Assembly: GCF_002860325.1 (NCBI RefSeq) | Contig: NZ_PKOJ01000003.1 | Coordinates: 124,001 to 188,000, forward strand | Direction of reading: 5' to 3' | Length of the DNA: 64,000 nucleotides | From: Neptunicoccus cionae | Lineage (GTDB): Bacteria; Pseudomonadota; Alphaproteobacteria; Rhodobacterales; Rhodobacteraceae | Part shown: in pieces, positions 1 through 64,000 of the stretch | How positions within the stretch are numbered: the first letter of the stretch is position 1 | Layout of the letters: the number at the start of each line of letters is the position of its first letter | Position numbers and translations under genes: made by a program | The notes under the pieces: generated by a model | Told to the model about the DNA's origin: nothing | Database searches by the model: none | What the model saw: only the letters and a program-made list of their open reading frames with translations

Positions 1-151
1 CGTCAGGCTTGTCTTCCACCTTGGCCAGCGCGCGGGCCACACGGCGCCAGCTGTCCTCTACGGTTTCGTCGATCGGTTTGCCCGATGCGTCTTTGAAACG
101 GTATTTCATATCCCAGATTTGCTCGGCAATCGGAGCAGAAAAAGAGGTCAT
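1..151 (-). CDS. nrdJ: Adenosylcobalamin-dependent (class II) ribonucleotide reductase, N-terminus only
   Basis: Only the first 50 codons lie in the window; the gene runs off the left edge on the reverse strand. The ATG is at 149-151 and the reading begins MTSFSAPIAEQIWDMKYRF, followed by a segment containing VEDSWRRVARAL. This opening is typical of the long class II ribonucleoside-diphosphate reductases of Rhodobacteraceae, which reduce ribonucleotides to deoxyribonucleotides with a B12 cofactor under both aerobic and anoxic conditions. No catalytic residues are in view, so the call rests on the N-terminal signature alone. A possible NrdR box lies about 140 bases upstream. Confidence is high that this is a coding start and moderate to high for the family. 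Confidence 0.8.
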   Translation of the reverse strand, partial: MTSFSAPIAEQIWDMKYRFKDASGKPIDETVEDSWRRVARALAKVEDKPD

Positions 152-289
152 ATCAGTAAGCCTTGTGTTCGGTCGCGTGTTTGTATGGCGGAGCCCCGTT
201 CCTAGATGGTGCGTCACGAGGCGTCAAACGATTCTGGGCCGCTATTGCGCTTTCGCCCGCAAAGGAATCGCTTTAATCTGGCGTTAACC

Positions 290-305
290 ATACTATATCT
301 AGCGA
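290..305. promoter_or_regulatory. Possible NrdR box between nrdJ and the DUF1489 gene
   Basis: The 16 bases from 290 contain the core CTATATCTAG and match 12 of 16 positions of the NrdR consensus aCaCwAtATaTwGtgt. NrdR represses ribonucleotide reductase genes. The site lies 139 bases upstream of the nrdJ start and directly before the DUF1489 start at 310. Only one box is visible, whereas NrdR usually binds a pair about three helical turns apart, so this is tentative. Confidence 0.35.
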
Positions 306-309
306 TACC

Positions 310-747
310 ATGTCAAAATCACACATCAACTTGATCAAGCTTTGCGTCGGCATCGACAGCTATGAGGATCTGGAAACCGCAATCGCGCTGCGGGCGAAAG
401 CCGGCGGGCGGGACTATCTGTCCAGCCATGTCACCCGCATGTGGCCCAAACAGGAAGCGGCCTTGCTCAACGGCGGCTCGCTTTACTGGGTGATCAAGGG
501 CTTTGTACAGGCGCGCCAGAATATTGTGCGACTGGACGAGGTTACAGGGGCCGACGGGGTTCGCCGCTGTGCCATTTTGATGGAGCCGAAACTGATCCGT
601 ACTTCCAGTGCACCGCGCCGCCCGTTTCAGGGTTGGCGCTACCTCAAACCGGAAGATGCGCCAAGCGATCTTCCGGATTCCCGCAAATCCGACGACGAAC
701 TGCCCAAGGAACTGGCGCTGGCTTTGGCGGATATCGGCCTGCGCTAG
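310..747 (+). CDS. DUF1489 family protein
   Basis: This 145-residue soluble protein has no signal peptide or membrane segment. It matches the DUF1489 family, which is conserved in Alphaproteobacteria and has no known function. Recognisable segments are HINLIKLCVGIDS near the start, HVTRMWPK around residue 42, LYWVIKGFVQARQ around residue 58, and FQGWRYL near residue 105. It is full length for the family. It is divergent from nrdJ and may share its control region. No Shine-Dalgarno sequence is obvious before the ATG, so the mRNA may be leaderless or weakly translated. The reading frame is secure; the role is unknown. Confidence 0.85.
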   Translation: MSKSHINLIKLCVGIDSYEDLETAIALRAKAGGRDYLSSHVTRMWPKQEAALLNGGSLYWVIKGFVQARQNIVRLDEVTGADGVRRCAILMEPKLIRTSSAPRRPFQGWRYLKPEDAPSDLPDSRKSDDELPKELALALADIGLR

Positions 748-828
748 GGCAGACTTCGGAGACCTTTGAGGTTTTCGTCGAAAGACATCAAAAAATCTGC
801 TATGCTTTCAGCATTAGGAGGTTTGAAG

Positions 829-984
829 ATGAAAACAGTTCTACTTGCCACCCTGTTGACGCTGACACCGGCACTGGCTTTCGCCGCCGGCTGCAACGGT
901 TCCCATGACACGGCTGCATCCTGTCCTTCTGGACTAACCTGGGATGCTAAAACCGGCAGTTGTGTGGATCAGGCGTCCAGTTAA
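829..984 (+). CDS. Tiny secreted cysteine-containing protein (51 aa)
   Basis: I chose the ATG at 829 because AGGAGG lies 7 bases upstream; a longer frame starting at 766 lacks such a site. Residues 1-20 form a clear Sec signal peptide (MKTVLLATLLTLTPALAFAA), leaving a mature peptide of about 31 residues with three cysteines in the pattern GCNGSHDTAASC...TGSCV. Small proteins of this kind are widespread in Rhodobacteraceae, and I recall them being labelled adenylosuccinate lyase, which a 51-residue exported peptide cannot be. The CxxG...W...TGxC layout loosely recalls a minimal chitin-binding (peritrophin-like) fold, but that is inference. The function is unknown. Confidence 0.7.
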   Translation: MKTVLLATLLTLTPALAFAAGCNGSHDTAASCPSGLTWDAKTGSCVDQASS

Positions 985-1020
985 GCATCCCGCGCAGTAA
1001 CGCGGAACACTTGAAGACCC

Positions 1021-1728
1021 TTAGAAGGGCTTTTCGGCCCAGCCACAGCTTTTGGCAAAACCGCCCCACGCAGACAGCGCAACGGCGTCCCATTCGGCTG
1101 CCTTACTGGCAAACATCGTGGCTTGGGATTTCAGGATCAACCCGTCAGAAAGGATACGCAAGCCATTGGCCCGCAGGGTGTCTCCGGTTGAGGTGATATC
1201 CGCAATCGCCTCGGCTGTCAGATTCTTGACCGTGCCTTCGGTTGCGCCCTGACTGTCCACCAGTTGATAGTCTGCCACGCCTTCTCCGCTCAGATAGCGG
1301 CGGACCAGCCCGTGATATTTGGTGGCAATCCGAAGGCGGAAGCCGTGATCGGCGCGAAACTGCGCTGCTGCGGCATCCAGATCATCCACGGTTGTCACAT
1401 CAACCCAGCAGTCAGGCACAGCAATCACCAGATCTGCATGACCAAAGCCGAGAGGTTCGACCTCGGCCACGATATCGGACCAGCGGGGCATTTTTTCGCG
1501 TACAAGATCCGTGCCTGTCACCCCCAGATGGATGCGTCCTGCAGCCAGTTCTTTAGGAATTTCACCTGCCGACAGTAAAACCAGTTCCACATTATCCACC
1601 CCCAGCACCTGACCGGCATATTCGCGGTCCGATCCGGTACGTTGCACGGTAATGCCATGCTGTGCGAACCAGTCGATGGTCTTTTCCTGCAACCGCCCCT
1701 TGGACGGAATTCCCAGTTTCAGGCTCAT
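1021..1728 (-). CDS. hisG: ATP phosphoribosyltransferase, short form (HisG-S)
   Basis: This enzyme catalyses the first step of histidine synthesis, condensing ATP with PRPP. At 235 residues it is the short form, lacking the C-terminal regulatory domain of E. coli HisG, and it therefore needs HisZ as a regulatory subunit. Visible motifs are LGIPSKGRLQE at the N-terminus, GVTGTDLVRE around residue 69, and the PRPP-binding stretch ADITSTGDTLRANGL at about 165-180. It is the last gene of the hisS-hisZ-hisG operon and overlaps hisZ by 4 bases (ATGA), so the two subunits are probably made together by translational coupling. Confidence 0.95.
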   Translation of the reverse strand: MSLKLGIPSKGRLQEKTIDWFAQHGITVQRTGSDREYAGQVLGVDNVELVLLSAGEIPKELAAGRIHLGVTGTDLVREKMPRWSDIVAEVEPLGFGHADLVIAVPDCWVDVTTVDDLDAAAAQFRADHGFRLRIATKYHGLVRRYLSGEGVADYQLVDSQGATEGTVKNLTAEAIADITSTGDTLRANGLRILSDGLILKSQATMFASKAAEWDAVALSAWGGFAKSCGWAEKPF

Positions 1729-2834
1729 AATGCGCCCTCCTGCACAGCCACAAGAGCTTCGGGGCGGATCACGCCCCCTACTGCGGCGATGGAACGCCCC
1801 TGCCCCAGTACACGGGTCAGCGCGTCATAACGCCCGCCGCTGGCCACCACCGGCAGATCGGAACGATCCGGTGCGGTAAAACCGAAGACGAAACCGTCAT
1901 AATATTCCATGGAGGTCCGCCCGAAGGAGACTTCAAACGGCAGGGTGTCCACGTCCACGCGACGGGCGGCCATAGCCTTGAGACGGTCTTCCATCGCGTC
2001 TGCCGGCGCCTGAAGCGCGGGGAAGCTGGAAGCCATATCACGCAGCTGTTCAAGGGCCGCAGTAGACGTGTCTTTCAGTGCAAGAACCTGTTCCAGCATT
2101 TGCACTTCTTCGGAAGAAACCGGCGCAGCAGCGCTGTCCTGTTGTAACACCGCGATACGGGCCAGAACCTCCTGTTCAGAGCGCAACCCCTGCGGTGTTC
2201 CGGCCTGTTCCAGCACCTTTTCCGCTCCGAGTTCCGCAACCTGCGCCAGCAAGGCTGTGCGGGTTTCAGGTGGCGGCGTCATCCCGCCGTAACGTTCCAG
2301 CAACCGCACAAAGCGCACCGGCCGCCAGACATGACGGCGCAGCGCGGCGCGGCGGCGGTCCGTGGTTTTCAGCCCGTCGACGGCAGCCAGCAAAATCCCC
2401 ATATCGCCCGTTGTCACCTTCAGCGGATAGCCTGCCAGCATACCGGAAAACATCGCGAAAACTTCGGCATCGGCACCGGCAGGATCGGTGCGGTCGAACA
2501 GCTCGTAGCCGACTTGGGTAAACTCCGCGGGACGACCGCCTGACTGTTTGCGCCAGACGTTCCCGTTATAGGTATATCGCGCCGGTTCCGCGCCCTCGGA
2601 CATATGGCGCTGCACGATGGGCACAGTAAAATCGGGCCGCAACATCTGTTCACCCTGCAAGGGATCATGGGTCACATAGGCCCGTGCGCGAATATCCTCG
2701 CCGTAAAGATCCAGCAACACATCCGCAGGCAGCAGGCTGTCTGTTTCCACCGGCAAGGCCCCCGCCGAAACAAACCCCGCCGAGAGCCGGTCGGCCACTT
2801 CCTTGATGCGTGCGCGTCGGTCGTTTTTCATCAC
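1725..2834 (-). CDS. hisZ: ATP phosphoribosyltransferase regulatory subunit HisZ
   Basis: This 369-residue paralogue of the histidyl-tRNA synthetase catalytic core has no aminoacylation activity in the family. It forms a hetero-octamer with short HisG and gives feedback control by histidine. Class II synthetase-like features remain: [22 protein letters not shown] (motif-2 region, about residues 53-74), [10 protein letters not shown], and the C-terminal [16 protein letters not shown]. Its start overlaps the end of hisS by 4 bases and its end overlaps hisG by 4 bases, giving a fully coupled three-gene operon. This pairing is common in Alphaproteobacteria. Confidence 0.93.
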
Positions 2835-4387
2835 TCCGCCGCCCGTGCGATCATGGCTTTGACTTCCGCAACCAGATCAGCGCGCGCGATTTCCTTTTGC
2901 GCAGGCTGGGCTTTCCACTCTTCGGAGGTTTCAATTTCTGCCGCCAGTCGCGCGCCAAGAGCCAAATCCTTGATCTGCACCACGCCGCGATCCTTTTCGT
3001 CGCCGCCTTCGATCACCGCGACCGGGCTTTCGCGCTTGTCGGCGTATTTCAACTGGTTGCCGAAATTCTTGGGATTGCCCAGATAAACCTCAGCGCGGAT
3101 ACCCGCATTGCGCAGCTCAGCCACCATCGCCTGATAGTCCGACATGCGGTCGCGGTCCATCACGGTCACAACCACCGGCCCTTTGGCTGTGCTGTTGATC
3201 CGCCCCTTTTCCCGCAGCGCCGCCAGCAGACGGTCCACACCGATCGACACGCCGGTTGCAGGGACTTCTTGTCCGGTGAAGCGTTTGACCAGATCGTCAT
3301 AGCGCCCGCCCCCCGCAACAGAGCCGAACTGCCGCTTGCGGCCCTTTTCGTCGAGGATTTCGAAGGTCAGTTCAGCCTCATAAACAGGGCCGGTATAATA
3401 GCCAAGGCCGCGCACTACAGAAGGATCGATCACGATACGGTCGGGTCCGTAACCTTGGGCTTGAAGTAAAGCAGATATTTGCTCCAACTCATCAACCCCT
3501 TCCAAACCAACCGTAGAGTTGGCCACGACGAGATCTCTAAGTAATGCAATAGTTTCACCATTGGTAGCTTGCTGGGCGTTCAGAAACGACAAAACAATAC
3601 TAGTCTGATCGTCACTTAGTCCGACTCCATCAATATAAGCGCCTGAGGAATCTAGCCGCCCTTTACCAAGCAGTTGTCGAACCCCGTTTTCACCTACCTT
3701 GTCAAACTTATCTATCGTCCGCATTACGTTTTCACGTATCGAGGTAACGTTCATTTTAGTGACGTTTTCTTCGATCTGTTCTTTACTTACCGCTGGGTCT
3801 TCTAGTTCAACTTGCTCTGACAGCCCCATCAACTCCAGCACACCATCCAAAACCTTCCGGTTGTTCACACGGATGATGTAGTCGCCGCGCGGGATGCCGA
3901 CAGCCTCTAGCGTGTCGGACAGCATCGCGCAGATTTCTGCGTCCGCTGCCATGCTCGCCGTGCCCACAGTATCCGCATCGCATTGATAAAACTGGCGATA
4001 ACGCCCCGGACCCGGCTTTTCGTTGCGCCAGACCGGACCCATCGCAAAACGGCGGTACGGGGACGGCAGATCATTGCGGTTCTGTGCATAAACGCGGGCC
4101 AGCGGCGCGGTCAGATCATAACGCAACGCCATCCAAGAATCGTCTTCGTCTTGCCACGCAAACACGCCTTCGTTGGGGCGGTCCACATCGGGCAGAAACT
4201 TGCCCAGCGCCTCAACCGTTTCCACAGCCGAAGACTCCAGCGGATCAAACCCGTAGCGATGATACACCGCCGTGATTTCGCGTAGCATATCGTTACGCTC
4301 AACCACTTCAGCCCCGAAATAGTCGCGAAACCCTTTGGGCGGCAGAGCCTTAGGGCGTTGAATTTTCTTTTTCTTGTCTTTGGCCAT
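2831..4387 (-). CDS. hisS: Histidyl-tRNA synthetase
   Basis: This is a class II aminoacyl-tRNA synthetase of 518 residues that charges tRNA-His. Visible are the N-terminal [16 protein letters not shown], motif 2 with [16 protein letters not shown] near residue 125, the histidine-A signature [16 protein letters not shown] at about 324, and motif 3 with [12 protein letters not shown] and [16 protein letters not shown]. The C-terminal anticodon-binding domain ends in a charged tail. The gene is somewhat long for bacterial HisRS. The stretch from about 3460 to 3860 (residues 176-309, the insertion region between motif 2 and the histidine-A motif) is markedly lower in GC than its flanks (see findings). 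It heads the operon with hisZ and hisG. Confidence 0.95.
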
Positions 4388-4558
4388 CGGATCAATCCTA
4401 ATTTCGGCTCACCCGATAAAGGAAAATCCGTAAAGGGACAAGCAACAGGCAGGGTTTAGCCACCGCTTTACAGGAATTTACCCAAAAGGCTATCCCGCCA
4501 CCGCATCGATCCCGCCTTTTCCAATTGTTCACCTGCGGGATTGCAGGTAAAATACGGT

Positions 4559-4750
4559 ATGACTGATGAACAAAAGATAACACTGCTGGAAGAGCGGTTG
4601 GCCCATACCATCAAGGCGGCAGACGATCTGTCGGATGTGGTGGCGGATCAGGCCAAGCGCATCACCCTGCTGGAAAAACAGATGGCAGCATTGTTGGAAC
4701 TGGCGCGGGACCAGTCACAGGGCGAAGGCTCTGTCACATTTTCGGACTAG
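4559..4750 (+). CDS. slyX: SlyX family protein
   Basis: This 63-residue acidic protein is almost entirely alpha-helical and likely forms a coiled coil. It contains ITLLEERLAHTIKAADDLSD and QAKRITLLEKQMAALLE, the pattern of the SlyX family, whose role is not established. The ATG at 4559 was preferred over an upstream TTG/CTG-type start at 4541 because it gives the usual MTxE opening. A small inverted repeat (ACCTGC and GCAGGT, 4531-4548) sits just before it and may act on translation. The C-terminal PHW-type tail found in many SlyX proteins is absent. It is divergent from hisS. Confidence 0.75.
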   Translation: MTDEQKITLLEERLAHTIKAADDLSDVVADQAKRITLLEKQMAALLELARDQSQGEGSVTFSD

Positions 4751-4768
4751 CCTCCGCCGCACTGGTAA

Positions 4769-5986
4769 TCAGGCCAGCGCCGTCGTTACATTGATCTCAC
4801 TCTCCAGCGTCCGGTGAACGGGACACTTGTTCGCGATCTCCAGCAAGGACTGGCGTTGGTCCTCGCTCAGATCCCCTGACAGGGTGATACTGCGTTTGAA
4901 CTGGTCAACCTTGCCTTCGGTGGTCACACAGGTGGCACAGGCGCTCGCGTGGATCTTGTCATGGGTTACTGCAACACTGACGTCGCTGAGTGGCCAGCCT
5001 TTTCGCCGTGCATACATCCGGATGGTCATGGAGGTGCAGGCCGCCAACCCCGCAGACAAGAGGTTATAAGGCGACATACCCAGATTGCTGCCGCCATAGG
5101 CTTCGGGTTCATCCGCAAGGATATGGTGGTTCGGTCCAGCCGTTACATCCTGAAGAAACCCTTCCGGATCGGCCTCGTCGCTGCGCACCACCCCTTCAGG
5201 CGCGCCAATCGGGGCGGCAGGACGGCTTAGCCCCAGATACCGCCCCGCCCATGACGCAATCACCTCGGCGGCATAGTCCGCATCCGCGCCGTCACTGATC
5301 AGATGGTCTGCATTATCCAGCGTCACAAAGCTTTTGGGGTGTTTTGCCGCTTCGAAAATCTGCGAGGCGTTTTCAATCCCGACCGTCTGATCCATTGGCG
5401 CATGCAGCACCAACAGAGCGCGCTTCAGTTTCCCGATGGCTTCTGCAAGATTGATTGCAGACACATCCTGAACAAACCCGCTGCGAATGGTGAACGGGCG
5501 CCCGCCAAGAGACACTTCCGCTGCGCCGTGCTTTTCGATTTCAGCCAGGGACGTGCCGAAATTATGCAGCACATGTGCCGGATCAAAGGGCGCACCAAGG
5601 GTCACAACCGCCTTTGCACTGTCGATCTGTGCAGCCGCCCGCAGAACCGCAGCGCCGCCAAGAGAGTGGCCGATCAGCAAACCCGGTGCCCGCAAGCGCT
5701 CCTCCAATGCCTTCGCTGCCAGAACCAGATCCTGCACGTTCGATGTAAAATCCGTGTTAGAGAACTCCCCCTCGGAATGCCCCAATCCGGTAAAGTCGAA
5801 CCGCAACACGGCAATCCCTGAGGCGGCAAGCCTTTGGGACAATCGCCGCGCTGCCGGAATATCCTTGGAGCAGGTAAAACAATGGGCAAAAACCGCCGTC
5901 GCCAGCACCCGCCCTGCCGGAAGATCCAGACGGGCGGCCAGTTCCTCACCGGAATGGCCTGTAAAGGTAAATTTCTCGCTCTTCAT
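4769..5986 (-). CDS. Fused alpha/beta hydrolase and OsmC-like peroxiredoxin
   Basis: This two-domain cytosolic protein has about 405 residues. Residues 1-250 are an alpha/beta hydrolase with nucleophile elbow GHSLGGAA, acid residue in HAPMDQTVG and histidine in NADHLIS. The rest is an OsmC/Ohr-like domain with its two redox cysteines in AACTSMTIRMYARRKGW and NKCPVHRTLE, which reduces organic hydroperoxides with thiols. Such fusions are common in Proteobacteria and are annotated as bifunctional hydrolase/OsmC proteins; the hydrolase substrate is unknown. The start at 5986 was chosen because AAGGAG lies 8 bases upstream; a longer frame to 6073 has no such site. Confidence 0.9.
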   Translation of the reverse strand: MKSEKFTFTGHSGEELAARLDLPAGRVLATAVFAHCFTCSKDIPAARRLSQRLAASGIAVLRFDFTGLGHSEGEFSNTDFTSNVQDLVLAAKALEERLRAPGLLIGHSLGGAAVLRAAAQIDSAKAVVTLGAPFDPAHVLHNFGTSLAEIEKHGAAEVSLGGRPFTIRSGFVQDVSAINLAEAIGKLKRALLVLHAPMDQTVGIENASQIFEAAKHPKSFVTLDNADHLISDGADADYAAEVIASWAGRYLGLSRPAAPIGAPEGVVRSDEADPEGFLQDVTAGPNHHILADEPEAYGGSNLGMSPYNLLSAGLAACTSMTIRMYARRKGWPLSDVSVAVTHDKIHASACATCVTTEGKVDQFKRSITLSGDLSEDQRQSLLEIANKCPVHRTLESEINVTTALA

Positions 5987-6113
5987 CACATGCTCTCCTT
6001 GGATCAAGGCATCAAAACATCCTGTAGCCCCCGAAACAAGCGCAAGCCCCCGCCGGTCGCGTTGATGTGACAATCGGGGACGGGTGTTTCACACTTTCCG
6101 AAACCCGCACAGG

Positions 6114-6599
6114 TTAAAGCGGCAGTTCCGTCGTGTGCTTGATCTCTTTCAGGACAAAATTAGACACAACCGTTTTTACCAGATCACTGCGTAACAGGTT
6201 ATGGCTCATGAAGTTCTCGTAAGCCTCGACATCTGCAACCCGCACCTTGATGAAATAATCCGCCGAACCGGAAATCGCATGACACTCGAGAATTTCGGGG
6301 TGGCTGCGCACCATAGCGATGAACCCGTCTACAGCCTCTTGCGTGTGAGAGCGCATCCTGATTTGGGCAAGCACACACAGCCCCAACCCAGCCTTCTTGG
6401 GATTAAGCAGCGTCACCCGCCGGTCAATCAGGCCGAGGCCTTCAAACTCCTGAATTTTGCGCCAGACCGTGCTTTGGGCCATTCCAACCGTCTGGGCAAT
6501 CTGTGCCAGAGACCGACCCGCATCTGACTGCATGGTCCGCAATATTGCCTTTTCCTGATCAGAAAATTCCAAAACATCGCCCATAACTGAAAAATCCAA
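6114..6599 (-). CDS. Lrp/AsnC family transcriptional regulator
   Basis: This 161-residue protein has an N-terminal winged helix-turn-helix (RSLAQIAQTVGMAQSTVWRKI, about residues 29-49) and a C-terminal RAM/AsnC ligand-binding domain (HAISGSADYFIKVRVADVEAYENF). Members bind amino acids and form octamers on DNA. It is divergent from phhA, 82 bases away, so regulation of phenylalanine hydroxylase in response to an aromatic amino acid is the obvious inference. An alternative start at residue 6 (6584) exists; neither start has a strong ribosome site. Confidence 0.92.
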   Translation of the reverse strand: MDFSVMGDVLEFSDQEKAILRTMQSDAGRSLAQIAQTVGMAQSTVWRKIQEFEGLGLIDRRVTLLNPKKAGLGLCVLAQIRMRSHTQEAVDGFIAMVRSHPEILECHAISGSADYFIKVRVADVEAYENFMSHNLLRSDLVKTVVSNFVLKEIKHTTELPL

Positions 6600-6642
6600 C
6601 CAAAACTCTAGTGATCCTGCCCGACTGTGGCAAGTTTTTTCA

Positions 6643-6667
6643 TTCCAACAGGCCTAAGCTGTTGGAA
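6643..6667. promoter_or_regulatory. Perfect 9-bp inverted repeat between the lrp-type gene and phhA
   Basis: TTCCAACAG at 6643-6651 and CTGTTGGAA at 6659-6667 are exact inverted copies with a 7-base spacer. The element ends just before the phhA ribosome site (AAGGAG at 6669) and lies 44 bases from the Lrp-type start. Its symmetry and position suit an operator for the divergent regulator, though an mRNA hairpin covering the phhA leader is also possible. Confidence 0.55.
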
Positions 6668-6681
6668 ACAAGGAGACACCT

Positions 6682-7455
6682 ATGGCCTATGCTTCAAAAC
6701 TTCCCGACGAAACCGGTTTTTACGACTACACCGCAGACGAACAATTAGTCTGGGGCGAATTATTCGACCGCCAGATTGCCTTTTTAAAGGGGCGTATCTG
6801 TTCCGAGTATCTGGAAGGGGTCGCACTGCTGGGGCTGAAGGCCGCAAGCGTGCCGCAATTGCGTGAGGTGGACAAACGGCTGGGAGAGTTGACCAATTTC
6901 GGTGTTGAAGGCGTGCCGGCCATCATTCCGCCAAGCCAGTTTTACACCCTGCTGGCAGATCGCAAGTTCCCCGTAGCCACCTTCCTGCGCCGCCGCGAGG
7001 ATATGGATTATATTGAAGAACCCGACCTGTTCCACGAAGTCTTTGGCCATTGCCCACTGCTGACCAATCAGGCCTACACCGATTTTATCGAAGCTTTTGG
7101 CAAGATCGCGGTGGAGCTTGGCAAGGGCTATCGCTGGCACCTGTTCCGTCTGTTCTGGTTCACCATCGAGTTCGGCATGATCAACACGCCAGACGGGCTG
7201 CGCGGCTATGGTGCAGGGGTGGCAAGTTCTCCGTCCGAAGCGGAATTCGCCTGTTCGGGCAAGGCGGTCTACACGCCAGCGGACCTGATGACCATGCTGC
7301 GCACCCCCTACCGGATCGACATTGTGCAACCGCAGTATTTCGTAATCGACAGTTTTGAAGACCTGCCCAAGTTGTTGGAAACAGACCTGAAGACGGCAAT
7401 TGACGAGGCCAAGGCGCTGGGGGATTTACCGGCGCTGTTTGAAAAGGCTGCATAG
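6682..7455 (+). CDS. phhA: Phenylalanine 4-monooxygenase
   Basis: This non-haem iron enzyme hydroxylates phenylalanine to tyrosine with oxygen and a pterin. At 257 residues it is the single-domain bacterial form, without the regulatory ACT domain of animal enzymes. The 2-His-1-Glu iron site is visible: His118 and His123 in DLFHEVFGHCP, and Glu163 in WFTIEFGM. SRxDM-type and PSEAEFAC segments also fit. AAGGAG 7 bases before the ATG sets the start. It is divergent from an Lrp-type gene with a palindrome between them, suggesting amino-acid-responsive control. Confidence 0.95.
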   Translation: MAYASKLPDETGFYDYTADEQLVWGELFDRQIAFLKGRICSEYLEGVALLGLKAASVPQLREVDKRLGELTNFGVEGVPAIIPPSQFYTLLADRKFPVATFLRRREDMDYIEEPDLFHEVFGHCPLLTNQAYTDFIEAFGKIAVELGKGYRWHLFRLFWFTIEFGMINTPDGLRGYGAGVASSPSEAEFACSGKAVYTPADLMTMLRTPYRIDIVQPQYFVIDSFEDLPKLLETDLKTAIDEAKALGDLPALFEKAA

Positions 7456-7473
7456 GGCGGGATTTGAGTATTT

Positions 7474-7507
7474 GGGGAACATTGAAGCGGGTAGCCCGAT
7501 GTTCCCC
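7474..7507. terminator. Bidirectional terminator between phhA and dnaE
   Basis: GGGGAACAT (7474-7482) pairs exactly with ATGTTCCCC (7499-7507), and a nested GGGTAGCCC strengthens the hairpin. It lies between the converging ends of phhA (7455) and dnaE (7509), with short T runs on both sides. The T tracts are short, so some readthrough is possible. Confidence 0.65.
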
Positions 7508-7508
7508 T

Positions 7509-10500
7509 TTAGAATTCCTCAACCAGTTGCACGCCGGGGACGTGTTTCAGGGCGCCTTTGATTTGCGGGTTCAGCACATATTCCTGTTTCAGCGCGATTT
7601 CCACCTCACCGGGGAGTTCGGGGTGCATCAACACCAGATGCACAGGACCGCGACTGCGCGGATTGCCCCCCTTGCTGGCTTCTTCCAGTCGGGTCGCGAC
7701 CGAGCCGATGGCGGCTTCTTCCCCGATATAGACTTTCAATCCCATTGACGCCGCGTCCGCCACGGCTGCATCCACGGCCTGCGCTCCACGGCAGAGCAGT
7801 TTGAGCTGGTCCGCCTCCATCGTCGCCTCAACCGTCAGCACCACGTTTTCACCGGGCATCAGCATGTCGCGGAATTTTTCCAGTGTATCGGAAAAGACTG
7901 TCACTTCGTAAAGGCCGGTGGGATCGGAGCATTGCACGAAAGCAAAGCGGTTGCCGCGTGCGGATTTGCGTTCCTGTTTGCCCGAAATGGAACCGGCGAT
8001 TTTTGCGGCAACAGCACCGCCACGGGCCTTTTGTTCCAGTTCCGCAAGGGTCAGGACATTCTTGCGTTTCAGCGGACCAAGGTAATCATCCAGCGGATGC
8101 CCTGACAGGTAAAAGCCCACCGCCTGATGTTCCTGTGCCAGCCGTTCGGTGGGCAGCCAGTCTTCGGGCATGGGCAGGCGCGGTGCGGGCAGGTCTTCGC
8201 CGCTGTCCCCGAACAGACCGCCCTGTGCGCTGTTCTTTTGTTCGTGGGTAGAGGCGGAATAGGCCACCAGCGCATCAACACTTTCAAGGCATTTGCGCCG
8301 GTTTGCATCCAGTTGATCAAACGCGCCCGAACGCGCCAGCATTTCCATCGGACGTTTACCGACCCGTTTCAGATCAACCCGCCGTGCCAGATCGAAGAGA
8401 TCCTGAAACGGACCGTCCGCCAACCGCGCGTCCACGATCAGTTTCATCGCCTCGCCGCCAACGTTTTTCAACGCGCCCAGCGCATAATGGATCTTACCTT
8501 CGGACACGGAAAATGTCGCCAGCGACTGGTTCACACAGGGGGGCACCACGTCGATTTTCAGACGGCGCTTGGTTTCCTCGATAAAAACGCCAAGCTTGTC
8601 GGTCAGATGAATATCGCAGTTCATGACAGCGGCCATGAATTCTACCGGATGGTTCGCCTTTAGCCAGCCGGTCTGGTAGGACACCACCGCATAGGCCGCC
8701 GCGTGGGATTTGTTGAACCCGTAGTTGGCGAATTTATCCAGAAGGTTCCAGACCTCCATCGCCTTCTTCTTGTCCACACCGTTCTTGGCCGCCCCTTCAA
8801 GGAATTTGGGCCGCTCGGCGTCCATCGCTTCCTGAATTTTCTTACCCATCGCACGGCGCAGCAAATCCGCGCCCCCGAGGGAATATCCCGCCATTTCCTG
8901 CGCGATCTGCATCACCTGTTCCTGATAGACGATGATACCTTGGGTTTCATCAAGGATGTGGTCGATTGAGGGATGCAGTTTGTCCCGTTCCGAGATGCCG
9001 TTCTTCACCTCGCAGAATTTGGGGATGTTTTCCATCGGGCCGGGCCGGTAGAGCGCCACAAGCGCGATAATGTCTTCGATACAGTCCGGTTTCATGCGCC
9101 GCAGCGCATCCATCATGCCGCTGGATTCCACCTGAAACACCGCAACCGTGCGCGCATCCGCATACAGTTTGTAGGTCTTCTCATCATCAAGCGGGATCGC
9201 CCCGATGTCCCCTTCAGCCCCTTCGGGCGGTTCATAAAGCTGGGTGCCATCCGGCCCGATGTGCAGCGGCCGCCCCTGCCCTTCGATCAGGTCCATCGCG
9301 TTCTGGATCACGGTCAGGGTTTTCAGACCCAGAAAGTCGAATTTGACCAGACCGGCCTGTTCCACCCATTTCATGTTGAACTGGGTCGCAGGCATGTCAG
9401 AGCGCGGGTCCTGATAAAGCGGCACGAGTTCGTCCAGCGGACGATCCCCGATCACCACACCCGCCGCGTGGGTCGAAGCGTTACGCAACAGCCCCTCGAC
9501 CTGTTGGGCATAGGTCAGCATCCGGTCTACGACCTGTTCGGCCTTAGCCTCTTCGCGCAGACGCGGTTCATCGGCCAGTGCCTTTTCAATGGAAACGGGT
9601 TTCACCCCTTCCACCGGGATCAGTTTTGACAGCCGGTCCACCTGTCCGTAAGGCATCTGCAACACACGCCCGATGTCGCGCACCGCCGCCTTGGACAGAA
9701 GCGCACCGAATGTGATGATCTGGCCCACTTTGTCACGGCCGTATTTTTGCTGCACATAGCGGATCACCTCTTCACGGCGGTCCATGCAGAAGTCGATGTC
9801 AAAGTCGGGCATGGACACACGTTCGGGGTTCAGGAACCGTTCGAACAGCAACGAATAGCGCAGCGGATCAAGGTCCGTCACCGTCAGGGCATAAGCCACA
9901 AGGCTACCCGCACCGGACCCCCGCCCCGGCCCGACCGGAATATTGTTGTCCTTTGCCCATTTGATGAAGTCCGCAACGATCAGAAAGTAGCCGGGAAAGC
10001 CCATACCCTCAATGATGTCGAGTTCAAAGTCGAGCCGCTTCTGGTAATCCTCAACGCTGGCTGCATGGGGGATGACGGCAAGACGGGCCTGCAAGCCCTC
10101 ATTGGCCTGCCGGCGGAGTTCCTCCACCTCGTCATCGGCAAATTTCGGCAGGATCGGATCACGGGTTGTCGCGCGAAAGCCGCAGCGCTTGGCAATTTCG
10201 ATGGTATTTTCGATCGCCTCTGGCACGTCTGCAAACAGTTTGGCCATTTCATCCGGCGTCTTGAAATAATGCTCCGGTGTCAGTCGGCGACGGGGTTCCT
10301 GCTGGTCCACATAGGCCCCGTCCGCAATGCAGATCAGCGCATCATGGGCGTCGTACATCTCGGCCTTGGGAAAATAGACGTCATTGGTCGCAACCAGCGG
10401 CAGGTCCATCGCATAGGCGGTTTGTACGAAAAAAGGTTCGGTCGCCAGTTCCGCAGGAGTACCCTTCGCACCGTTTTCGGGATGGCGCTGCAATTCCACG

Positions 10501-11018
10501 TACAGGCGGTTCGGGAACATCCCCGCCAGACGGGTTAGCAGCGATTTCGCCGCATCCACCTGCGCATCCTGCACCAGTTGACCCACCGGCCCGAGCGCCC
10601 CGCCCGTCAGACAGATCAATCCTTCGGCGTGGCGGGTCAACTCGTCCAACGTGATATGGGGAAGCTGGTCGCCGCTCTCGAGAAACGCGCAAGAGTTCAG
10701 CTTCATCAGGTTGAGATAACCAGTTTCGTTCTGTGCCAGCAGGACAATGGGACGGGGCGCGGGTGTTTTGCCGCCCAATTGTGCCGCTGCTGCATAGGCC
10801 AGATCCATTTGACAGCCCACAATCGGCTGGATACCCGCCTTGGCCGCCGTTTCGGAAAATTCCAGCGCGGCAAACAGGTTGCCGCTATCGGTGACAGCCA
10901 CCGCCGGCATACCGGCTTTGGCGCACATATCGGGCAGTTTCTTAACCTGAATCGCCCCTTCCAGAAGGGAATAGGCAGAGTGCAGTCGAAGGTGGATGAA
11001 TCGGGGAGGTGTGCTCAT
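7509..11018 (-). CDS. dnaE: DNA polymerase III alpha subunit
   Basis: This is the replicative polymerase catalytic subunit, 1169 residues, the usual length of DnaE1. In order it shows an N-terminal PHP domain (FIHLRLHSAYSLLEGA), the catalytic palm with two aspartates in PDFDIDFCMDRRE near residue 400, the fingers/thumb region (KSHAAAYAVVSYQTGWLKANHP), a helix-hairpin-helix region, and a C-terminal OB fold (IAGSISGKQERKSARGNRFAFV). It is encoded alone. No frameshift is visible. The divergent neighbour begins 80 bases away. Confidence 0.97.
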   Translation of the reverse strand: MSTPPRFIHLRLHSAYSLLEGAIQVKKLPDMCAKAGMPAVAVTDSGNLFAALEFSETAAKAGIQPIVGCQMDLAYAAAAQLGGKTPAPRPIVLLAQNETGYLNLMKLNSCAFLESGDQLPHITLDELTRHAEGLICLTGGALGPVGQLVQDAQVDAAKSLLTRLAGMFPNRLYVELQRHPENGAKGTPAELATEPFFVQTAYAMDLPLVATNDVYFPKAEMYDAHDALICIADGAYVDQQEPRRRLTPEHYFKTPDEMAKLFADVPEAIENTIEIAKRCGFRATTRDPILPKFADDEVEELRRQANEGLQARLAVIPHAASVEDYQKRLDFELDIIEGMGFPGYFLIVADFIKWAKDNNIPVGPGRGSGAGSLVAYALTVTDLDPLRYSLLFERFLNPERVSMPDFDIDFCMDRREEVIRYVQQKYGRDKVGQIITFGALLSKAAVRDIGRVLQMPYGQVDRLSKLIPVEGVKPVSIEKALADEPRLREEAKAEQVVDRMLTYAQQVEGLLRNASTHAAGVVIGDRPLDELVPLYQDPRSDMPATQFNMKWVEQAGLVKFDFLGLKTLTVIQNAMDLIEGQGRPLHIGPDGTQLYEPPEGAEGDIGAIPLDDEKTYKLYADARTVAVFQVESSGMMDALRRMKPDCIEDIIALVALYRPGPMENIPKFCEVKNGISERDKLHPSIDHILDETQGIIVYQEQVMQIAQEMAGYSLGGADLLRRAMGKKIQEAMDAERPKFLEGAAKNGVDKKKAMEVWNLLDKFANYGFNKSHAAAYAVVSYQTGWLKANHPVEFMAAVMNCDIHLTDKLGVFIEETKRRLKIDVVPPCVNQSLATFSVSEGKIHYALGALKNVGGEAMKLIVDARLADGPFQDLFDLARRVDLKRVGKRPMEMLARSGAFDQLDANRRKCLESVDALVAYSASTHEQKNSAQGGLFGDSGEDLPAPRLPMPEDWLPTERLAQEHQAVGFYLSGHPLDDYLGPLKRKNVLTLAELEQKARGGAVAAKIAGSISGKQERKSARGNRFAFVQCSDPTGLYEVTVFSDTLEKFRDMLMPGENVVLTVEATMEADQLKLLCRGAQAVDAAVADAASMGLKVYIGEEAAIGSVATRLEEASKGGNPRSRGPVHLVLMHPELPGEVEIALKQEYVLNPQIKGALKHVPGVQLVEEF

Positions 11019-11098
11019 TCCGACACCCTATCGCAGCTTGCAAAGGGGCGAAAGCCGTAGCACAATGCCCTCAGAAAAAAACAAGAGCCGAGCAGCCG

Positions 11099-11881
11099 AT
11101 GACCTGTCTATTCACCAAGATTTATGGCGAGCGTAATACAGGTGCCACCTACCTGTCCAAACTGGTAAACAAGAACTTCGCAACCGACCTGTTACGCGGT
11201 GATTTCGGCGTGGACAAACGGGTCATGCGGCTGGTGTTGCAGCAGTATAAACCCAAACTGCGCCCGGCAGAGGCAAACCGGCTGCAGGACAAATACCACG
11301 AACGGATTCTTTATTCCGATTTTGGCCTGAAACACGCCGCTCCGCCCGTCGATGTGATCCGCGCCGCGCCCCATGCGCAGGACACTTTGTTCCTGCTGAT
11401 TACAAAACATCCCGTGTTCTTCCTGTCCTCCTTGCACAACCGACCGGAAAACCCGCTTTGGTCCGCAGACGACATGGCCTTCGACCAGTTCCTGACCACA
11501 CCATGGCCCCTGTCAGAACGGGACAATCTGGGGGAAAAGCCGCTTGAAAGCCCGATCGAACTCTGGAACCGGAAGATGCGCGGCTATGTGGATCTGATGG
11601 AAACCGCCGAAAACGTAATTCACATCCGCTACGAAGACCTGCTGTCGGATTTCAACGAAACCCTGAACCGGATCGCGGAATACATTCCCGCAACCTCCAA
11701 CGGCTACACAAATGTCCGCCGCTCCATCAAAGCATCGGATAATTTGCGGTTCGAAGATTACGCCCGCCGCTACAAATACCACAAATTGAAAGCGGATTAC
11801 AAAAAGCGCGATCTGGAATTTATCTACCGTAAAGTGGATGCAGATGTGATGGCTGCGCTTGATTACCGGACAGTTTTGTAG
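11099..11881 (+). CDS. Sulfotransferase-like protein
   Basis: This soluble 260-residue protein opens with MTCLFTKIYGERNTGATYL, a P-loop-like stretch resembling the 5'-phosphosulfate-binding loop of PAPS-dependent sulfotransferases (GxRxxGTxYL). VIHIRYEDLLSDF near residue 180 is the common segment of bacterial sulfotransferase-like proteins. No clear 3'-phosphate-binding signature was found, so the donor is uncertain. I prefer the ATG at 11099, because the frame open from 11009 overlaps the dnaE start and reads as non-conserved sequence. It may modify a glycan or small molecule; neighbours give no clue. Confidence 0.65.
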   Translation: MTCLFTKIYGERNTGATYLSKLVNKNFATDLLRGDFGVDKRVMRLVLQQYKPKLRPAEANRLQDKYHERILYSDFGLKHAAPPVDVIRAAPHAQDTLFLLITKHPVFFLSSLHNRPENPLWSADDMAFDQFLTTPWPLSERDNLGEKPLESPIELWNRKMRGYVDLMETAENVIHIRYEDLLSDFNETLNRIAEYIPATSNGYTNVRRSIKASDNLRFEDYARRYKYHKLKADYKKRDLEFIYRKVDADVMAALDYRTVL

Positions 11882-12100
11882 CGCATTCGCACAGTTTTTT
11901 AGCAGTTTGTGTTTTGCCGCCAAAACCCTGACAGACTTTCAACGTTTCGTATAAAATCACTCGCAAACCTTTGATAAACGGTTTAATTACGCGGTTCGAA
12001 AGGTGTAAGCCACCGGCAACGGCGACGCTCCGGCAAGAAAAATCTTGCTATGTAAAGGGAGAGTTGTTCTGCTGGTCAAAGAAGTTGCACCAGTGATTTT

Positions 12101-12127
12101 TGGCACAGCGCAAAGCTGCTGGTGCCA
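12101..12127 (+). promoter_or_regulatory. Hairpin in the leader of xdhA
   Basis: TGGCAC (12101-12106) pairs with GTGCCA (12122-12127), and an inner AGC/GCT extends the stem with a 4-base bulge. It ends 28 bases before the xdhA ATG. It could be part of the mRNA leader or a regulator site; the rest of the 274-base gap 11882-12155 shows no gene or recognised riboswitch. Confidence 0.3.
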
Positions 12128-12155
12128 GCAACAGAGAGGCTAGCGAAATTTCAAC

Positions 12156-13538
12156 ATGAAGGTCGAATTTCTTCTGAACGGGGCACCGGTCCAGTTGGAC
12201 CAGACGCAACCTACCCGCACCCTGCTGGAGTATTTGCGTGAAACCCGCGGTCTGAGCGGTACAAAGGAAGGCTGCAACGAGGGCGATTGCGGGGCTTGTA
12301 CCGTTATGGTTTCTGATGGTGACGGCGCAAAGGCACTGAACGCCTGCATTCTGTTCCTGCCCCAGTTGCACGGTAAGTCCATTCGCACAGTCGAAGGGCT
12401 GAACGGACCGGACGGAGAAATGCATCCCGTGCAGAAGAAAATGGTAGACCTGCACGGATCGCAATGCGGTTACTGCACGCCGGGCTTTATCATGTCGATG
12501 GCAACAGCCCATCAGAACGGCGAAACCGATCACGACGACCTGCTGGCGGGCAACCTGTGCCGCTGCACCGGATATGCCCCGATCATCCGCGCTGCCGAAG
12601 CGGCTGAGTCTGAACAGAAACCGGACTGGCTGCAACAGGACACCGTTCCCCTGACGGAAACACTCCGGACGCTGAAATCCGATGATGCTTTCGTGCCGCG
12701 CACCTCGGACGAACTGGCCGATTGGTACGTCGAACACCCTGAAGCTACGCTGGTTGGCGGGGCAACAGATGTGGGGCTTTGGGTCAACAAGGATTTGCGC
12801 GACATCACCCCCGTCGCCTTTGTCGGCCAGATCGAAGACCTCCAAGGGGTAGAGGAAAACGACCACGGCATCGCCATCGGTGCGGCGGTGACGCTGAACA
12901 CCCTTCGCGCAGCGGTAGCAGAGCGCTATCCGAGCTTTGCCGAACTGATCCGCCGCTACGGGTCCAATCAAGTGCGCAATGCCGCCACCATCGGGGGCAA
13001 TGTGGCCAATGGCTCCCCCATCGGGGACGGGCCGCCTGCCCTGATCGCGCTGGATGCGCGGGTGCATCTGCGCAAAGGCGATGACTTCCGTGATATGGCG
13101 ATAGAGGACTTCTTCATCGACTATGGCAAACAGGACCGCCACCCCGGAGAGTTCATCTGTGGCATCACCATCCCGAACGCTCCGAACGGGTTGAAATGCT
13201 ACAAGATTTCCAAACGCTTCGATCAGGATATTTCCGCCCTGTGCGGCTGTTTCAACATCACCGTGACCAACGGCAAGGTAGCCACCGCTCGGATCGCCTT
13301 TGGTGGAATGGCGGCGACGCCCAAACGGGCAAAAGCGGTGGAAAACGCCCTGATCGGTAAGCCCTGGACCCAAGGCACCGTGACCAAGGCGATGAAGAAA
13401 TTTGCGCAGGATTACCAGCCGATCAGCGATATGCGGGCCTCTGCCAGCTACCGCGCCACCACGGCCAAGAACCTGTTGCAACGATATTTTGACGAAGACA
13501 ACGGGCTTGCAACTTCGGTTCTGGAGGTTACGGCATGA
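12156..13538 (+). CDS. xdhA: Xanthine dehydrogenase small subunit (Fe-S and FAD)
   Basis: This 460-residue subunit carries two [2Fe-2S] clusters and FAD and passes electrons from the molybdenum site to NAD. The plant-type cluster ligands are in GCNEGDCGACTVM (about residue 43) and the second cluster in GSQCGYCTPGF and AGNLCRCTGYAP. The FAD domain follows (LVGGATDVGLWVNK, about 200; NAATIGGNVANGSPIGD, about 275) with a CO-dehydrogenase flavoprotein C-terminal domain. It is the first gene of a seven-gene forward operon and overlaps xdhB by 4 bases. Confidence 0.95.
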   Translation: MKVEFLLNGAPVQLDQTQPTRTLLEYLRETRGLSGTKEGCNEGDCGACTVMVSDGDGAKALNACILFLPQLHGKSIRTVEGLNGPDGEMHPVQKKMVDLHGSQCGYCTPGFIMSMATAHQNGETDHDDLLAGNLCRCTGYAPIIRAAEAAESEQKPDWLQQDTVPLTETLRTLKSDDAFVPRTSDELADWYVEHPEATLVGGATDVGLWVNKDLRDITPVAFVGQIEDLQGVEENDHGIAIGAAVTLNTLRAAVAERYPSFAELIRRYGSNQVRNAATIGGNVANGSPIGDGPPALIALDARVHLRKGDDFRDMAIEDFFIDYGKQDRHPGEFICGITIPNAPNGLKCYKISKRFDQDISALCGCFNITVTNGKVATARIAFGGMAATPKRAKAVENALIGKPWTQGTVTKAMKKFAQDYQPISDMRASASYRATTAKNLLQRYFDEDNGLATSVLEVTA

Positions 13539-15838
13539 GCGTTGCAAAACCCAATCCCCATGATGCAGGCAATCTGCATGTCACCGGCGCTGCCCATTAT
13601 GTGGATGATATTCCGACTCCGGCCAACTGCCTTCATCTGGCCTTCGGTTTAAGTGAAATTGCCCACGGTGACTTGATCTCGATGGATCTGGACGCCGTGC
13701 GCGCCGCTGACGGGGTGGTTGATGTGCTGACCGCCGCCGATCTGCCCGGTGACAATGATGTATCCCCTTCAAACCACGACGAACCGCTGCTGGCTGACGG
13801 CACCATCCATTTCCTCGGCCAGCCTCTGTTTCTGGTGGTCGCGACATCACATATGGCGGCACGCAAGGCGGCCCGTCTGGGCAAGATAGAAACCCGCAAG
13901 AAACCCGCGATCCTAAGCATCGAGGACGCGATCAAGGCCGGCACCAAATTCGAGGAGCCCTTACAGTTCCTGAAAGGCGATCCTGACAGCGCTATAGAGC
14001 AGGCGGAACACAAGATCAGCGGCTCGATCAATATCGGCGGGCAGGAGCATTTCTACCTTGAAGGTCAGGCGGCGTTAAGCCTGCCACAGGACAACGGTGA
14101 TATGGTGGTGCATTCCTCCACCCAACACCCGAGCGAAATCCAGCATAAGGTGGCTGCTGCGCTGAACCTGCCGTTCCATTCGGTGCGGGTGGAAATCCGG
14201 CGCATGGGCGGCGGTTTTGGCGGCAAGGAAAGTCAGGGCAACGCTCTGGCCTGCGCTACGGCGGTTGTCGCCGCAAAAACCGGATGCCCTGTCAAAATGC
14301 GCTATGACCGCGACGACGATATGGTGGTGACCGGCAAGCGGCACGAATTTCGTATCGACTATACCGTTGGCTTTAACGGCGCAGGTCAGATCGAAGGGGT
14401 GGAGTTCACCCAATACTGTCGCTGTGGCTGGGCGCAGGACTTGTCGCTGCCTGTGGCGGACCGCGCCATGTTGCACGCGGATAACGCCTATCACCTGCCG
14501 AATGCGCGGATCGTGTCGCACAGGTTGAAAACCAACACCGTATCCAACACCGCCTTTCGCGGTTTTGGCGGGCCCCAAGGGGTGGTCGGGATTGAACGGG
14601 TGATCGACCATATTGCCCATACGCTTGACGTGGACGCGACCTATATCCGCACGGCAAACTTCTATGCTCCGATGGCGCAGGATGCCGGACAGACCACGCC
14701 CTATCACATGGAAGTGCGCGACAGCGTGATGGATCAGATCGCGATTGAACTGCTGGAATCCGCCGAATATTCCAAACGGCGCGAACAGGTGAAATGGTTC
14801 AACCATGAAAACCTGCGCCTGAAACGGGGACTGGCGATGACGCCGGTAAAATTCGGCATCAGCTTTACGCTGACCCACCTCAATCAGGCCGGTGCTCTGG
14901 TGCATGTCTATTCCGATGGTTCCATCCATATGAACCACGGCGGCACGGAAATGGGTCAGGGCTTGTTTACCAAAGTGGCCCAAGTCGCGGCGAGCCGGTT
15001 CGGACAGCCTCTGTCTGCCGTAAAAATCACCGCGACGGATACAGGCAAAGTGCCCAACACCTCTGCGACTGCGGCCTCTAGCGGGTCGGACCTGAACGGT
15101 ATGGCGGTCAAGGCGGCCTGTGATACAATCGTTGAACGCCTGACGGATTTTGCCGCCGGACACTGGCAAACCCCGAAGGATCAAATCCGGTTCGAGGACG
15201 GGGCCGTGACAATCGGTGCACAGGTTGTGCCCTTTGCCGAAGTCGTCTCTCTCGCCTATCAGAACCGGATTTCCCTGTCCGCCACCGGTTTTTACGCCAC
15301 GCCCGGGATTGAGTGGGACCGTTTTGCCGGACGGGGCACACCCTTCTTCTACTTCGCTTATGGCGCTGCTGTGACCGAGGTCGTGATCGACACGTTGACC
15401 GGCGAAAACCGTATTCTGCGCACCGACATCCTGCATGATGTGGGCAAATCGCTTAATCCGGTCATAGATCTCGGCCAGATCGAAGGGGGCTATGTGCAGG
15501 GCGCGGGCTGGCTGACGACCGAGGAACTGGTTTGGGACGACAAGGGCGCGTTGCGCACCCATGCGCCAAGCACCTATAAAATCCCCGCCTGTTCGGATCG
15601 CCCCGATGTGTTCAACGTCGCGCTGTGGAACAAGGGTGAAAATGTCAGCGACACCATCTATAAATCCAAAGCCGTGGGCGAACCGCCCCTGATGCTGGGA
15701 ATTTCGGCGTTTCTCGCACTTTCCGATGCGGTTGCGGCCTGTGGTGACGGATCGACCTATCCCGATCTGCAAGCCCCCGCCACTGCAGAGGAAGTCTTGC
15801 GCGCAGTCATGGCACAAAGAGGCCAGTCGTGGGACTGA
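13535..15838 (+). CDS. xdhB: Xanthine dehydrogenase large (molybdopterin) subunit
   Basis: This 767-residue catalytic subunit hydroxylates hypoxanthine and xanthine to uric acid at a molybdenum cofactor. Characteristic cofactor-binding stretches are visible: EIRRMGGGFGGKESQ (about residue 225), AFRGFGGPQGVVG (about 342), HGGTEMGQGLFTKVAQV (about 470) and the C-terminal KAVGEPPLMLG, whose glutamate is the catalytic base in the family. The subunit has no signal peptide. The start overlaps xdhA by 4 bases and the end overlaps xdhC by 10 bases. Confidence 0.95.
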   Translation: MSVAKPNPHDAGNLHVTGAAHYVDDIPTPANCLHLAFGLSEIAHGDLISMDLDAVRAADGVVDVLTAADLPGDNDVSPSNHDEPLLADGTIHFLGQPLFLVVATSHMAARKAARLGKIETRKKPAILSIEDAIKAGTKFEEPLQFLKGDPDSAIEQAEHKISGSINIGGQEHFYLEGQAALSLPQDNGDMVVHSSTQHPSEIQHKVAAALNLPFHSVRVEIRRMGGGFGGKESQGNALACATAVVAAKTGCPVKMRYDRDDDMVVTGKRHEFRIDYTVGFNGAGQIEGVEFTQYCRCGWAQDLSLPVADRAMLHADNAYHLPNARIVSHRLKTNTVSNTAFRGFGGPQGVVGIERVIDHIAHTLDVDATYIRTANFYAPMAQDAGQTTPYHMEVRDSVMDQIAIELLESAEYSKRREQVKWFNHENLRLKRGLAMTPVKFGISFTLTHLNQAGALVHVYSDGSIHMNHGGTEMGQGLFTKVAQVAASRFGQPLSAVKITATDTGKVPNTSATAASSGSDLNGMAVKAACDTIVERLTDFAAGHWQTPKDQIRFEDGAVTIGAQVVPFAEVVSLAYQNRISLSATGFYATPGIEWDRFAGRGTPFFYFAYGAAVTEVVIDTLTGENRILRTDILHDVGKSLNPVIDLGQIEGGYVQGAGWLTTEELVWDDKGALRTHAPSTYKIPACSDRPDVFNVALWNKGENVSDTIYKSKAVGEPPLMLGISAFLALSDAVAACGDGSTYPDLQAPATAEEVLRAVMAQRGQSWD

Positions 15839-16758
15839 ACCTCCCTGCCCTCCGCGCTGCTGCAACCGCCCACGGGCGTGTGGTGCGGATCGTGATCGCA
15901 GAGCATAAGGGATCAACCCCGCGGGAAACCGGAACGTCGATGCTGGTCTGGCCCACGGGGCAAAGCGGTACAATCGGCGGCGGCGCACTGGAGTTGCAGG
16001 CGGTGGAACAAGCGCGACGGATCAGCGAAGCGACTGTGCTGAAAATGCCGCTTGGTCCCGCGCTTGGGCAATGCTGCGGCGGCGCGGTGACCCTAGTGCT
16101 GGAGCCCTTCACGCCGGAGACCTTGCCCCAAGAGCGAGAGTTCTACACGCGTCCCATCGGCACCCCTGCTGACAAACCTCTTGCCATGCGCCGCGCTGAA
16201 AAAGCGCTGCGTGGCGGCGGGCAGGCAGCGGCACTGTTATGGCAACAGGGCTGGTTGATGGAACCGCTGGAACAGCCTGCCACCCCGCTGTGGATTTACG
16301 GTGCAGGGCATGTCGGTCGCGCACTGGTCGATACGCTGGAAGGGCTGCCCTTTGACATCACATGGGTGGACACGGCACGAAACCGCTTTCCCGAAACAAT
16401 CCCCGATCACGCCAGCCCACTCGTGGCAACCAATCCGGCGGATGCAGTGAAACACGCGCCAGCGGATGCGCATCATCTTGTGCTGACCTATTCCCACGCC
16501 CTTGATCTTGACCTGTGCCACGCGATCCTGTCCCATCCGCACCGCACGCTTGGACTGATCGGATCGGCGACCAAACGCAGGCGGTTTGGCGCTAGACTGG
16601 CAGAGCTCGGTCACACAACTGCACAAATAGAAGGCATTATCTGTCCGATCGGGCGGCGCGAACTGGGCAAGGCCCCCAAGGCCATTGCAATCGGCGTAGC
16701 CGGCGAATTATTAACTTTTGACGCGGTACATGCCGCACAACAAGAGGCCACCGCATGA
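15829..16758 (+). CDS. xdhC: Molybdenum cofactor insertion protein XdhC
   Basis: This 309-residue chaperone binds the molybdenum cofactor, promotes its sulfuration and delivers it to XdhB; it is not part of the mature enzyme. The N-terminal XdhC/CoxI domain has STPRETGTSMLVW and TIGGGALELQAVEQAR. The C-terminal Rossmann domain has LWIYGAGHVGRALVDTL (about residue 155) and LGLIGSATKRRRF. It overlaps xdhB by 10 bases and the ABC ATPase gene by 4 bases, so enzyme maturation and transport are translated as one unit. Confidence 0.95.
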   Translation: MGLNLPALRAAATAHGRVVRIVIAEHKGSTPRETGTSMLVWPTGQSGTIGGGALELQAVEQARRISEATVLKMPLGPALGQCCGGAVTLVLEPFTPETLPQEREFYTRPIGTPADKPLAMRRAEKALRGGGQAAALLWQQGWLMEPLEQPATPLWIYGAGHVGRALVDTLEGLPFDITWVDTARNRFPETIPDHASPLVATNPADAVKHAPADAHHLVLTYSHALDLDLCHAILSHPHRTLGLIGSATKRRRFGARLAELGHTTAQIEGIICPIGRRELGKAPKAIAIGVAGELLTFDAVHAAQQEATA

Positions 16759-18266
16759 CCCCACTGTTGCACCTGTCCGGTCTGACCAAAGCCTATCCGG
16801 GCGTTGTTGCCAATGATAACGTCGGCTTTGAGATCGCCCCCGGAGAGGTTCATGCCCTGCTTGGGGAAAACGGCGCGGGCAAATCCACGCTGGTGAAAAT
16901 GATCTATGGTCTGGTCCGCCCTGACAGCGGTGAAATGCGGCTCCACGGACAGGTTTTCGCCCCGCACGAACCGCGCGAGGCACGGGCGTCAGGCGTGGCG
17001 ATGGTGTTCCAGCATTTTTCCCTGTTCGAAGCGCTGAGCGTGGCAGAGAACATCGCCCTTGGCATGGATGATGCGCCGGAAACCGATGCGCTCAGCGACG
17101 AAATCCGCAGCGTTTCCAAAAAATACGGCCTGACTCTTGATCCCGACCGGATGGTGGGTGATCTGTCCGCAGGCGAACGCCAGCGGGTTGAAATCGTGCG
17201 CTGCCTTTTGCAGAACCCCAAGCTGCTGGTGATGGATGAACCCACTTCGGTTCTGACACCGCAGGAAGTGGACGTATTGTTCGAGACCCTGCGCCGCTTG
17301 CGTGATGAGGGCACGTCGATCCTTTATATCTCGCACAAACTGGAAGAAATCCGCACCATTTGTGATAACGCGACCATCCTGCGTCTGGGCAAGGTGGTTG
17401 GCACCTGTGTACCTGCCGAAGAAACCTCTCGCACGATGGCGGAAATGATGGTGGGAACCGAACTGAAATCCCCGACCAAACGCCCCTATAAACCCGGCCG
17501 CGTGCTGCTGGATGTGAAAAACCTGCAACTGCCGTCCAAAGACCCGTTCGGCACCTCCCTGCGCGATGTCAGCTTCTCGCTCCACGCGGGTGAGGTTCTG
17601 GGCGTGGCGGGAGTGGCGGGCAACGGGCAGGACGAATTACTGCTGGCCCTGTCGGGCGAAGAACTGACCGAAGACGCCGCCATTACGCTCAAAGGTATCG
17701 CAATCGGCAGCAAGGGACCGAACCACCGCCGCCTGCAAGGTCTGCTGGCCGCACCGGAAGAGAGGCTCGGCCATGCGGCGGCGCCCGATATGTCCCTGAC
17801 GGAAAATGCCTTGCTGACCGGGCACGCCCGCCAGCGGCTGACCAACAAGGGCTTTGTCAAATGGCAGGCGACCGAGAATTTCGCCCGCGCCATTATCCAG
17901 AGATTCGACGTGCGCACACCCGGCGCAAGCCATGCGGCCAAGTCCCTTTCGGGGGGCAACCTGCAAAAATTTGTGATCGGGCGCGAAATCATGCAACGCC
18001 CCGATGTTCTGGTGGTGAACCAGCCCACATGGGGCGTTGATGCCTCGGCAGCGGCTTTCATCCGTGAAGCCTTGCTGGAACTGGCCGAACAGGGTGCAGG
18101 CGTTCTGGTGATCAGTCAGGATCTGGACGAGTTGATGGAAATATCCGACACATTTGCAGTGCTTGCCGAAGGGCGGCTGTCCCGCGTGCGATCCGCATCC
18201 GGTGTCACAATCGAAGAAATCGGCCTGTTGATGGGCGGAACGGAGGTTGACCATGCTGCGGCTTGA
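16755..18266 (+). CDS. ABC transporter ATPase (two nucleotide-binding domains), purine/nucleoside type
   Basis: This 503-residue duplicated ATPase resembles the sugar/nucleoside importers of the RbsA/NupO group. The first half has Walker A GENGAGKST (about residue 38), signature LSAGERQRVEI and Walker B LLVMDEPTSVL. The second half has a degenerate Walker A (GVAGNGQDEL) and signature SLSGGNLQKFVIGRE, the usual asymmetry of the family. Together with two permeases and a BMP-type binding protein it forms an importer. Being fused by overlaps to xdhABC points to a purine base or nucleoside as substrate, which is inference. Confidence 0.9.
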   Translation: MTPLLHLSGLTKAYPGVVANDNVGFEIAPGEVHALLGENGAGKSTLVKMIYGLVRPDSGEMRLHGQVFAPHEPREARASGVAMVFQHFSLFEALSVAENIALGMDDAPETDALSDEIRSVSKKYGLTLDPDRMVGDLSAGERQRVEIVRCLLQNPKLLVMDEPTSVLTPQEVDVLFETLRRLRDEGTSILYISHKLEEIRTICDNATILRLGKVVGTCVPAEETSRTMAEMMVGTELKSPTKRPYKPGRVLLDVKNLQLPSKDPFGTSLRDVSFSLHAGEVLGVAGVAGNGQDELLLALSGEELTEDAAITLKGIAIGSKGPNHRRLQGLLAAPEERLGHAAAPDMSLTENALLTGHARQRLTNKGFVKWQATENFARAIIQRFDVRTPGASHAAKSLSGGNLQKFVIGREIMQRPDVLVVNQPTWGVDASAAAFIREALLELAEQGAGVLVISQDLDELMEISDTFAVLAEGRLSRVRSASGVTIEEIGLLMGGTEVDHAAA

Positions 18267-19344
18267 AGCACGTCCCGAACCCTCCCGCGCAATGGTGATG
18301 CTCACCCCTATCATTGCGGTTATTGCCACGATGATTGCAGGCGGCATCCTGTTTGCCTTTCTTGGCAACAACCCGTTTACCGCGATCCGGATCATCTTCT
18401 GGGACCCGCTGTTTAACGATATGGTGGCGAGCTATACCCGCCCGCAACTGCTGGTGAAGGCTGCGCCACTGATCCTGATGGCGATTGGCCTGTCTTTTGG
18501 CTTTCGCGCCAATGTCTGGAATATCGGCGCAGAGGGCCAGTTCATTATGGGCGCGGTCATTGGTGGCGGCACGGCACTGGCGCTTTATCCACTGGAAAGC
18601 CCTTTGGTGTTTCCCCTGATCATTATCATGGGCGGACTAGGCGGGTTTTTATGGGCGATGATCCCCGCGATCCTGAAGATCCGCTTTAATGCGAACGAAA
18701 TCCTTGTTTCCCTGATGCTGGTCTATGTGGCCGCACAATTTCTGGCAGCGATGGTCACGGGGCCGATGAAATCCCCTGTGGGCATGGGGTTTCCGGTGTC
18801 GCGCAATTTCAACGAATACCAGTCCGCCTTTAATGCCGAACTTTTGTCCAACACCGGATTGCACTTTGGTGTGCTGGTGATGATGGCTGTGGTGATTGTG
18901 GGCTATATCTTCCTGACCCGCCATATCTTCGGCTTCCAGATCCGCGTTTCGGGCCAGTCTGCACGGGCATCCAAATTCGCAGGGGTCAATCCCCATACCA
19001 CGGTGGCGCTCTGTCTGGGGATATCAGGTGCGCTGGCTGGTCTGGCCGGTTTGTTCGAGGTCACCGGACCTGCGGGCAAACTGTCCACAAATTTCCCGCT
19101 CGGCTATGGGTTCACCGCGATTATCGTGGCGTTTCTGGGGCGTTTGCATCCCATTGGCATCCTGCTGGCGGGGCTGTTGATGGCGCTGACCTATATCGGC
19201 GGAGAACTGGCCCAGTTCCAGATGTCCATTCCGGCGGCAGCTATTCAGGTGTTTCAGGGCATGTTGCTGTTCTTCCTGCTGGGCGTCGATATTCTGGTGA
19301 ATTTCCGCCTGCGCTGGGATTCTAAATCCAAGGAGGCCCACTGA
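18253..19344 (+). CDS. ABC transporter permease, purine/nucleoside type (first)
   Basis: This integral membrane protein of about 363 residues has eight or more predicted helices and belongs to the BPD_transp_2 family (NupP-like). The first helix begins at MLTPIIAVIATMIAGG; FRANVWNIGAEGQFIMGAVIG (about residue 85) is the characteristic coupling segment. I chose the ATG at 18253 rather than the TTG at 18247 because GGAGG at 18242-18246 is 6 bases from the ATG. The gene overlaps the ATPase gene by 14 bases and abuts the second permease. Confidence 0.9.
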   Translation: MLRLEARPEPSRAMVMLTPIIAVIATMIAGGILFAFLGNNPFTAIRIIFWDPLFNDMVASYTRPQLLVKAAPLILMAIGLSFGFRANVWNIGAEGQFIMGAVIGGGTALALYPLESPLVFPLIIIMGGLGGFLWAMIPAILKIRFNANEILVSLMLVYVAAQFLAAMVTGPMKSPVGMGFPVSRNFNEYQSAFNAELLSNTGLHFGVLVMMAVVIVGYIFLTRHIFGFQIRVSGQSARASKFAGVNPHTTVALCLGISGALAGLAGLFEVTGPAGKLSTNFPLGYGFTAIIVAFLGRLHPIGILLAGLLMALTYIGGELAQFQMSIPAAAIQVFQGMLLFFLLGVDILVNFRLRWDSKSKEAH

Positions 19345-20276
19345 TGGACCTGTCCTCTATTTCGCCCGTCACACTGATTGTCAGCCTGATGGCAGCCTCG
19401 ACCCCGATCCTGCTCGCCGCTCTGGGAGAGCTGGTGGTAGAGAAATCCGGCGTCCTGAACCTTGGCGTTGAGGGGATGATGATTATTGGCGCGGTTTGCG
19501 GGTTTATCGCGGCCGTAACCACAGGCTCTCCGTGGCTTGGCTTCCTGTTCGGGGCAATCTGCGGTGCCGCGGTTTCGATGATCTTTGCCGTGCTGACCCA
19601 ATATCTGATGGCCAATCAGGTGGCGACGGGACTGGGGCTGACGATGTTCGGGCTCGGGCTCGCGTCCCTGCTGGGGCACAGCTACACGGGCATCAACCCG
19701 CCAGCTTTTTCTCAAATCCATATTCCGGTTCTCAGCGATCTGCCTGTCGTGGGGCGTATTGTTTTCGGCCATGATCCGATGATCTATTTCTCTTTGGCGC
19801 TGACCTTTGCCATCTGGTATTTCCTGACCCGAACACGGGGCGGGCTGGTGCTGCGCGCTGTGGGCGAAAGCCACGACGCTGCCCATGCGCTTGGTTACAA
19901 GGTTATCCGCATCCGAATGCTGGCCATCGCCTTTGGTGGCGCCTGTGCCGGTCTGGGCGGGGCCTATCTGTCACTGGTGCGCGTGCCACAATGGGCCGAA
20001 GGAATGACAGCAGGTGCGGGCTGGATCGCGCTGGCCATCGTCGTTTTCGCAAGCTGGAAACCCGGGCGGGCCATTATCGGCGCCTATCTGTTTGGCGGCG
20101 TCACCGTGCTGCAACTGAACCTTCAGGCCGCAGGTCTGGCGATTTCGCCCGCCTATCTGTCCATGACGCCTTACCTTGCAACCATCATCGTGCTGGTTAT
20201 CATGGCATCCGACAAAAAGCGTCAGTCCCTGAATGCGCCTGCATCTCTGGGCAAGACTTTCTTTGCATCCACATAA
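19344..20276 (+). CDS. ABC transporter permease, purine/nucleoside type (second)
   Basis: This second permease of the importer (NupQ-like, BPD_transp_2) has 310 residues and eight to ten helices. The segment VVEKSGVLNLGVEGMMIIGA near residue 32 is diagnostic for this half of the pair. Its ATG overlaps the upstream stop in TGATG at 19342-19346, with AAGGAGG just before. The final segment MASDKKRQSLNAPASLGKTF is cytoplasmic. A small inverted repeat (GCCGC/GCGGC, 20284-20300) lies between it and the binding-protein gene and may adjust relative expression. Confidence 0.9.
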   Translation: MDLSSISPVTLIVSLMAASTPILLAALGELVVEKSGVLNLGVEGMMIIGAVCGFIAAVTTGSPWLGFLFGAICGAAVSMIFAVLTQYLMANQVATGLGLTMFGLGLASLLGHSYTGINPPAFSQIHIPVLSDLPVVGRIVFGHDPMIYFSLALTFAIWYFLTRTRGGLVLRAVGESHDAAHALGYKVIRIRMLAIAFGGACAGLGGAYLSLVRVPQWAEGMTAGAGWIALAIVVFASWKPGRAIIGAYLFGGVTVLQLNLQAAGLAISPAYLSMTPYLATIIVLVIMASDKKRQSLNAPASLGKTFFAST

Positions 20277-20344
20277 CAAAACCGCCGCCTATCGCGCGGC
20301 ACCGAAGACAACCGACCTTAAGACCAACAAGGAGAATGACCCTT

Positions 20345-21421
20345 ATGAACCTCATTAAAACACTGCTCGCAGGTGCTGCAGTCGCTACCGGCCTTGCCGG
20401 AGCGGCCATTGCACAGGACAAGCTGAAAATCGGCTTTATCTACATCGGCCCTCCCGGTGATATGGGCTGGACCTATGAACACGATCAGGGCCGCAAGGCG
20501 ATCGAAGAAGCTCTGGGTGACAAAGTCGAAACCACCTATGTGGAAAACGTGCCGGAATCTGCAGATTCCGAACGGGTGATGACGCAAATGGCCCTGTCCG
20601 GCCACAAGCTGATCTTCGCAACATCCTTTAACTACATGGATCACGTGATGAACGTGGCGAAGAAGTTTCCGGACGTGAAGTTCGAACACGCCACAGGCTT
20701 CAAACGGGCCGACAACGTATCCACATACTCCGCACGTTTCTACGAAGGCCGCGCGGTTATCGGCCACATCGCCGGACACATGACCAAAACCAACACAATC
20801 GGTTACATCGCGTCCTATCCGATCCCGGAAGTGATCCGCGGCATCAACTCTGCCTATCTGGCTGCCAAAGCGGTGAACCCCGAAGTGAAATTCAAAGTCG
20901 TCTGGGCCTACACATGGTTTGATCCGGGCAAAGAGGCCGATGCGGCAAACGCGCTGATCGAACAGGGCGCGGATGTGATCATGCAGCACACAGATTCCAC
21001 CGCTCCGATGTCAGAAATGAAGAAACACGAAGGCATCATCGGCTTTGGTCAGGCGTCCGACATGGGGCAGTTCGCACCTAAACCACGTGTCAGCTCCATT
21101 ATCGACAACTGGGCTCCTTACTATGTGGCACGGGCACAGGCGATGCTGGACGGTACTTGGGAAAGCACTGACACCTGGCATGGTATCAAGGAAGGCATGG
21201 TAGAAATCGGTGAAATGACCGAAGCCGTCCCTGCCGAAGTCCGTGCATCTGCACAGGAACTGGCGGAAAAGCTGGCTTCCGGTGAAGTTCACGCCTTTAC
21301 AGGCCCAATCAACAAACAGGACGGTTCCGCCTGGCTGGCCGAAGGTGAAACAGCCGACGACGGTACACTGGCAGGCATGGATTTCTATGTCGAAGGTATC
21401 GAGGCAGAGATCCCGAACTAA
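20345..21421 (+). CDS. BMP-family periplasmic substrate-binding protein (purine/nucleoside)
   Basis: This 358-residue protein has a signal peptide (MNLIKTLLAGAAVATGLAGA, cleavage near residue 22) without a lipobox cysteine, so it is periplasmic rather than a lipoprotein. The mature part starts DKLKIGFIYIGPPGDMGWTY, the Bmp/PnrA/Med fold used to bind nucleosides and purines. AAGGAG 11 bases upstream supports the ATG at 20345. It ends the xdhABC-transporter operon and is followed by a strong terminator. A purine substrate follows from the operon partners; the residues do not prove it. Confidence 0.9.
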   Translation: MNLIKTLLAGAAVATGLAGAAIAQDKLKIGFIYIGPPGDMGWTYEHDQGRKAIEEALGDKVETTYVENVPESADSERVMTQMALSGHKLIFATSFNYMDHVMNVAKKFPDVKFEHATGFKRADNVSTYSARFYEGRAVIGHIAGHMTKTNTIGYIASYPIPEVIRGINSAYLAAKAVNPEVKFKVVWAYTWFDPGKEADAANALIEQGADVIMQHTDSTAPMSEMKKHEGIIGFGQASDMGQFAPKPRVSSIIDNWAPYYVARAQAMLDGTWESTDTWHGIKEGMVEIGEMTEAVPAEVRASAQELAEKLASGEVHAFTGPINKQDGSAWLAEGETADDGTLAGMDFYVEGIEAEIPN

Positions 21422-21441
21422 GCCCCTGTTTACGATTTGCG

Positions 21442-21470
21442 AAAGGCCCGTGCATCCGCGCGGGCCTTTT
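21442..21470 (+). terminator. Rho-independent terminator after the binding-protein gene
   Basis: AAAGGCCCG (21442-21450) pairs with CGGGCCTTT (21461-21469) around a 10-base loop and is followed by TTCGTTT. It closes the xdh-transporter operon 20 bases after the stop. Confidence 0.85.
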
Positions 21471-21534
21471 CGTTTACATCCCCTGAACTTCCGGATTAAC
21501 CTGCGCGCAAATCCCATTGTGTGAAAGTTTTCCC

Positions 21535-22473
21535 ATGTCCGAATTTACCGCCCTCAACGGCGCGCCTGCCTCCCCCTTCTGTTTTGGCACCATGCAATTC
21601 GGGGGCGGCTCTGACGAAGCCGAAAGCGAAGCCGTATTCAAAACCTGCCGCGACGCCGGCATCAATTTCTTTGACAGCGCTTGGGTTTATACCGACGGGG
21701 CCTCTGAAACGATCTTAGGCAAACTGGCCAAGGCAGAGCGTGACTCCCTGATCCTGACCAGCAAGGGCGGGTATATCGGCCCGTCGAGCCGCGAAAACCT
21801 GACCACACAACTGGACGAGAGTCTGCGCCGGATGCAGACGGACTATGTGGACATCTATTTCATTCACCGCTTTGACGATGACACGCCCTTGGAAGAAACC
21901 TTCGACACACTCGCCGCGATGCAACAGGCGGGGCGCATCCGTTATATCGGCGTGTCGAACTATGCCGCATGGCAGGTGATGAAGGCGCAAGGGATCGCCG
22001 CGGCTGCGGGAACAAAGATCGACGTGATCCAGCCGATGTATAACCTCGTAAAACGTCAGGCAGAAGTGGAGCTGCTGCCCATGTGCCTGTCCGAAGGCAT
22101 CAAGGTCACACCCTATTCCCCGCTGGGCGGCGGCTTGCTGACAGGGAAATACGCCAAAGGACAAAAGACAGACGGGCGTTTGTCCAAGGACGACCGCTAT
22201 GCGGCCCGCTACGGGCTGGAACAAATGCATCAGACAGCAGAAGAACTTGTGGCGCTGGCAGCTGACAAGGGCGTTGATCCGGCAGTATTGGCGGTGGGCT
22301 TTGTTGCTGCACATCCCGCGATCACGGCGCCGATCATCTCGGCGCGCACGGTTGAGCAACTGCGCCCTTCTCTCGCAGCCATGACAGCCCCGCTAAGCGC
22401 GGCAGACTACGCCAAGATTTCGGCCCTCTCCCCGAAACCGGCCCCTGCTACGGACCGGCTGGAGGAAGCCTGA
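21535..22473 (+). CDS. Aldo/keto reductase
   Basis: This 312-residue NADPH-dependent oxidoreductase has a TIM-barrel fold. The family tetrad is visible: Asp and Tyr in NFFDSAWVYTDG, Lys in LILTSKGG, and His in DIYFIHRFDDD. The stretch YIGVSNYAAWQ and the C-terminal GAR-like cofactor region IISARTVEQLRPSL fit the family. It resembles the YajO/Tas-type group acting on aldehydes, but the substrate cannot be told. The ATG at 21535 was preferred over an upstream GTG at 21517. It converges with the MFS gene with only 3 bases between the stops. Confidence 0.9.
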   Translation: MSEFTALNGAPASPFCFGTMQFGGGSDEAESEAVFKTCRDAGINFFDSAWVYTDGASETILGKLAKAERDSLILTSKGGYIGPSSRENLTTQLDESLRRMQTDYVDIYFIHRFDDDTPLEETFDTLAAMQQAGRIRYIGVSNYAAWQVMKAQGIAAAAGTKIDVIQPMYNLVKRQAEVELLPMCLSEGIKVTPYSPLGGGLLTGKYAKGQKTDGRLSKDDRYAARYGLEQMHQTAEELVALAADKGVDPAVLAVGFVAAHPAITAPIISARTVEQLRPSLAAMTAPLSAADYAKISALSPKPAPATDRLEEA

Positions 22474-22476
22474 ACG

Positions 22477-23682
22477 TCAGAAGACATCCCGCCGCCAGCC
22501 GCGGAATATCCACAGCGCGATCAGGATCAGGAAAGCCGAAGCGATAAACGGCGCCCCCGGAAAGTAAAATGCGGTGCCCTCGCGGGTGAACCAACTGAAC
22601 AGCCCCGTCATCACCAGCGGTGCGATGATGGATGCCATCGCCCGCACGCTGCTGACCACGCCCTGCAATTCACCCTGCGCATCATCGGGCACGGCGCGGC
22701 TCATGATGCCTTGCATGGCCGGACCGGCCAACATGCCGAGCGCACTGACCGGCAACAGGGCGAAAATCACCCAAGTGGCCGGCGCAAGGGCAATTCCCAC
22801 AAAGGCCAGCATTTCCATCGTCAGCCCCAAAAGGGCGGTGCCATATTCCCCCAGCCTTGGAATTGCCAACCGGATCAGCAGCCCCTGACTAAGCGCCATC
22901 ATCACCCCGAACGCGCCGAGCGATACGCCCACCAGCCACGGCTCCCAGCCGAATTTGCCGATGGTGTAAAAGGCCCAGACCACCGGATAGACGACAAAGG
23001 CGATTTCCTGAAAGAACAGCACGATCATCATTCGCCCCTGCCCCGGTATCGCCGCAACAGACCGGAAGGCCCCGTGGGGCAGCGCGCGGCGCCATTCAAA
23101 AGCGCGGCGGTTGCGCTCGGTGACGGTCTCGGGCAGGACGAAATAGCCGAACACAGCATTCGTCCCGGCCATCACAGCCGCGAGATAAAACGGCGCGCGG
23201 GGGCCGAATTCGGCCATCAGCCCGCCCAGCATCGGGCCGAGAATAAACCCGATCCCGAAGGCCGCCCCCATTAGCCCGAAATTCGCAGCTTTCTCTTCGG
23301 GCTTTGACACATCCGCGATCACAGCGCCTGCGGTAGAATGGTTTGCCGCTGTTATCCCGCCAAGCACGCGCGCCAGAAACAGCAGCCACAGCGCATGGGC
23401 AAGCCCCATGATCACATAGTCGACTGCCATGACTGTCATAGACACCAACAGCACCTTGCGCCGTCCGAACCGGTCCGACAGGTTGCCAACCAGAGGGCCG
23501 AACAGGAATTGCATCGCGGCAAAAACGGTGGACAGAATACCTCCCCAGATCGCGGCATTGGCCAGCGTGCTGCCCCCGAGATCCAGCAGCAGCGAAGGCA
23601 TCACAGGCATAATCAACCCGATCCCGATTGCATCAATCACGACTGTGATCAGGATGAAGTGAATGGCTCTGTTCTGTGTCAT
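22477..23682 (-). CDS. TetA-like MFS efflux transporter
   Basis: This 401-residue protein has twelve predicted transmembrane helices. [21 protein letters not shown] at the start and the loop motif [14 protein letters not shown] (about residue 63) mark the TCR/Tet subgroup of the major facilitator superfamily, and [20 protein letters not shown] fits motif C regions. Many such proteins in marine bacteria are not true tetracycline pumps, so the substrate is open. No TetR-type repressor gene is adjacent, although two palindromes lie upstream of the start. The frame is intact. Confidence 0.88.
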
Positions 23683-23711
23683 GAAAGAAAAATTCCGAAA
23701 AGGCGTCGGAA

Positions 23712-23735
23712 TGTTCTAGAACACCCCTCGCGAGG
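23712..23735. promoter_or_regulatory. Two adjacent palindromes upstream of the TetA-like gene
   Basis: TGTTCTAGAACA (23712-23723) is a perfect 12-bp palindrome, and CCTCGCGAGG (23726-23735) is a perfect 10-bp palindrome two bases further on. They lie 30-53 bases upstream of the transporter ATG, where an operator would be expected. Confidence 0.5.
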
Positions 23736-23766
23736 TGACAACAAAATAGGCACTTATCAGATAAAT

Positions 23767-23786
23767 GCCGCGCCGTAAGGCGCGGC
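23767..23786 (-). terminator. Terminator after the enolase-superfamily gene
   Basis: GCCGCGCC (23767-23774) pairs exactly with GGCGCGGC (23779-23786) around GTAA. On the reverse strand it follows the stop of the gene at 23794 and is followed by ATTTATCT, a weak T tract. It separates this gene from the MFS gene downstream. Confidence 0.7.
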
Positions 23787-23793
23787 GATCCGG

Positions 23794-25023
23794 TCAGTCC
23801 GAGGCCCCACCGGTAAAGCCGTTCGGCTTGTCATAACTGCAAGGCGCTTCCTGCATTTCCAGATGCAACCCCTTGCCTGTCCAAGGATGGGCGCGGGCAA
23901 GATCTTCATCAAATTCGATCCCCAATCCCGGAGCAGTCGGCGCAAGAATGAAACCGTCCTCCCAAGTGATCGAATGTTTGATCAGGTCCATATGGAACGC
24001 CCCGCCGGTCTGGATGGTCTCGGCCATCAGCAGGTTCGGGATATTCGCCGCCAGCTGGATGTTCGCGGCCCATTCCACAGGTCCGGCGTAAAGATGCGGG
24101 GCGACTTGGGCGTTATAAACTTCGGCAATGGCTGCAATCTTCTTGGTTTCAAGGATGCCCCCCGAACGGCCGAGGGCGGGTTGCAGGATGCTGGCTGCCC
24201 CGCTGCGCAGGACAGGGGCGAACTCCGCCTTGGTGGTCAGACGCTCGCCCGTGGCCACAGGGATGCGCACCGCCTGTGCGACGCGGGCCATTTCCTCCAC
24301 ACAATCCGGTGGCACAGGCTCTTCGAACCACAACGGAGAATAGGGTTCCAGCGCCTGCCCCAGCCGGATCGCACCCGCTGTGGAAAACTGGCCGTGGGTA
24401 CCGAACAATAAATCCGCCCTGTCCCCGACAGCCGCGCGGATTTCCTTACAAAAGGCAACCGACTGCGCAATATCCCCCATCGCAGGCATATGCCCGCCCC
24501 GCAGGGTGTAAGGTCCGGCAGGATCGAACTTTACCGCCGTGAAACCGAGCGACACCATTTCAGCCGCAGATTCCGCTGCCGCACTGGGATCAGACCAAAA
24601 ACTGTTCTGGTCGTGATGTTCCATCGGGTAAAGATAGGTGTAAGAGCGGATACGCTCGTTCATCACTCCACCCATCAGCGCATAGGCCGGTCGGTCACGG
24701 GCCTTGCCAAGAATGTCCCAACAGGCAATTTCCATCCCCGAAAACGCGCCGATCGTCGTCGGATCGGGGCGCTGGGTGAAGCCGCTGGAATAGACGCGGC
24801 GGAACATCATCTCGATATTCTCGGGGTTCTCCCCTTCCATATGCCGCTCGAAAACGTCGCGGATCACCGCGCACATGGCATCCGGCCCGACAGAGGCAGC
24901 GTAGACCTCGCCATAGCCGACGATCCCGTTGTCCGTGGTCAGTTTCACAAAGATAAAATAGCGCCCGCCCCAACCTGGAGGCGGATTCCCTACGACGAAG
25001 ATTTCGAGATCGGTTAACTTCAT
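23794..25023 (-). CDS. Mandelate racemase/galactonate dehydratase-like enolase-superfamily enzyme
   Basis: This 409-residue protein starts MKLTDLEIFVVGNPPPGWGG and carries an N-terminal capping domain followed by a barrel. Barrel landmarks are FTAVKFDPAGPY, LLFGTHGQFSTAGA, PLWFEEPVPPD, IPVATGERLTTK, LQPALGRSGGI and QVAPHLYAGP. The glutamates of EEP and GER and the histidine of APH match metal or catalytic positions. However, where galactonate dehydratases have an aspartate metal ligand this protein has GTHGQ, and QPA replaces the usual QPD. It is probably an acid-sugar dehydratase or epimerase of a distinct subgroup. The ATG at 25023 was chosen by homology, as the frame is open upstream. Confidence 0.8.
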   Translation of the reverse strand: MKLTDLEIFVVGNPPPGWGGRYFIFVKLTTDNGIVGYGEVYAASVGPDAMCAVIRDVFERHMEGENPENIEMMFRRVYSSGFTQRPDPTTIGAFSGMEIACWDILGKARDRPAYALMGGVMNERIRSYTYLYPMEHHDQNSFWSDPSAAAESAAEMVSLGFTAVKFDPAGPYTLRGGHMPAMGDIAQSVAFCKEIRAAVGDRADLLFGTHGQFSTAGAIRLGQALEPYSPLWFEEPVPPDCVEEMARVAQAVRIPVATGERLTTKAEFAPVLRSGAASILQPALGRSGGILETKKIAAIAEVYNAQVAPHLYAGPVEWAANIQLAANIPNLLMAETIQTGGAFHMDLIKHSITWEDGFILAPTAPGLGIEFDEDLARAHPWTGKGLHLEMQEAPCSYDKPNGFTGGASD

Positions 25024-25205
25024 TTCTACATAGTCCCCGTTGTTTTGCGCCACACTGGACCGCGCCGTCACAGGATTCCAGCCTGTTTGCGTGAATTTTA
25101 GCGCTATTTGCGTCTGCAATTCTCGGCTGGGCCAAAACCACCCTTTCACTTTTGTGCCGAACCGCCTAAGCCACGGCCAAGCACCGATAGCAGGAAACCG
25201 CCAAA

Positions 25206-26819
25206 GTGACGAAAAACACACCTATCTCCGATCTCGCCTCCCGTTTACGCGGGAATACCTATTTCTCCCGCAGTCGGGAGTTGAACCTTCCCCAGACCCG
25301 CACGGACATCCTGTCCGGTCTGACGGTCGCACTGGCCCTTGTTCCCGAAGCGGTGGCCTTTGCCTTTGTCGCCGGAGTCGAGCCGCTGGTCGGCCTTTAC
25401 GCCGCCTTCATCGTCGGGCTGATCACAGCCGCTTTTGGCGGACGCCCCGGAATGATCTCCGGTGCGACGGGTGCGCTGGCAGTTGTTATGGTCTCTCTCG
25501 TGGCGCAACACGGGGTGCAGTATCTGTTTGCAACCGTGGTCCTGATGGGGATCATCCAGATTGCCGCCGGCATCTTCCGGCTGGGCAAGTTTATCCGCAT
25601 GGTTCCCCATCCGGTGATGCTCGGCTTTGTGAACGGTCTGGCAATCGTGATCTTTCTGGCGCAGATGGAACAGTTCCGCGTGCCGGATGGGGTCGGTGGC
25701 CATACGTGGATGTCCGGTTCCACCCTGTGGATCACACTGGCGCTGGTGGCGGCAACCATGGCCATTATTTGGGCCACGCCGCGGCTGACCAAAGCCTTCC
25801 CTGCCCCGCTGGCCGCCATCGGCATCGTGGCTGTGGTTGTGATCCTGTTTGACATTCCCGTCCCCCGCGTTGGTGACATGGCTTCTGTCGAAGGCGGCCT
25901 GCCCGCTTTTGCCATTCCCGCCGTTCCCTTCACGCTCGAAACGCTCTGGATCATCCTGCCCTATTCGATCATTCTGGCCGCCATCGGCCTGATCGAGAGC
26001 CTTTTGACCCTGAACCTTGTGGGCGAGATCACCAACCAGCGTGGCGGTGCATCGCGCGAGTGTCTGGCACAGGGCGCGGCCAATACCGTGACCGGCTTTT
26101 TCGGTGGTATGGGGGGCTGTGCGATGATCGGCCAGTCCATGATCAACGTGAATTCCGGCGGGCGCGGACGGCTTTCGGGCATCTCTGCTGCGCTGTTCCT
26201 GCTGGCCTTTATCCTTGTCGGTTCGTCCATCATTGAAATGATCCCGCTGGCGGCCCTTGTGGGTGTGATGTTCATGGTGGTGATCGGCACATTTGCATGG
26301 CAATCCCTGCGCATTCTGGCCCGCGTGCCCCGCGCAGACGCCTTTGTGATCCTGCTGGTGACAGCCGTTACCGTGGCCGAAGACCTTGCCATCGCCGTTG
26401 TGGTGGGCGTGATCGTTTCCGCACTGGTTTATGCATGGAATGCAGCGTCAATGATTTCCGCAACCCACCACGAAAGCAAATCCGAACCGGGTGCGCGTGT
26501 CTATGACATCAAAGGGCCGCTGTTCTTCGGCTCTGCCACACGGTTTCAGGAATTGTTCAAACCTGCGGAAGACCCTGACATTGTGATCCTTGATTTCGCA
26601 GGCTCCCGCGTGGTGGACCAGTCCGCCCTGCAAGCGATTGAGGCCGTGGCCGAGAAATACGACGCTGCCGGAAAACGCCTGATGCTGCGCCACCTGAGCC
26701 GCGACTGCCACCAGTTGCTGACCAAAGCAGGCCAGTTGATGGTGGATACGGACGACGACCCGGATTACCGCCTGAGCGTCGATTACGACGTGCAACTGGG
26801 CCGCATCGGCAGCCACTAA
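25206..26819 (+). CDS. SulP family inorganic anion transporter with STAS domain
   Basis: This 537-residue protein has about ten to twelve hydrophobic segments followed by a cytoplasmic STAS domain from about residue 430 ([20 protein letters not shown] and [20 protein letters not shown]). The N-terminal [20 protein letters not shown] is the SulP signature. Family members carry sulfate, bicarbonate, chloride or organic anions. The start is a GTG at 25206 with AGGAAA 9 bases before. It is divergent from the enolase-superfamily gene and followed by a strong terminator. Substrate is not predictable; bicarbonate or sulfate uptake are the usual roles in marine bacteria. Confidence 0.9.
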
Positions 26820-26841
26820 GGCGAATCGGACCAACCAATCT

Positions 26842-26875
26842 AAAAGGCGCGGAGGATCACCCTCCGCGCCTTTTT
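26842..26875 (+). terminator. Rho-independent terminator after the SulP gene
   Basis: GGCGCGGAGG (26846-26855) pairs with CCTCCGCGCC (26861-26870) around a 5-base loop, preceded by AAAA and followed by TTTTT. It is a textbook intrinsic terminator. Confidence 0.92.
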
Positions 26876-26934
26876 CATGTGCTGTACCTGCCCCCCCGAA
26901 CTGCGCTAGGCTTGGCGCGAGAGGAGCATTCCGA

Positions 26935-27351
26935 ATGATCGCCTATGTCACAGTCGGTGCCGATGATATGGCCGCCGCCAAAGAGTTCTACCAAGCCTTC
27001 CTGCCCGCCCTTGGCTACACCCTGACGGAAGGCCCAGAAGGTTTAAGCTATGCGCTGCCCGTTCCAACGGGCCAGACGCCGGTTCTGCCGGATTTCTACG
27101 TCAAACCCACGTTTGACGGGCGACCCGCCTCCGCCGGAAACGGCACCATGATCGCATTTGAGGCTAAGGCCAATGCAGACGTCCGAACGCTCCATGCTGC
27201 CGCGCTAAAGGCAGGTGGAACAGACGAAGGCCAACCCGGCTATCGCGCCGCCTACAGCCCGAATTTTTACGTCTGCTACCTAAGAGACCCCCAAGGCAAC
27301 AAGCTCGCGCTGTTTTCGAGCAAGGGGGATGGGGTTGAAAGACACGAATAA
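26935..27351 (+). CDS. VOC-superfamily (glyoxalase/dioxygenase-like) protein
   Basis: This 138-residue protein has two beta-alpha-beta modules of the vicinal oxygen chelate fold. It opens IAYVTVGADDMAAAKEFYQAF, the usual start of glyoxalase/bleomycin-resistance-like proteins, and ends with YVCYLRDPQGNKLALFS, where the second module places a metal-ligand glutamate; here the position appears to be occupied by KLALF, so metal binding is doubtful. AGAGGAG lies 8 bases before the ATG. It stands alone after a terminator. The function is unknown. Confidence 0.85.
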   Translation: MIAYVTVGADDMAAAKEFYQAFLPALGYTLTEGPEGLSYALPVPTGQTPVLPDFYVKPTFDGRPASAGNGTMIAFEAKANADVRTLHAAALKAGGTDEGQPGYRAAYSPNFYVCYLRDPQGNKLALFSSKGDGVERHE

Positions 27352-27652
27352 CGAGATGGGTTGCTACTGTATTTCTCTCTAAAACTGGCAAAAGGCCTCA
27401 GCGGTCTTGCCAGATTTTTGCCGATCGGAATTCCAGACCTTTACACTATTAGGTTTGAAAACGGTACTTTTACAGAGCTTCCGCGATCATCTACCCTGAG
27501 TAGCATTTCACATTGCACTCAATTTTCTTTTAACTTAAGCAATTGTCATCAATGTATTTTCCAACGACCAACTAGAGGACTTAAACTCAAGACTACCAAA
27601 TCCCTTCAGTTCTTTATCCGCAGTTTCATTCCAACCAACACCCGAGAAATTC
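27352..27652. other. AT-rich gap before an RTX gene
   Basis: This 301-base stretch is clearly lower in GC than its surroundings. A forward frame crosses it but has no ribosome site, no recognisable protein signature and overlaps the RTX gene out of frame, so I regard it as non-coding. It probably holds the RTX promoter; no clear -35/-10 pair or hairpin stood out. Confidence 0.5.
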
Positions 27653-28672
27653 ATGACAACTTTCACTATTCGCGAAGGCGAAACTTCCGCATTCACCTAT
27701 TCCTATAATGGCTACAACCCGCTTATCGAAGTGAATTTTGTAGCTGGAACCGCGACATCAGCAGACGGATACGGTGGCTCGCTCACAAGCTCTTCATCTT
27801 CAAGCATCAATGGTTACGTTTACGCGTCTAACACTTATTCTTTTGGCGCATACTCTGACAACATCGACGAGCTGGACGAGCAGTTTACGATTGAGATTTA
27901 TTACAATGGCTATCTCAACGACACCGTTACAGTGATAGTCAAAGACGATCTTGCTTGGCATGGGACATCAGAGAACGACATCTGGTCAGGTGACACAGGA
28001 AACGACATATATTTCGGATACGGCGGTGCAGATGTAATCCGCGGACTGAACGGAAATGACAGTCTGAATGGCGGCACGGGGGACGACCGTCTTGTCGGAG
28101 GGAAAGGTTCGGACCAGCTTGACGGGGAAAGCGGCAACGACACCCTTGACGGCGGAAAAGGCACAGACGAATTGTCCGCCGGAGCGGGTAATGACATCCT
28201 GTTCGGAGGAGGTGGCGCTGACAGATTGTATGGCGGCGACGGTGAGGATAACCTCTCGGGCGACGGCGGCAAGGACGACATCTTCGGCGGGTCAGGCGAT
28301 GATTCCCTGTCGGGCGGCAATGGCCACGATGCGCTTTACGGGGGGAGCGGCAACGATCTGATCGACGGCGGAAAAGGTCGCGACCTGATCAACGGCGGGG
28401 CCGGCAACGACATCCTGACTGGCGGTTCCTCTGCTGACCAGTTCGTGTTTTCCAGCGAATTCGGGCACGACAGAATCACCGATTTTTCAGTCAAAGGTCG
28501 CGAAAAAATTGATCTGGCAGAGAGTGCAGACATTCGAAGTTTTAAAGATCTGACGAAGAATTATGCCACTGACACGGAAGAGGGTGTACTCATAGAAATC
28601 AACCCTGACTCCTCGCTACTCATTGAAAGCATAGAACTTTCAGATCTTTCATGGCGCGAGTTTACTTTTTAA
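27653..28672 (+). CDS. RTX calcium-binding protein with N-terminal Calx-beta-like domain
   Basis: This acidic protein of 339 residues has no Sec signal peptide, as expected for type I secretion. Residues 1-100 resemble a Calx-beta domain (TFTIREGETSAFTYSYN...TIEIYYNGY...VTVIVKDD). From about 105 to 262 there are many nonapeptide repeats of the GGxGxDxLx type, such as GGTGDDRLVGGKGSDQL, which fold into a calcium beta-roll. The C-terminal 75 residues (DQFVFSSEFGHDRITDFSV onward) are the typical RTX end and likely carry the secretion signal. No type I exporter genes are nearby. AT-rich flanks hint at acquisition. Confidence 0.88.
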   Translation: MTTFTIREGETSAFTYSYNGYNPLIEVNFVAGTATSADGYGGSLTSSSSSSINGYVYASNTYSFGAYSDNIDELDEQFTIEIYYNGYLNDTVTVIVKDDLAWHGTSENDIWSGDTGNDIYFGYGGADVIRGLNGNDSLNGGTGDDRLVGGKGSDQLDGESGNDTLDGGKGTDELSAGAGNDILFGGGGADRLYGGDGEDNLSGDGGKDDIFGGSGDDSLSGGNGHDALYGGSGNDLIDGGKGRDLINGGAGNDILTGGSSADQFVFSSEFGHDRITDFSVKGREKIDLAESADIRSFKDLTKNYATDTEEGVLIEINPDSSLLIESIELSDLSWREFTF

Positions 28673-28681
28673 AAATATTAT

Positions 28682-28708
28682 CGCGCCCTGTATTTCAGGC
28701 AGGGCGCG
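28682..28708. terminator. Bidirectional terminator between the RTX and alcohol dehydrogenase genes
   Basis: CGCGCCCTG (28682-28690) pairs exactly with CAGGGCGCG (28700-28708). On the reverse strand it is followed by ATAATATTTTT, so it best serves the alcohol dehydrogenase operon, and it lies 10 bases after the RTX stop. Confidence 0.75.
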
Positions 28709-28734
28709 AGAAATAAACGGACGGCTGCCCCCTC

Positions 28735-29814
28735 CTAAAACACAATTACATTGCGCCGTGATTTACCCGTTTTCGTATCTGCAATCGCCTCGTTGATCCG
28801 GTCGAGCGGGTAGCGGTTGGTGATCAACTCGTCGAGCTTCAGACTGCCCTGCCGGTAAAGTTCAATCAGCCACGGGATATCCCGTTTCAGTACGGTGCCG
28901 CCCATCAAAGACCCTGTGATCGACTGGCTGAGCGCCGAGAGCACGACGGGTTCATAGCTCGCCATTGCGCCGGAGGGCGGCATTCCGACCATAACCATCT
29001 GCCCCCGTGCCGCCAGATAGCGGGGCGCGGTTTCAAAGACCTTGATGGCGCCCACAGTGATAAAGACATAATCCGCCCCGCGCCCGCCGGTCAGATTGCG
29101 CACCCGTTTGACCAGCCCGTCAGCCCCTGCATTCAGCGCATGGGTCGCGCCGAACTCCAGCGCTCCGTCCAGTTTCTCGTCTTCCAGATCCAGCGCGATG
29201 ATGGTGCTCGCCCCCGCAATCCGCGCGCCCTGAATGGTGTTCAGCCCGACACCCCCCGCACCGATCACCACCACAGATGCGCCCGGGCGCACGCCAGCCG
29301 TGTTCACCACGGCGCCAAGGCCGGTGATCACACCGCAGGACAACAGGCTGGCCACATCCATCGGGATGTCGTCGGGCAGCGGGGCGATCTGGCTTTGATC
29401 CACAACCACCTCTTCCGCGAAAGCGCCTGTCACCAGACCGTGTTCTGCCACATCGCCGTTTTCCAGCCGGATCGGGGATTGCGCCACGCGGTCGGTTCCG
29501 GTTTCGCAATTCACCGGATGGCCGTCCGCGCAGGTGGGACAGGTGCCGCAGGATTTGATCAACGTCACAAGCACGGAATCCCCGATGCTGTAACCAGCCA
29601 CTCCTGTGCCGATTGCCGAAATGCGCCCCGCAGCCTCATGTCCGTAAACAGCGGGCAGATGCCCGCCCCAAGCACCGTCGATATAGGAGATATCCGAATG
29701 GCAGATGGCGCAGGCTTCGAGTTTAACCTGTACCTGCCCCGCTTCGGGCGGCAGCAGGGTGATCTCTTCGATGGTCAGATCCTTGCCAAATTCACGACAG
29801 ACGGCAGCTTTCAT
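28735..29814 (-). CDS. Zinc-dependent alcohol dehydrogenase (medium-chain)
   Basis: This 359-residue MDR-family oxidoreductase has catalytic zinc ligands in CAICHSDIS and GHEAAGRI, and a structural zinc site in CGTCPTCADGHPVNC, the classic four-cysteine lobe. The NAD-binding Rossmann motif is VVVIGAGGVGLNTIQGA around residue 180, and the following DLEDEK acid favours NAD. The ATG at 29814 was chosen as it gives the family start MKAAVCREFG. It lies 17 bases after a guanidinobutyrase-like gene on the same strand, so it probably belongs to that operon; its substrate may be an alcohol or aldehyde from guanidino-compound breakdown, which is inference. Confidence 0.88.
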   Translation of the reverse strand: MKAAVCREFGKDLTIEEITLLPPEAGQVQVKLEACAICHSDISYIDGAWGGHLPAVYGHEAAGRISAIGTGVAGYSIGDSVLVTLIKSCGTCPTCADGHPVNCETGTDRVAQSPIRLENGDVAEHGLVTGAFAEEVVVDQSQIAPLPDDIPMDVASLLSCGVITGLGAVVNTAGVRPGASVVVIGAGGVGLNTIQGARIAGASTIIALDLEDEKLDGALEFGATHALNAGADGLVKRVRNLTGGRGADYVFITVGAIKVFETAPRYLAARGQMVMVGMPPSGAMASYEPVVLSALSQSITGSLMGGTVLKRDIPWLIELYRQGSLKLDELITNRYPLDRINEAIADTKTGKSRRNVIVF

Positions 29815-29831
29815 GGAAGTAATCCTTTGTG

Positions 29832-30776
29832 TCAGCTTGAGGGGGATACACCGGGCAGGATGCACAGCATTTCATAGATCAGGTTGGCCGCCACCAGCGC
29901 GGTGTTCCCGCTCGGGTCATAGGGGGGCGAGACCTCTACCAGATCGGTGCCCACGATGTTCAGCCCCTTCAACCCGCGGATCAGCTCCACAGCCTGTGGC
30001 GGGGTCAAACCGCAGATTTCCGGCGTGCCGGTTCCCGGTGCATAGGCCGGATCAAGGCTGTCGATGTCATAGGTGATATAACAAGGCGTATCGCCAATCT
30101 TTTCGCGGATGCGTTTCGCCAGAGGTGTCAGGGATTTGTGCCAGATTTCTTCAGCCTGAACCACCGTGAACCCCCAACGCCGCGCCTCGTCAAAATCGTC
30201 AGCGGCATAGCCGGTTCCGCGTAGCCCGATCTGAAAGACCTTATCATCCTGTAACAGCCCTTCTTCATGGGCGCGGCGGAACGGGGTGCCGTGGGCGATT
30301 TCCTCGCCAAACATATGTTCGTTAATATCCGCATGGGCATCCACATGCACCAGCGCCACCGGCCCGTGTTTTTTGGCAATCGCCCGCAGCACCGGCAGGC
30401 TGAGCGTGTGATCTCCGCCAAGGGTCATCGGGATCACATCATGCTGCAACACATCATCGTAATAGGCGGTGATCCGGCGGACAGTGTCCTTCAGATCAAA
30501 AGTATTGATCGCCACGTCGCCCAGATCGGCGCATTGCAGATGTTCAAACGGGGCGGCTTTGGTCCACATATTGTAGGGGCGCAGCATGTTGCTTTCGGCG
30601 CGGATTTGCTTGGGACCGAACCGCGTGCCCGACCGCCAGCTTGTGCCGATATCCATCGGGATACCGATAAAACCCACATCCAGCCCCTTCGCCGTTTCCG
30701 CCGCAGGCAGGCGCATGAAGGTGCCGGGTCCGGCGAAGCGGGGCATTTCGTTCCCGCCCATAGGTTGGTTGTACAT
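29832..30776 (-). CDS. Ureohydrolase, guanidinobutyrase/guanidinopropionase-like
   Basis: This 314-residue arginase-superfamily enzyme hydrolyses a guanidino group to urea. The binuclear manganese ligands are visible in LGGDHTLSLPVL, VHVDAHADINEHMFGE and YDIDSLDPAYAPGTG. The stretches GFIGIPMDIGTSWRSGTRFG and VEVSPPYDPSGNTALVAANL closely follow the Pseudomonas GbuA/GpuA enzymes that act on 4-guanidinobutyrate or 3-guanidinopropionate, more than SpeB. It starts one base after the stop of the speB-like gene, so the two are coupled. Substrate assignment between the two guanidino acids cannot be made by eye. Confidence 0.85.
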   Translation of the reverse strand: MYNQPMGGNEMPRFAGPGTFMRLPAAETAKGLDVGFIGIPMDIGTSWRSGTRFGPKQIRAESNMLRPYNMWTKAAPFEHLQCADLGDVAINTFDLKDTVRRITAYYDDVLQHDVIPMTLGGDHTLSLPVLRAIAKKHGPVALVHVDAHADINEHMFGEEIAHGTPFRRAHEEGLLQDDKVFQIGLRGTGYAADDFDEARRWGFTVVQAEEIWHKSLTPLAKRIREKIGDTPCYITYDIDSLDPAYAPGTGTPEICGLTPPQAVELIRGLKGLNIVGTDLVEVSPPYDPSGNTALVAANLIYEMLCILPGVSPSS

Positions 30777-30777
30777 G

Positions 30778-31746
30778 TCAGGCTCCGAATTTCCGGCGAT
30801 GAGCCCACAGGCACATCAGTTCCACAGCTACATGGGCACCCGCAATGGCCGTAGCGCCACTTACGTCATATTGTGGCGAGACTTCGACAACATCCATGCC
30901 GATCACGTTGATCCCTGCCAGTCCGCGCAGGATCGCTGCGGCCTGTGCGCTCGACAACCCGCCCCAGACAGGCGTGCCGGTTCCCGGTGCAAAAGCAGGA
31001 TCAAGGGCGTCGATGTCAAAGGTCACATAGGTTTTGTGATCGCCCAGAACCTCTTTGATCCGCGCCACGGTCGCTTCGGGACCGATGCGGTGCACCTCGG
31101 GCGCGTCAATGATATTGACGCCAAGCGTGTCCTCATTTGTGGTGCGAATGCCCACCTGTACCGAGCGTTCGGGAATAACCAGCCCCTCTTTCACCGCCTT
31201 GTAGAACATGGTGCCGTGGTCGATCCGTTCCGGATCGTCATCGACCCAAGTGTCGCTATGGGCATCAAATTGCAGCAGGGAAACCGGCCCGTGTTTTTCC
31301 ACATGGGCCTTCAGAATCGGATAGGTCACATAGTGATCGCCACCCAAGGACAGGCAGGCGGTATCGGTCGCCAGAATACCGGCGATATGGGCCTGCAACG
31401 CCTTGGGAAATTCCCACGTTTTCGCATGATCAAAAGCTACATCGCCATAATCTGCCACGTTGAATTCCACCAAGGGATCCACATCCCAGCCATAGGGCGC
31501 ATCGGGGGATTGCAGGGTAGACGCCTCGCGGATGGCGCGGGGGCCAAGGCGCGTGCCGGGACGGTTCGTGACAGCACAATCAAACGGAATGCCCGTCACC
31601 GCCAGATCAACCCCTGTCAGATCCTTGCTGTAGGTCCGGCGCAAGAAGGAGGTCACGCCGGCATAGGTTGCTTCAAACCCGTGCCCCTTGTAACCCTGCC
31701 GTGTAATACCTTCGTCGATGACTTTTGCTGCGTCTTCCAGTGCCAT
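30778..31746 (-). CDS. speB: Agmatinase
   Basis: This 322-residue ureohydrolase should convert agmatine to putrescine and urea. Manganese ligands lie in LSLGGDHYVTYPIL, LLQFDAHSDTWVDDDP and FDIDALDPAFAPGTGTPV. DHGTMFYKAVKEGL and SVQVGIRT match E. coli SpeB closely, and this distinguishes it from the following guanidinobutyrase-like paralogue. The ATG at 31746 is preceded by a purine-rich stretch; the longer frame to 31794 starts at a non-ATG codon. It leads the operon speB - guanidinobutyrase-like - alcohol dehydrogenase, with a SARP-type regulator gene 109 bases upstream on the same strand. Confidence 0.88.
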   Translation of the reverse strand: MALEDAAKVIDEGITRQGYKGHGFEATYAGVTSFLRRTYSKDLTGVDLAVTGIPFDCAVTNRPGTRLGPRAIREASTLQSPDAPYGWDVDPLVEFNVADYGDVAFDHAKTWEFPKALQAHIAGILATDTACLSLGGDHYVTYPILKAHVEKHGPVSLLQFDAHSDTWVDDDPERIDHGTMFYKAVKEGLVIPERSVQVGIRTTNEDTLGVNIIDAPEVHRIGPEATVARIKEVLGDHKTYVTFDIDALDPAFAPGTGTPVWGGLSSAQAAAILRGLAGINVIGMDVVEVSPQYDVSGATAIAGAHVAVELMCLWAHRRKFGA

Positions 31747-31829
31747 GATCTGCCTTTCAGTTGTTCGCCCACAGCTTTTGCATAAGGGCCACAAAAGACA
31801 AGTCTGCTTTGCACCACAGCAGCAAAATC

Positions 31830-31843
31830 TCCGTCATCGGAGC
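31830..31843 (-). terminator. Weak hairpin after the SARP-type gene
   Basis: CTCCG (31830-31834) and CGGAG (31839-31843) flank TCAT. On the reverse strand the hairpin is followed by ATTTT and lies 12 bases after the regulator stop, so it may partly terminate transcription before speB. The stem is short. Confidence 0.4.
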
Positions 31844-31855
31844 AAAGCACTGTGT

Positions 31856-33442
31856 CTAGTCGTCTGTCGGGAAATCCAGCAGGTTGGCATGGCGCAGGGT
31901 GCGCACAGGATAGGCCTCGTCGGATTTAAACCTTTCGAGCGAAAAATCAGGCTCCAGCCGTTTCAACTGCTCCGCCACGATATGCATTTTTTCCCGCTCT
32001 CCCGTGTGGGCGAACAAGGCCAGCAAGTGCCGTAGCGGAGGGCGGAAGTTCGGTGCGGCCTTGCGTGCGGATTCCCCAAAGAGGATCGCCTCGTCATAGC
32101 GCCCCGAGGCAATACAACTGATGCAATGGAACGTGTCCCACCAGTGGTGAAAACTGGACCGACCAGCCACCGAGGTGGCCTTTTTGGTCAGCGCATAGGC
32201 GGCCTCGCTGTCCCCGTCCCACATATTCGCACTGGCAAGGGACACCATGGAAAACGCACCCGACAGGTTCGGGTCGAGCCGCTGCTGCGCCACTGCATTG
32301 GCAGCACCAAGATCTGCGAACATCAGAACCTGCACCTGACTGACCAGCGCCTGCACCAGCGGGTTTTCCCCGTCCAGTTCCATCGCCTTGCGGTTCAATT
32401 CTTCGATCTGGTCCAGATCCGCCTGCGCATCGCTGCTGAGAAGCTCGGTCAGGCGGATGGTTTTCAGCAGGCTCTGCCACGCCAGAAACAACCCGTTGCG
32501 GTCAATATCAAAGGCATTTTCCAAAAGCCGGTCCGCAATATCGAGCCGCCCGGATTCAAAACTTTCCATTTCCCGCACGGCCCGCCGCGCCATGGCGGCA
32601 GAGGCCAGTTCGGGACGCTCTGAAGGGAAGGCCTTGCCCATCGCATCCAGTGTTTTTTCGGCAGCCTCAATCGTAATATCAGCCAGCAAATCCTCACTTG
32701 CTGCTTGCAATGCGCCACTGTTCACCAGCGCCTTTTGGGTGTGCAGCACCCGTCCGGTTCCCGGGTGGATCAGCCGGATGAAGGCAAGACTCTTGCCGTC
32801 TTCCTCGGCCACATGCGCACTGATTTCGATTTCTGCCTCATCCTGATCGGATTCTGCCATACGGACGTTCACCTGCCGCCACGCACGCACTTGTTCGGCA
32901 ATATTCTGGCCGATCTGATCCGCCAGAACTTCGCTTAGGATGCTTTTGGAGCCTTCCGGACCCTCACTTCTACGGGTGCGCAGGATCAGCCCGTGTTGCC
33001 GCGCAGCAAGCGCAACCTTGCGACGCTCGAAGGCATCGCGCACTTCGCCAAGCCATTCTTCAAAGGCGGGGTCGCGGACGCTAAGCCCTTCAAGCAGCTC
33101 TCTTGTGTCATCTTTGCGAATTTCAGCGCTGTCCCAGTCCACCACGACTGTACCCACATCCAGACTTGCCGTTGTACGGTCCACCACAAAACAGGATTTA
33201 TACGCCCCGAGCGCCTTGCGGATCTGGGTCAACTCCTGCCGCAGGCTTTGCCCGGCCTGTTCTGGATCGCGTCCGCTCCACAGCTTTTCTTCCAGAAACC
33301 GCCGAGGGCGCGCCTTTCCATCGGTCAGAGCAAGAATCGCCAGCAAGGCGCAGGATTTCGCCCCTTTGGGTGTCAGGTTTTCGCCGTTCGGCCCTGTAAT
33401 TTGCAGAGGCCCTATAGTTTGAATCGATAAAGGATTGGTCAC
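31856..33442 (-). CDS. SARP-type transcriptional regulator with tetratricopeptide-like C-terminus
   Basis: This 528-residue cytosolic protein has an N-terminal OmpR/SARP-like winged-helix domain (residues 1-100): LTPKGAKSCALLAILAL and RPRRFLEEKLWSGRDPEQAGQSLRQELTQIRKAL, the usual signature of bacterial activator proteins that regulate by a C-terminal helical domain. The remainder is largely alpha-helical with repeat-like segments (about 270-510) compatible with TPR units. Homologues in Alphaproteobacteria often sit beside the genes they control. Here candidates are the agmatinase operon downstream or the divergent collagen-haloperoxidase gene. Confidence 0.8.
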   Translation of the reverse strand: MTNPLSIQTIGPLQITGPNGENLTPKGAKSCALLAILALTDGKARPRRFLEEKLWSGRDPEQAGQSLRQELTQIRKALGAYKSCFVVDRTTASLDVGTVVVDWDSAEIRKDDTRELLEGLSVRDPAFEEWLGEVRDAFERRKVALAARQHGLILRTRRSEGPEGSKSILSEVLADQIGQNIAEQVRAWRQVNVRMAESDQDEAEIEISAHVAEEDGKSLAFIRLIHPGTGRVLHTQKALVNSGALQAASEDLLADITIEAAEKTLDAMGKAFPSERPELASAAMARRAVREMESFESGRLDIADRLLENAFDIDRNGLFLAWQSLLKTIRLTELLSSDAQADLDQIEELNRKAMELDGENPLVQALVSQVQVLMFADLGAANAVAQQRLDPNLSGAFSMVSLASANMWDGDSEAAYALTKKATSVAGRSSFHHWWDTFHCISCIASGRYDEAILFGESARKAAPNFRPPLRHLLALFAHTGEREKMHIVAEQLKRLEPDFSLERFKSDEAYPVRTLRHANLLDFPTDD

Positions 33443-33577
33443 AACGTCAAAATTCGCCTTTAAGTACTCTCGGACTTGCCCCCATCACAGAGCCTGCATC
33501 CAATGGTGGTATCTTAGCAGGTGTTTTGCGAGAATGTGAATTAATCGTGAATATACCCAGCGGCTTGCAGGGATGAT

Positions 33578-33606
33578 TTGACATAAACTCTGTCAATTCA
33601 TTGAAT
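33578..33606 (+). promoter_or_regulatory. Promoter with overlapping palindrome for the collagen-haloperoxidase gene
   Basis: A consensus -35 box TTGACA (33578-33583) is 17 bases from TTGAAT (33601-33606), which matches 4 of 6 positions of TATAAT. The -35 box is one arm of an inverted repeat, TTGACA-N7-TGTCAA (33578-33596), so a regulator could block or activate it. Transcription would start near 33613, upstream of the ribosome site for the ATG at 33635. Confidence 0.6.
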
Positions 33607-33634
33607 GAAGCAATTGTTTAAAGGAGTTTGGTTT

Positions 33635-34765
33635 ATGGCGATCTATACACCGCAAGGCCCTCAGGGACCGCAGGGGCCCCAAGGACCACAGGGTCCACAA
33701 GGCCCGCAAACACCACAGGGTCCGCAAGGCCCTCAAGGGCCGCAGGGACCGCAGGGTCAGGGCGGCTCCCCTTATCTGAGCACCGGATTGATAACCACGC
33801 GGGACGGGACGCAGCGGTTCTGGGATGGCACCCCCAAACGCCCCGTATCCTATCAGACCGGCAACGGCAGCAGCGCCGCACGGCAGTGGCGAACTTTCAA
33901 GAAGATGGGCAGCTACCCCAGATCCGCGGCCATTCTGGCAGAGATTATGGGGCTATTGCGCGTCGACAATACCGTTGCCCACAACGAGGCCGGTGTCAGT
34001 TTTCAGGATGGCTCCACTCTCACCCCGATTGTAACCCTGACACGTCCGGGTCTGTCCCAGTTCGAGGAACAGCTCTACTACCTGCGCACTGCAGCAGACC
34101 TGCGGTTCGACCGTCAGGCGGAAATCCAGTCCCAGATCGGTGATCTGACCCCCTATTTCGGTGCGCTCAGTTACCTGTCCAACGATACCCATAAGTGGAC
34201 GCTGGAACTCTTGGCGCTGGTGCAGCGGACCTGTCAGGTCTGCGAGATGCGGCTGAAGCAATTATTTGACTGCCCCCGCCCCATTGCCTTTGCGCAAGAG
34301 GTCCAGCCGATGATTACTTCACCGGACCACCCCGCATGGCCCAGCGGCCATGCGACCGAAAGTTTCGCTGCCGCGACCTTGATGGCACGGTTAAGCGATC
34401 CGAATTTTCAGTCCCCAGTGCAGGCAGTGCAGGACCAGTTGCCTGCCTACCGGCTGTCGGCCCGCATTGCGCTGAACCGCACTGTCGCAGGGGTCCATTT
34501 CCCGACCGACAGTGTGGCCGGCGCGACCCTAGGTATCGCGATTGCAGAGTTCATTATCAACTATTGCAGTCAGGCCGGCAAAACGTCCGCCTACGCGTTC
34601 AACGGCGGGGCATTTCGGGGGGACTTCAACCTGTCGCTTCTCGGGGAAACCATGCCCGGCAGCAATGATCCCACCATCACCCGCACCGAGATTTCCCTGC
34701 CAACCGCGGGGCGGGAAAACCTGTTGTCCAAACTCTGGGATGCTGCTGCGGCTGAATGGGGCTGA
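33635..34765 (+). CDS. Vanadium haloperoxidase/PAP2-type enzyme with collagen-like N-terminus
   Basis: This protein has 376 residues. Residues 6-44 are a collagen-like run of Gly-Pro-Gln triplets: six, one TPQ interruption at residue 26, then four more. The catalytic domain shows the full acid phosphatase/vanadium haloperoxidase set: Lys208 and Arg215 in KQLFDCPRP, His239 in PSGHATES, and Arg282 and His288 in [12 protein letters not shown]. There is no signal peptide. The ATG at 33635 has AAAGGAG 8 bases upstream, while the earlier ATG at 33605 falls inside the predicted -10 box. The triplet codons vary freely, implying selection on the protein. Whether it oxidises halides or cleaves phosphate is undetermined. 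Confidence 0.82.
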
Positions 34766-34788
34766 AGAAGCGTAGCACACGCAATAAA

Positions 34789-36879
34789 TTAAGGGCGGTA
34801 CCCGTCATCAAGACGGGGCCGCAACCCGACCTCCCCTGACACCGCAAGCGGACCAAGCTGGTCCAGCTCGTATTCAGGCTCAAAGGACCAGTCGAGCGCG
34901 CCAAGGGCTGCCATTTCCCGTTCCGCATTGACCGCAGGCGGATTCCACGGCCCGATATCCGCCCCGCTCGCAAACAACAGGGCCAACTGCCGCGTAATCT
35001 GCGGCGCCGCGACCGATGTGCCGGACATCACAGTTGCACTGCCACTCAGCGTGCCGCTCGCCAGCACGCCGCGCAGCGTCCAGCTACTGTCCCCGATAGC
35101 GGATACATTAGGTTCTTTAGCCGACAAAGGGCCCCCCGTAGCCGAATAAGGCGCTGCAAATCCGGTATCACACAAAGCGGCCCCCACAGTGTAAACCTGC
35201 TCGGGCATACCAGCGGAGAGCCAGCCGGATTCCGTGCCGATCCTTGTAACCGGCCCATCCGCCTTCGGGGCATAGGGCGTTTTGCGCGGCGGTTTCCAGA
35301 CCCAAAGCGCATTGTCATCCAGATAGGACTGACGCGCCAGCGCTTGAAATCCCAAGGGGCGGTCGTCCCGCTGGACTTCCAGCCGCACGGTTTGCGCCGG
35401 TGCGCCGGTGCCGAGCGTTATCCGCCACGGCCCGCTCGGCGCGAGCGGTTTGCCCGTTTCGAAACAGGCCGTCGGCGCGATCGCCAGCAGGTAGTATCCA
35501 GCCGTTTGCCCGCCGCCCTCCAGTGCCTGTGGTCCGATTGCATAGATTCGCGCAACCGCAGGAGCCGAACCGCGGGCCAGCGAAACGCTGTGACCGGCAG
35601 GAATGCTTCCTAACGAGAGCGGTTGTGACAGCAAGCTATCGATCCCGAGCGTCAGTTCCGCCGGATCATCTGGGCGCAGTTCCACAAAACTCGGCGTATA
35701 ATCCTCTGACTGCACCCGCAACGTCACCGACTGCGGAGTCTCTGGCTCCAGATCGATAGACCCGATCTGCCGCGTCAACCCGTCATTCCCGAAGGCATAC
35801 ACCACCCGCATCGGACTGCCGGTTCGGGTCTCTCGACGGTAAACCTCGGCTGCGATCTGGCGTTCGATCAGACTGGTCCCATCCTTTGATCCAGCCAAAA
35901 CCCCCAGTGAAATATTCACCACCAGCGGTCGATGTTGGCCTTCCACCAGCAACCTGTCCGCCTGCCAGATAATCCAGCGCAGGGCGCGCACCACATAGGG
36001 CTGCAATTTCGCACCTGATGTATCCTCGACCGCTTGCGGCGGCAGTTGTGTGGCCAGCATCGGACATGCGCCCAGTCCCTCCGGTTCCACCTGCGGATCG
36101 GCACCCGCTGCAATATCCGTAACTATCGTGCCGTGGGTGCTGGCCAGTTCGGATCCGCCCCCCGCCGTAATGCCGTGCCAGACCGGACTGATCTGCCGGT
36201 CGTACAGCGCCTTGTTCATTGCGCTGTATTCCGCGGCCTCTTCCAGCCTGCTTCCTTTGGTCAGAACAGTATCAATCTCCTCCCCACTCAGAACCCGACC
36301 ACAGGATATGGAGCAGTGTCCGTTGTCTTCGGTGATCTGATCTTCACACTGTAACCAGACGGCCGCCAGCCGCGTCTTGCGCTGATGCGCCGGTCCGGTT
36401 GTGAACCGCGCGTTCAGATAACCGATGGCATCATCAATCACCGCTAAAACCGGCGCAGGGCGTGGGACCCCGCCCGCCGGAGCAGGTGCGGAGGGCACCG
36501 GCGGGCGCGCCGCACCATTGGGAAGCGGTTGCAGCCATTTGCCATAATCCGCTGCGAAATCACCGGGTGTTTTTAAAACATGCAAGAACAGATCGGGTGC
36601 ATCGCCTTCGATCGGGGAATGATCCAACAGGCGGTCGAGATATTCCCGCTCCACCCCGTCCATCAGAAAATCCGCACCCTGCCCCGCATTATCAAGCTTG
36701 CGCTTCAGCCATCGAAGAGTCTTGTCCAGCGTCGCGGGCCGGCCCGTCGGCTTGACCCGCACCAGCAGGGGCCGGTAGCTTAGCGCACCGCCGGCGGGGG
36801 GCTGGTACACATGATCAAACCAGTCAAGGTATCCGTCTACGACAGGTGTTGCTTGCGGCGTGCTCCAGCTGAAATCCAT
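34789..36879 (-). CDS. S8 family serine peptidase (subtilase), no signal peptide
   Basis: This 696-residue protein has a subtilisin catalytic triad: Asp149 in LAVIDDAIG, His249 in ASTHGTIVTDIAAG and Ser622 in MSGTSVAAPQITRQL, with the oxyanion asparagine Asn365 in YAFGNDG. Between Asn365 and Ser622 lies an unusually long insert of about 250 residues that may form a beta-rich domain. Residues 1-130 are a proline-rich, charged prodomain-like region. No Sec signal is present, so it acts inside the cell or leaves by another route. It converges with the collagen-haloperoxidase gene, 23 bases apart. Confidence 0.87.
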   Translation of the reverse strand: MDFSWSTPQATPVVDGYLDWFDHVYQPPAGGALSYRPLLVRVKPTGRPATLDKTLRWLKRKLDNAGQGADFLMDGVEREYLDRLLDHSPIEGDAPDLFLHVLKTPGDFAADYGKWLQPLPNGAARPPVPSAPAPAGGVPRPAPVLAVIDDAIGYLNARFTTGPAHQRKTRLAAVWLQCEDQITEDNGHCSISCGRVLSGEEIDTVLTKGSRLEEAAEYSAMNKALYDRQISPVWHGITAGGGSELASTHGTIVTDIAAGADPQVEPEGLGACPMLATQLPPQAVEDTSGAKLQPYVVRALRWIIWQADRLLVEGQHRPLVVNISLGVLAGSKDGTSLIERQIAAEVYRRETRTGSPMRVVYAFGNDGLTRQIGSIDLEPETPQSVTLRVQSEDYTPSFVELRPDDPAELTLGIDSLLSQPLSLGSIPAGHSVSLARGSAPAVARIYAIGPQALEGGGQTAGYYLLAIAPTACFETGKPLAPSGPWRITLGTGAPAQTVRLEVQRDDRPLGFQALARQSYLDDNALWVWKPPRKTPYAPKADGPVTRIGTESGWLSAGMPEQVYTVGAALCDTGFAAPYSATGGPLSAKEPNVSAIGDSSWTLRGVLASGTLSGSATVMSGTSVAAPQITRQLALLFASGADIGPWNPPAVNAEREMAALGALDWSFEPEYELDQLGPLAVSGEVGLRPRLDDGYRP

Positions 36880-36934
36880 CCCGATACGTCCCTAAAATAC
36901 AAATTCCGTAAATGTTTATAAATATCAGACGGCA

Positions 36935-36974
36935 GAACCGGCATTTGTGTCAAACACAAGTTGCCTGCCGGTTC
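36935..36974 (-). terminator. Possible terminator after the PhoR-like gene
   Basis: GAACCGGCA (36935-36943) pairs exactly with TGCCGGTTC (36966-36974), and TTGTGT/ACACAA inside extends it with a bulge. It lies 37-76 bases after the kinase stop on the reverse strand. The T tract is poor, so it could also act as a protein site before the subtilase gene. Confidence 0.4.
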
Positions 36975-37010
36975 CCTATTAACGGATTATTCACACCCGC
37001 GCTCTCGGGC

Positions 37011-38048
37011 TTAAATTGCCCGCGGGATAATCACGGAAAAACGGCTGCCGACACCAACAGTGCTGTCGATCTGCAGACGCGCACGGTGGCGCATCAGGAT
37101 GTGTTTCACAATGGCCAGCCCCAATCCGGTGCCACCCTTGTCACGGGACCGCCCCTTGTCTATCCGGTAAAACCGCTCTGTCAGCCGCGCAATATGTTCC
37201 GGTGCGATTCCCTCGCCCTGATCGCTAACCGTTACGCGCACCATGTCCGGTTCCACCTTATCCACACAGGCCTCGATAGACACAACCGCCCCGTTACGAG
37301 AGTATTTTGCAGCGTTTTCGATTAGGTTTGCAAACACCTGTGTCAACTCGTCCGCGACCCCGATCACCTCGGGCAGGTCGGCAGGAATATCCAGTGTCAC
37401 AGTTGTCTTTTCCCGATCCAGTATCGGTTCAAGCGATGCGCTCAACCGGTCCAGAATTGGCCGTAAATTCACAACCGTTGTGGGCGCGTATTTTTCTTCG
37501 GACTGCAATTTCGACAAAGACAGAAGGTCATCAATCAGCCGTGCCATGCGTGCTGCTTCTTTCTCCATCAGATATAAAAACCGGTCCGAGGCTTCCGCAT
37601 CTGATCTTGCAGGGCCTTGAAGAGTCTCGATAAATCCATAGAGCGCGGTTAACGGAGAGCGCAATTCGTGGCTGACGTTCGCCACAAAATCCGACCGCAT
37701 CTGCTCGGCTTCCTGAATATGGCTGACATCCTCGAAACTCACCACCACCAGTGCGTCGGTGCGACTCGCGTCCGGATCAACCCGCACGGCTGTCATGGAA
37801 AAGGTCGTTGGCACAACCAGTTGCAGACGCACGTCCACTTTGGCCTGCCCGCCTTCGTCGATTGTATCCTCAACCGCGCGGATGCATCTCTTGTTTGGCA
37901 CATAATGGGCCAGCTTGCGCCCTTTCGTACCTGTCCCGAACAGGCTCACTGCAGATTCGTTGCGGAACACGATGGTCTGGTTGCTGTCCACCACAAATAC
38001 TGCGACGCCCAAAGCGTCAAGAATGGCTCTAATGCCTGCGTCCAACAT
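37011..38048 (-). CDS. Soluble PhoR-like sensor histidine kinase
   Basis: This 345-residue kinase has a PAS domain (residues 1-105, VAVFVVDSNQTIVFRNESAV), a HisKA dimerisation domain with the phospho-acceptor in NVSHELRSPLTALYGF (about residue 128) and a HATPase domain (NLIENAAKYSRNG, VSDQGEGIAPEHI, KGGTGLGLAIVKHI). The arrangement matches PhoR, but no transmembrane helix precedes the PAS domain. The start at 38048 was chosen because AAAGGAG lies 8 bases upstream; a frame to 38084 lacks it. No response regulator or phosphate-transport gene is adjacent, so the partner is unknown. Confidence 0.85.
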   Translation of the reverse strand: MLDAGIRAILDALGVAVFVVDSNQTIVFRNESAVSLFGTGTKGRKLAHYVPNKRCIRAVEDTIDEGGQAKVDVRLQLVVPTTFSMTAVRVDPDASRTDALVVVSFEDVSHIQEAEQMRSDFVANVSHELRSPLTALYGFIETLQGPARSDAEASDRFLYLMEKEAARMARLIDDLLSLSKLQSEEKYAPTTVVNLRPILDRLSASLEPILDREKTTVTLDIPADLPEVIGVADELTQVFANLIENAAKYSRNGAVVSIEACVDKVEPDMVRVTVSDQGEGIAPEHIARLTERFYRIDKGRSRDKGGTGLGLAIVKHILMRHRARLQIDSTVGVGSRFSVIIPRAI

Positions 38049-38248
38049 GTCCTGTCTCCTTTGCGCTCTCAATGCCGCATCCATGCGTCAGGCTCAACGC
38101 ATTACCTTCCGAAACGCGCGAATCCGGTACAGCCATGCAAAAAGCACATATCGGCTTTAACGGATTGTGCGTTGTCCAAACGCCTTCCAGCTCCCATTTA
38201 AGCCACAACAGTATGACAGGCTCCTGACATGGAGTGAAAGGAATGAAC

Positions 38249-38479
38249 ATGGCTTATATTACCGACACAAAATCAACCGTTGGCGGCACAATCTGGTCCG
38301 CCCTGCAAACCGCCGGCTCCGCTGTTCTGCGCTTCTTTGAAGACATGACACTTGCCGCGTCCCGCGTTGAAATCATCAATGCAATGCTGGACATGGACGA
38401 AGAAACCCTGCGCAGCCGCTACAACATTTCGCGGGACCAGATCGTTTCTTACGTTTTCCGCGACAAACTGGTCCCCTGA
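38249..38479 (+). CDS. Small conserved protein, possibly DUF1127-like
   Basis: This protein of about 76 residues begins MAYITDTKSTVGG. It has a helical middle (FFEDMTLAASRVEIINAMLDM) and a C-terminal segment RYNISRDQIVSYVFRDKL. It loosely recalls DUF1127-type small proteins of Alphaproteobacteria, though the typical arginine-rich motif is missing, so the family is tentative. AAGGA lies 6 bases before the ATG at 38249; an in-frame ATG at 38243 is also possible. It is divergent from the PhoR-like gene. The function is unknown. Confidence 0.65.
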   Translation: MAYITDTKSTVGGTIWSALQTAGSAVLRFFEDMTLAASRVEIINAMLDMDEETLRSRYNISRDQIVSYVFRDKLVP

Positions 38480-38489
38480 TTTAACGCTG

Positions 38490-39878
38490 TCAGGCCCACA
38501 AACCGTCAGACTTGAGACCGGCTAAGGTCTCATCCAGAGATTTCACCGCCCGCTCGAACAGAAGGTCGATATTTGCCTCAGTCATGATCAGCGGCGGTGA
38601 AATAATCATTGTATCCCCCACATGACGCATGACCAGACCGTTGGCGAAACACCGTTCGCGACAACGCAGACCGACCGTGCCCTTATCAGCTTTGAACGGC
38701 GCACGATTGGCCTTGTCCGGTGACAGTTCAAGCGCCCCCATCATACCGATAATACGCGCCTCCCCGACCATCGGGTGATCGCTGATCTCGCGCCATTTTT
38801 GCGCAAGATAGGGCGCGGCCGTATCGCGCACATGTTCAATCACCTTTTCCTCTTCCAGAAGGCGCAAATTCTCCAGTGCCACTGCACAGGCCACCGGATG
38901 TCCGGAATAGGTGTAGCCGTGGTTGAATTCGTCCGAGCTGATCACCTCGGCGACTTCGTCACTCAGAATGGAACCGCCAATCGGCTGGTAGCCGCTCGAC
39001 AGACCCTTGGCGATTGTCATGATGTCGGGACGGATCCCCAATGTTTGTGACCCAAACCAGTTGCCGGTCCGCCCGAAACCGCAAATCACCTCATCCGCGA
39101 TCAGCAGGATGTTGCGCTCGTCACAGATCCGCTGGATTTCCGGCCAATAGGTTTCCGGCGGAATGATCACAGCGCCCGCACCTTGAATCGGCTCTGCGAT
39201 AAAGGCCGCAACCTTGTCTTCCCCGATCCGGTCAATCTCTGCCTCCAGCGCGCGGGCGCGGGCCAAGCCGAATTCCGCAGGGTCCATATCCCCGCCTTCG
39301 CCGTACCAGTAAGGCTGGTCGATATGGGTGATGTCAGGGATCGGCATCCCGCCCTGCGCGTGCATGCCCGCCATCCCGCCAAGCGACCCGCTGCCCATAG
39401 ACGACCCGTGATAGGCGTTCTTGCGGCTGATGATGGTTTTCTTCTCCGGTTTGCCCTTCAGCGCCCAGTAATGACGCACCAGACGGATGTTGGTGTCATT
39501 GGCTTCAGAGCCTGATCCGGCAAAGAACACATGGTTCAGATCACCCGGCGCCAGTTCGGCGATACGCGCGGACAAAGCCACAACAGGAGGATGAGTAGTC
39601 TGGAAAAACGTATTATAATAAGGCAGTTGCTCCATTTGCGCGGCAGCGGCTTCGGCCAGTTCCTTGCGCCCGTAGCCCAGATTGACACACCACAGGCCAG
39701 CCATCCCGTCCAGGATCTCAACCCCGTCGCTATCGGTCAGCATGACACCATCCGCCCGCGTGATGACCCGCGCACCTTTCTGCGACAGTTCCGCACCGTG
39801 GGTAAAAGGATGAATGTGATGGGCCGCATCCAACCGCTGCAAGTCAGCCGTTGGCAAGTGGTTGTCGATCCGTTTCAT
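38490..39878 (-). CDS. Class III omega-aminotransferase (putrescine/amine-pyruvate type)
   Basis: This 462-residue PLP enzyme of fold type I transfers amino groups from an amine or omega-amino acid. Key segments are FFAGSGSEANDTNIRLVRHYW, NAYHGSSMGSGSLGGM, LLIADEVICGFGRTG and the Schiff-base lysine in MTIAKGLSSGYQPIGG. The sequence resembles the SpuC-like putrescine-pyruvate aminotransferases; putrescine made by the nearby speB product would suit, but this is inference. I chose the ATG at 39878 because AAGGAG lies 6 bases upstream, whereas the GTG at 39884 overlaps that site. It is full length. Confidence 0.88.
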   Translation of the reverse strand: MKRIDNHLPTADLQRLDAAHHIHPFTHGAELSQKGARVITRADGVMLTDSDGVEILDGMAGLWCVNLGYGRKELAEAAAAQMEQLPYYNTFFQTTHPPVVALSARIAELAPGDLNHVFFAGSGSEANDTNIRLVRHYWALKGKPEKKTIISRKNAYHGSSMGSGSLGGMAGMHAQGGMPIPDITHIDQPYWYGEGGDMDPAEFGLARARALEAEIDRIGEDKVAAFIAEPIQGAGAVIIPPETYWPEIQRICDERNILLIADEVICGFGRTGNWFGSQTLGIRPDIMTIAKGLSSGYQPIGGSILSDEVAEVISSDEFNHGYTYSGHPVACAVALENLRLLEEEKVIEHVRDTAAPYLAQKWREISDHPMVGEARIIGMMGALELSPDKANRAPFKADKGTVGLRCRERCFANGLVMRHVGDTMIISPPLIMTEANIDLLFERAVKSLDETLAGLKSDGLWA

Positions 39879-40056
39879 ATTCACTCCTTAAAGACTTTAC
39901 CGGCGATTTTCCGCGACGTTAGCCCGACCATTCAAAACCCGTCAATCGCATTCGACAATGGCTTCCAAAAGTCGGACAAAACCGCGCAACACAACTTTCT
40001 TCTGGCCCGAAAATATCCCCGCCGGAGGCTCCCTGCGGCGCAAAGCACCCCAGGCT

Positions 40057-40974
40057 TCAGGTTTTTACAGCTGCCGCTGGTGGCGTTTTCGCGCGACGGG
40101 ACAGCACCCATTCACGGTAGGAAATGAAGCTAACCGAGCAGATGATCAAACCACCGCCAAGCAGGACAAAAATATCCACCGCTTCCCCGAAGACCACCAG
40201 CCCCAAGATAGTGGCCCAGATCAACTGAAGAAACGTGACGGGCTGGGTCACGGCCAAAGGCGCTGCCTTTAGCGCTTTGGTCATGGTGAAATGGGCCGTA
40301 GTAGCCAAGGCCCCCACCAGCGCAAGCCACAACACCTCTGTCACGCTTGGTGTTTTCCAGACAGCGATTGCAAAGGGTGCAATGCCGATGGTCACAAAAA
40401 CACTCAGCATCCCGACCACCAGCGACGGGCCTGCCTGCGCGGTCAACCGCTTGGCGACCAGATAGGATACGGCAAACATCGGCGCGGACAGGACCTGCGC
40501 CATCTGACCGGAGTTGATCTCCTGAATACCCGGGCGCAAGATAATCATCGCACCGATAAAGGCGATCACAATCGCCGCTATCCGCCGCAGGGCCAGCTTC
40601 TCACCCAGAAAGACCGCAGCACCGATTGCAATGTAAATCGGGGCAAGATACCCGATCGCTGTGACCTCGGCGATCGGAATACGCGCCATTGCATAAAACC
40701 ACAGGATCACGCCGATCGCATGGCAAAATCCGCGTAGCGCAAAAGTGCCAACCAATCGTTTGTCCAACTGGCGCAGCCAACCGGTTCCCATAAACGGCAG
40801 GATGAACAACACACCGAACAGATAGCGGATGAAGGCGGCTTCCGCGGCTGGTACGCTGGAACCGACGTAGCGCACAATACCCGTCACGCCGACAAACAGA
40901 ACACCCGTCAAAAGCATCCAGCCGATGCCCACCCACGGGCGCCCGTAATTCATATCCGACGTATCCGAAGCCAT
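40057..40974 (-). CDS. DMT superfamily (EamA) transporter
   Basis: This 305-residue inner-membrane protein has ten predicted helices in two EamA repeats (residues 15-150 and 160-290). IPIAEVTAIGYLAPIYIAIGAAVFLGE and LAVTQPVTFLQLIWATILGLVVFGE are the paired loop-helix motifs of the drug/metabolite exporter family. It probably exports amino acids or another small metabolite. The ATG at 40974 was picked with AGGTGA 5 bases upstream. It is downstream of the enol-lactonase gene on the same strand with a 105-base gap. Confidence 0.88.
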   Translation of the reverse strand: MASDTSDMNYGRPWVGIGWMLLTGVLFVGVTGIVRYVGSSVPAAEAAFIRYLFGVLFILPFMGTGWLRQLDKRLVGTFALRGFCHAIGVILWFYAMARIPIAEVTAIGYLAPIYIAIGAAVFLGEKLALRRIAAIVIAFIGAMIILRPGIQEINSGQMAQVLSAPMFAVSYLVAKRLTAQAGPSLVVGMLSVFVTIGIAPFAIAVWKTPSVTEVLWLALVGALATTAHFTMTKALKAAPLAVTQPVTFLQLIWATILGLVVFGEAVDIFVLLGGGLIICSVSFISYREWVLSRRAKTPPAAAVKT

Positions 40975-41079
40975 TGAAATCACCTGTACAAGAGTCGCCA
41001 CAACCAACCCCAGATAGCGGGAAGGTGCAAGGGCGGCTTACAGATGTTCCGTAGCGGCTGTCGTCATGACAGATGCGTC

Positions 41080-41868
41080 CTACGCCTGTGCTTTCAGGAA
41101 GTCCCGCAATAAGGACGTAAAGACTTCGGGCTTCTCGACACAAGGCAGATGTCCGGCTCCACGAATGATCTGGAAGCTGGAGCCGCCTATCAGTTCTGCC
41201 GTTTCGCGCACCATATCGGGCGGCGTAGAGCCATCCTTGTCACCGACAACGGCCAGCACCGGCAGGCTGAGGCGCGCAGTGCTTTCCAACAAATCCGTAT
41301 CGCGAATGGCCGCACACACACGGGCGTACCCCTGTGCAGTGGTCCGCACCAGCATATTGCGCCACATCGGAAAGTCCGGGTGGCTGTGGAATTCCGGCGC
41401 GAACCAGCGTTCCAATATCCCGTCCGCCATGGACCCAAGCCCGTCTGCCTGCACTTTGGCGATCCGCTCGTTCCACATATCGTCGTTTCCGATGCGCGCA
41501 GCCGTATCCGCCAGCACCATGGTGCGCACCAGATCGGGGCGCTCCGCTGCAAGGCCCTGCGCGATCAACCCGCCCACCGAAAGGCCAACCACTGCCGCTC
41601 CGGATATGCCGAAGTGATCCATCAGTGCGGCCAAATCGCTGACCAGTTCGCCCATTGACCAACCGTCCTCCGGATCATCGGACAATCCGTGTCCCCGTTT
41701 GTCGTACCGCAGCACCCGAAAGTCCTGCGACAGGTCGGCAACCACCGCGTCCCATATCCGGAAGTCCGTACCAAGCGAGTTGGAAAATACCACGACGGGA
41801 GCATCCGACGGGCCTTCAATCTGACAATGTAACGCTGCGTTGTTAACCTCTACGATCCTTGAAACCAT
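41080..41868 (-). CDS. pcaD: 3-oxoadipate enol-lactonase
   Basis: This 262-residue alpha/beta hydrolase of the beta-ketoadipate pathway hydrolyses 3-oxoadipate enol-lactone to 3-oxoadipate. Oxyanion segment VVFSNSLGTDFRIWDAV, nucleophile GLSVGG (Ser around residue 97), aspartate in GDKDGSTPPD and histidine in GAGHLPCVEKP are visible. The sequence follows PcaD closely, although other pca genes are not in the window, so a related hydrolase role remains possible. The start at 41868 was chosen over the longer frame to 41916 because AGAGGA precedes it. It is divergent from the short-chain dehydrogenase gene. Confidence 0.82.
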   Translation of the reverse strand: MVSRIVEVNNAALHCQIEGPSDAPVVVFSNSLGTDFRIWDAVVADLSQDFRVLRYDKRGHGLSDDPEDGWSMGELVSDLAALMDHFGISGAAVVGLSVGGLIAQGLAAERPDLVRTMVLADTAARIGNDDMWNERIAKVQADGLGSMADGILERWFAPEFHSHPDFPMWRNMLVRTTAQGYARVCAAIRDTDLLESTARLSLPVLAVVGDKDGSTPPDMVRETAELIGGSSFQIIRGAGHLPCVEKPEVFTSLLRDFLKAQA

Positions 41869-41954
41869 GCCACTGCGTCCTCTTCCCTGTTGAATTCTGT
41901 CGAACACATCTTTCATAAAGACCCCGATAAAACAACATTCAAGGATATGCGAAC

Positions 41955-42722
41955 ATGACCAGCCTTTCGAATAAATCAGCCATCGTCACCGGTGGTGCTT
42001 CGGGCCTTGGCGCGGCAGTTGCAACCCATCTGGCAAGTCTGGGTGCCAAAGTGTGCCTGTTTGACATGAACCCTGATGCCGCCATGGCGACCGCCGCCAA
42101 AATCGGTGCATCCTGGCAGCAAGTGGATGTTTCGGATGCAGACAGTGTCGCCGAAGGGTTTGAGGCAGCACGGGGCGCGCAAGGTCAGGAAAGCATTCTG
42201 GTGAACTGTGCCGGCATCGGTCCGGCTGCCAAAACCGTGTCCAAAGGGGCGCCCCATGATCCGGCGCTGTTTGCCAAAGTGATCGGGGTTAACCTGCTCG
42301 GGTCTTTCTATTGCGCCTCCCACGCGGCCGCTGGCATGGTCCAGTCCGATCCGTCAGCTCCCGACGGAGAGCGCGGCGTTATCATCAACACCGCTTCGGT
42401 GGCGGCCTATGAAGGTCAGGTCGGCCAAGTGGCCTATGCCGCGTCCAAAGGGGGAATCGTGGGTATGACACTGCCAATGGCCCGCGATCTGGCCGATAAA
42501 GGCGTGCGGATTGCCACGATCGCGCCGGGCCTGTTCAAAACACCGCTGCTGGAGGGCTTGCCTCAGGAAGTTCAGGACAGTCTGGGTGCGCAGGTGCCTT
42601 TCCCGTCCCGTCTTGGAGACCCAAAGGAATTTGCCGCGTTGGTTGCGCACATAGTGGACAACCCGATGCTCAATGGTGAGGTGATCCGTCTGGACGGCGC
42701 GATCCGCATGGCGCCCCGTTAA
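41955..42722 (+). CDS. Short-chain dehydrogenase (3-hydroxyacyl-CoA dehydrogenase type 2-like)
   Basis: This 255-residue SDR oxidoreductase has the cofactor motif TGGASGLGAA (residues 12-21), Asp at the end of beta-2 (CLFDMN) favouring NAD, NCAGI, and the catalytic Ser-Tyr-Lys in NTASVAAYEGQVGQVAYAASKGG. The overall sequence and the ending VIRLDGAIRMAPR resemble the HSD17B10 group, which oxidises 3-hydroxyacyl-CoA or 2-methyl-3-hydroxybutyryl-CoA in branched-chain and fatty acid breakdown. It is full length and converges with a small unknown gene. Confidence 0.88.
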   Translation: MTSLSNKSAIVTGGASGLGAAVATHLASLGAKVCLFDMNPDAAMATAAKIGASWQQVDVSDADSVAEGFEAARGAQGQESILVNCAGIGPAAKTVSKGAPHDPALFAKVIGVNLLGSFYCASHAAAGMVQSDPSAPDGERGVIINTASVAAYEGQVGQVAYAASKGGIVGMTLPMARDLADKGVRIATIAPGLFKTPLLEGLPQEVQDSLGAQVPFPSRLGDPKEFAALVAHIVDNPMLNGEVIRLDGAIRMAPR

Positions 42723-42753
42723 CACGTAACGGCAATTCCGGAGCGGGCGTGTA

Positions 42754-43023
42754 TCAGGCCGCCCGTTCCTCTGCCAGATAAGCCGCAAGATCCGCGAAGA
42801 CCTGCTCGCACTCCTGCGCTTTTTCTTCAAGCTTCTTGACCTTGAGACGATCCCCCTGCTGGCGGTACTGCTCTGCAAGAGCCAGACTGGTCCGGCGGAT
42901 TTCAACAATGGACACACAGGTCGACCAGTCTTCCGAAGTGGGGGAAACCCCCGCCTTCTGAAAGGCCGCATCGAAGATTTCTTTGAATACTGTCATTTCG
43001 ATCCGCTCTGCTTCCGTGTCCAC
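42754..43023 (-). CDS. Small helical hypothetical protein (89 aa)
   Basis: I do not recognise this family. The protein has about 89 residues, is acidic and mostly alpha-helical, with FKEIFDAAFQKAG, SIVEIRRTSLALAEQYRQQG and a predicted coiled coil at VKKLEEKAQECEQVFADLAAYL. I prefer the GTG at 43023, seven bases after GGAGG; an ATG ten codons later (42996) is the alternative. An exact CtrA-type box lies 68 bases upstream. The frame has ordinary codon use for the window and is probably real. Confidence 0.65.
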   Translation of the reverse strand: MDTEAERIEMTVFKEIFDAAFQKAGVSPTSEDWSTCVSIVEIRRTSLALAEQYRQQGDRLKVKKLEEKAQECEQVFADLAAYLAEERAA

Positions 43024-43090
43024 CAAAGGCCCTCCATCCCTTTGCCTGTATTTAAGCTAAACAGCAAAAATGGCCAATTAACGGCAGAAA

Positions 43091-43106
43091 TTAATAATTC
43101 CTTAAC
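43091..43106. promoter_or_regulatory. Exact CtrA-type box (TTAA-N7-TTAAC)
   Basis: TTAA (43091-43094), seven bases, then TTAAC (43102-43106) match the consensus bound by the cell-cycle regulator CtrA in Alphaproteobacteria. It lies 68 bases upstream of the small unknown gene starting at 43023. The rest of the 324-base gap 43024-43347 shows no other gene; it is AT-rich near this box. Confidence 0.5.
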
Positions 43107-43347
43107 TTTTCATAGGGCTAGCAAAAAATGACATATCGGGGCGCGCACCCCCAGAGTTGTCAGCGCTAAAAACCACTCTCCCAAATGGTTTCTTTTGGCG
43201 CAACTTGATCCGCCGGGACAATGTCGCACGGACTGCTGACAGCGAATGCACTGGGCGCAAGTTACCTGCCGGAAGAACGGGGGCAACACAAAAAAGCAGA
43301 AAATCAGATGGATAGCACGTCACCCGAGGCGGGTTGTGATGCAAAAG

Positions 43348-43424
43348 TGGCGATCCCATCAGGACTCGAACCTGAAACCCTCTGCTTAGAAGGCAGATGC
43401 TCTATCCAGTTGAGCTATGGGACC
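43348..43424 (-). tRNA. tRNA-Arg (anticodon TCT)
   Basis: The reverse strand folds as a complete tRNA of 77 bases including an encoded CCA at 43348-43350. The acceptor stem GGTCCCA pairs with TGGGATC (one G-T wobble), the anticodon arm is TCTGC-CTTCTAA-GCAGA with anticodon TCT, and the T arm holds TTCGAGT. It decodes AGA and AGG. Confidence 0.95.
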
Positions 43425-43467
43425 GCTATGGGCCTTCTGGCTAAAAATTGTGGGCTTTGCAAGCCCT

Positions 43468-43779
43468 TCAATGGGTCCAGACAGCGCGCCGGTTTGTGGC
43501 AAAGTTGTCACCATAACCGCCACTGCGCACATTTTGCTTGCGGTTTTTCGGATCGACAATTGTGTAAGGGATCCCATTGGAGGAGGCGTAGTCGACTGCG
43601 GCATCCTTGCTGTCGAACATCAAACGGATTTGGCTGTTCATGTCACTGGAGCTTGTCCAGCCCATAAGTGGATCAATCTGGCGGGGCTCTTGCGGGCTGA
43701 ATTCCAGAACCCAGTTTTTGGTTTTCGCCTGACCAGATGTCATGGCATTGCGTGCAGGTTGATAAATTCGTGCCAGCAT
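43468..43779 (-). CDS. Complex I accessory subunit, NDUFS4-like
   Basis: This 103-residue protein belongs to the ETC_C1_NDUFS4 family, an accessory subunit of NADH:ubiquinone oxidoreductase found in Alphaproteobacteria and mitochondria. It opens MLARIYQPARNAMTSGQAKT and contains WVLEF, then DPLMGWTSSSDMNSQIRLMF and the C-terminal DPKNRKQNVRSGGYGDNFATNR. The start at 43779 was chosen because GAGG lies 7 bases upstream and because it matches the family start; a longer frame to 43902 has no signal. It is downstream of nothing obvious related to complex I, which is usual for this subunit. A tRNA gene follows. Confidence 0.9.
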   Translation of the reverse strand: MLARIYQPARNAMTSGQAKTKNWVLEFSPQEPRQIDPLMGWTSSSDMNSQIRLMFDSKDAAVDYASSNGIPYTIVDPKNRKQNVRSGGYGDNFATNRRAVWTH

Positions 43780-43920
43780 GGGTATCCTCAACTCTCCCGT
43801 TTTGGGGTGATCTAGCGCATTATGAGCACTGACAAAAGGTAAAATACACCGCTCTGCGCTGCATTTCGCATCATTATTCAGCCGTATGATAGCGCGGCAC
43901 ACGGGGTTTGCACATATTTT

Positions 43921-45240
43921 TTAACGCGGCAGGGTTACACAAAAGGCCGCGCCGCCCATGGCTGACCCCGCAACGGCAATTTCACCGCCCAGCCTGCGCA
44001 CGATCTTGCGCACCATCGGCAGACCGATTCCCGCGACCCTGCCCTCCTGTTCTGCACTATCCAAAGTCGTGAACAGGGTAAAAATTTTCTCTCGGTGTTC
44101 CTCTGCGATACCAGGCCCGTTGTCTTCAACCGAAATTTCAACCGTATGGTTCTTCTGCACGAGCCGTATCTTCAGGCTGGGATCTTTGGAGGCGCCATGT
44201 TTGACCGCATTCGATATAAGATTGCGCAGGACAATGGTCAGTTTCGCCTTGTCGACACGGATTTTATCACTGCCCTCGATTATGACCGGCAGATGGGGTG
44301 GCGCGTCCATTTCTACGATCGAACGCACCAGAAAACGCAGGTCCACCGTTTCCACCCGATCAGCGAGCGCACTGGTCCGCATCAGGCCGAGCGTGGCCTC
44401 CACCATAGCGTCAACACGCAATGTCCGCTCGCGGATGAGTTCCAGATCATCGCGGCTTTCCGCACCCAACCGTCCGTCATTCCCGTTACAATCGGTGATC
44501 ACTTCCTGCACAAGAAACGCAATCTGTTTAAGTGGGGAGCGGATATCATGGGTGGCAATACGCGCCATATCCTCCAGATCATCTGCGTAATTATGCGCTG
44601 CAACCAGTTCGCGTGCGCGGCGGCGGCGGTCAGCGACAAGAAAGACAATCACCAGCGCCACTGAAACCAGAAATGCTGTTACCAGCAGAACGATTGCCCC
44701 GATAAACGTTGCGGTCCGCTGTGCCTGAATGGTCGCGCGGGCGATCAGTTCCTCTCTTGCAGCGGTGGCCACCTGCTGGATATTCATAAATGCGGAACTG
44801 TCATCAATGCGCACCAAAGGGTCTATCTGCGCCGGAGAGAGACCTTGATCGTGCAAGCTTTCGACCCGATCAATAGCGACAGAATACTGGGTGATAACAC
44901 GACGTGTCGCTTGAAAACCGGAAGCCATGTCGAGGTGTTCTACCAGTCTGGACAACCCGTCCAGTTCTGCGAGTAGACGATCAACGTTCTTGCGCGCGGC
45001 ATCGCGGTAGCCGGTTTCATCCGGTCGCAGAAGGTAGTTCTTAAAGTTGTGTATTAATCCCCCGTATCCCAACTCCCTTTCGAATTTCAACATCCGCGCT
45101 GCGAGTTCGGAGGCCAGATCCCGCTCCACCCGCGGCGACACCCAATTGGTGAATGTCAACAACGCCAGGGCTGTAATGCCCAACACTGCTCCGGCGGCCA
45201 TAAAACCGAGCCTGTTAAAATATCTGCCTATCAATTCCAT
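43921..45240 (-). CDS. Membrane sensor histidine kinase
   Basis: This 439-residue kinase has a transmembrane helix at about 12-32 (LGFMAAGAVLGITALALLTF), a periplasmic helical sensor of about 160 residues, a second helix near 192-214 (FIGAIVLLVTAFLVSVALVIVF), a phospho-acceptor His in RIATHDIRSPLKQIAFL and a HATPase domain (LRNLISNAVKHG, VEDNGPGIAEEH, VAGIGLPMVRKIVRRLGG). The sensor has no family I can name. No response regulator is adjacent. It is followed by an unusual 538-base intergenic region before uvrB. Confidence 0.88.
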   Translation of the reverse strand: MELIGRYFNRLGFMAAGAVLGITALALLTFTNWVSPRVERDLASELAARMLKFERELGYGGLIHNFKNYLLRPDETGYRDAARKNVDRLLAELDGLSRLVEHLDMASGFQATRRVITQYSVAIDRVESLHDQGLSPAQIDPLVRIDDSSAFMNIQQVATAAREELIARATIQAQRTATFIGAIVLLVTAFLVSVALVIVFLVADRRRRARELVAAHNYADDLEDMARIATHDIRSPLKQIAFLVQEVITDCNGNDGRLGAESRDDLELIRERTLRVDAMVEATLGLMRTSALADRVETVDLRFLVRSIVEMDAPPHLPVIIEGSDKIRVDKAKLTIVLRNLISNAVKHGASKDPSLKIRLVQKNHTVEISVEDNGPGIAEEHREKIFTLFTTLDSAEQEGRVAGIGLPMVRKIVRRLGGEIAVAGSAMGGAAFCVTLPR

Positions 45241-45356
45241 ACATCGCCCCGGCGATTGCTCGGCTACAGGCTAAAAGCAATAGATTACCAAAAAGTGTAC
45301 AGACACCGGAAACCGGTTCCGGCCAGTCGCATTTATATTCAGGGGAATTGGTAGGT

Positions 45357-45417
45357 GGCTATCGATCGGACGCAGGGAGCGAGGGGTGGGTGGGTGATAT
45401 GCACCCGATCGATAGCC
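45357..45417. repeat. Perfect 13-bp inverted repeat enclosing a G-quadruplex motif
   Basis: GGCTATCGATCGG (45357-45369) and CCGATCGATAGCC (45405-45417) are exact inverted copies. The 35-base spacer holds four G-runs on the forward strand (45375-45377, 45383-45386, 45388-45390, 45392-45394) with loops of 5, 1 and 1 bases, a standard G-quadruplex pattern. The element lies in the 538-base gap (45241-45778) between the histidine kinase and uvrB. A second small hairpin, CCGGAA/TTCCGG, is at 45306-45322. The rest of the gap shows no gene; only ordinary AT-rich promoter-like sequence before uvrB. Confidence 0.7.
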
Positions 45418-45778
45418 GGTCTTGCTGCTTGCAAGAACATTCAGGCATCTATTCGCCCGAATTGCAATCGCAAATATCCCAAAAGGTTGCATCTTGTGCA
45501 AATTAACAACTCTGAATTGCGCTTGGCGCCTTACTCTTTACTGCCCGATTTCCGGATATTTGTCGTTTAGGCCGGGACGGGTCCGGCCAACCCCACTATT
45601 AAAATCAATGGTAAAAAAATGGTTAACTTCATTAACAAATTTCCGCTTCGTCCTGACAGAAAATGTCACCAGAGTCCCGTTCACAAGACAGGGGGAATGG
45701 TGAAAGCCGGTAAAATCCCTTATTCAAACCTTGAACGGGAACAAAAGACGATCATTTAGTGACGTCAAAGGAGTCTCC

Positions 45779-47962
45779 ATGAGTGAAATGCAAATGCCTC
45801 TGACCACGCCGGTCCCACAACATCGCGGGAAGCTTGAGGGCGGGCGCAAAATCGTGATGCACACGGAATTCAGCCCTGCCGGAGACCAGCCGACAGCCAT
45901 TCGCGAATTGGTTGCCGGTGTGCGAGATGGTGAGCAAAATCAGGTTTTGCTGGGGGCAACCGGCACAGGTAAGACCTTTACAATGGCGAAAGTCATTGAG
46001 GAAACCCAGCGCCCTGCCATTATTCTGGCCCCGAACAAGACTCTCGCCGCGCAGTTGTACGGAGAGTTTAAATCATTTTTTCCGGAAAACGCCGTAGAGT
46101 ATTTCGTCAGTTTCTACGATTATTACCAGCCAGAAGCCTATGTTGCGCGGTCGGACACTTATATTGAAAAAGAAAGCCAGATAAACGAACAGATCGACCG
46201 GATGCGCCACTCTGCCACCCGTGCGCTGATGGAGCGGGACGATGTGATCATCGTCGCTTCGGTGTCCTGTATCTATGGTATCGGGTCGGTCGAAACCTAC
46301 ACCGCCATGACGCTCGATCTGATTACCGGACAGGATTACGACCAGCGGTCCGTTATGGCAGATCTTGTTGCGCAACAATACAAGCGCAATGACAACGCCT
46401 TTACGCGTGGCTCTTTCCGCGTGCGTGGCGACAGTCTGGAAATCTGGCCTGCCCACCTGGAAGATCGCGGTTGGCGGCTGTCTTTCTTCGGGGAAGAGCT
46501 GGAGAGTATTGTTGAATTCGACACGCTTACCGGAGAAAAACACACCAGTCTGGACAAGGTACGCGTCTACGCCAACAGCCACTATGTGACCCCGCGTCCG
46601 ACAATGAATCAGGCGATCAAAAAGATTAAGGAAGAACTGAAGATCAGGCTCAAACAGCTGGAAGACGAAGGCAAACTGCTAGAGGCCCAGCGTCTGGAAC
46701 AACGCACGAATTTCGATCTTGAAATGTTAGAGGCAACCGGCGTGTGCAACGGGATTGAAAACTATTCCCGCTACCTGACGGGCCGCGCTCCGGGGGAACC
46801 GCCCCCTACACTGTTTGAATATATTCCTGACAACGCCATTGTTTTCGCAGATGAATCCCATGTTTCCGTTCCCCAGATCGGCGGCATGTACAAAGGCGAC
46901 TATCGGCGCAAGTTCACCCTTGCCGAACACGGTTTCCGCCTGCCCTCCTGCATGGACAACAGGCCGCTGAAGTTCGAGGAATGGGATGCAATGCGGCCGC
47001 AATCGGTATTTGTTTCCGCCACTCCCCAGAAATGGGAACTGGAACAATCCGGTGGTGTCTTTGCCGAACAGATCATTCGCCCCACAGGCTTGCTTGATCC
47101 GCCGGTAGAAATTCGCCCTGTAGAGACACAAGTGGACGATTTGCTGGATGAAGTGCGCAAGGTCGCACAGGATGACGGGCGCGTGTTGGTCACGACCCTG
47201 ACAAAGCGCATGGCCGAAGACCTGACCGAATATATGCACGAACAGGGTATCCGCGTGCGCTATATGCACTCGGACATCGACACGTTGGAACGCATTGAAA
47301 TCCTCAGAGACCTGCGGCTTGGGACGTTTGATGTCCTGATCGGGATCAACTTGCTGCGGGAAGGTCTGGACATCCCCGAGTGTCGGCTTGTGGCAATTTT
47401 GGACGCCGACAAAGAAGGTTTTCTGCGCTCGGAAACCTCTCTCGTGCAGACGATCGGGCGGGCCGCGCGGAATGCCGAAGGCCGTGTGATTATGTACGCT
47501 GACAGGATCACCGGTTCGATGGAGCGCGCACTTGGCGAGACGAACCGGCGCCGCGAAAAGCAACATGCCTACAATCTGAAGCACGGGATCACACCGGAAA
47601 CCGTCAAAAAGAACGTAGAAGATGTGCTGTCCGGCCTTTACGAGGGCGATACCGATATGTCGCGCGTAACTGCGAAAATCGACAAGCCTATGGTCGGTGC
47701 AAACCTTCAGGCGCATTTGGACGGGTTGCGCAAGGATATGCTGAAGGCGGCAGAAAACCTTGAATTTGAAGAGGCAGCCCGATTGCGCGACGAGGTGAAG
47801 CGCCTTGAAGCGGTCGAACTGGCGGTGGCAGACGATCCCCTTGCCCGCCAATCAGCGGTGGAAGCTGCATCTGAAGCCGCGCAGAAATCCAGAGGCCGCT
47901 CTACCGCAGGCAAGGCCGGAACGCGGGTCTACAAAGGCAAAAGCCAGAAACGTAAATTCTAG
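45779..47962 (+). CDS. uvrB: Excinuclease ABC subunit B
   Basis: This 727-residue DNA-repair helicase-like ATPase verifies damage in nucleotide excision repair. Motifs include Walker A in [13 protein letters not shown], the beta-hairpin region [17 protein letters not shown], the helicase DESH in [31 protein letters not shown], and QTIGRAARN. The C-terminal UVR motif, which binds UvrC, is [17 protein letters not shown] near residue 680. AAAGGAG 8 bases before the ATG at 45779 sets the start. No GTTC-N7-GTTC LexA box is visible upstream. Confidence 0.97.
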
Positions 47963-47974
47963 GCGCGATAAACA

Positions 47975-48007
47975 CCTTGCCCGTCCCGAGGATCAGGACG
48001 GGCAAGG
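47975..48007. terminator. Bidirectional terminator between uvrB and the beta-helix gene
   Basis: CCTTGCCCGTCC (47975-47986) pairs exactly with GGACGGGCAAGG (47996-48007) around a 9-base loop. It sits between the converging genes. T tracts are modest, but the stem is strong. Confidence 0.8.
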
Positions 48008-48031
48008 CTTTCAGCCGACCAAGGCGCCGGT

Positions 48032-50326
48032 TTAAATGGTGTCGTCGCAACGCACGGTCGCACGCACGGTCCCTTTTGCTGCTTCCGACCAATTGATATC
48101 AAAGCTTTTTCCATCCGTACCGACGCTGCCCTCACAGTAAGGCTGTGTATAAATTTTAGAGCCGGATGCATCGAGGATGGGACCATCGGGAACCAGCGCC
48201 GTTACATAGCGCGCCTGCCCGTCAAAAGGCATATGCTGGTTCAGACTGGTTCGCCAACTGTCGTCAGCTGTACCACGGCTGACCTCTACAGTGACGGGGT
48301 TCATAAAGGGCGCATCCACATTGTTAAATGTATTTCCCTCTACAGTGATGTTGCGGAATTTGCTGCTATCCAAACCGGCAATGGCATCATCGACCATTTC
48401 AACCCGCTGCAGAGACGGCCCGTTGAAGGCTTTGAAAACATTCCCACTGATGTTCAACCCGTTGATGAAATGGCCGGTGCCATGGGGTTTCAGCGAAAGC
48501 CACCGGAACCACGCCGCTGCACCCGAGGCGGTAAAATGGTTGCCTGTAACTGTAAGTCCGCCAAAGGAAAATCCGCTGGTAATACTGGGGGTGGCATCAT
48601 GTTCATTGGTCCAGTCGATAAATGCGTTATCAACATAATTTCCGACAATTGTCATTTTCGGGTGGTTGCTGGTTATAACAACCCCCGCAGAGCGGATATT
48701 TCCGCCAGTGGCATCGTCCTGAAAGAAATGATTGCCGGACACAATTGCACCTGACCCGCCGATTATAGCCCAATGCAAGAACCGGAGCGCCCTGTTATGG
48801 CGCAGCTTCAGATCGTTGCTGTTACAATTAAACCCGATACTTACACGGTCAGACACGGCCAGTGGTTGTTCATTCGACAGCCACTGGTTGCGATCCAGCA
48901 TCATCCCCGCACAGCCGCGCCCTGCAGAGGTGAGACCGCGATCTTTGGGTGAGGTGAAGAAGCAATCTTTCACGTGGAAAATCAAACCCGTATCCGCAAG
49001 GAGAATCCCACTGGAACGCCCATTACATGCGAACTCCAAATTCTCCAGCGTGAACCGTGCCAGATTGCTGAACCCTGAAAAATCCAGCATGTATCTGAAC
49101 CGCGTAAAGGTGTAGCTCTGGCTCGCGGGGGCATCCCATAATGGATTGGACAGGGTGATCTTTCCAGTCCCTGCATCCACACTTCGCACATAGATTTCCC
49201 GCCCGACACCGCTTCCCGTCACCAGAGATCCCGCTTCAACACCCGCCGGACTGGACACGCCAGACAGGGTATACGGATCGTCGGCATCGTAGGTCGCCGT
49301 GCGGGTCACCGAAGTGACATCCCATTCCGCACTGGACGCGGCGGATATCCTGCCGTTTCGGATCACCCTGCGAGTGGAATAGGAACTTTTGTTGCCCACC
49401 GCCGCCTGCACGTCAATCGGGGCATCAATCTCTACCGACCGCCCTTGCAGATCAAGTGAATCATGGTCGGTAAAATTGAACAGCGCCTGAATGGCTTTCT
49501 TCAAAGCCAGCTCTTCATCGCCAAAGGCAGTAAAATATGTGGGGTAGTCGAAATTCTGCAAAAGTTGGAAAAGGGCATCATCAGGCATGGATACAATGCC
49601 TTGGAACCGGATTTCTGAAGCAATCGTGATAGAACTGTCCAGATAAAACTCCCCTGCCGGTACAAGAACCGTTCGCCCGTCCGCCGCCGCATCTGCAGCC
49701 TCGAAGGCCGCTACGTTGTCAGTCGTGCCATCTCCGATAGCGCCGAAATCCGTCACATCGACCACGTCTATAACAGAGCGGGTGTAAATGCTGCTCACAT
49801 CTTCGATGATTAGATCGTCGATCCGCACCACGCCATCATTCACGCCCGTCAGATCTATGCCGAAATGCCCGTAGACAGCCTCCTGCCCCCAGACCATGTC
49901 AACTCCGCCCCGATTGCCAGAACCAACAATTGCTGAGACTTCAACCACCTCACCATAATTCTGAAGGGCCGTAGAAGGACCGGTTTCCACAACGCCGGAC
50001 AAATGGGCACCGCCGCTTTTTCCAGCCCATGCTGCAATGCGAACGGATGGCAACGGGCCGCTCACAGCTTTGATACGCGCCCGTATCTGCCAGTAACTTC
50101 CGGGCTCCAGCGGCGTTTCGCCTGTGTAGCGCAGGCGCTGCGTCGTGTCGGTTTTCAGCAATTCAAGGCAGCCGCCAAAATCCGCATCCGCCGCAACAAG
50201 CGTTGCATTTGCAGCCCCGTCGTAAGTGTCCGTGCCCGGTGTGCCGTCTTCACGCGACCAAACGTCCAGACCGAATTCAAACGCGGGCGGCATCAATTGC
50301 AAACCGTCAGTTAGTGCTTTGTTCAT
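48032..50326 (-). CDS. Right-handed beta-helix protein (pectate lyase 3/GH28-related)
   Basis: This 764-residue protein has no signal peptide. Residues 1-165 look like a beta-sandwich carbohydrate-binding-type module. From about 190 the stretch DVTDFGAIGDGTTDNVAAFE followed by GRTVLVPAGEFYLDS is the hallmark of the Pectate_lyase_3/GH28-related family found in polysaccharide lyases and phage tailspikes. Repeating coils (GNHFFQD, GNYVDN, GNHFTA, GNVFKA, GNTFNN) follow to about residue 685. It likely binds or cleaves a polysaccharide at the cell surface, but no catalytic residues are clear. A CtrA-type box lies 145 bases upstream. Confidence 0.82.
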   Translation of the reverse strand: MNKALTDGLQLMPPAFEFGLDVWSREDGTPGTDTYDGAANATLVAADADFGGCLELLKTDTTQRLRYTGETPLEPGSYWQIRARIKAVSGPLPSVRIAAWAGKSGGAHLSGVVETGPSTALQNYGEVVEVSAIVGSGNRGGVDMVWGQEAVYGHFGIDLTGVNDGVVRIDDLIIEDVSSIYTRSVIDVVDVTDFGAIGDGTTDNVAAFEAADAAADGRTVLVPAGEFYLDSSITIASEIRFQGIVSMPDDALFQLLQNFDYPTYFTAFGDEELALKKAIQALFNFTDHDSLDLQGRSVEIDAPIDVQAAVGNKSSYSTRRVIRNGRISAASSAEWDVTSVTRTATYDADDPYTLSGVSSPAGVEAGSLVTGSGVGREIYVRSVDAGTGKITLSNPLWDAPASQSYTFTRFRYMLDFSGFSNLARFTLENLEFACNGRSSGILLADTGLIFHVKDCFFTSPKDRGLTSAGRGCAGMMLDRNQWLSNEQPLAVSDRVSIGFNCNSNDLKLRHNRALRFLHWAIIGGSGAIVSGNHFFQDDATGGNIRSAGVVITSNHPKMTIVGNYVDNAFIDWTNEHDATPSITSGFSFGGLTVTGNHFTASGAAAWFRWLSLKPHGTGHFINGLNISGNVFKAFNGPSLQRVEMVDDAIAGLDSSKFRNITVEGNTFNNVDAPFMNPVTVEVSRGTADDSWRTSLNQHMPFDGQARYVTALVPDGPILDASGSKIYTQPYCEGSVGTDGKSFDINWSEAAKGTVRATVRCDDTI

Positions 50327-50470
50327 CTATTTCCCTCTCAAATCCGGCAAACCGGCAAGGGTGCCCTGCTTGTCACAGGGCGCGCCGACTGCCGTGCAGC
50401 AATTCCACCACAAGCAGACTGAGGGTTAACAAAAGGGACTAAACAGGATGTAACGGTTCCGGACGCTGCC

Positions 50471-50486
50471 TTAAGCCACAATTAAC
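50471..50486. promoter_or_regulatory. Exact CtrA-type box (TTAA-N7-TTAAC) upstream of the beta-helix gene
   Basis: TTAA (50471-50474), seven bases, then TTAAC (50482-50486) match the CtrA consensus. The box lies between the DUF4864 stop and the beta-helix gene start at 50326, both reverse. A small hairpin (GCCCTG/CAGGGC, 50363-50381) lies further down the leader. Confidence 0.5.
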
Positions 50487-50492
50487 CGGATT

Positions 50493-50903
50493 TTATACAC
50501 CCACAGCGGGGGAACGTTCGATGCTGACACCACTGATGTGCCAGCTGCCATCAATTTGCGTCATGGAATAACGGGCGATATAGTACTGGCCCTGATTGTC
50601 CATGATCGAAACATATTGCTGAAGGGTTCCGTCTTCTTCCCGCAACTCCTTGAAGATCACTTCTGCAGGACGGTGGACCATCGGGTATCCCCGTTGCACC
50701 ATAACACCGAACCGTTCAGGCGTGCGGAAAATCTCTTTAATATTCGGGGCTGCAAAGGTGAAGGCTGTCTCGAAATCATCCTTAAGGAAGGAGTCTATCT
50801 GGGCCCCGATGACAGCTTCAATATCGCTGTTTTGAGCCTGCGCCGGCGCAAGCCATAAGAAGCCGGCTGTCGCCAGTGTCGCAAAAAAGGTGAAAAACCG
50901 CAT
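50493..50903 (-). CDS. DUF4864 exported protein
   Basis: This 136-residue protein has an N-terminal signal peptide (MRFFTFFATLATAGFLWLAPAQAQ, cleavage near residue 24) and a mature domain of the DUF4864 family. Recognisable segments are IEAVIGAQIDSFLKDDFETAFTF, RTPERFGVMVQRGYPMVH and the terminal WHISGVSIERS. The fold is probably NTF2-like. It is common in Rhodobacteraceae with no assigned role. GGGAGG 7 bases upstream supports the ATG. It is probably periplasmic. Confidence 0.88.
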   Translation of the reverse strand: MRFFTFFATLATAGFLWLAPAQAQNSDIEAVIGAQIDSFLKDDFETAFTFAAPNIKEIFRTPERFGVMVQRGYPMVHRPAEVIFKELREEDGTLQQYVSIMDNQGQYYIARYSMTQIDGSWHISGVSIERSPAVGV

Positions 50904-51043
50904 CTCAGACCTCCCCTAGGATGCCTTAAACCTAGTTCGTTACAAAGCGCGGTCAAACCGCTCTTGATCGCCATCCTGAAACACGCCATCAATACCACAG
51001 CCGTCAGAGCCATTCCCTAACATTCAAATAACAGGTCCGCACC

Positions 51044-51526
51044 ATGCCCCAAGACCCGATCCGCCCCACGGATGCTGAAGCGATTACTCTGGCAAAGTCA
51101 TTGATTCAAAACGCGAATTATGGCGCCCTTGCTTTTCTTGATCCGGAAACCCGTACCCCGACAGTAACACGGGTTGCCATTGGCACGACACCGGACGGCG
51201 TCCCGCTGACACTCATTTCGGATTTATCCGCGCACACCAAAGCTTTGCGCGCGGATTCCAACTGCGGCCTGCTCCTCGGAGAACCGAATAGCAAAGGTGA
51301 TCCTCTCACTCATCCACGAATTTCCGTGCAAGCAGTAGCTTCTTTCGTGGACAGATCCTCACCGGAACACGAAGCCCTGCGCGGGCATTATCTTTCGACC
51401 CACCCGAAATCAAAACTCTATATCGATTTCGCCGACTTCAGCTTCGTGACGTTCAAAATCAACTCGGCCGCGCTAAATGGCGGTTTCGGAAAAGCCTATC
51501 ACCTTACAGCCGCGGATCTGAGCTGA
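51044..51526 (+). CDS. Pyridoxamine 5'-phosphate oxidase-like protein (HugZ-type)
   Basis: This 160-residue protein has the split-barrel flavin-binding fold. Landmarks are AITLAKSLIQNANYGALAFLDPET, PTVTRVAIGTTPDGVPLTLISDLSAHTKAL and NCGLLLGEPNSKGDPLTHPRIS, as in the N-terminal domain of HugZ, a haem-degrading or haem-utilisation protein. The C-terminal helical domain of full HugZ is missing, which is usual for the short alphaproteobacterial members. It may bind FMN or haem; activity is unproven. It converges with lysS across a strong terminator. Confidence 0.85.
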   Translation: MPQDPIRPTDAEAITLAKSLIQNANYGALAFLDPETRTPTVTRVAIGTTPDGVPLTLISDLSAHTKALRADSNCGLLLGEPNSKGDPLTHPRISVQAVASFVDRSSPEHEALRGHYLSTHPKSKLYIDFADFSFVTFKINSAALNGGFGKAYHLTAADLS

Positions 51527-51596
51527 CGTTTGGCCTTCTTCTGGCCGAAAGTATCCAAGCTCCGTCCGGCACCACCGGACACAAACCCGACAAAAA

Positions 51597-51622
51597 GGGC
51601 GGTGAATTCGCACTCACCGCCC
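51597..51622. terminator. Bidirectional terminator between the HugZ-like gene and lysS
   Basis: GGGCGGTGA (51597-51605) pairs exactly with TCACCGCCC (51614-51622). It is preceded by AAAAA, giving a T tract for lysS on the reverse strand, and followed by GATTTCTT. A second hairpin, GTCCGG/CCGGAC, lies at 51564-51580. Confidence 0.8.
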
Positions 51623-51653
51623 GATTTCTTACACATTTTAGACAATCAAGCGT

Positions 51654-53300
51654 TTAGCCCAGCTCCCCCGCCAGCCCAGACTCGATCAACGCGATGGTCT
51701 CTTTCACACCGTAAAGGGCGATAAATCCGCCAAAGCGCGGACCTTGCGAAGCCCCCAAAAGGACCTCGTAGATGGCTGTAAACCAGTTGCGCAGCGGCTC
51801 GAAACCGTGGTTTTTTCCGACGGCAAAGACAATAGACTGCAAATCATCCGCATCACTATAATCCAGTGTTTCAACCGGCGCATCGCCTTTGCCCATCGCT
51901 GCGTTTTTCTTGTCGATCATAGCTTTGGCCACGTCCACATCCCGAAGCGCAGCGGCGAGATCTTCCAGTGCAGCCCGCTCCTGATCGCTTGGAGCACGGA
52001 ATTTTTTGCTCGGCTTCACAAAATCATGGTAGTAGCGCACCGCAAAACCGGCGGCGGCATCCAGCGTCGGGTTCGCCTCGGGGGAAGCTTCGGGCGCATA
52101 TTTGTTGATGAAACCCCAAAGTGCATCTTTTGTCTCGGCGCTCGACACAGAAGCCAAGTTCAGCAACATCGCAAAAGGCACCACCATATCGCTTTTCGGC
52201 ACATCGGCACCGTGGATGTGGAACACCGGATTATTCAGCTGTGCAGCCGCATCCTGTGTTTCATAAGCCCGCAACTGCTGGTGGTATTCGTCAACGGCTT
52301 TGGGGATCACATCAAAATGCATCCGCTTGGCGGTTTTCGGCTTCAGATACATGAAGTAGGCCAGCGATTCAGACGAAGCATATGTCAGCCATTCATCTAT
52401 CGACACGCCGTTGCCCGAAGTCTTGGAAATCTTGCGCCCCTCTTCGTCAAGGAACAGCTCGTAGGTGAAATGCTCCGGCTTGCGCCCGCCAAGAATTTCA
52501 CAAATACGATCATAAATTGGCGTATTGGTGGAGTGATCCTTGCCATACATTTCAAAATCGACATCCAACGCAGCCCAGCGCGCGCCGAAATCCGGCTTCC
52601 ACTGCAGCTTCACATTGCCACCCGTGACAGGCAGGGTGATCTCTTTCCCGTCCTCGTCATCAAAAGTGATCGTGCCGTTTTTCCCATCCACATGCTTCAT
52701 CGGAACGTAAAGCACACGGCCGGTTTCAGGATGGATAGGCAGGAAGATCGAATAGGTTTCCTGACGCTCTTCCCGAAGCGATTTTAGCATCACTTTCATC
52801 ACATCGTCGTAACGTTCTGCCGCACGCAACAGGATCTCGTCGAATTTGCCCTCACGGTAAAACTCGGTAGAGCTGATGAACTCATATTCGAACCCGAAGG
52901 TATCAAGAAAACGGTTCAGCATCGCATTGTTGTGGGCGCCAAAACTTTCATACTTCCCAAACGGATCAGGCACCGAGGTCAGCGGACGCTGAAGGTGCTC
53001 GACCAGACTGTCGGGATTGGGCACATTGCCCGGCACCTTGCGCATACCGTCCAGATCGTCGGAAAAACAGATAAGGCGGGTCGGAATATCCGACATCACC
53101 TCAAAAGCACGCCGCACCATTGTCGTACGCGCCACTTCGCCAAAAGTACCGATATGCGGCAGGCCGGATGGACCGTAACCTGTTTCAAACAGCACATAAC
53201 CCTTTTCGGGCGGCGCCTTTTCGTACCGTTTCAAAATCTTGCGGGCTTCCTCGAAGGGCCATGCTTTGGAGCTCAGGGCAAGATTGCGAAGGTCAGACAT
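51654..53300 (-). CDS. lysS: Lysyl-tRNA synthetase, class I
   Basis: This 548-residue enzyme charges tRNA-Lys. It is the class I form, unrelated in fold to the class II LysRS of E. coli, and typical of many Alphaproteobacteria. The HIGH-like motif is in [15 protein letters not shown] (about residue 44), and the KMSKS-like motif is KISKTSGNG (about 290). The C-terminal helical anticodon-binding region ends in [20 protein letters not shown]. The ATG at 53300 was preferred to the one at 53307-53309 as it gives the family start MSDLR and has GGATGA upstream. Confidence 0.95.
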
Positions 53301-53401
53301 TTTTATCATCCGGTTTTAAAGGGGTTCGAAGCTCACTCCCTATTGCTCCTGCCCGCTTGCGTCAATATTATCAAACCGATTAACCATTAAAGGGCGAAAG
53401 C

Positions 53402-53833
53402 ATGACCCGCACAAACCCGACGGACAGTCTCTGGAACCTTCAAGACGGGCTGGTAGCCATGATGATTGCCACATCTGTCTCGGACGAACTGATCCGCACC
53501 GCCGAACTGCTGTCCATCGAACGGATTGTGAATCATCTGCCGATCTTCGGTGTCTATGATGCTGACCGGATTCGCGGAATTTCACAAAGCGTCTTTGACT
53601 TGCTCGAAGAAGAAGATGGTCTGGACGCCCTGTTCGGCATGGTACGCGAAGCAATCCCCGAGAGATTCCACGAAACAGCTTATGCGCTGTGTTGCGACGT
53701 AGCAGCTTCGGACGGGCATCTTCGCGAAAGCGAACTGCGCTTTCTTGAAGAAATCCGTTATGAACTGAACATTGATCGCTTGCACGGGGCAGCGATTGAA
53801 CGGGGTGCCCGCGCGCGCCACCTTTCGGAATGA
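53402..53833 (+). CDS. TerB-like tellurite-resistance family protein
   Basis: This 143-residue helical protein matches the TerB family: ALMMxIATSVSDELIRTAELLSIERIV-type start, then FHETAYALCCDVAASDGHLRESELRFLEEI (about 94-124), the acidic D-G-H-L-R-xxE segment typical of the fold and possibly metal-binding. Other ter genes are absent, so tellurite resistance itself is unlikely; general stress functions are suspected for such orphan copies. The stop is 4 bases before the GTG of the GST gene, so they are co-transcribed. TTAACCATTAA lies just upstream. Confidence 0.82.
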   Translation: MTRTNPTDSLWNLQDGLVAMMIATSVSDELIRTAELLSIERIVNHLPIFGVYDADRIRGISQSVFDLLEEEDGLDALFGMVREAIPERFHETAYALCCDVAASDGHLRESELRFLEEIRYELNIDRLHGAAIERGARARHLSE

Positions 53834-53837
53834 TCGG

Positions 53838-54524
53838 GTGACACCGCTCGATTTTTACTACTGGCCAACGCCAAACGGCTGGAAGGTTTCCATTTGTCTT
53901 GAAGAAATGGGCCTTCCTTACACCACCCGAATGCTCAACATCGGATCCGGTGCACAGTTCGAGCCGGAGTTTCTGGCGATCAGCCCGAACAACAGAATGC
54001 CGGCTATTGTCGATTACGAAGCCGGCGACAGCCCTGTCCCCGTCTTCGAAAGCGGTGCAATCCTGCTGTATCTTGCGGAGAAGACGGGAAAATTCATCTC
54101 CACTGATCCGCTTCAGCGCAAGGAAACCTTGGAGTGGCTGTTCTGGCAAACCGGCAATCAGGGGCCGATGGCAGGCCAACACAGCCATTTTTACAATTAC
54201 GCACCTGAAAGCGAACGGGACGGCTATGCGGCTGAACGCTACGCCGGTGAATACATGCGCTGTCTTGGTGTACTCGAACGACGTCTTGACGGACGGGACT
54301 ATATCGTCGGAGAGTATTCAATCGCGGATATGATGTGCTGGCCTTGGGTACTCATCGGCAAGGCAATGGGCTTGTCGCTGGACGATTACCCCAACGTTGT
54401 GGCGTGGCGTAGACGAATAAAGGACAGGCCGGCGGTACAAAGAGGTGTCAATCTGGGCAAGGAAAGCCGCCCCAACCGCCCCCATACAGATGCGGAACGC
54501 AAAATCCTGTTCGGACAAAAATAA
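53838..54524 (+). CDS. Glutathione S-transferase (YfcG/YghU-type)
   Basis: This 228-residue protein has an N-terminal thioredoxin-fold domain (FYYWPTPNGWKVSICLEEM; the TPNGxKV stretch is characteristic of the nu-class YfcG/YghU/Ure2-like group) and a C-terminal helical domain (EWLFWQTGNQGPMAGQHSHF, YSIADMMCWPWVL). Such enzymes bind glutathione or glutathione disulfide and act as disulfide reductases or peroxidases. The start is a GTG at 53838, immediately after the terB stop; an upstream frame to 53772 overlaps terB and is not used. A weak hairpin (AAGGCA/TGCCTT, 54531-54545) follows. Confidence 0.88.
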   Translation: MTPLDFYYWPTPNGWKVSICLEEMGLPYTTRMLNIGSGAQFEPEFLAISPNNRMPAIVDYEAGDSPVPVFESGAILLYLAEKTGKFISTDPLQRKETLEWLFWQTGNQGPMAGQHSHFYNYAPESERDGYAAERYAGEYMRCLGVLERRLDGRDYIVGEYSIADMMCWPWVLIGKAMGLSLDDYPNVVAWRRRIKDRPAVQRGVNLGKESRPNRPHTDAERKILFGQK

Positions 54525-54657
54525 TCCGAAAAGGCAAAGTGCCTTACCGGCTCTTTTTGGACCAAATATCCAAATCCGCTATCTCGGGCACGATCAGCCT
54601 GCGCAATCCGGCCTGCCTGCTTCGCTTAATCAGCCAAGGCAAAACCTTTAGCCGGTC

Positions 54658-55518
54658 TCAAACCAGCTTAAACTGTACATCCTCTACGCCCATTCCCTGC
54701 CCGCCCGGAACGCGCATCACCTCATGGCCGTCAACAAAGACTGACGCACCGGTTCCATCGGCAAAATCCAGAACCTCCACTTCAAAGTCCGAGAGATCCT
54801 GCACACCTTCGTGGCTGTCGATTTCAACACATAAAAGATCTTCCGCCGGATTGAAATCTTCTATGACAGGGGCGTCTTCGACCCATGTATTGGCATATGT
54901 TGTGAACCGGTCCGCACCTTCGCCGCCATAAAGCCCGGCTGTGCCATAGGCGTAAAGATCGTCGTCGCCGGCACCACCAAACATAAGATCGGGATCGTCA
55001 ATGTCGCCGCTCCCAACGGAAACGAGCCGGTCGTCACCCTCTCCTCCGAATACGGTATCGGACTGAATGCCGGTGTCGATCACGTCATCGCCCGCGTCGC
55101 CGTAAATTTCCGAACGGCCGTGACCACCGGTGATCCTGTCGGCACCGTCACCGCCATAGATCAGCGAGTCATTGTCTCCGTCGCGTATGGTGTCGTCCCC
55201 GTCCCCTCCGTAAAACACGCTGTGACTGCCACCGTCAAAACCGCCTTGCAGGATGTCATCCCCGTTGCCGCCATAAAGCTCCACATCACCGTGCCAGTCG
55301 GTCAACATATCGTCGCCACCATCGCCGTAAACCACAGCGCCGGAGCGTTCCGCTGTGCCTGCAACATCCGGCGGTGCCTCAGGCATAAGAAGGCTTGTGT
55401 CGATGGGCAGGTTTTCTTCCTCTGACTCCCCGTCGGTTCCGGCCTCTTCATCGGCAACCGCGCCGCCCAGCGCGGAACCGGCCAAACCCAGCATCGAGAG
55501 AATAAGAACTTCCAACAT
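54658..55518 (-). CDS. RTX-type calcium-binding protein with hydrophobic N-terminus
   Basis: This very acidic 286-residue protein opens with a hydrophobic stretch (MLEVLILSMLGLAGSALGGA) that could be an anchor or unusual signal. An acidic linker (residues 22-60) follows, then RTX-like nonapeptides from about 68 to 205 (GDGGDDMLTD, GGNGDDILQGG, GGDGDDTIRDG, GGDGADRITGG) and a C-terminal DRFTTYANTWVEDAPVIEDFNPAEDLL, as in Roseobacter calcium-binding proteins. No exporter is nearby. It is probably extracellular or surface attached. An upstream TTAA inverted repeat may be its control site. Confidence 0.83.
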   Translation of the reverse strand: MLEVLILSMLGLAGSALGGAVADEEAGTDGESEEENLPIDTSLLMPEAPPDVAGTAERSGAVVYGDGGDDMLTDWHGDVELYGGNGDDILQGGFDGGSHSVFYGGDGDDTIRDGDNDSLIYGGDGADRITGGHGRSEIYGDAGDDVIDTGIQSDTVFGGEGDDRLVSVGSGDIDDPDLMFGGAGDDDLYAYGTAGLYGGEGADRFTTYANTWVEDAPVIEDFNPAEDLLCVEIDSHEGVQDLSDFEVEVLDFADGTGASVFVDGHEVMRVPGGQGMGVEDVQFKLV

Positions 55519-55620
55519 AAAACACCCGTTTTACACCCGTAACTTACGCCAAACTGACAACGGCGCCTCCTCGGAGCCTAGCAGGAACCAGAAGAAAATT
55601 ACAGATTTTCAATCGCTTAT

Positions 55621-55642
55621 GGTTAACGCGCATTAACCTTAA
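55621..55642. promoter_or_regulatory. TTAA-rich inverted repeat upstream of the RTX gene and rpsO
   Basis: GGTTAA (55621-55626) and TTAACC (55633-55638) are exact inverted copies, and a third TTAA follows at 55639. Spacing of the first two is one base short of the CtrA consensus, so a CtrA role is only suggestive. It is 103 bases before the RTX start at 55518, in the 289-base gap before rpsO, which shows nothing else recognisable. Confidence 0.35.
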
Positions 55643-55807
55643 GCAGAGAATTTAGGGCGCGTTTCCTTAAATTCATCCTTTTTCCTTTTCTTTCAGGTGA
55701 TTCCCGCCTATAGACCCCCATCCGCCATTCGGGCGGTGCCTCCACGGGCCATGCTGGACGACATCCCGGCTTGTGCCATAACCCTTAACCTTATGAAGGA
55801 GACCCCG

Positions 55808-56077
55808 ATGTCGATTACTCCAGAGCTTAAAGCTCAACTTATGAAAGAATATGCAACGAAAGAAGGCGACACAGGTTCGCCCGAAGTCCAGGTTGCAATC
55901 CTGACATCCCGCATCTCCACGCTGACAGAGCACTTTAAAACCCACAAAAAAGACAACCACTCCCGTCGTGGTCTTTTGAAACTGGTTGCTCAGCGTCGGA
56001 AACTGCTGGACTACACCAAGGCAAAAGACGAAGCACGGTACCAAGACCTGATCAAGCGTCTGGGCATCCGCCGCTAA
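55808..56077 (+). CDS. rpsO: 30S ribosomal protein S15
   Basis: This 89-residue protein binds 16S rRNA in the platform of the 30S subunit. It has the invariant stretches [35 protein letters not shown] and [17 protein letters not shown] 7 bases before the ATG at 55808 fixes the start; an open frame to 55697 is only leader. S15 usually controls its own mRNA through a leader structure; the leader here may contain one, but I could not derive it. A terminator separates it from the MFS gene, and pnp, its usual partner, lies 2.1 kb downstream. Confidence 0.97.
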
Positions 56078-56100
56078 GGCAACCGCCACTTACAGTTCGG

Positions 56101-56135
56101 AAACGCCGCACCGTGTTATCACGTTGCGGCGTTTT
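56101..56135 (+). terminator. Rho-independent terminator after rpsO
   Basis: AAACGCCGCA (56101-56110) pairs with TGCGGCGTTT (56125-56134), with CGTG/CACG inside, followed by TCCGTTT. It lies 24 bases after the rpsO stop. Confidence 0.85.
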
Positions 56136-56159
56136 CCGTTTGGGGGTAGCGTCCCGCAA

Positions 56160-57374
56160 ATGACCCGTAGATTTCGTTTTTCGTTACAATCATTCATTGT
56201 AATTACAATTTGTGTCTTCTTGTTTGGAATGGGCCAGTTCCACCGTGCCGCGGGAGCCATTGTCGCTCCGGTCTGGCAGGATGAATACCTGCTGACGGCG
56301 GACCAGCTTGGTCTGGTGATTTCCGTAATCTTTATAGTCAACATCGTCGCGCAGGGGTTTATCGGCTTCCTGCTGGACCGGGTCGGGCCGCGCCGGATTA
56401 TCAGCCTGTTCCTGCTGATCCTCGCTTTTGGAACGCTGGCTTGTACATTCACTTCCAGCTTCACCACCCTTATCCTCGCCCGTATTCTGCTGGGGCTTGG
56501 CCTGTCTGTGGGCGGTGTTGGCATGTACATGCTGCTGGCGCGAAACTTTCCAGCGAGCCAATTCGGGTTTCTGAACGGGCTTATGGTAACACTCGGCGGT
56601 TTTGGCGGCTTGCTTGCCACCTATCCTCTGGCGGTTGGCATAGCGCGGTTCGGCTGGAACAATGTCTTTATCGGCCTGTCCGTCTTTACCGCTGCCTTCG
56701 CTGCTGCTGTGTTTCTCGTCACCAAGAAAGACCCCGTCGATTCACCGGAGGCAAACGGCCCTGCACCCGGATTTCTCGATCTCATCAAAGACGACAGGGT
56801 ACGCCCCGTTCTGATCATGTCCACCGTGATCTGGGCCCCCATAACCGCCATAACCGGCCTTTGGGGTGGACCCTACTATAAGGCGGTCCATGCGCTGTCG
56901 TTAGAGGCGACCGGTCTGTTTCAGATGCTTTTCTTCTGCGCTACCATGGCATCAGGAACGGCCTACGGATTTATAGACCGTTGGGGACGGTTTTCACGCT
57001 ACAGCGTTATCCTGACCGGCGCCCTGATTTCCGTGACCAGCCTTGGCGTTCTTGCAATCACTCCGGATATGCCGCTTTGGGCGGCTAATGTTCTGTTATT
57101 TGTTATGATCTTTGCCCAACAGTTCTATGTGCCACTGATCGCCCAATTACGCCAAGTGGTGCCCGATGCAGCTATCGGGCGGGCCACCAGCCTTTATACA
57201 ATCATTGCTGTCGCAGCCATCCCCACCTTCCAGACGCTGTTTGGCGTGGTGATCCAGCAAACTGCCGGTCTGCCGGCAGAGCAGAGTTACCGGCTCGGAT
57301 TTGCTTTAATGGCTGTGATGGTGCTCACTCCGACACTGGTCTTTGCCTTTTCAAAAGCCGCAAGGCAGCCCTGA
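56160..57374 (+). CDS. MFS transporter
   Basis: This 404-residue membrane protein has twelve predicted helices. The loop between helices 2 and 3 carries GFLLDRVGPRRIISLFL (motif A), and ARILLGLGLSVGGVGMYMLLARNFP fits helix 4-5 of the major facilitator superfamily. It has no close signature for a substrate; the NarK/OFA-like look of the N-terminus suggests an organic or inorganic anion. The ATG at 56160 was chosen since the frame to 56124 would start inside the rpsO terminator. It lies between rpsO and pnp, probably an insertion into that conserved pair. Confidence 0.87.
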   Translation: MTRRFRFSLQSFIVITICVFLFGMGQFHRAAGAIVAPVWQDEYLLTADQLGLVISVIFIVNIVAQGFIGFLLDRVGPRRIISLFLLILAFGTLACTFTSSFTTLILARILLGLGLSVGGVGMYMLLARNFPASQFGFLNGLMVTLGGFGGLLATYPLAVGIARFGWNNVFIGLSVFTAAFAAAVFLVTKKDPVDSPEANGPAPGFLDLIKDDRVRPVLIMSTVIWAPITAITGLWGGPYYKAVHALSLEATGLFQMLFFCATMASGTAYGFIDRWGRFSRYSVILTGALISVTSLGVLAITPDMPLWAANVLLFVMIFAQQFYVPLIAQLRQVVPDAAIGRATSLYTIIAVAAIPTFQTLFGVVIQQTAGLPAEQSYRLGFALMAVMVLTPTLVFAFSKAARQP

Positions 57375-57396
57375 TCCGGCAAGGTCCAAAGCAGGA

Positions 57397-57876
57397 TTAT
57401 GGCGTCATTTCAACCGCAGGCCGTGTCAGAAACAATTCAAGCAAATAGGCCATAACCAGCGCCATCCCCACATGACCGATAAAGGAAGACTGGGTGTAGG
57501 CGCCAAAATCCATCATGAAACTGCGTCCGATAAACGGGGCCAGTATACCTTGCGCCACAAACCACAACGCGACACCGGACAGCACACCCGACATCCAACC
57601 CTGCAATCCCAATACCAGCCGCACAAGATAGACAAAGGTTCCAAACCCGATGCTGCCGATCAGGAAGTGCAGAACGAATGCCGTCGAATATTCCAATTGA
57701 ATCCCGAACACTTTGGCCGTTATTGCCATAACAAGTTTGCTCGGCTGCAACGCGAAGCCGAAAATCTGGGGCGACACCAACCAGGCGTAGGCTTCAAACA
57801 GCGTTTCCCCGACCAATCCGGCAATCAGGATCGACATCAAAACGGTCTTTACGGGGGGAGTTTGGAGTTCGGACAC
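57397..57876 (-). CDS. Small integral membrane protein of unknown function
   Basis: I do not recognise this 159-residue protein by name. It has four or five predicted helices (about 10-32, 66-94, 97-119 and 130-152), with few charged residues between. The N-terminus is MSELQTPPVKTVLMSILIAG. The start is a GTG at 57876 with GAGGA about 10 bases upstream. It converges with the MFS gene and is divergent from pnp. Similar small membrane proteins are common in Rhodobacteraceae without a role. Confidence 0.7.
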   Translation of the reverse strand: MSELQTPPVKTVLMSILIAGLVGETLFEAYAWLVSPQIFGFALQPSKLVMAITAKVFGIQLEYSTAFVLHFLIGSIGFGTFVYLVRLVLGLQGWMSGVLSGVALWFVAQGILAPFIGRSFMMDFGAYTQSSFIGHVGMALVMAYLLELFLTRPAVEMTP

Positions 57877-58086
57877 GGTGCTTATTCCTCAAGCGTGTTA
57901 ACAGATTGCCGGAACCTAGACCGATGAATGGAACAGGAATAGCCAACGCCCCTTCACGCAGGGACGCAATCCCGTGACCCACCCGTTATCAACACAAACT
58001 TCCAAGCCTGCCGGGGGGAAACGCCCTTTTGCTTTCCTTTTTGCCCAAGCTGCTGTATGGGGGCGCATCTGAAATGCAGTGATACG

Positions 58087-58135
58087 GCCCCGCCGCTGCA
58101 AACGATGGTACGGGGCGGGATGCAATGGGGCATCC
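58087..58135 (+). promoter_or_regulatory. Two hairpins in the pnp leader
   Basis: GCCCCG (58087-58092) can pair with CGGGGC (58111-58116), and GGATGC (58118-58123) with GCATCC (58130-58135), both before the pnp start at 58186. In E. coli, pnp mRNA is controlled through an RNase III-cut leader hairpin; a similar role here is a guess. The rest of the 309-base gap 57877-58185 shows no gene. Confidence 0.3.
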
Positions 58136-58185
58136 AAACAACTAAGGCTATGCGGGAAGGCCCGATAGCCTAGACAGGAAAAAGT

Positions 58186-60309
58186 ATGTTTGACGAAGTC
58201 AAAAAATCAATCGAATGGGGCGGCGAGACGCTGACCCTCGAAACAGGTAAAATCGCACGTCAGGCCGACAGCACAGTTATCGCCACTCTGGGTGAAACAT
58301 CTGTTCTGGCCGCTGTTGTGTTTGCCAAAAAAGAAAAGCCGGGAATGGATTTCTTCCCGCTGACCGTAAACTATCAGGAAAAATACTACGCCGCCGGTAA
58401 AATCCCGGGCGGCTTTTTCAAACGTGAAGCCCGTCCGACCGAAAAAGAAACACTGACAGCGCGTCTGATCGACCGTCCGATCCGCCCTCTGTTCATTCCC
58501 GGCTTCAAAAATGAAACCCAGGTAACTCTGACCGTTCTGTCCCACGATCTGGAAAACGATCCCGATATGGTGGCAATGATCGCAGCTTCTGCTGCGCTGA
58601 CACTGTCCGGTGCCCCGTTTATGGGTCCAATCGGCAGCTGCCGCGTTGGTTTTGTGAACGGCGAATATGTGCTGAACCCATCCGTGGACGACATGCACGA
58701 GCTGCGCAACAACCCTGAACAGCGCCTTGATCTGGTTGTGGCCGGTACAAAAGACGCCGTGATGATGGTTGAATCAGAAGCCTACGAACTCTCCGAAGCT
58801 GAGATGCTCGGCGCGGTTCAATTCGCTCATGACTCCATCCAGCCGGTGATCGACCTGATCATCGACATGGCCGAAGAATGCGCCAAAGAACCGTTTGATT
58901 TCCAGGCACCGGATTACTCCGACATCCTTGGCAAAATCACCGCAATCGGTGAAGCCGACATCCGCGCAGCTTTTGCGATCACGGACAAACAGGAACGCAC
59001 AACTGCCATTTCCGCAGCCCGTGAAAAAATCATCGAAGGTCTGTCTGAAGAAGACCGCGAAGATGCAAACCTGTCTACTGCAATGAAAAAGCTGGAAAGC
59101 TCTGTTGTGCGCGGCGACATCGTGAACACCGGCAAGCGGATCGACGGGCGTGACCTGTCCACCGTACGTCCGATTGTTGGCGAAACCGGCCTGCTGCCAC
59201 GGACCCACGGCTCTGCCCTGTTCACCCGCGGTGAAACACAGGCGCTGGCTGTGACTACACTGGGCACCGGCGACGACGAGCAGATGATCGACGCTCTGAC
59301 AGGTATGTTCCGCTCCAACTTCATGCTGCACTACAACTTCCCGCCCTACTCGGTTGGTGAATGTGGCCGTATGATGGGCCCTGGCCGTCGTGAAATCGGT
59401 CACGGCAAACTGGCATGGCGCGCGTTGCAGGCTGTTCTGCCTGCTCCGACAGATTTCCCTTACACCATCCGCGTTGTATCAGAGATCACGGAATCCAACG
59501 GTTCCTCCTCTATGGCATCCGTTTGTGGTGGCTCCCTGTCCATGATGGACGCGGGCGTTCCACTGAAAGCACCGGTTGCCGGTGTTGCGATGGGCCTGAT
59601 CCTTGAAGATGACGGCAAATACGCTGTTCTGACAGATATCCTTGGTGACGAAGACCACCTTGGTGACATGGACTTCAAAGTAGCTGGTACAGAAAACGGC
59701 ATCACGTCCCTGCAAATGGACATCAAGGTTGCCGGTATCACCACCGAGATCATGGAAAAAGCGCTGGCACAGGCCAAAGACGGCCGTCTGCACATTCTGG
59801 ACGAGATGAACAAGGCTCTGTCCGAAACAGGGGCTTTCTCCGAGCACGCGCCACGCATCGAAACCATCAATATCAATCCGGAGAAAATCCGCGAAGTGAT
59901 CGGTTCCGGTGGTAAGGTAATCCGCGAGATCGTTGAAACATCCGGTGCAAAAGTCGACATCAACGACGACGGTGTAATCAAGATCGCCTCTTCCAACGGT
60001 GCGCAAATCGAAGCCGCCCGCGAAATGATCATGTCCATCGCAGCAGAACCCGAAGTCGGCACAATCTACACCGGCACTGTTGTGAAAGTGATGGACTTTG
60101 GCGCATTCGTAAACTTCTTTGGCAAGCGGGACGGCCTTGTGCACGTCTCTCAAATGGCGAACGAGCGTGTTGGCCACCCTAAAGACGTTGTCTCCGAAGG
60201 CCAGTCCGTAAAGGTCAAACTGATGGGCTTTGACGATCGTGGCAAGGTTCGCCTGTCCATGAAAGTTGTCGATCAGGAAACCGGCGAAGAAATCGCCGCA
60301 GCCGAATAA
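58186..60309 (+). CDS. pnp: Polynucleotide phosphorylase
   Basis: This 707-residue 3'-5' exoribonuclease degrades RNA by phosphorolysis and is part of the degradosome. In order: first RNase PH domain ([20 protein letters not shown]), helical linker, second RNase PH domain ([22 protein letters not shown] and the catalytic segment [19 protein letters not shown]), KH domain ([15 protein letters not shown]) and S1 domain ([22 protein letters not shown]). The protein is full length. ACAGGA lies before the ATG. In many relatives pnp follows rpsO directly; here two genes intervene. Confidence 0.97.
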
Positions 60310-60355
60310 AACAGTCCACGCCGGATCACTTCCGGCGCCCTGTTTGGAAAATACG

Positions 60356-60383
60356 AAAGGCCCTGCACACCGCGGGGCCTTTT
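60356..60383 (+). terminator. Rho-independent terminator after pnp
   Basis: AAAGGCCC (60356-60363) pairs with GGGCCTTT (60375-60382), followed by TTGTTT. It closes pnp and lies directly before the next gene's likely start. Confidence 0.85.
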
Positions 60384-60387
60384 GTTT

Positions 60388-61506
60388 ATGTCAGCACATG
60401 TTTTCCACGCTATAACAGTGGAAATCACACCCAATGCCAAAGCGATCATGCCCCCACACGCCCATATCCTGACAGACATAGACCCCCGCCTGTTCCTGAA
60501 GCAGACACCGGACAAACAACCGGAATTTCAGGGCGTGCGCTTTACCTTCGGGTTAGAAGTAGATCCCGCTGCCGATGTGCTGATCATCTACACCCGAGCG
60601 TCATGGTCGCTGCAAACCACCCTACCCCGCGCCCGCACATTTTTCGTTGCCGGAGAGCCGGAGGAAATTCACCCCTATTCTGCCGCCTTCCTGAACCAGT
60701 TCGCCGCCGTTGTCGCACCGGGTAAAAAGCCGCTTGAAACCGAACGGCTTGACCATAATTACTGTCTGTTGTGGTTCGCCGGAGTGGACTTTGCCAATCT
60801 TGACGGGGCACTTGGCTATGACCACTTCAAAGCGCTCCAGCCCCCAGCCAAAGATGACAAAATCTCCATCGTCACCAGCACCAAGGCCAGCACAGAATAT
60901 CACCGCAAACGACTCGCGTTTATAGAGGTATTGAAAGAAAAAATCCCCGAACACATCGAACTTTACGGGCGCGGTTTTAAACCTGTTGATGATAAAATGG
61001 ATGCGCTTTTGCCCCATAAATACCACCTCGCGCTCGAAAACGGTGCAGGGCGATATACCTGGACGGAAAAGCTCTCTGATCCGCTGCTCTGCTGGGCGCT
61101 GCCGTTTTATGTCGGCTGCACCAATGTGGCCGATGAACTGCCCGCAGACAGCATCGTGCCGCTGGATATGGACCGACCCGGAGAGGCAATCAACCGCATG
61201 ATGAAGGCCCGAACGGACGATTTGTGGTCGGACAGGCTCGACACGTTGCGCATAACCCGCGATCTGCTGCTGGAAGAGTTCAATACAATGGGCCTTTTCG
61301 CACGGCTGACGAAACAGGGGATGGAAACACCCACAGCCTCAGGGACCAAGCGGATGATCTACGCCGAACGCGCGCTGCCGCCGGAAAAGGGCAGTCGTGG
61401 AAGCCTGCCCGAAATGATCCTGCGGCGCGGGATCTCGACACTCGCACCCGGTTTCGATCTGCGCATGGCCCGATTGCGCAAACGCATGAAGGAAAAACGC
61501 GGTTGA
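60388..61506 (+). CDS. GT10-like glycosyltransferase (fucosyltransferase family)
   Basis: This protein has about 372 residues and no signal peptide or membrane helix. The C-terminal half has KYHLALENGAGRYTWTEKL followed by SDPLLCWALPFYVGC, matching the GDP-fucose-binding signature of GT10 alpha-1,3/1,4-fucosyltransferases (FENS...YVTEKL...PVVxG). FVAGEPEEIHPYSAAF near residue 90 fits the upstream region. The start is uncertain: the ATG at 60388 lies just after the pnp terminator and lacks a ribosome site, and 60448 is the next ATG. It converges with a GT11 gene across 13 bases. Donor GDP-fucose is inferred from the family. Confidence 0.75.
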   Translation: MSAHVFHAITVEITPNAKAIMPPHAHILTDIDPRLFLKQTPDKQPEFQGVRFTFGLEVDPAADVLIIYTRASWSLQTTLPRARTFFVAGEPEEIHPYSAAFLNQFAAVVAPGKKPLETERLDHNYCLLWFAGVDFANLDGALGYDHFKALQPPAKDDKISIVTSTKASTEYHRKRLAFIEVLKEKIPEHIELYGRGFKPVDDKMDALLPHKYHLALENGAGRYTWTEKLSDPLLCWALPFYVGCTNVADELPADSIVPLDMDRPGEAINRMMKARTDDLWSDRLDTLRITRDLLLEEFNTMGLFARLTKQGMETPTASGTKRMIYAERALPPEKGSRGSLPEMILRRGISTLAPGFDLRMARLRKRMKEKRG

Positions 61507-61519
61507 CGGTCAGGGGCGT

Positions 61520-62371
61520 CTAGATCGTCAACCAGCTTTCCGGCAGGATGTCTGGATTGGTCTTGTCAGGATCCGCATACCAACGGGTTGGCGCGACTAC
61601 GGATTTCGCCGGATCGGGGTTCAGCCACGCCCCCCACCATGAAAACGAGGAATTGGCGATGATGTGGTGCTTGCAGGCCGCCATCAACCGCAAGTCCTCA
61701 TAGTTTGTATCCCCGTCGTTATGCCCCACATAGCGCACCTCAAACGGCAGCTTCAGGTTCTCGGCCACCCAAGCCGGATCATCCGAAAACGCATAAATAA
61801 CCGGCGATTCCACCTGCTCTGCAACAAAGCCGGCTGCCCGTTCGTAGTAGTTGAGATCGCAAGTGCCGTGGGCCGCGTTATACTTTTCGTTGCTGACGTA
61901 ATCTCCCCGCCGGATGTGCAGGGACACCGCAGTACAGCCCGAGATTTCCGCCAGCATCTCGGCATTCTTGGCATTCGGCGGCGTCACAATCTGCAAGTCC
62001 TCACGAATCTGCGCCGCAAAATCCGCAAAGTAGTGTTCAGATTGCCAGTAGCCCTTAAGATGGGTGTTGTCCCCCAGATGCTCATACCCCGCATCATAGC
62101 CCATGGATGCCTCACGGTAGGTTTTCATCCCGCCGCCGCGCAGCAGTTTAGACAACACCTTTATCGCCCCATCCTCTTTGGCTGGAGGCAGGTTCTCAGG
62201 CGGAACGGTTTTGATGTTGAAATGGTCCAGCCCCACCTTGAAGGCTTTGGGGCGGTCGTAGTCCCGCAGGTCAAGCGACAGATCCACTCCGTGGCGCAGC
62301 GCCAGTGCCCGTCCGGCGCAATACTGGAACAGCTGGTTGCCCAGCCCGCCACGAATTCGGGTCGAAATCAT
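61520..62371 (-). CDS. GT11 family alpha-1,2-fucosyltransferase-like protein
   Basis: This 283-residue protein starts MISTRIRGGLGNQLFQYCAG, the typical N-terminus of GT11. HIRRGDYVSNEKYNAAHGTC (about residue 153) contains the conserved HxRRGD motif that contacts GDP-fucose, and ANSSFSWWGAWLN near residue 240 is the C-terminal signature. Family members add fucose in alpha-1,2 linkage to galactose in surface polysaccharides. The start overlaps the acetyltransferase gene by 4 bases, and both belong to a reverse-strand operon with GT25 and GT4 genes. Confidence 0.88.
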   Translation of the reverse strand: MISTRIRGGLGNQLFQYCAGRALALRHGVDLSLDLRDYDRPKAFKVGLDHFNIKTVPPENLPPAKEDGAIKVLSKLLRGGGMKTYREASMGYDAGYEHLGDNTHLKGYWQSEHYFADFAAQIREDLQIVTPPNAKNAEMLAEISGCTAVSLHIRRGDYVSNEKYNAAHGTCDLNYYERAAGFVAEQVESPVIYAFSDDPAWVAENLKLPFEVRYVGHNDGDTNYEDLRLMAACKHHIIANSSFSWWGAWLNPDPAKSVVAPTRWYADPDKTNPDILPESWLTI

Positions 62372-62943
62372 GTCTCTGCCTCTAGTCGTTTGATCTCTGC
62401 TGCGGCAGCGTCACGATCCAGCAACCACCATTCACTGGCTGCAATGGCCTGTTCCCGATCCGCTGGAAAACGCTTCCGGATCACGCGCGACGGACTGCCC
62501 GCAACAACCTCGAAGGGGGCCACATCTTTTGTAACCACAGAATTTGCACCGATAACGGCCCCGTTGCCAATCCGCACCCCCCGCAGGATCACGCATTGCG
62601 CCCCGATCCACACATCATGCCCGATCTCGCAAGGCTTCGCTGTCAGTTCCGCAAACGTGTCTCTCGCAAATTCGGCAGAAGTCGACACAGCCTCAAGATC
62701 ATGTTCTCCGGGACCGATGATCACATTGTCCGCAATCGAACAATACCGGCCGATCCGGGCCACAGTCACCGAACAATTATTCCCCAGATAGCTGTACGCG
62801 CCGATTGCACTGTGTTTGTCCAGATAACTGCCCCGCTGGATTTTAACACCCCTGCCGATTTCCGCACGCAGGGAAACCCGCCCGCTTTTAATCCGTGTGC
62901 CCATGCGTTTGTTGAACAGCATCCGCCCCAAGACGTTAGACAT
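62368..62943 (-). CDS. Left-handed beta-helix acetyltransferase (CatB/WbbJ-like)
   Basis: This 191-residue protein contains hexapeptide repeats that build a left-handed beta-helix (IGRGVKIQRGSYLDKHSAIG, IGRYCSIADNVIIG, IGHDVWIGAQCVILRGVRIG, IGANSVVTKDV). The histidine in GPGEHDLEAVS is the likely catalytic residue. The ending PFEVVAGSPSRVIRKRF is typical of sugar O- or N-acetyltransferases using acetyl-CoA. Embedded between glycosyltransferases, it probably acetylates a residue of the same glycan. It overlaps GT25 by 8 bases and GT11 by 4. Confidence 0.9.
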   Translation of the reverse strand: MSNVLGRMLFNKRMGTRIKSGRVSLRAEIGRGVKIQRGSYLDKHSAIGAYSYLGNNCSVTVARIGRYCSIADNVIIGPGEHDLEAVSTSAEFARDTFAELTAKPCEIGHDVWIGAQCVILRGVRIGNGAVIGANSVVTKDVAPFEVVAGSPSRVIRKRFPADREQAIAASEWWLLDRDAAAAEIKRLEAET

Positions 62944-63664
62944 CTTTACTCCGTCTTTTCACAGACCGCCGATACCGCAGCCGTTTCCATTCGCGCCCGA
63001 GTTTCTCGCTCAAGGGCTTGCGGGTGGAAATGGTGCTGCCGCCGGATTGCGCAGTCCGGTCTTCAACACCCGAAGGCACCACACAACAGGGTTTTAATCC
63101 GGTGTGCCAGTGGCTTTGCAGGAAGGTATCAACAGGACGGTCAATCTGCTCTGTCAGGGCCAGCAGCTTTCTCGCTGCAGCGTTGCTGACCATCTGCGCC
63201 GAGGTGCGCAAGGGGGTTACAGCAGGCTGCAGTATGCGAAGATTGCCTTTCTTGATCACGGATCTGCACTCCAGAATCTGGCGGGTCTGGAACTGGATGT
63301 AACCTAATTCCGAGACATGTTCAGCCGCAAAGGCTGTGGCTTCTGCAAAGCCATCCAACAAGGCCACGTCGTCCTCCAACACCAACGCGGCCTCCAGCCC
63401 CTTGTCCACGATAAGCTGCCAAGCGGTGCGGTGGCTCAGAAAGCAACCCAGTTCACCGGGGTTTAGGGGAAACGGATAGCGTGGCTTGAACAGCGGACGA
63501 TCCGCAAGAACCCGCTCCGTATGTTCAGCGGACAACATACAGCCCTCTACCGCTGACATAACGTGTGCAGGATAGGGCGAACCTGCCAACAGCCCGTCCA
63601 CCTGCGCCCTGCGCGCAGTGGCGCGGGCCAGATGGATAATCAGGGTTTCTATCCGTTCTGCCAT
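62936..63664 (-). CDS. GT25 family glycosyltransferase
   Basis: This 242-residue protein has the GT25 (LPS glycosyltransferase) pattern: IETLIIHLARATARRAQVDGLL at the start, NPGELGCFLSHRTAWQLIVD near residue 68, and the metal-binding ALVLEDDVALLDGF (Asp-Asp, about 93). GT25 members are often beta-1,4-galactosyltransferases of lipooligosaccharide. The C-terminus is basic (EWKRLRYRRSVKRRSKDV), suggesting membrane association. The start overlaps the upstream GT4 gene by 16 bases, so the locus is tightly coupled. Confidence 0.88.
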   Translation of the reverse strand: MAERIETLIIHLARATARRAQVDGLLAGSPYPAHVMSAVEGCMLSAEHTERVLADRPLFKPRYPFPLNPGELGCFLSHRTAWQLIVDKGLEAALVLEDDVALLDGFAEATAFAAEHVSELGYIQFQTRQILECRSVIKKGNLRILQPAVTPLRTSAQMVSNAAARKLLALTEQIDRPVDTFLQSHWHTGLKPCCVVPSGVEDRTAQSGGSTISTRKPLSEKLGREWKRLRYRRSVKRRSKDV

Positions 63665-64000
63665 AATGCCTCGTAGACCTGTGCGATTCCTGCGACTTCT
63701 GTTTCTATACTATGATGTTCCCGCGCCCGCGCCACTGCCGCGTCAGACATTTCGGACAATTGAGCAGCATCCGCCAGAAGTGTGCCTATTTCGCCAACAG
63801 CTCCGGCCACGTCTTCCTGCGCCACCACACGGCCAGCCGTGCCTGTGCCGCTGAATGCGCGGTAATACCCCGCCTCGCTCGCTACAAAAGGCGCGCCCGA
63901 GGCCATCGCCTCCAGCGGGGTCATTCCGTAGCCTTCATAGCGGGGCAGCGCCACCAGCAGGGAAATTCCGCGCATCAAAGCGGGGAGCTTTTCGGGGGGC
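63649..64000 (-). CDS. GT4 family glycosyltransferase, C-terminal part
   Basis: Only the last 117 or so codons are in the window; the gene enters from the right edge. The frame continues upstream of the ATG-like codon at 63978 to the edge (PPEKLPALMRGISLLVALPR), so this is not a start. ALPRYEGYGMTPLEAMASGAPFVASEAG is the GT-B donor-binding signature (E-x7-E) of GT4 enzymes. It ends HHSIETEVAGIAQVYEALW. It is the first visible gene of the reverse-strand glycan operon. Confidence 0.9.
   Translation of the reverse strand, partial: PPEKLPALMRGISLLVALPRYEGYGMTPLEAMASGAPFVASEAGYYRAFSGTGTAGRVVAQEDVAGAVGEIGTLLADAAQLSEMSDAAVARAREHHSIETEVAGIAQVYEALWQNG

Follow-up and report, generated by a model that had tools for sequence, protein, structure and literature searches.

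The cassette locus in Neptunicoccus cionae

The window analysed here is a stretch of 64,000 nucleotides from Neptunicoccus cionae (contig NZ_PKOJ01000003.1), in which the gene for an enzyme with an N-terminal tandem array lies between genes for a regulator and a subtilase. The features discussed below are the following:

31856..33442, reverse strand: cassette regulator, with putative AfsR/SARP-like winged helix, middle domain and TPR domain
33535..33551, forward strand: direct repeat TGTGAA-N5-CGTGAA, 11-bp period, putative operator (11/12 bases)
33635..34765, forward strand: enzyme open reading frame (ATG at 33635, 376 aa), PAP2-superfamily protein
33647..33757, forward strand: tandem array TPQ(GPQ)6TPQ(GPQ)4G, enzyme residues 5-41
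33770..34762, forward strand: PAP2-superfamily domain (acid phosphatase / vanadium haloperoxidase type), residues 46-376, from Pfam, AlphaFold2 and Foldseek
34256..34510, forward strand: site residues Lys208, Arg215, His232, Ser237, Gly238, His239, Arg282, His288 and Asp292
34789..36879, reverse strand: cassette subtilase (S8) with its catalytic residues intact; inspection by eye shows no signal peptide

The start codon of the enzyme gene (ATG 33635) is shortly preceded by AAGGAG, and the N-terminus of the protein reads MAIY-TPQ-(GPQ)6-TPQ-(GPQ)4-G-QGG, followed by a short linker and the PAP2-superfamily domain. The array consists of twelve G/T-P-Q triplets, with threonine replacing glycine at T5 and T26, and its regularity (36 residues, one mismatch) is far beyond chance. 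A first-pass annotation of this DNA had described an open reading frame in which Gly-Pro-Gln triplets are joined to a PAP2/haloperoxidase-type domain, and both the reading frame and Pfam bear this out; its statement that a Sec signal is absent agrees with inspection of the sequence by eye. All four glycine and all four proline codons occur within the array, in keeping with the further claim that the repeat is maintained at the protein level. An exact (GPQ)3 was found in no other gene of the same genome. The five near relatives in which the N-terminus is present (L002-L005 and L015, 73-96% identical) keep the array with a variable copy number, and L010, a distant congeneric member (36% identical), carries GYS instead of GPQ. 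In the AlphaFold2 models, which were made for the enzyme alone and the regulator alone as monomers, the array is disordered (block pLDDT means of 40-59 for residues 1-40).

The catalytic domain

The enzyme matches PF01569 with 54 bits (cut-off 27.2; Pfam E 1.9e-14), as do 49/49 family sequences at E 0.01 or better. The PAP2 superfamily is characterised by the motif K-x6-RP, PSGH, R-x5-H-x3-D, which is conserved in the family alignment: 42 aligned sequences show no variation at Lys208, Arg215, His232, Ser237, His239, Arg282, His288 and Asp292, and hardly any at Gly238. The five site residues initially proposed (Lys208, Arg215, His239, Arg282, His288) are therefore among the invariant positions, and we take the site residues to correspond to those of the vanadate site in vanadium haloperoxidases. 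The His232 column, five residues before the motif serine, where vanadium haloperoxidases have a second His or a Phe, aligns with His411 of the bromoperoxidase VBPO (1qi9), a residue with a role in halide specificity.

The enzyme model has a mean pLDDT of 88.7, confident in the domain and not in the array. Its nearest structures in Foldseek are acid phosphatases (7f17, E 4e-5, TM 0.65 on target), with TM-scores of about 0.5-0.65 (on target). The enzyme has its fold core and its K-RP / PSGH / R-H-D motif in common with LpxE and with class A acid phosphatases (7f17, PhoN, E. blattae AP), to which the enzyme adds an N-terminal part, the array and the invariant histidine five residues before the motif serine, where 7f17 has a glycine in place of His232. 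Vanadium haloperoxidases (1qi9 VBPO, 4cit/4usz VIPO, 3w35 VCPO) share the His411 equivalent but differ from the enzyme in overall fold, with TM-scores of 0.10-0.35, and a haloperoxidase fold beyond the common core was not found in the enzyme model in this Foldseek comparison. The first assignment to a haloperoxidase/PAP2 type stands as regards the PAP2 domain and the site residues. The invariant His232 is shared with VBPO, while the predicted fold lies nearer to acid phosphatases; the models indicate a phosphatase or haloperoxidase type of enzyme whose predicted fold is closest to acid phosphatases.

A conserved regulator and array-enzyme pair

Relatives were collected from near genomes (61 searched, 14 with a match) and from a named genome collection, where the best 80 of 539 relatives were kept, giving 79 loci. 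Enzyme-family matches at E 1e-15 occur in 120/394 genomes of the family sample, 20/398 of the phylum sample and 13/385 of the class sample, which makes it chiefly a family of Rhodobacteraceae; by record titles among the best 80 of 539, it is also found in other Alphaproteobacteria and in Burkholderiales. The subtilase profile matches 98/394 family-sample genomes at E 1e-20.

Gene order was counted in 141 members (score at least 100) flanked on either side by 1.5 kb or more. The regulator profile matches in 141/141 of these loci, upstream of the enzyme in 133, and the subtilase profile in 138/141, downstream of the enzyme in all 138, with a median gap of 5.5 nt between the enzyme and subtilase open frames, stop to stop; the loci without subtilase are L231, L243 and L245. 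In L293, which is not part of this set, the subtilase lies beyond the regulator, on its far side. The identities of the three cassette proteins covary over 121 cassettes (r 0.82, 0.83, 0.77). In thirteen regions with distant enzymes (L282-L292, L294, L295) the regulator is present in 13/13 and the subtilase in 0/13, while the array is found in 12/13 and the thirteenth, L283, has a GR-rich repeat. Since this distant subfamily keeps the regulator and has no subtilase, the constant pair is the regulator and the array enzyme. Judged by its conservation, the window open reading frame is shown to be the enzyme of a regulator and array-enzyme (plus subtilase) cassette. NCBI annotates the enzyme as a phosphatase PAP2 family protein, the subtilase as an S8 family serine peptidase and the regulator as a winged-helix or hypothetical protein; the present analysis points to a function for a cassette known only by such generic names.

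Seen from the regulator, 30 loci were examined (L315 being the same gene as L325), and an array open reading frame lies beside the regulator in 21 of them, that of L302 being cut by the end of the stretch. Eight show no array open reading frame: seven with regulator scores of 128-245 bits, and L306 with 425 bits, probably at a contig end. Array-bearing loci go down to 208 bits, and the score ranges of the two kinds overlap. From the side of the subtilase, whose nearest solved relatives are Csp-type germination proteases, five weak relatives (L276-L280) have no array neighbour within the stretch fetched. The idea that the subtilase is a tripeptidyl-peptidase clipping N-terminal tripeptides was rejected, as periods of 4-6 residues and the apparent homology of the leader speak against it: the leader of period-3 arrays is a multiple of 3 residues in 119/148 cases, and a 3-residue leader also occurs in 10/23 period-4 arrays, so it looks homologous rather than like a cutting frame.

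Arrays across the family

Relatives were counted as distinct when their last 150 residues differ, and near-identical relatives are therefore counted separately; counts over all arrays overstate independence because the sequences are related, and tests with one array per unit or with sister pairs are safer. Among 200 distinct open reading frames with a profile score of at least 100, 194 carry a tandem array and 2 are cut short by a contig edge. In the remaining 4 no array was detected, one of them having an assembly gap and another an array in a shifted frame. When the profile score is lowered to at least 60, 211 arrays ahead of the catalytic domain are counted in 220 distinct relatives; L283 is among them because of a GR-rich repeat, and L282 because of a TH repeat that is irregular. 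Four were set aside (L086, with a scaffold gap in the array, and L011, L155 and L165, with repeats that are doubtful or far from the start), and no array was detected in five: L006, L085 (truncated), L190 (a GAQ array is present in another reading frame), L226 (degenerate NTRS-type) and L242 (none). The first-pass annotation had proposed looking for homologues that lack the repeat at random; the array is almost never absent (211/220), but its unit is exchanged.

The 211 arrays contain 121 different units, with rotations merged. Their period is 3 in 169 arrays (for example NSQ, GHE, GGL, GYD, GRS, SAY, LQS, QTQ, TPH, ENW, NSS and DAR), 4 in 27, 2 in 8, 5 in 5 and 6 in 2, the other periods including GGTH, GGGAG, GQ and TK; GGI and NRD are further units among the relatives. 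Glycine is absent from 38/121 units, and cysteine occurs in none. Within each array the unit is kept almost perfectly: only 26/6319 array residues (0.4%) depart from their own unit, spread over 21/211 arrays, six of which owe the mismatch to the TPQ shared by the GPQ clade. The array begins at most 20 residues from the last in-frame upstream methionine in 191/197 counted arrays that have such a methionine, while 14 counted arrays lack one, and in the distant members L282, L285 and L295 it lies deeper inside the open frame. The near-universal presence of arrays whose units differ between lineages suggests preservation of exact repetition as such and not of a particular sequence. If no residue is common to the arrays of a family while exact internal repetition is, this would clearly exemplify selection acting on regularity instead of on sequence. 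No published description of an array-enzyme architecture of this kind appeared in the portion of the literature covered by our searches, within which the claim that it is undescribed holds.

Other open reading frames were scanned for runs of at least 15 residues and at least 4 copies, which in the family-gene loci among L001-L128 gave three arrays, either of AAPAKK type or of the strand opposite to that type. The strand opposite to the arrays can yield long repeat open reading frames that are annotation artefacts (L301 1113-1425, forward, PAPP; L289 2380-2854, reverse, TAPS). Signal-peptide-like stretches were seen by eye in the distant members L287 and L283, either preceding the repeat or opening the frame.

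Possible collagen-like structure and self-assembly

The array of the window protein is a Gly-X-Y repeat over a long stretch (12 triplets, with the two threonines), like that of bacterial collagen-like proteins (PF01391; Scl, BclA, Lcl), and scores 24.3 bits against the Pfam collagen model PF01391, below the cut-off of 27.2. Ten full-length relatives were searched with their arrays included; 4/10 match at E 0.1 and 6/10 do not, and the cut-off is passed by 1/10, a GNQ member with 36.3 bits, the other three matches being below it. The homologues, however, do not retain Gly-X-Y: glycine stands at every third place in 118/211 arrays and not in the other 93/211, and the units include LQS, QTQ, ENW and TPH. 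For this reason collagen cannot be the common denominator of the family, which differs from bacterial collagen-like proteins in its 38 glycine-free units, in the sub-threshold score of the window protein and in the position of the repeat near the start of an enzyme; nor was a trimerisation domain noticed. The original collagen interpretation is compatible with the repeat of the window protein and is not supported as a general explanation. A triple helix is possible for the Gly-X-Y members, including the window protein; a common structure based on glycine at every third place (collagen or polyglycine) fits 118/211 arrays and is excluded for the rest.

A broader version of this idea is that the arrays of one protein associate with each other, in triple helices, bundles or gels, so that each cassette enzyme gathers its own kind, with GPQ as the collagen-like version. 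Such lateral packing needs exact periodicity, and glycine at every third place in more than half of the arrays, the GNQ member above the collagen cut-off and the observation that a unit is common to two members of one genome in 0/21 mapped multi-member genomes all favour it. The last point is nevertheless weak, because the units are so many and two entries (L165, L283) have doubtful repeats; moreover, no single packing fits units that range from GGI and LQS to NRD, DAR and TPH with periods of 2 to 6, and the array is disordered in the (monomer) model. On balance, we regard self-association as somewhat unlikely.

Codon choice and unit turnover

The exactness of the protein repeat is not mirrored in the DNA. 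Neighbouring copies use the same codon in 1490/5296 column comparisons, where 1984 +/- 29 are expected from shuffling codons within columns (z -16.9), and hence differ at 3806/5296. The avoidance persists with one array per unit (932/3226 against 1252 expected, z -13.3) and in 25 arrays of the distant subfamily (169/520 against 207 expected, z -4.2), and a control within the catalytic domain, in which each codon was compared with the next one encoding the same residue, shows no avoidance (z +0.7). Codon diversity exceeds the prediction from local codon usage in 65/96 arrays. Codons of copies two apart are more alike than expected (z 7.6 over all arrays; z -0.2 in distant members), as alternation together with some two-copy duplication would give. 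The simplest reading of these sequence patterns would be selection for repetition in the protein combined with selection against, or loss of, repetition in the DNA, a natural codon strategy that keeps protein repeats stable in DNA.

Two explanations in which the array has little or no specific role can be weighed at this point. Neutral DNA slippage without any function of the protein repeat could explain that copy number varies and that blocks are duplicated, as in L098, but it would make neighbouring codons alike, and they are significantly unalike; the array is also very rarely absent and is in frame in the 211 counted cases, which leaves slippage alone hardly credible. The alternative of a generic low-complexity tail (an entropic spacer, a solubility tag or a slippery protease-stalling sequence), for which only low complexity matters, accommodates the indifference to the unit, the disorder in the model and the position near the start in most members. 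It does not demand exact order, yet mismatches are limited to 26/6319 residues while codons differ at 3806/5296 comparisons, and we consider it rather unlikely.

Units turn over between lineages. GGF x12 and GGL x11 arrays are wholly different in enzymes with 89% identity in the catalytic domain, SDS and GDS units are found at 88%, and at 84% GGAS faces GAS, a change of period as well. Among independent sister pairs with enzyme identity over 0.45 and different period-3 units, 9/18 differ by a single residue, against 12.8% expected for random unit pairs (p 1.5e-4). The array of L094, which alternates AGQ and AGR, is a possible intermediate in a unit change, and together with the single-residue changes it indicates that a unit often changes step by step, each change spreading over the whole array. 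The number of copies changes as well (8 against 17 copies in L067 and L072, at 99% enzyme identity). Purifying selection is not the sole force, since multi-copy duplication, seen in the enrichment at two copies' distance and in L067/L072, also homogenises arrays. Statistically, the array is established as an element that is indifferent to its unit and strict in its repetition: copies are identical, their codons differ, and the unit drifts between lineages.

A 24-base block is repeated about three times in the GGAS array of L098, a trace of multi-copy duplication. In the genome of L175, two cassette enzyme genes with the units SAY and GS lie about 5 kb apart.

The regulator and its candidate operator

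The winged helix of the window regulator has a weak profile match to AfsR (8hvr, E 1e-3) and, also weakly, to a ToxR-type activator, and its Trans_reg_C match is below the Pfam cut-off. The protein carries a TPR domain, and its model finds fold matches in TPR proteins and in the CadC periplasmic domain, so that CadC-type regulators resemble it in this fold match. Ten regulators were scanned for further domains, nine of them from co-directional cassettes: a class III cyclase domain is matched by six, all co-directional, although one of these matches falls short of the Pfam cut-off, and FlgO is matched by two.

Upstream of the enzyme gene, the direct repeat CGTGAA-N5-CGTGAA is found with at least 10/12 bases in 86/112 divergent cassettes, against 2 in shuffled sequence, its median distance to the ATG being 106 nt; with a period of 10 bp, 26/112 divergent cassettes reach at least 10/12 bases, and other spacings 5 to 9. 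It is present in 2/56 co-directional and 3/24 unclassified cassettes and in 2/121 random control stretches of the same loci, and counting by unit, in 43/62 first-listed members. SARP operators have repeats spaced 11 bp (PMC10936776). By its position, the direct repeat is likely the operator of the cassette regulator, which would then resemble AfsR/SARP regulators in its TPR and its 11-bp operator spacing, besides the weak AfsR match of its winged helix. It differs from them in being paired with an array enzyme, in that some members match a cyclase domain, and in the nucleotide-binding (NOD) domain of AfsR, which Pfam does not report in the cassette regulator.

Co-variation of the unit with the regulator was addressed in 40 independent sister pairs with enzyme identity of 0.5-0.9, 22 of which have the same unit. 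At equal enzyme identity, same-unit pairs have more similar regulator TPR domains (+0.056, p 0.028; 40 pairs) and winged-helix parts (+0.064, p 0.020; 38 pairs), these p values being raw, among 6 domain and 15 window tests. No such effect was seen in the middle part of the regulator (p 0.59) or, at enzyme identity 0.5-0.9, in the subtilase (p 0.39); at 0.5-0.72 (32 pairs) the subtilase effect comes close (p 0.059). With the rest held constant, the TPR effect has p 0.15. The sequences thus give a hint of co-variation between unit and regulator.

What the array may do

A tail defined by composition only does not account for the fixed order within the arrays, whereas a lattice made up of identical copies and recognised by some reader does. 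Our preferred reading, to which we give a probability of about one in three, is that the array is a periodic recognition element that needs a regular lattice, and that its likeliest reader is the TPR superhelix of the cassette regulator, a partner that is present throughout and has a TPR domain. The array would act as a multivalent element built on identical copies, the TPR superhelix of the cassette's own regulator would read it, and the regulator would probably bind at the enzyme gene's promoter, which would let the enzyme hold or release its own regulator; the subtilase, where present, might cut the array or the enzyme and thereby reset the state. Several observations speak against this reading: the co-variation with the regulator is weak, the DNA-binding winged-helix part co-varies with the unit as much as the TPR does, the TPR repeats of the regulator are not identical to each other, no single spacing suits units of 2, 4, 5 and 6 residues, AlphaFold2 models the array as disordered, duplication also homogenises arrays, the array of some distant members lies deeper inside the frame, and the 118/211 arrays with glycine at every third place are also explicable by a glycine-based helix.

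A stronger version of this reading, which we hold to be unlikely, is a private repeat code, in which the TPR superhelix of each regulator would read the array of its own cassette in register, and unit and groove would drift together into dozens of orthogonal pairs, mainly in Rhodobacteraceae. The same concept underlies the designed repeat proteins of PMC10115654, which recognise repeated tripeptides through superhelical matching; the binding of array and regulator proposed here would be a natural counterpart. The cassettes offer about a hundred natural unit-regulator pairs in which recognition of repeat peptides, or assembly, could be tested.

The regulator could also sense the array in pieces. 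In this alternative, the array is a multi-copy peptide signal that proteases (the subtilase where present) cut into identical peptides, which are sensed by the TPR regulator in an RRNPP-like manner, with the unit as pherotype. Genes for a TPR regulator and a protease adjoin a precursor of identical copies, just as an RRNPP-type receptor gene adjoins its precursor, and the turnover of units and the variable copy number are compatible with it. The copies, however, stand head to tail without spacers, no export signal is evident by eye, the subtilase is found in 0/13 regions of the distant subfamily and does not clearly track the unit, and a single faulty copy would weaken such a signal only slightly, yet the mismatch rate is held at 0.4%. 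We therefore judge a peptide signal quite improbable.

Neighbouring genes and other observations

An anti-phage defence function was considered for the cassette and dropped: enzyme and regulator have no match to a PADLOC defence model, and the subtilase matches only IetS (E 0.011). No Rfam family reaches its gathering score in window positions 30000-38500. Beyond the regulator, two adjacent genes named by eye as arginase-family-like occupy window positions 29832-31794 on the reverse strand; the one that was tested has no homologue among the neighbours of other cassettes. In L281, a 742-aa open reading frame combines a strong subtilase-profile match with weak regulator and enzyme matches, possibly as a chimera or through an assembly fault. 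Finally, the cassette of L136, on a Paracoccus plasmid, lies near genes for a caspase-family protein, a TssH ATPase and a calcium-binding protein.
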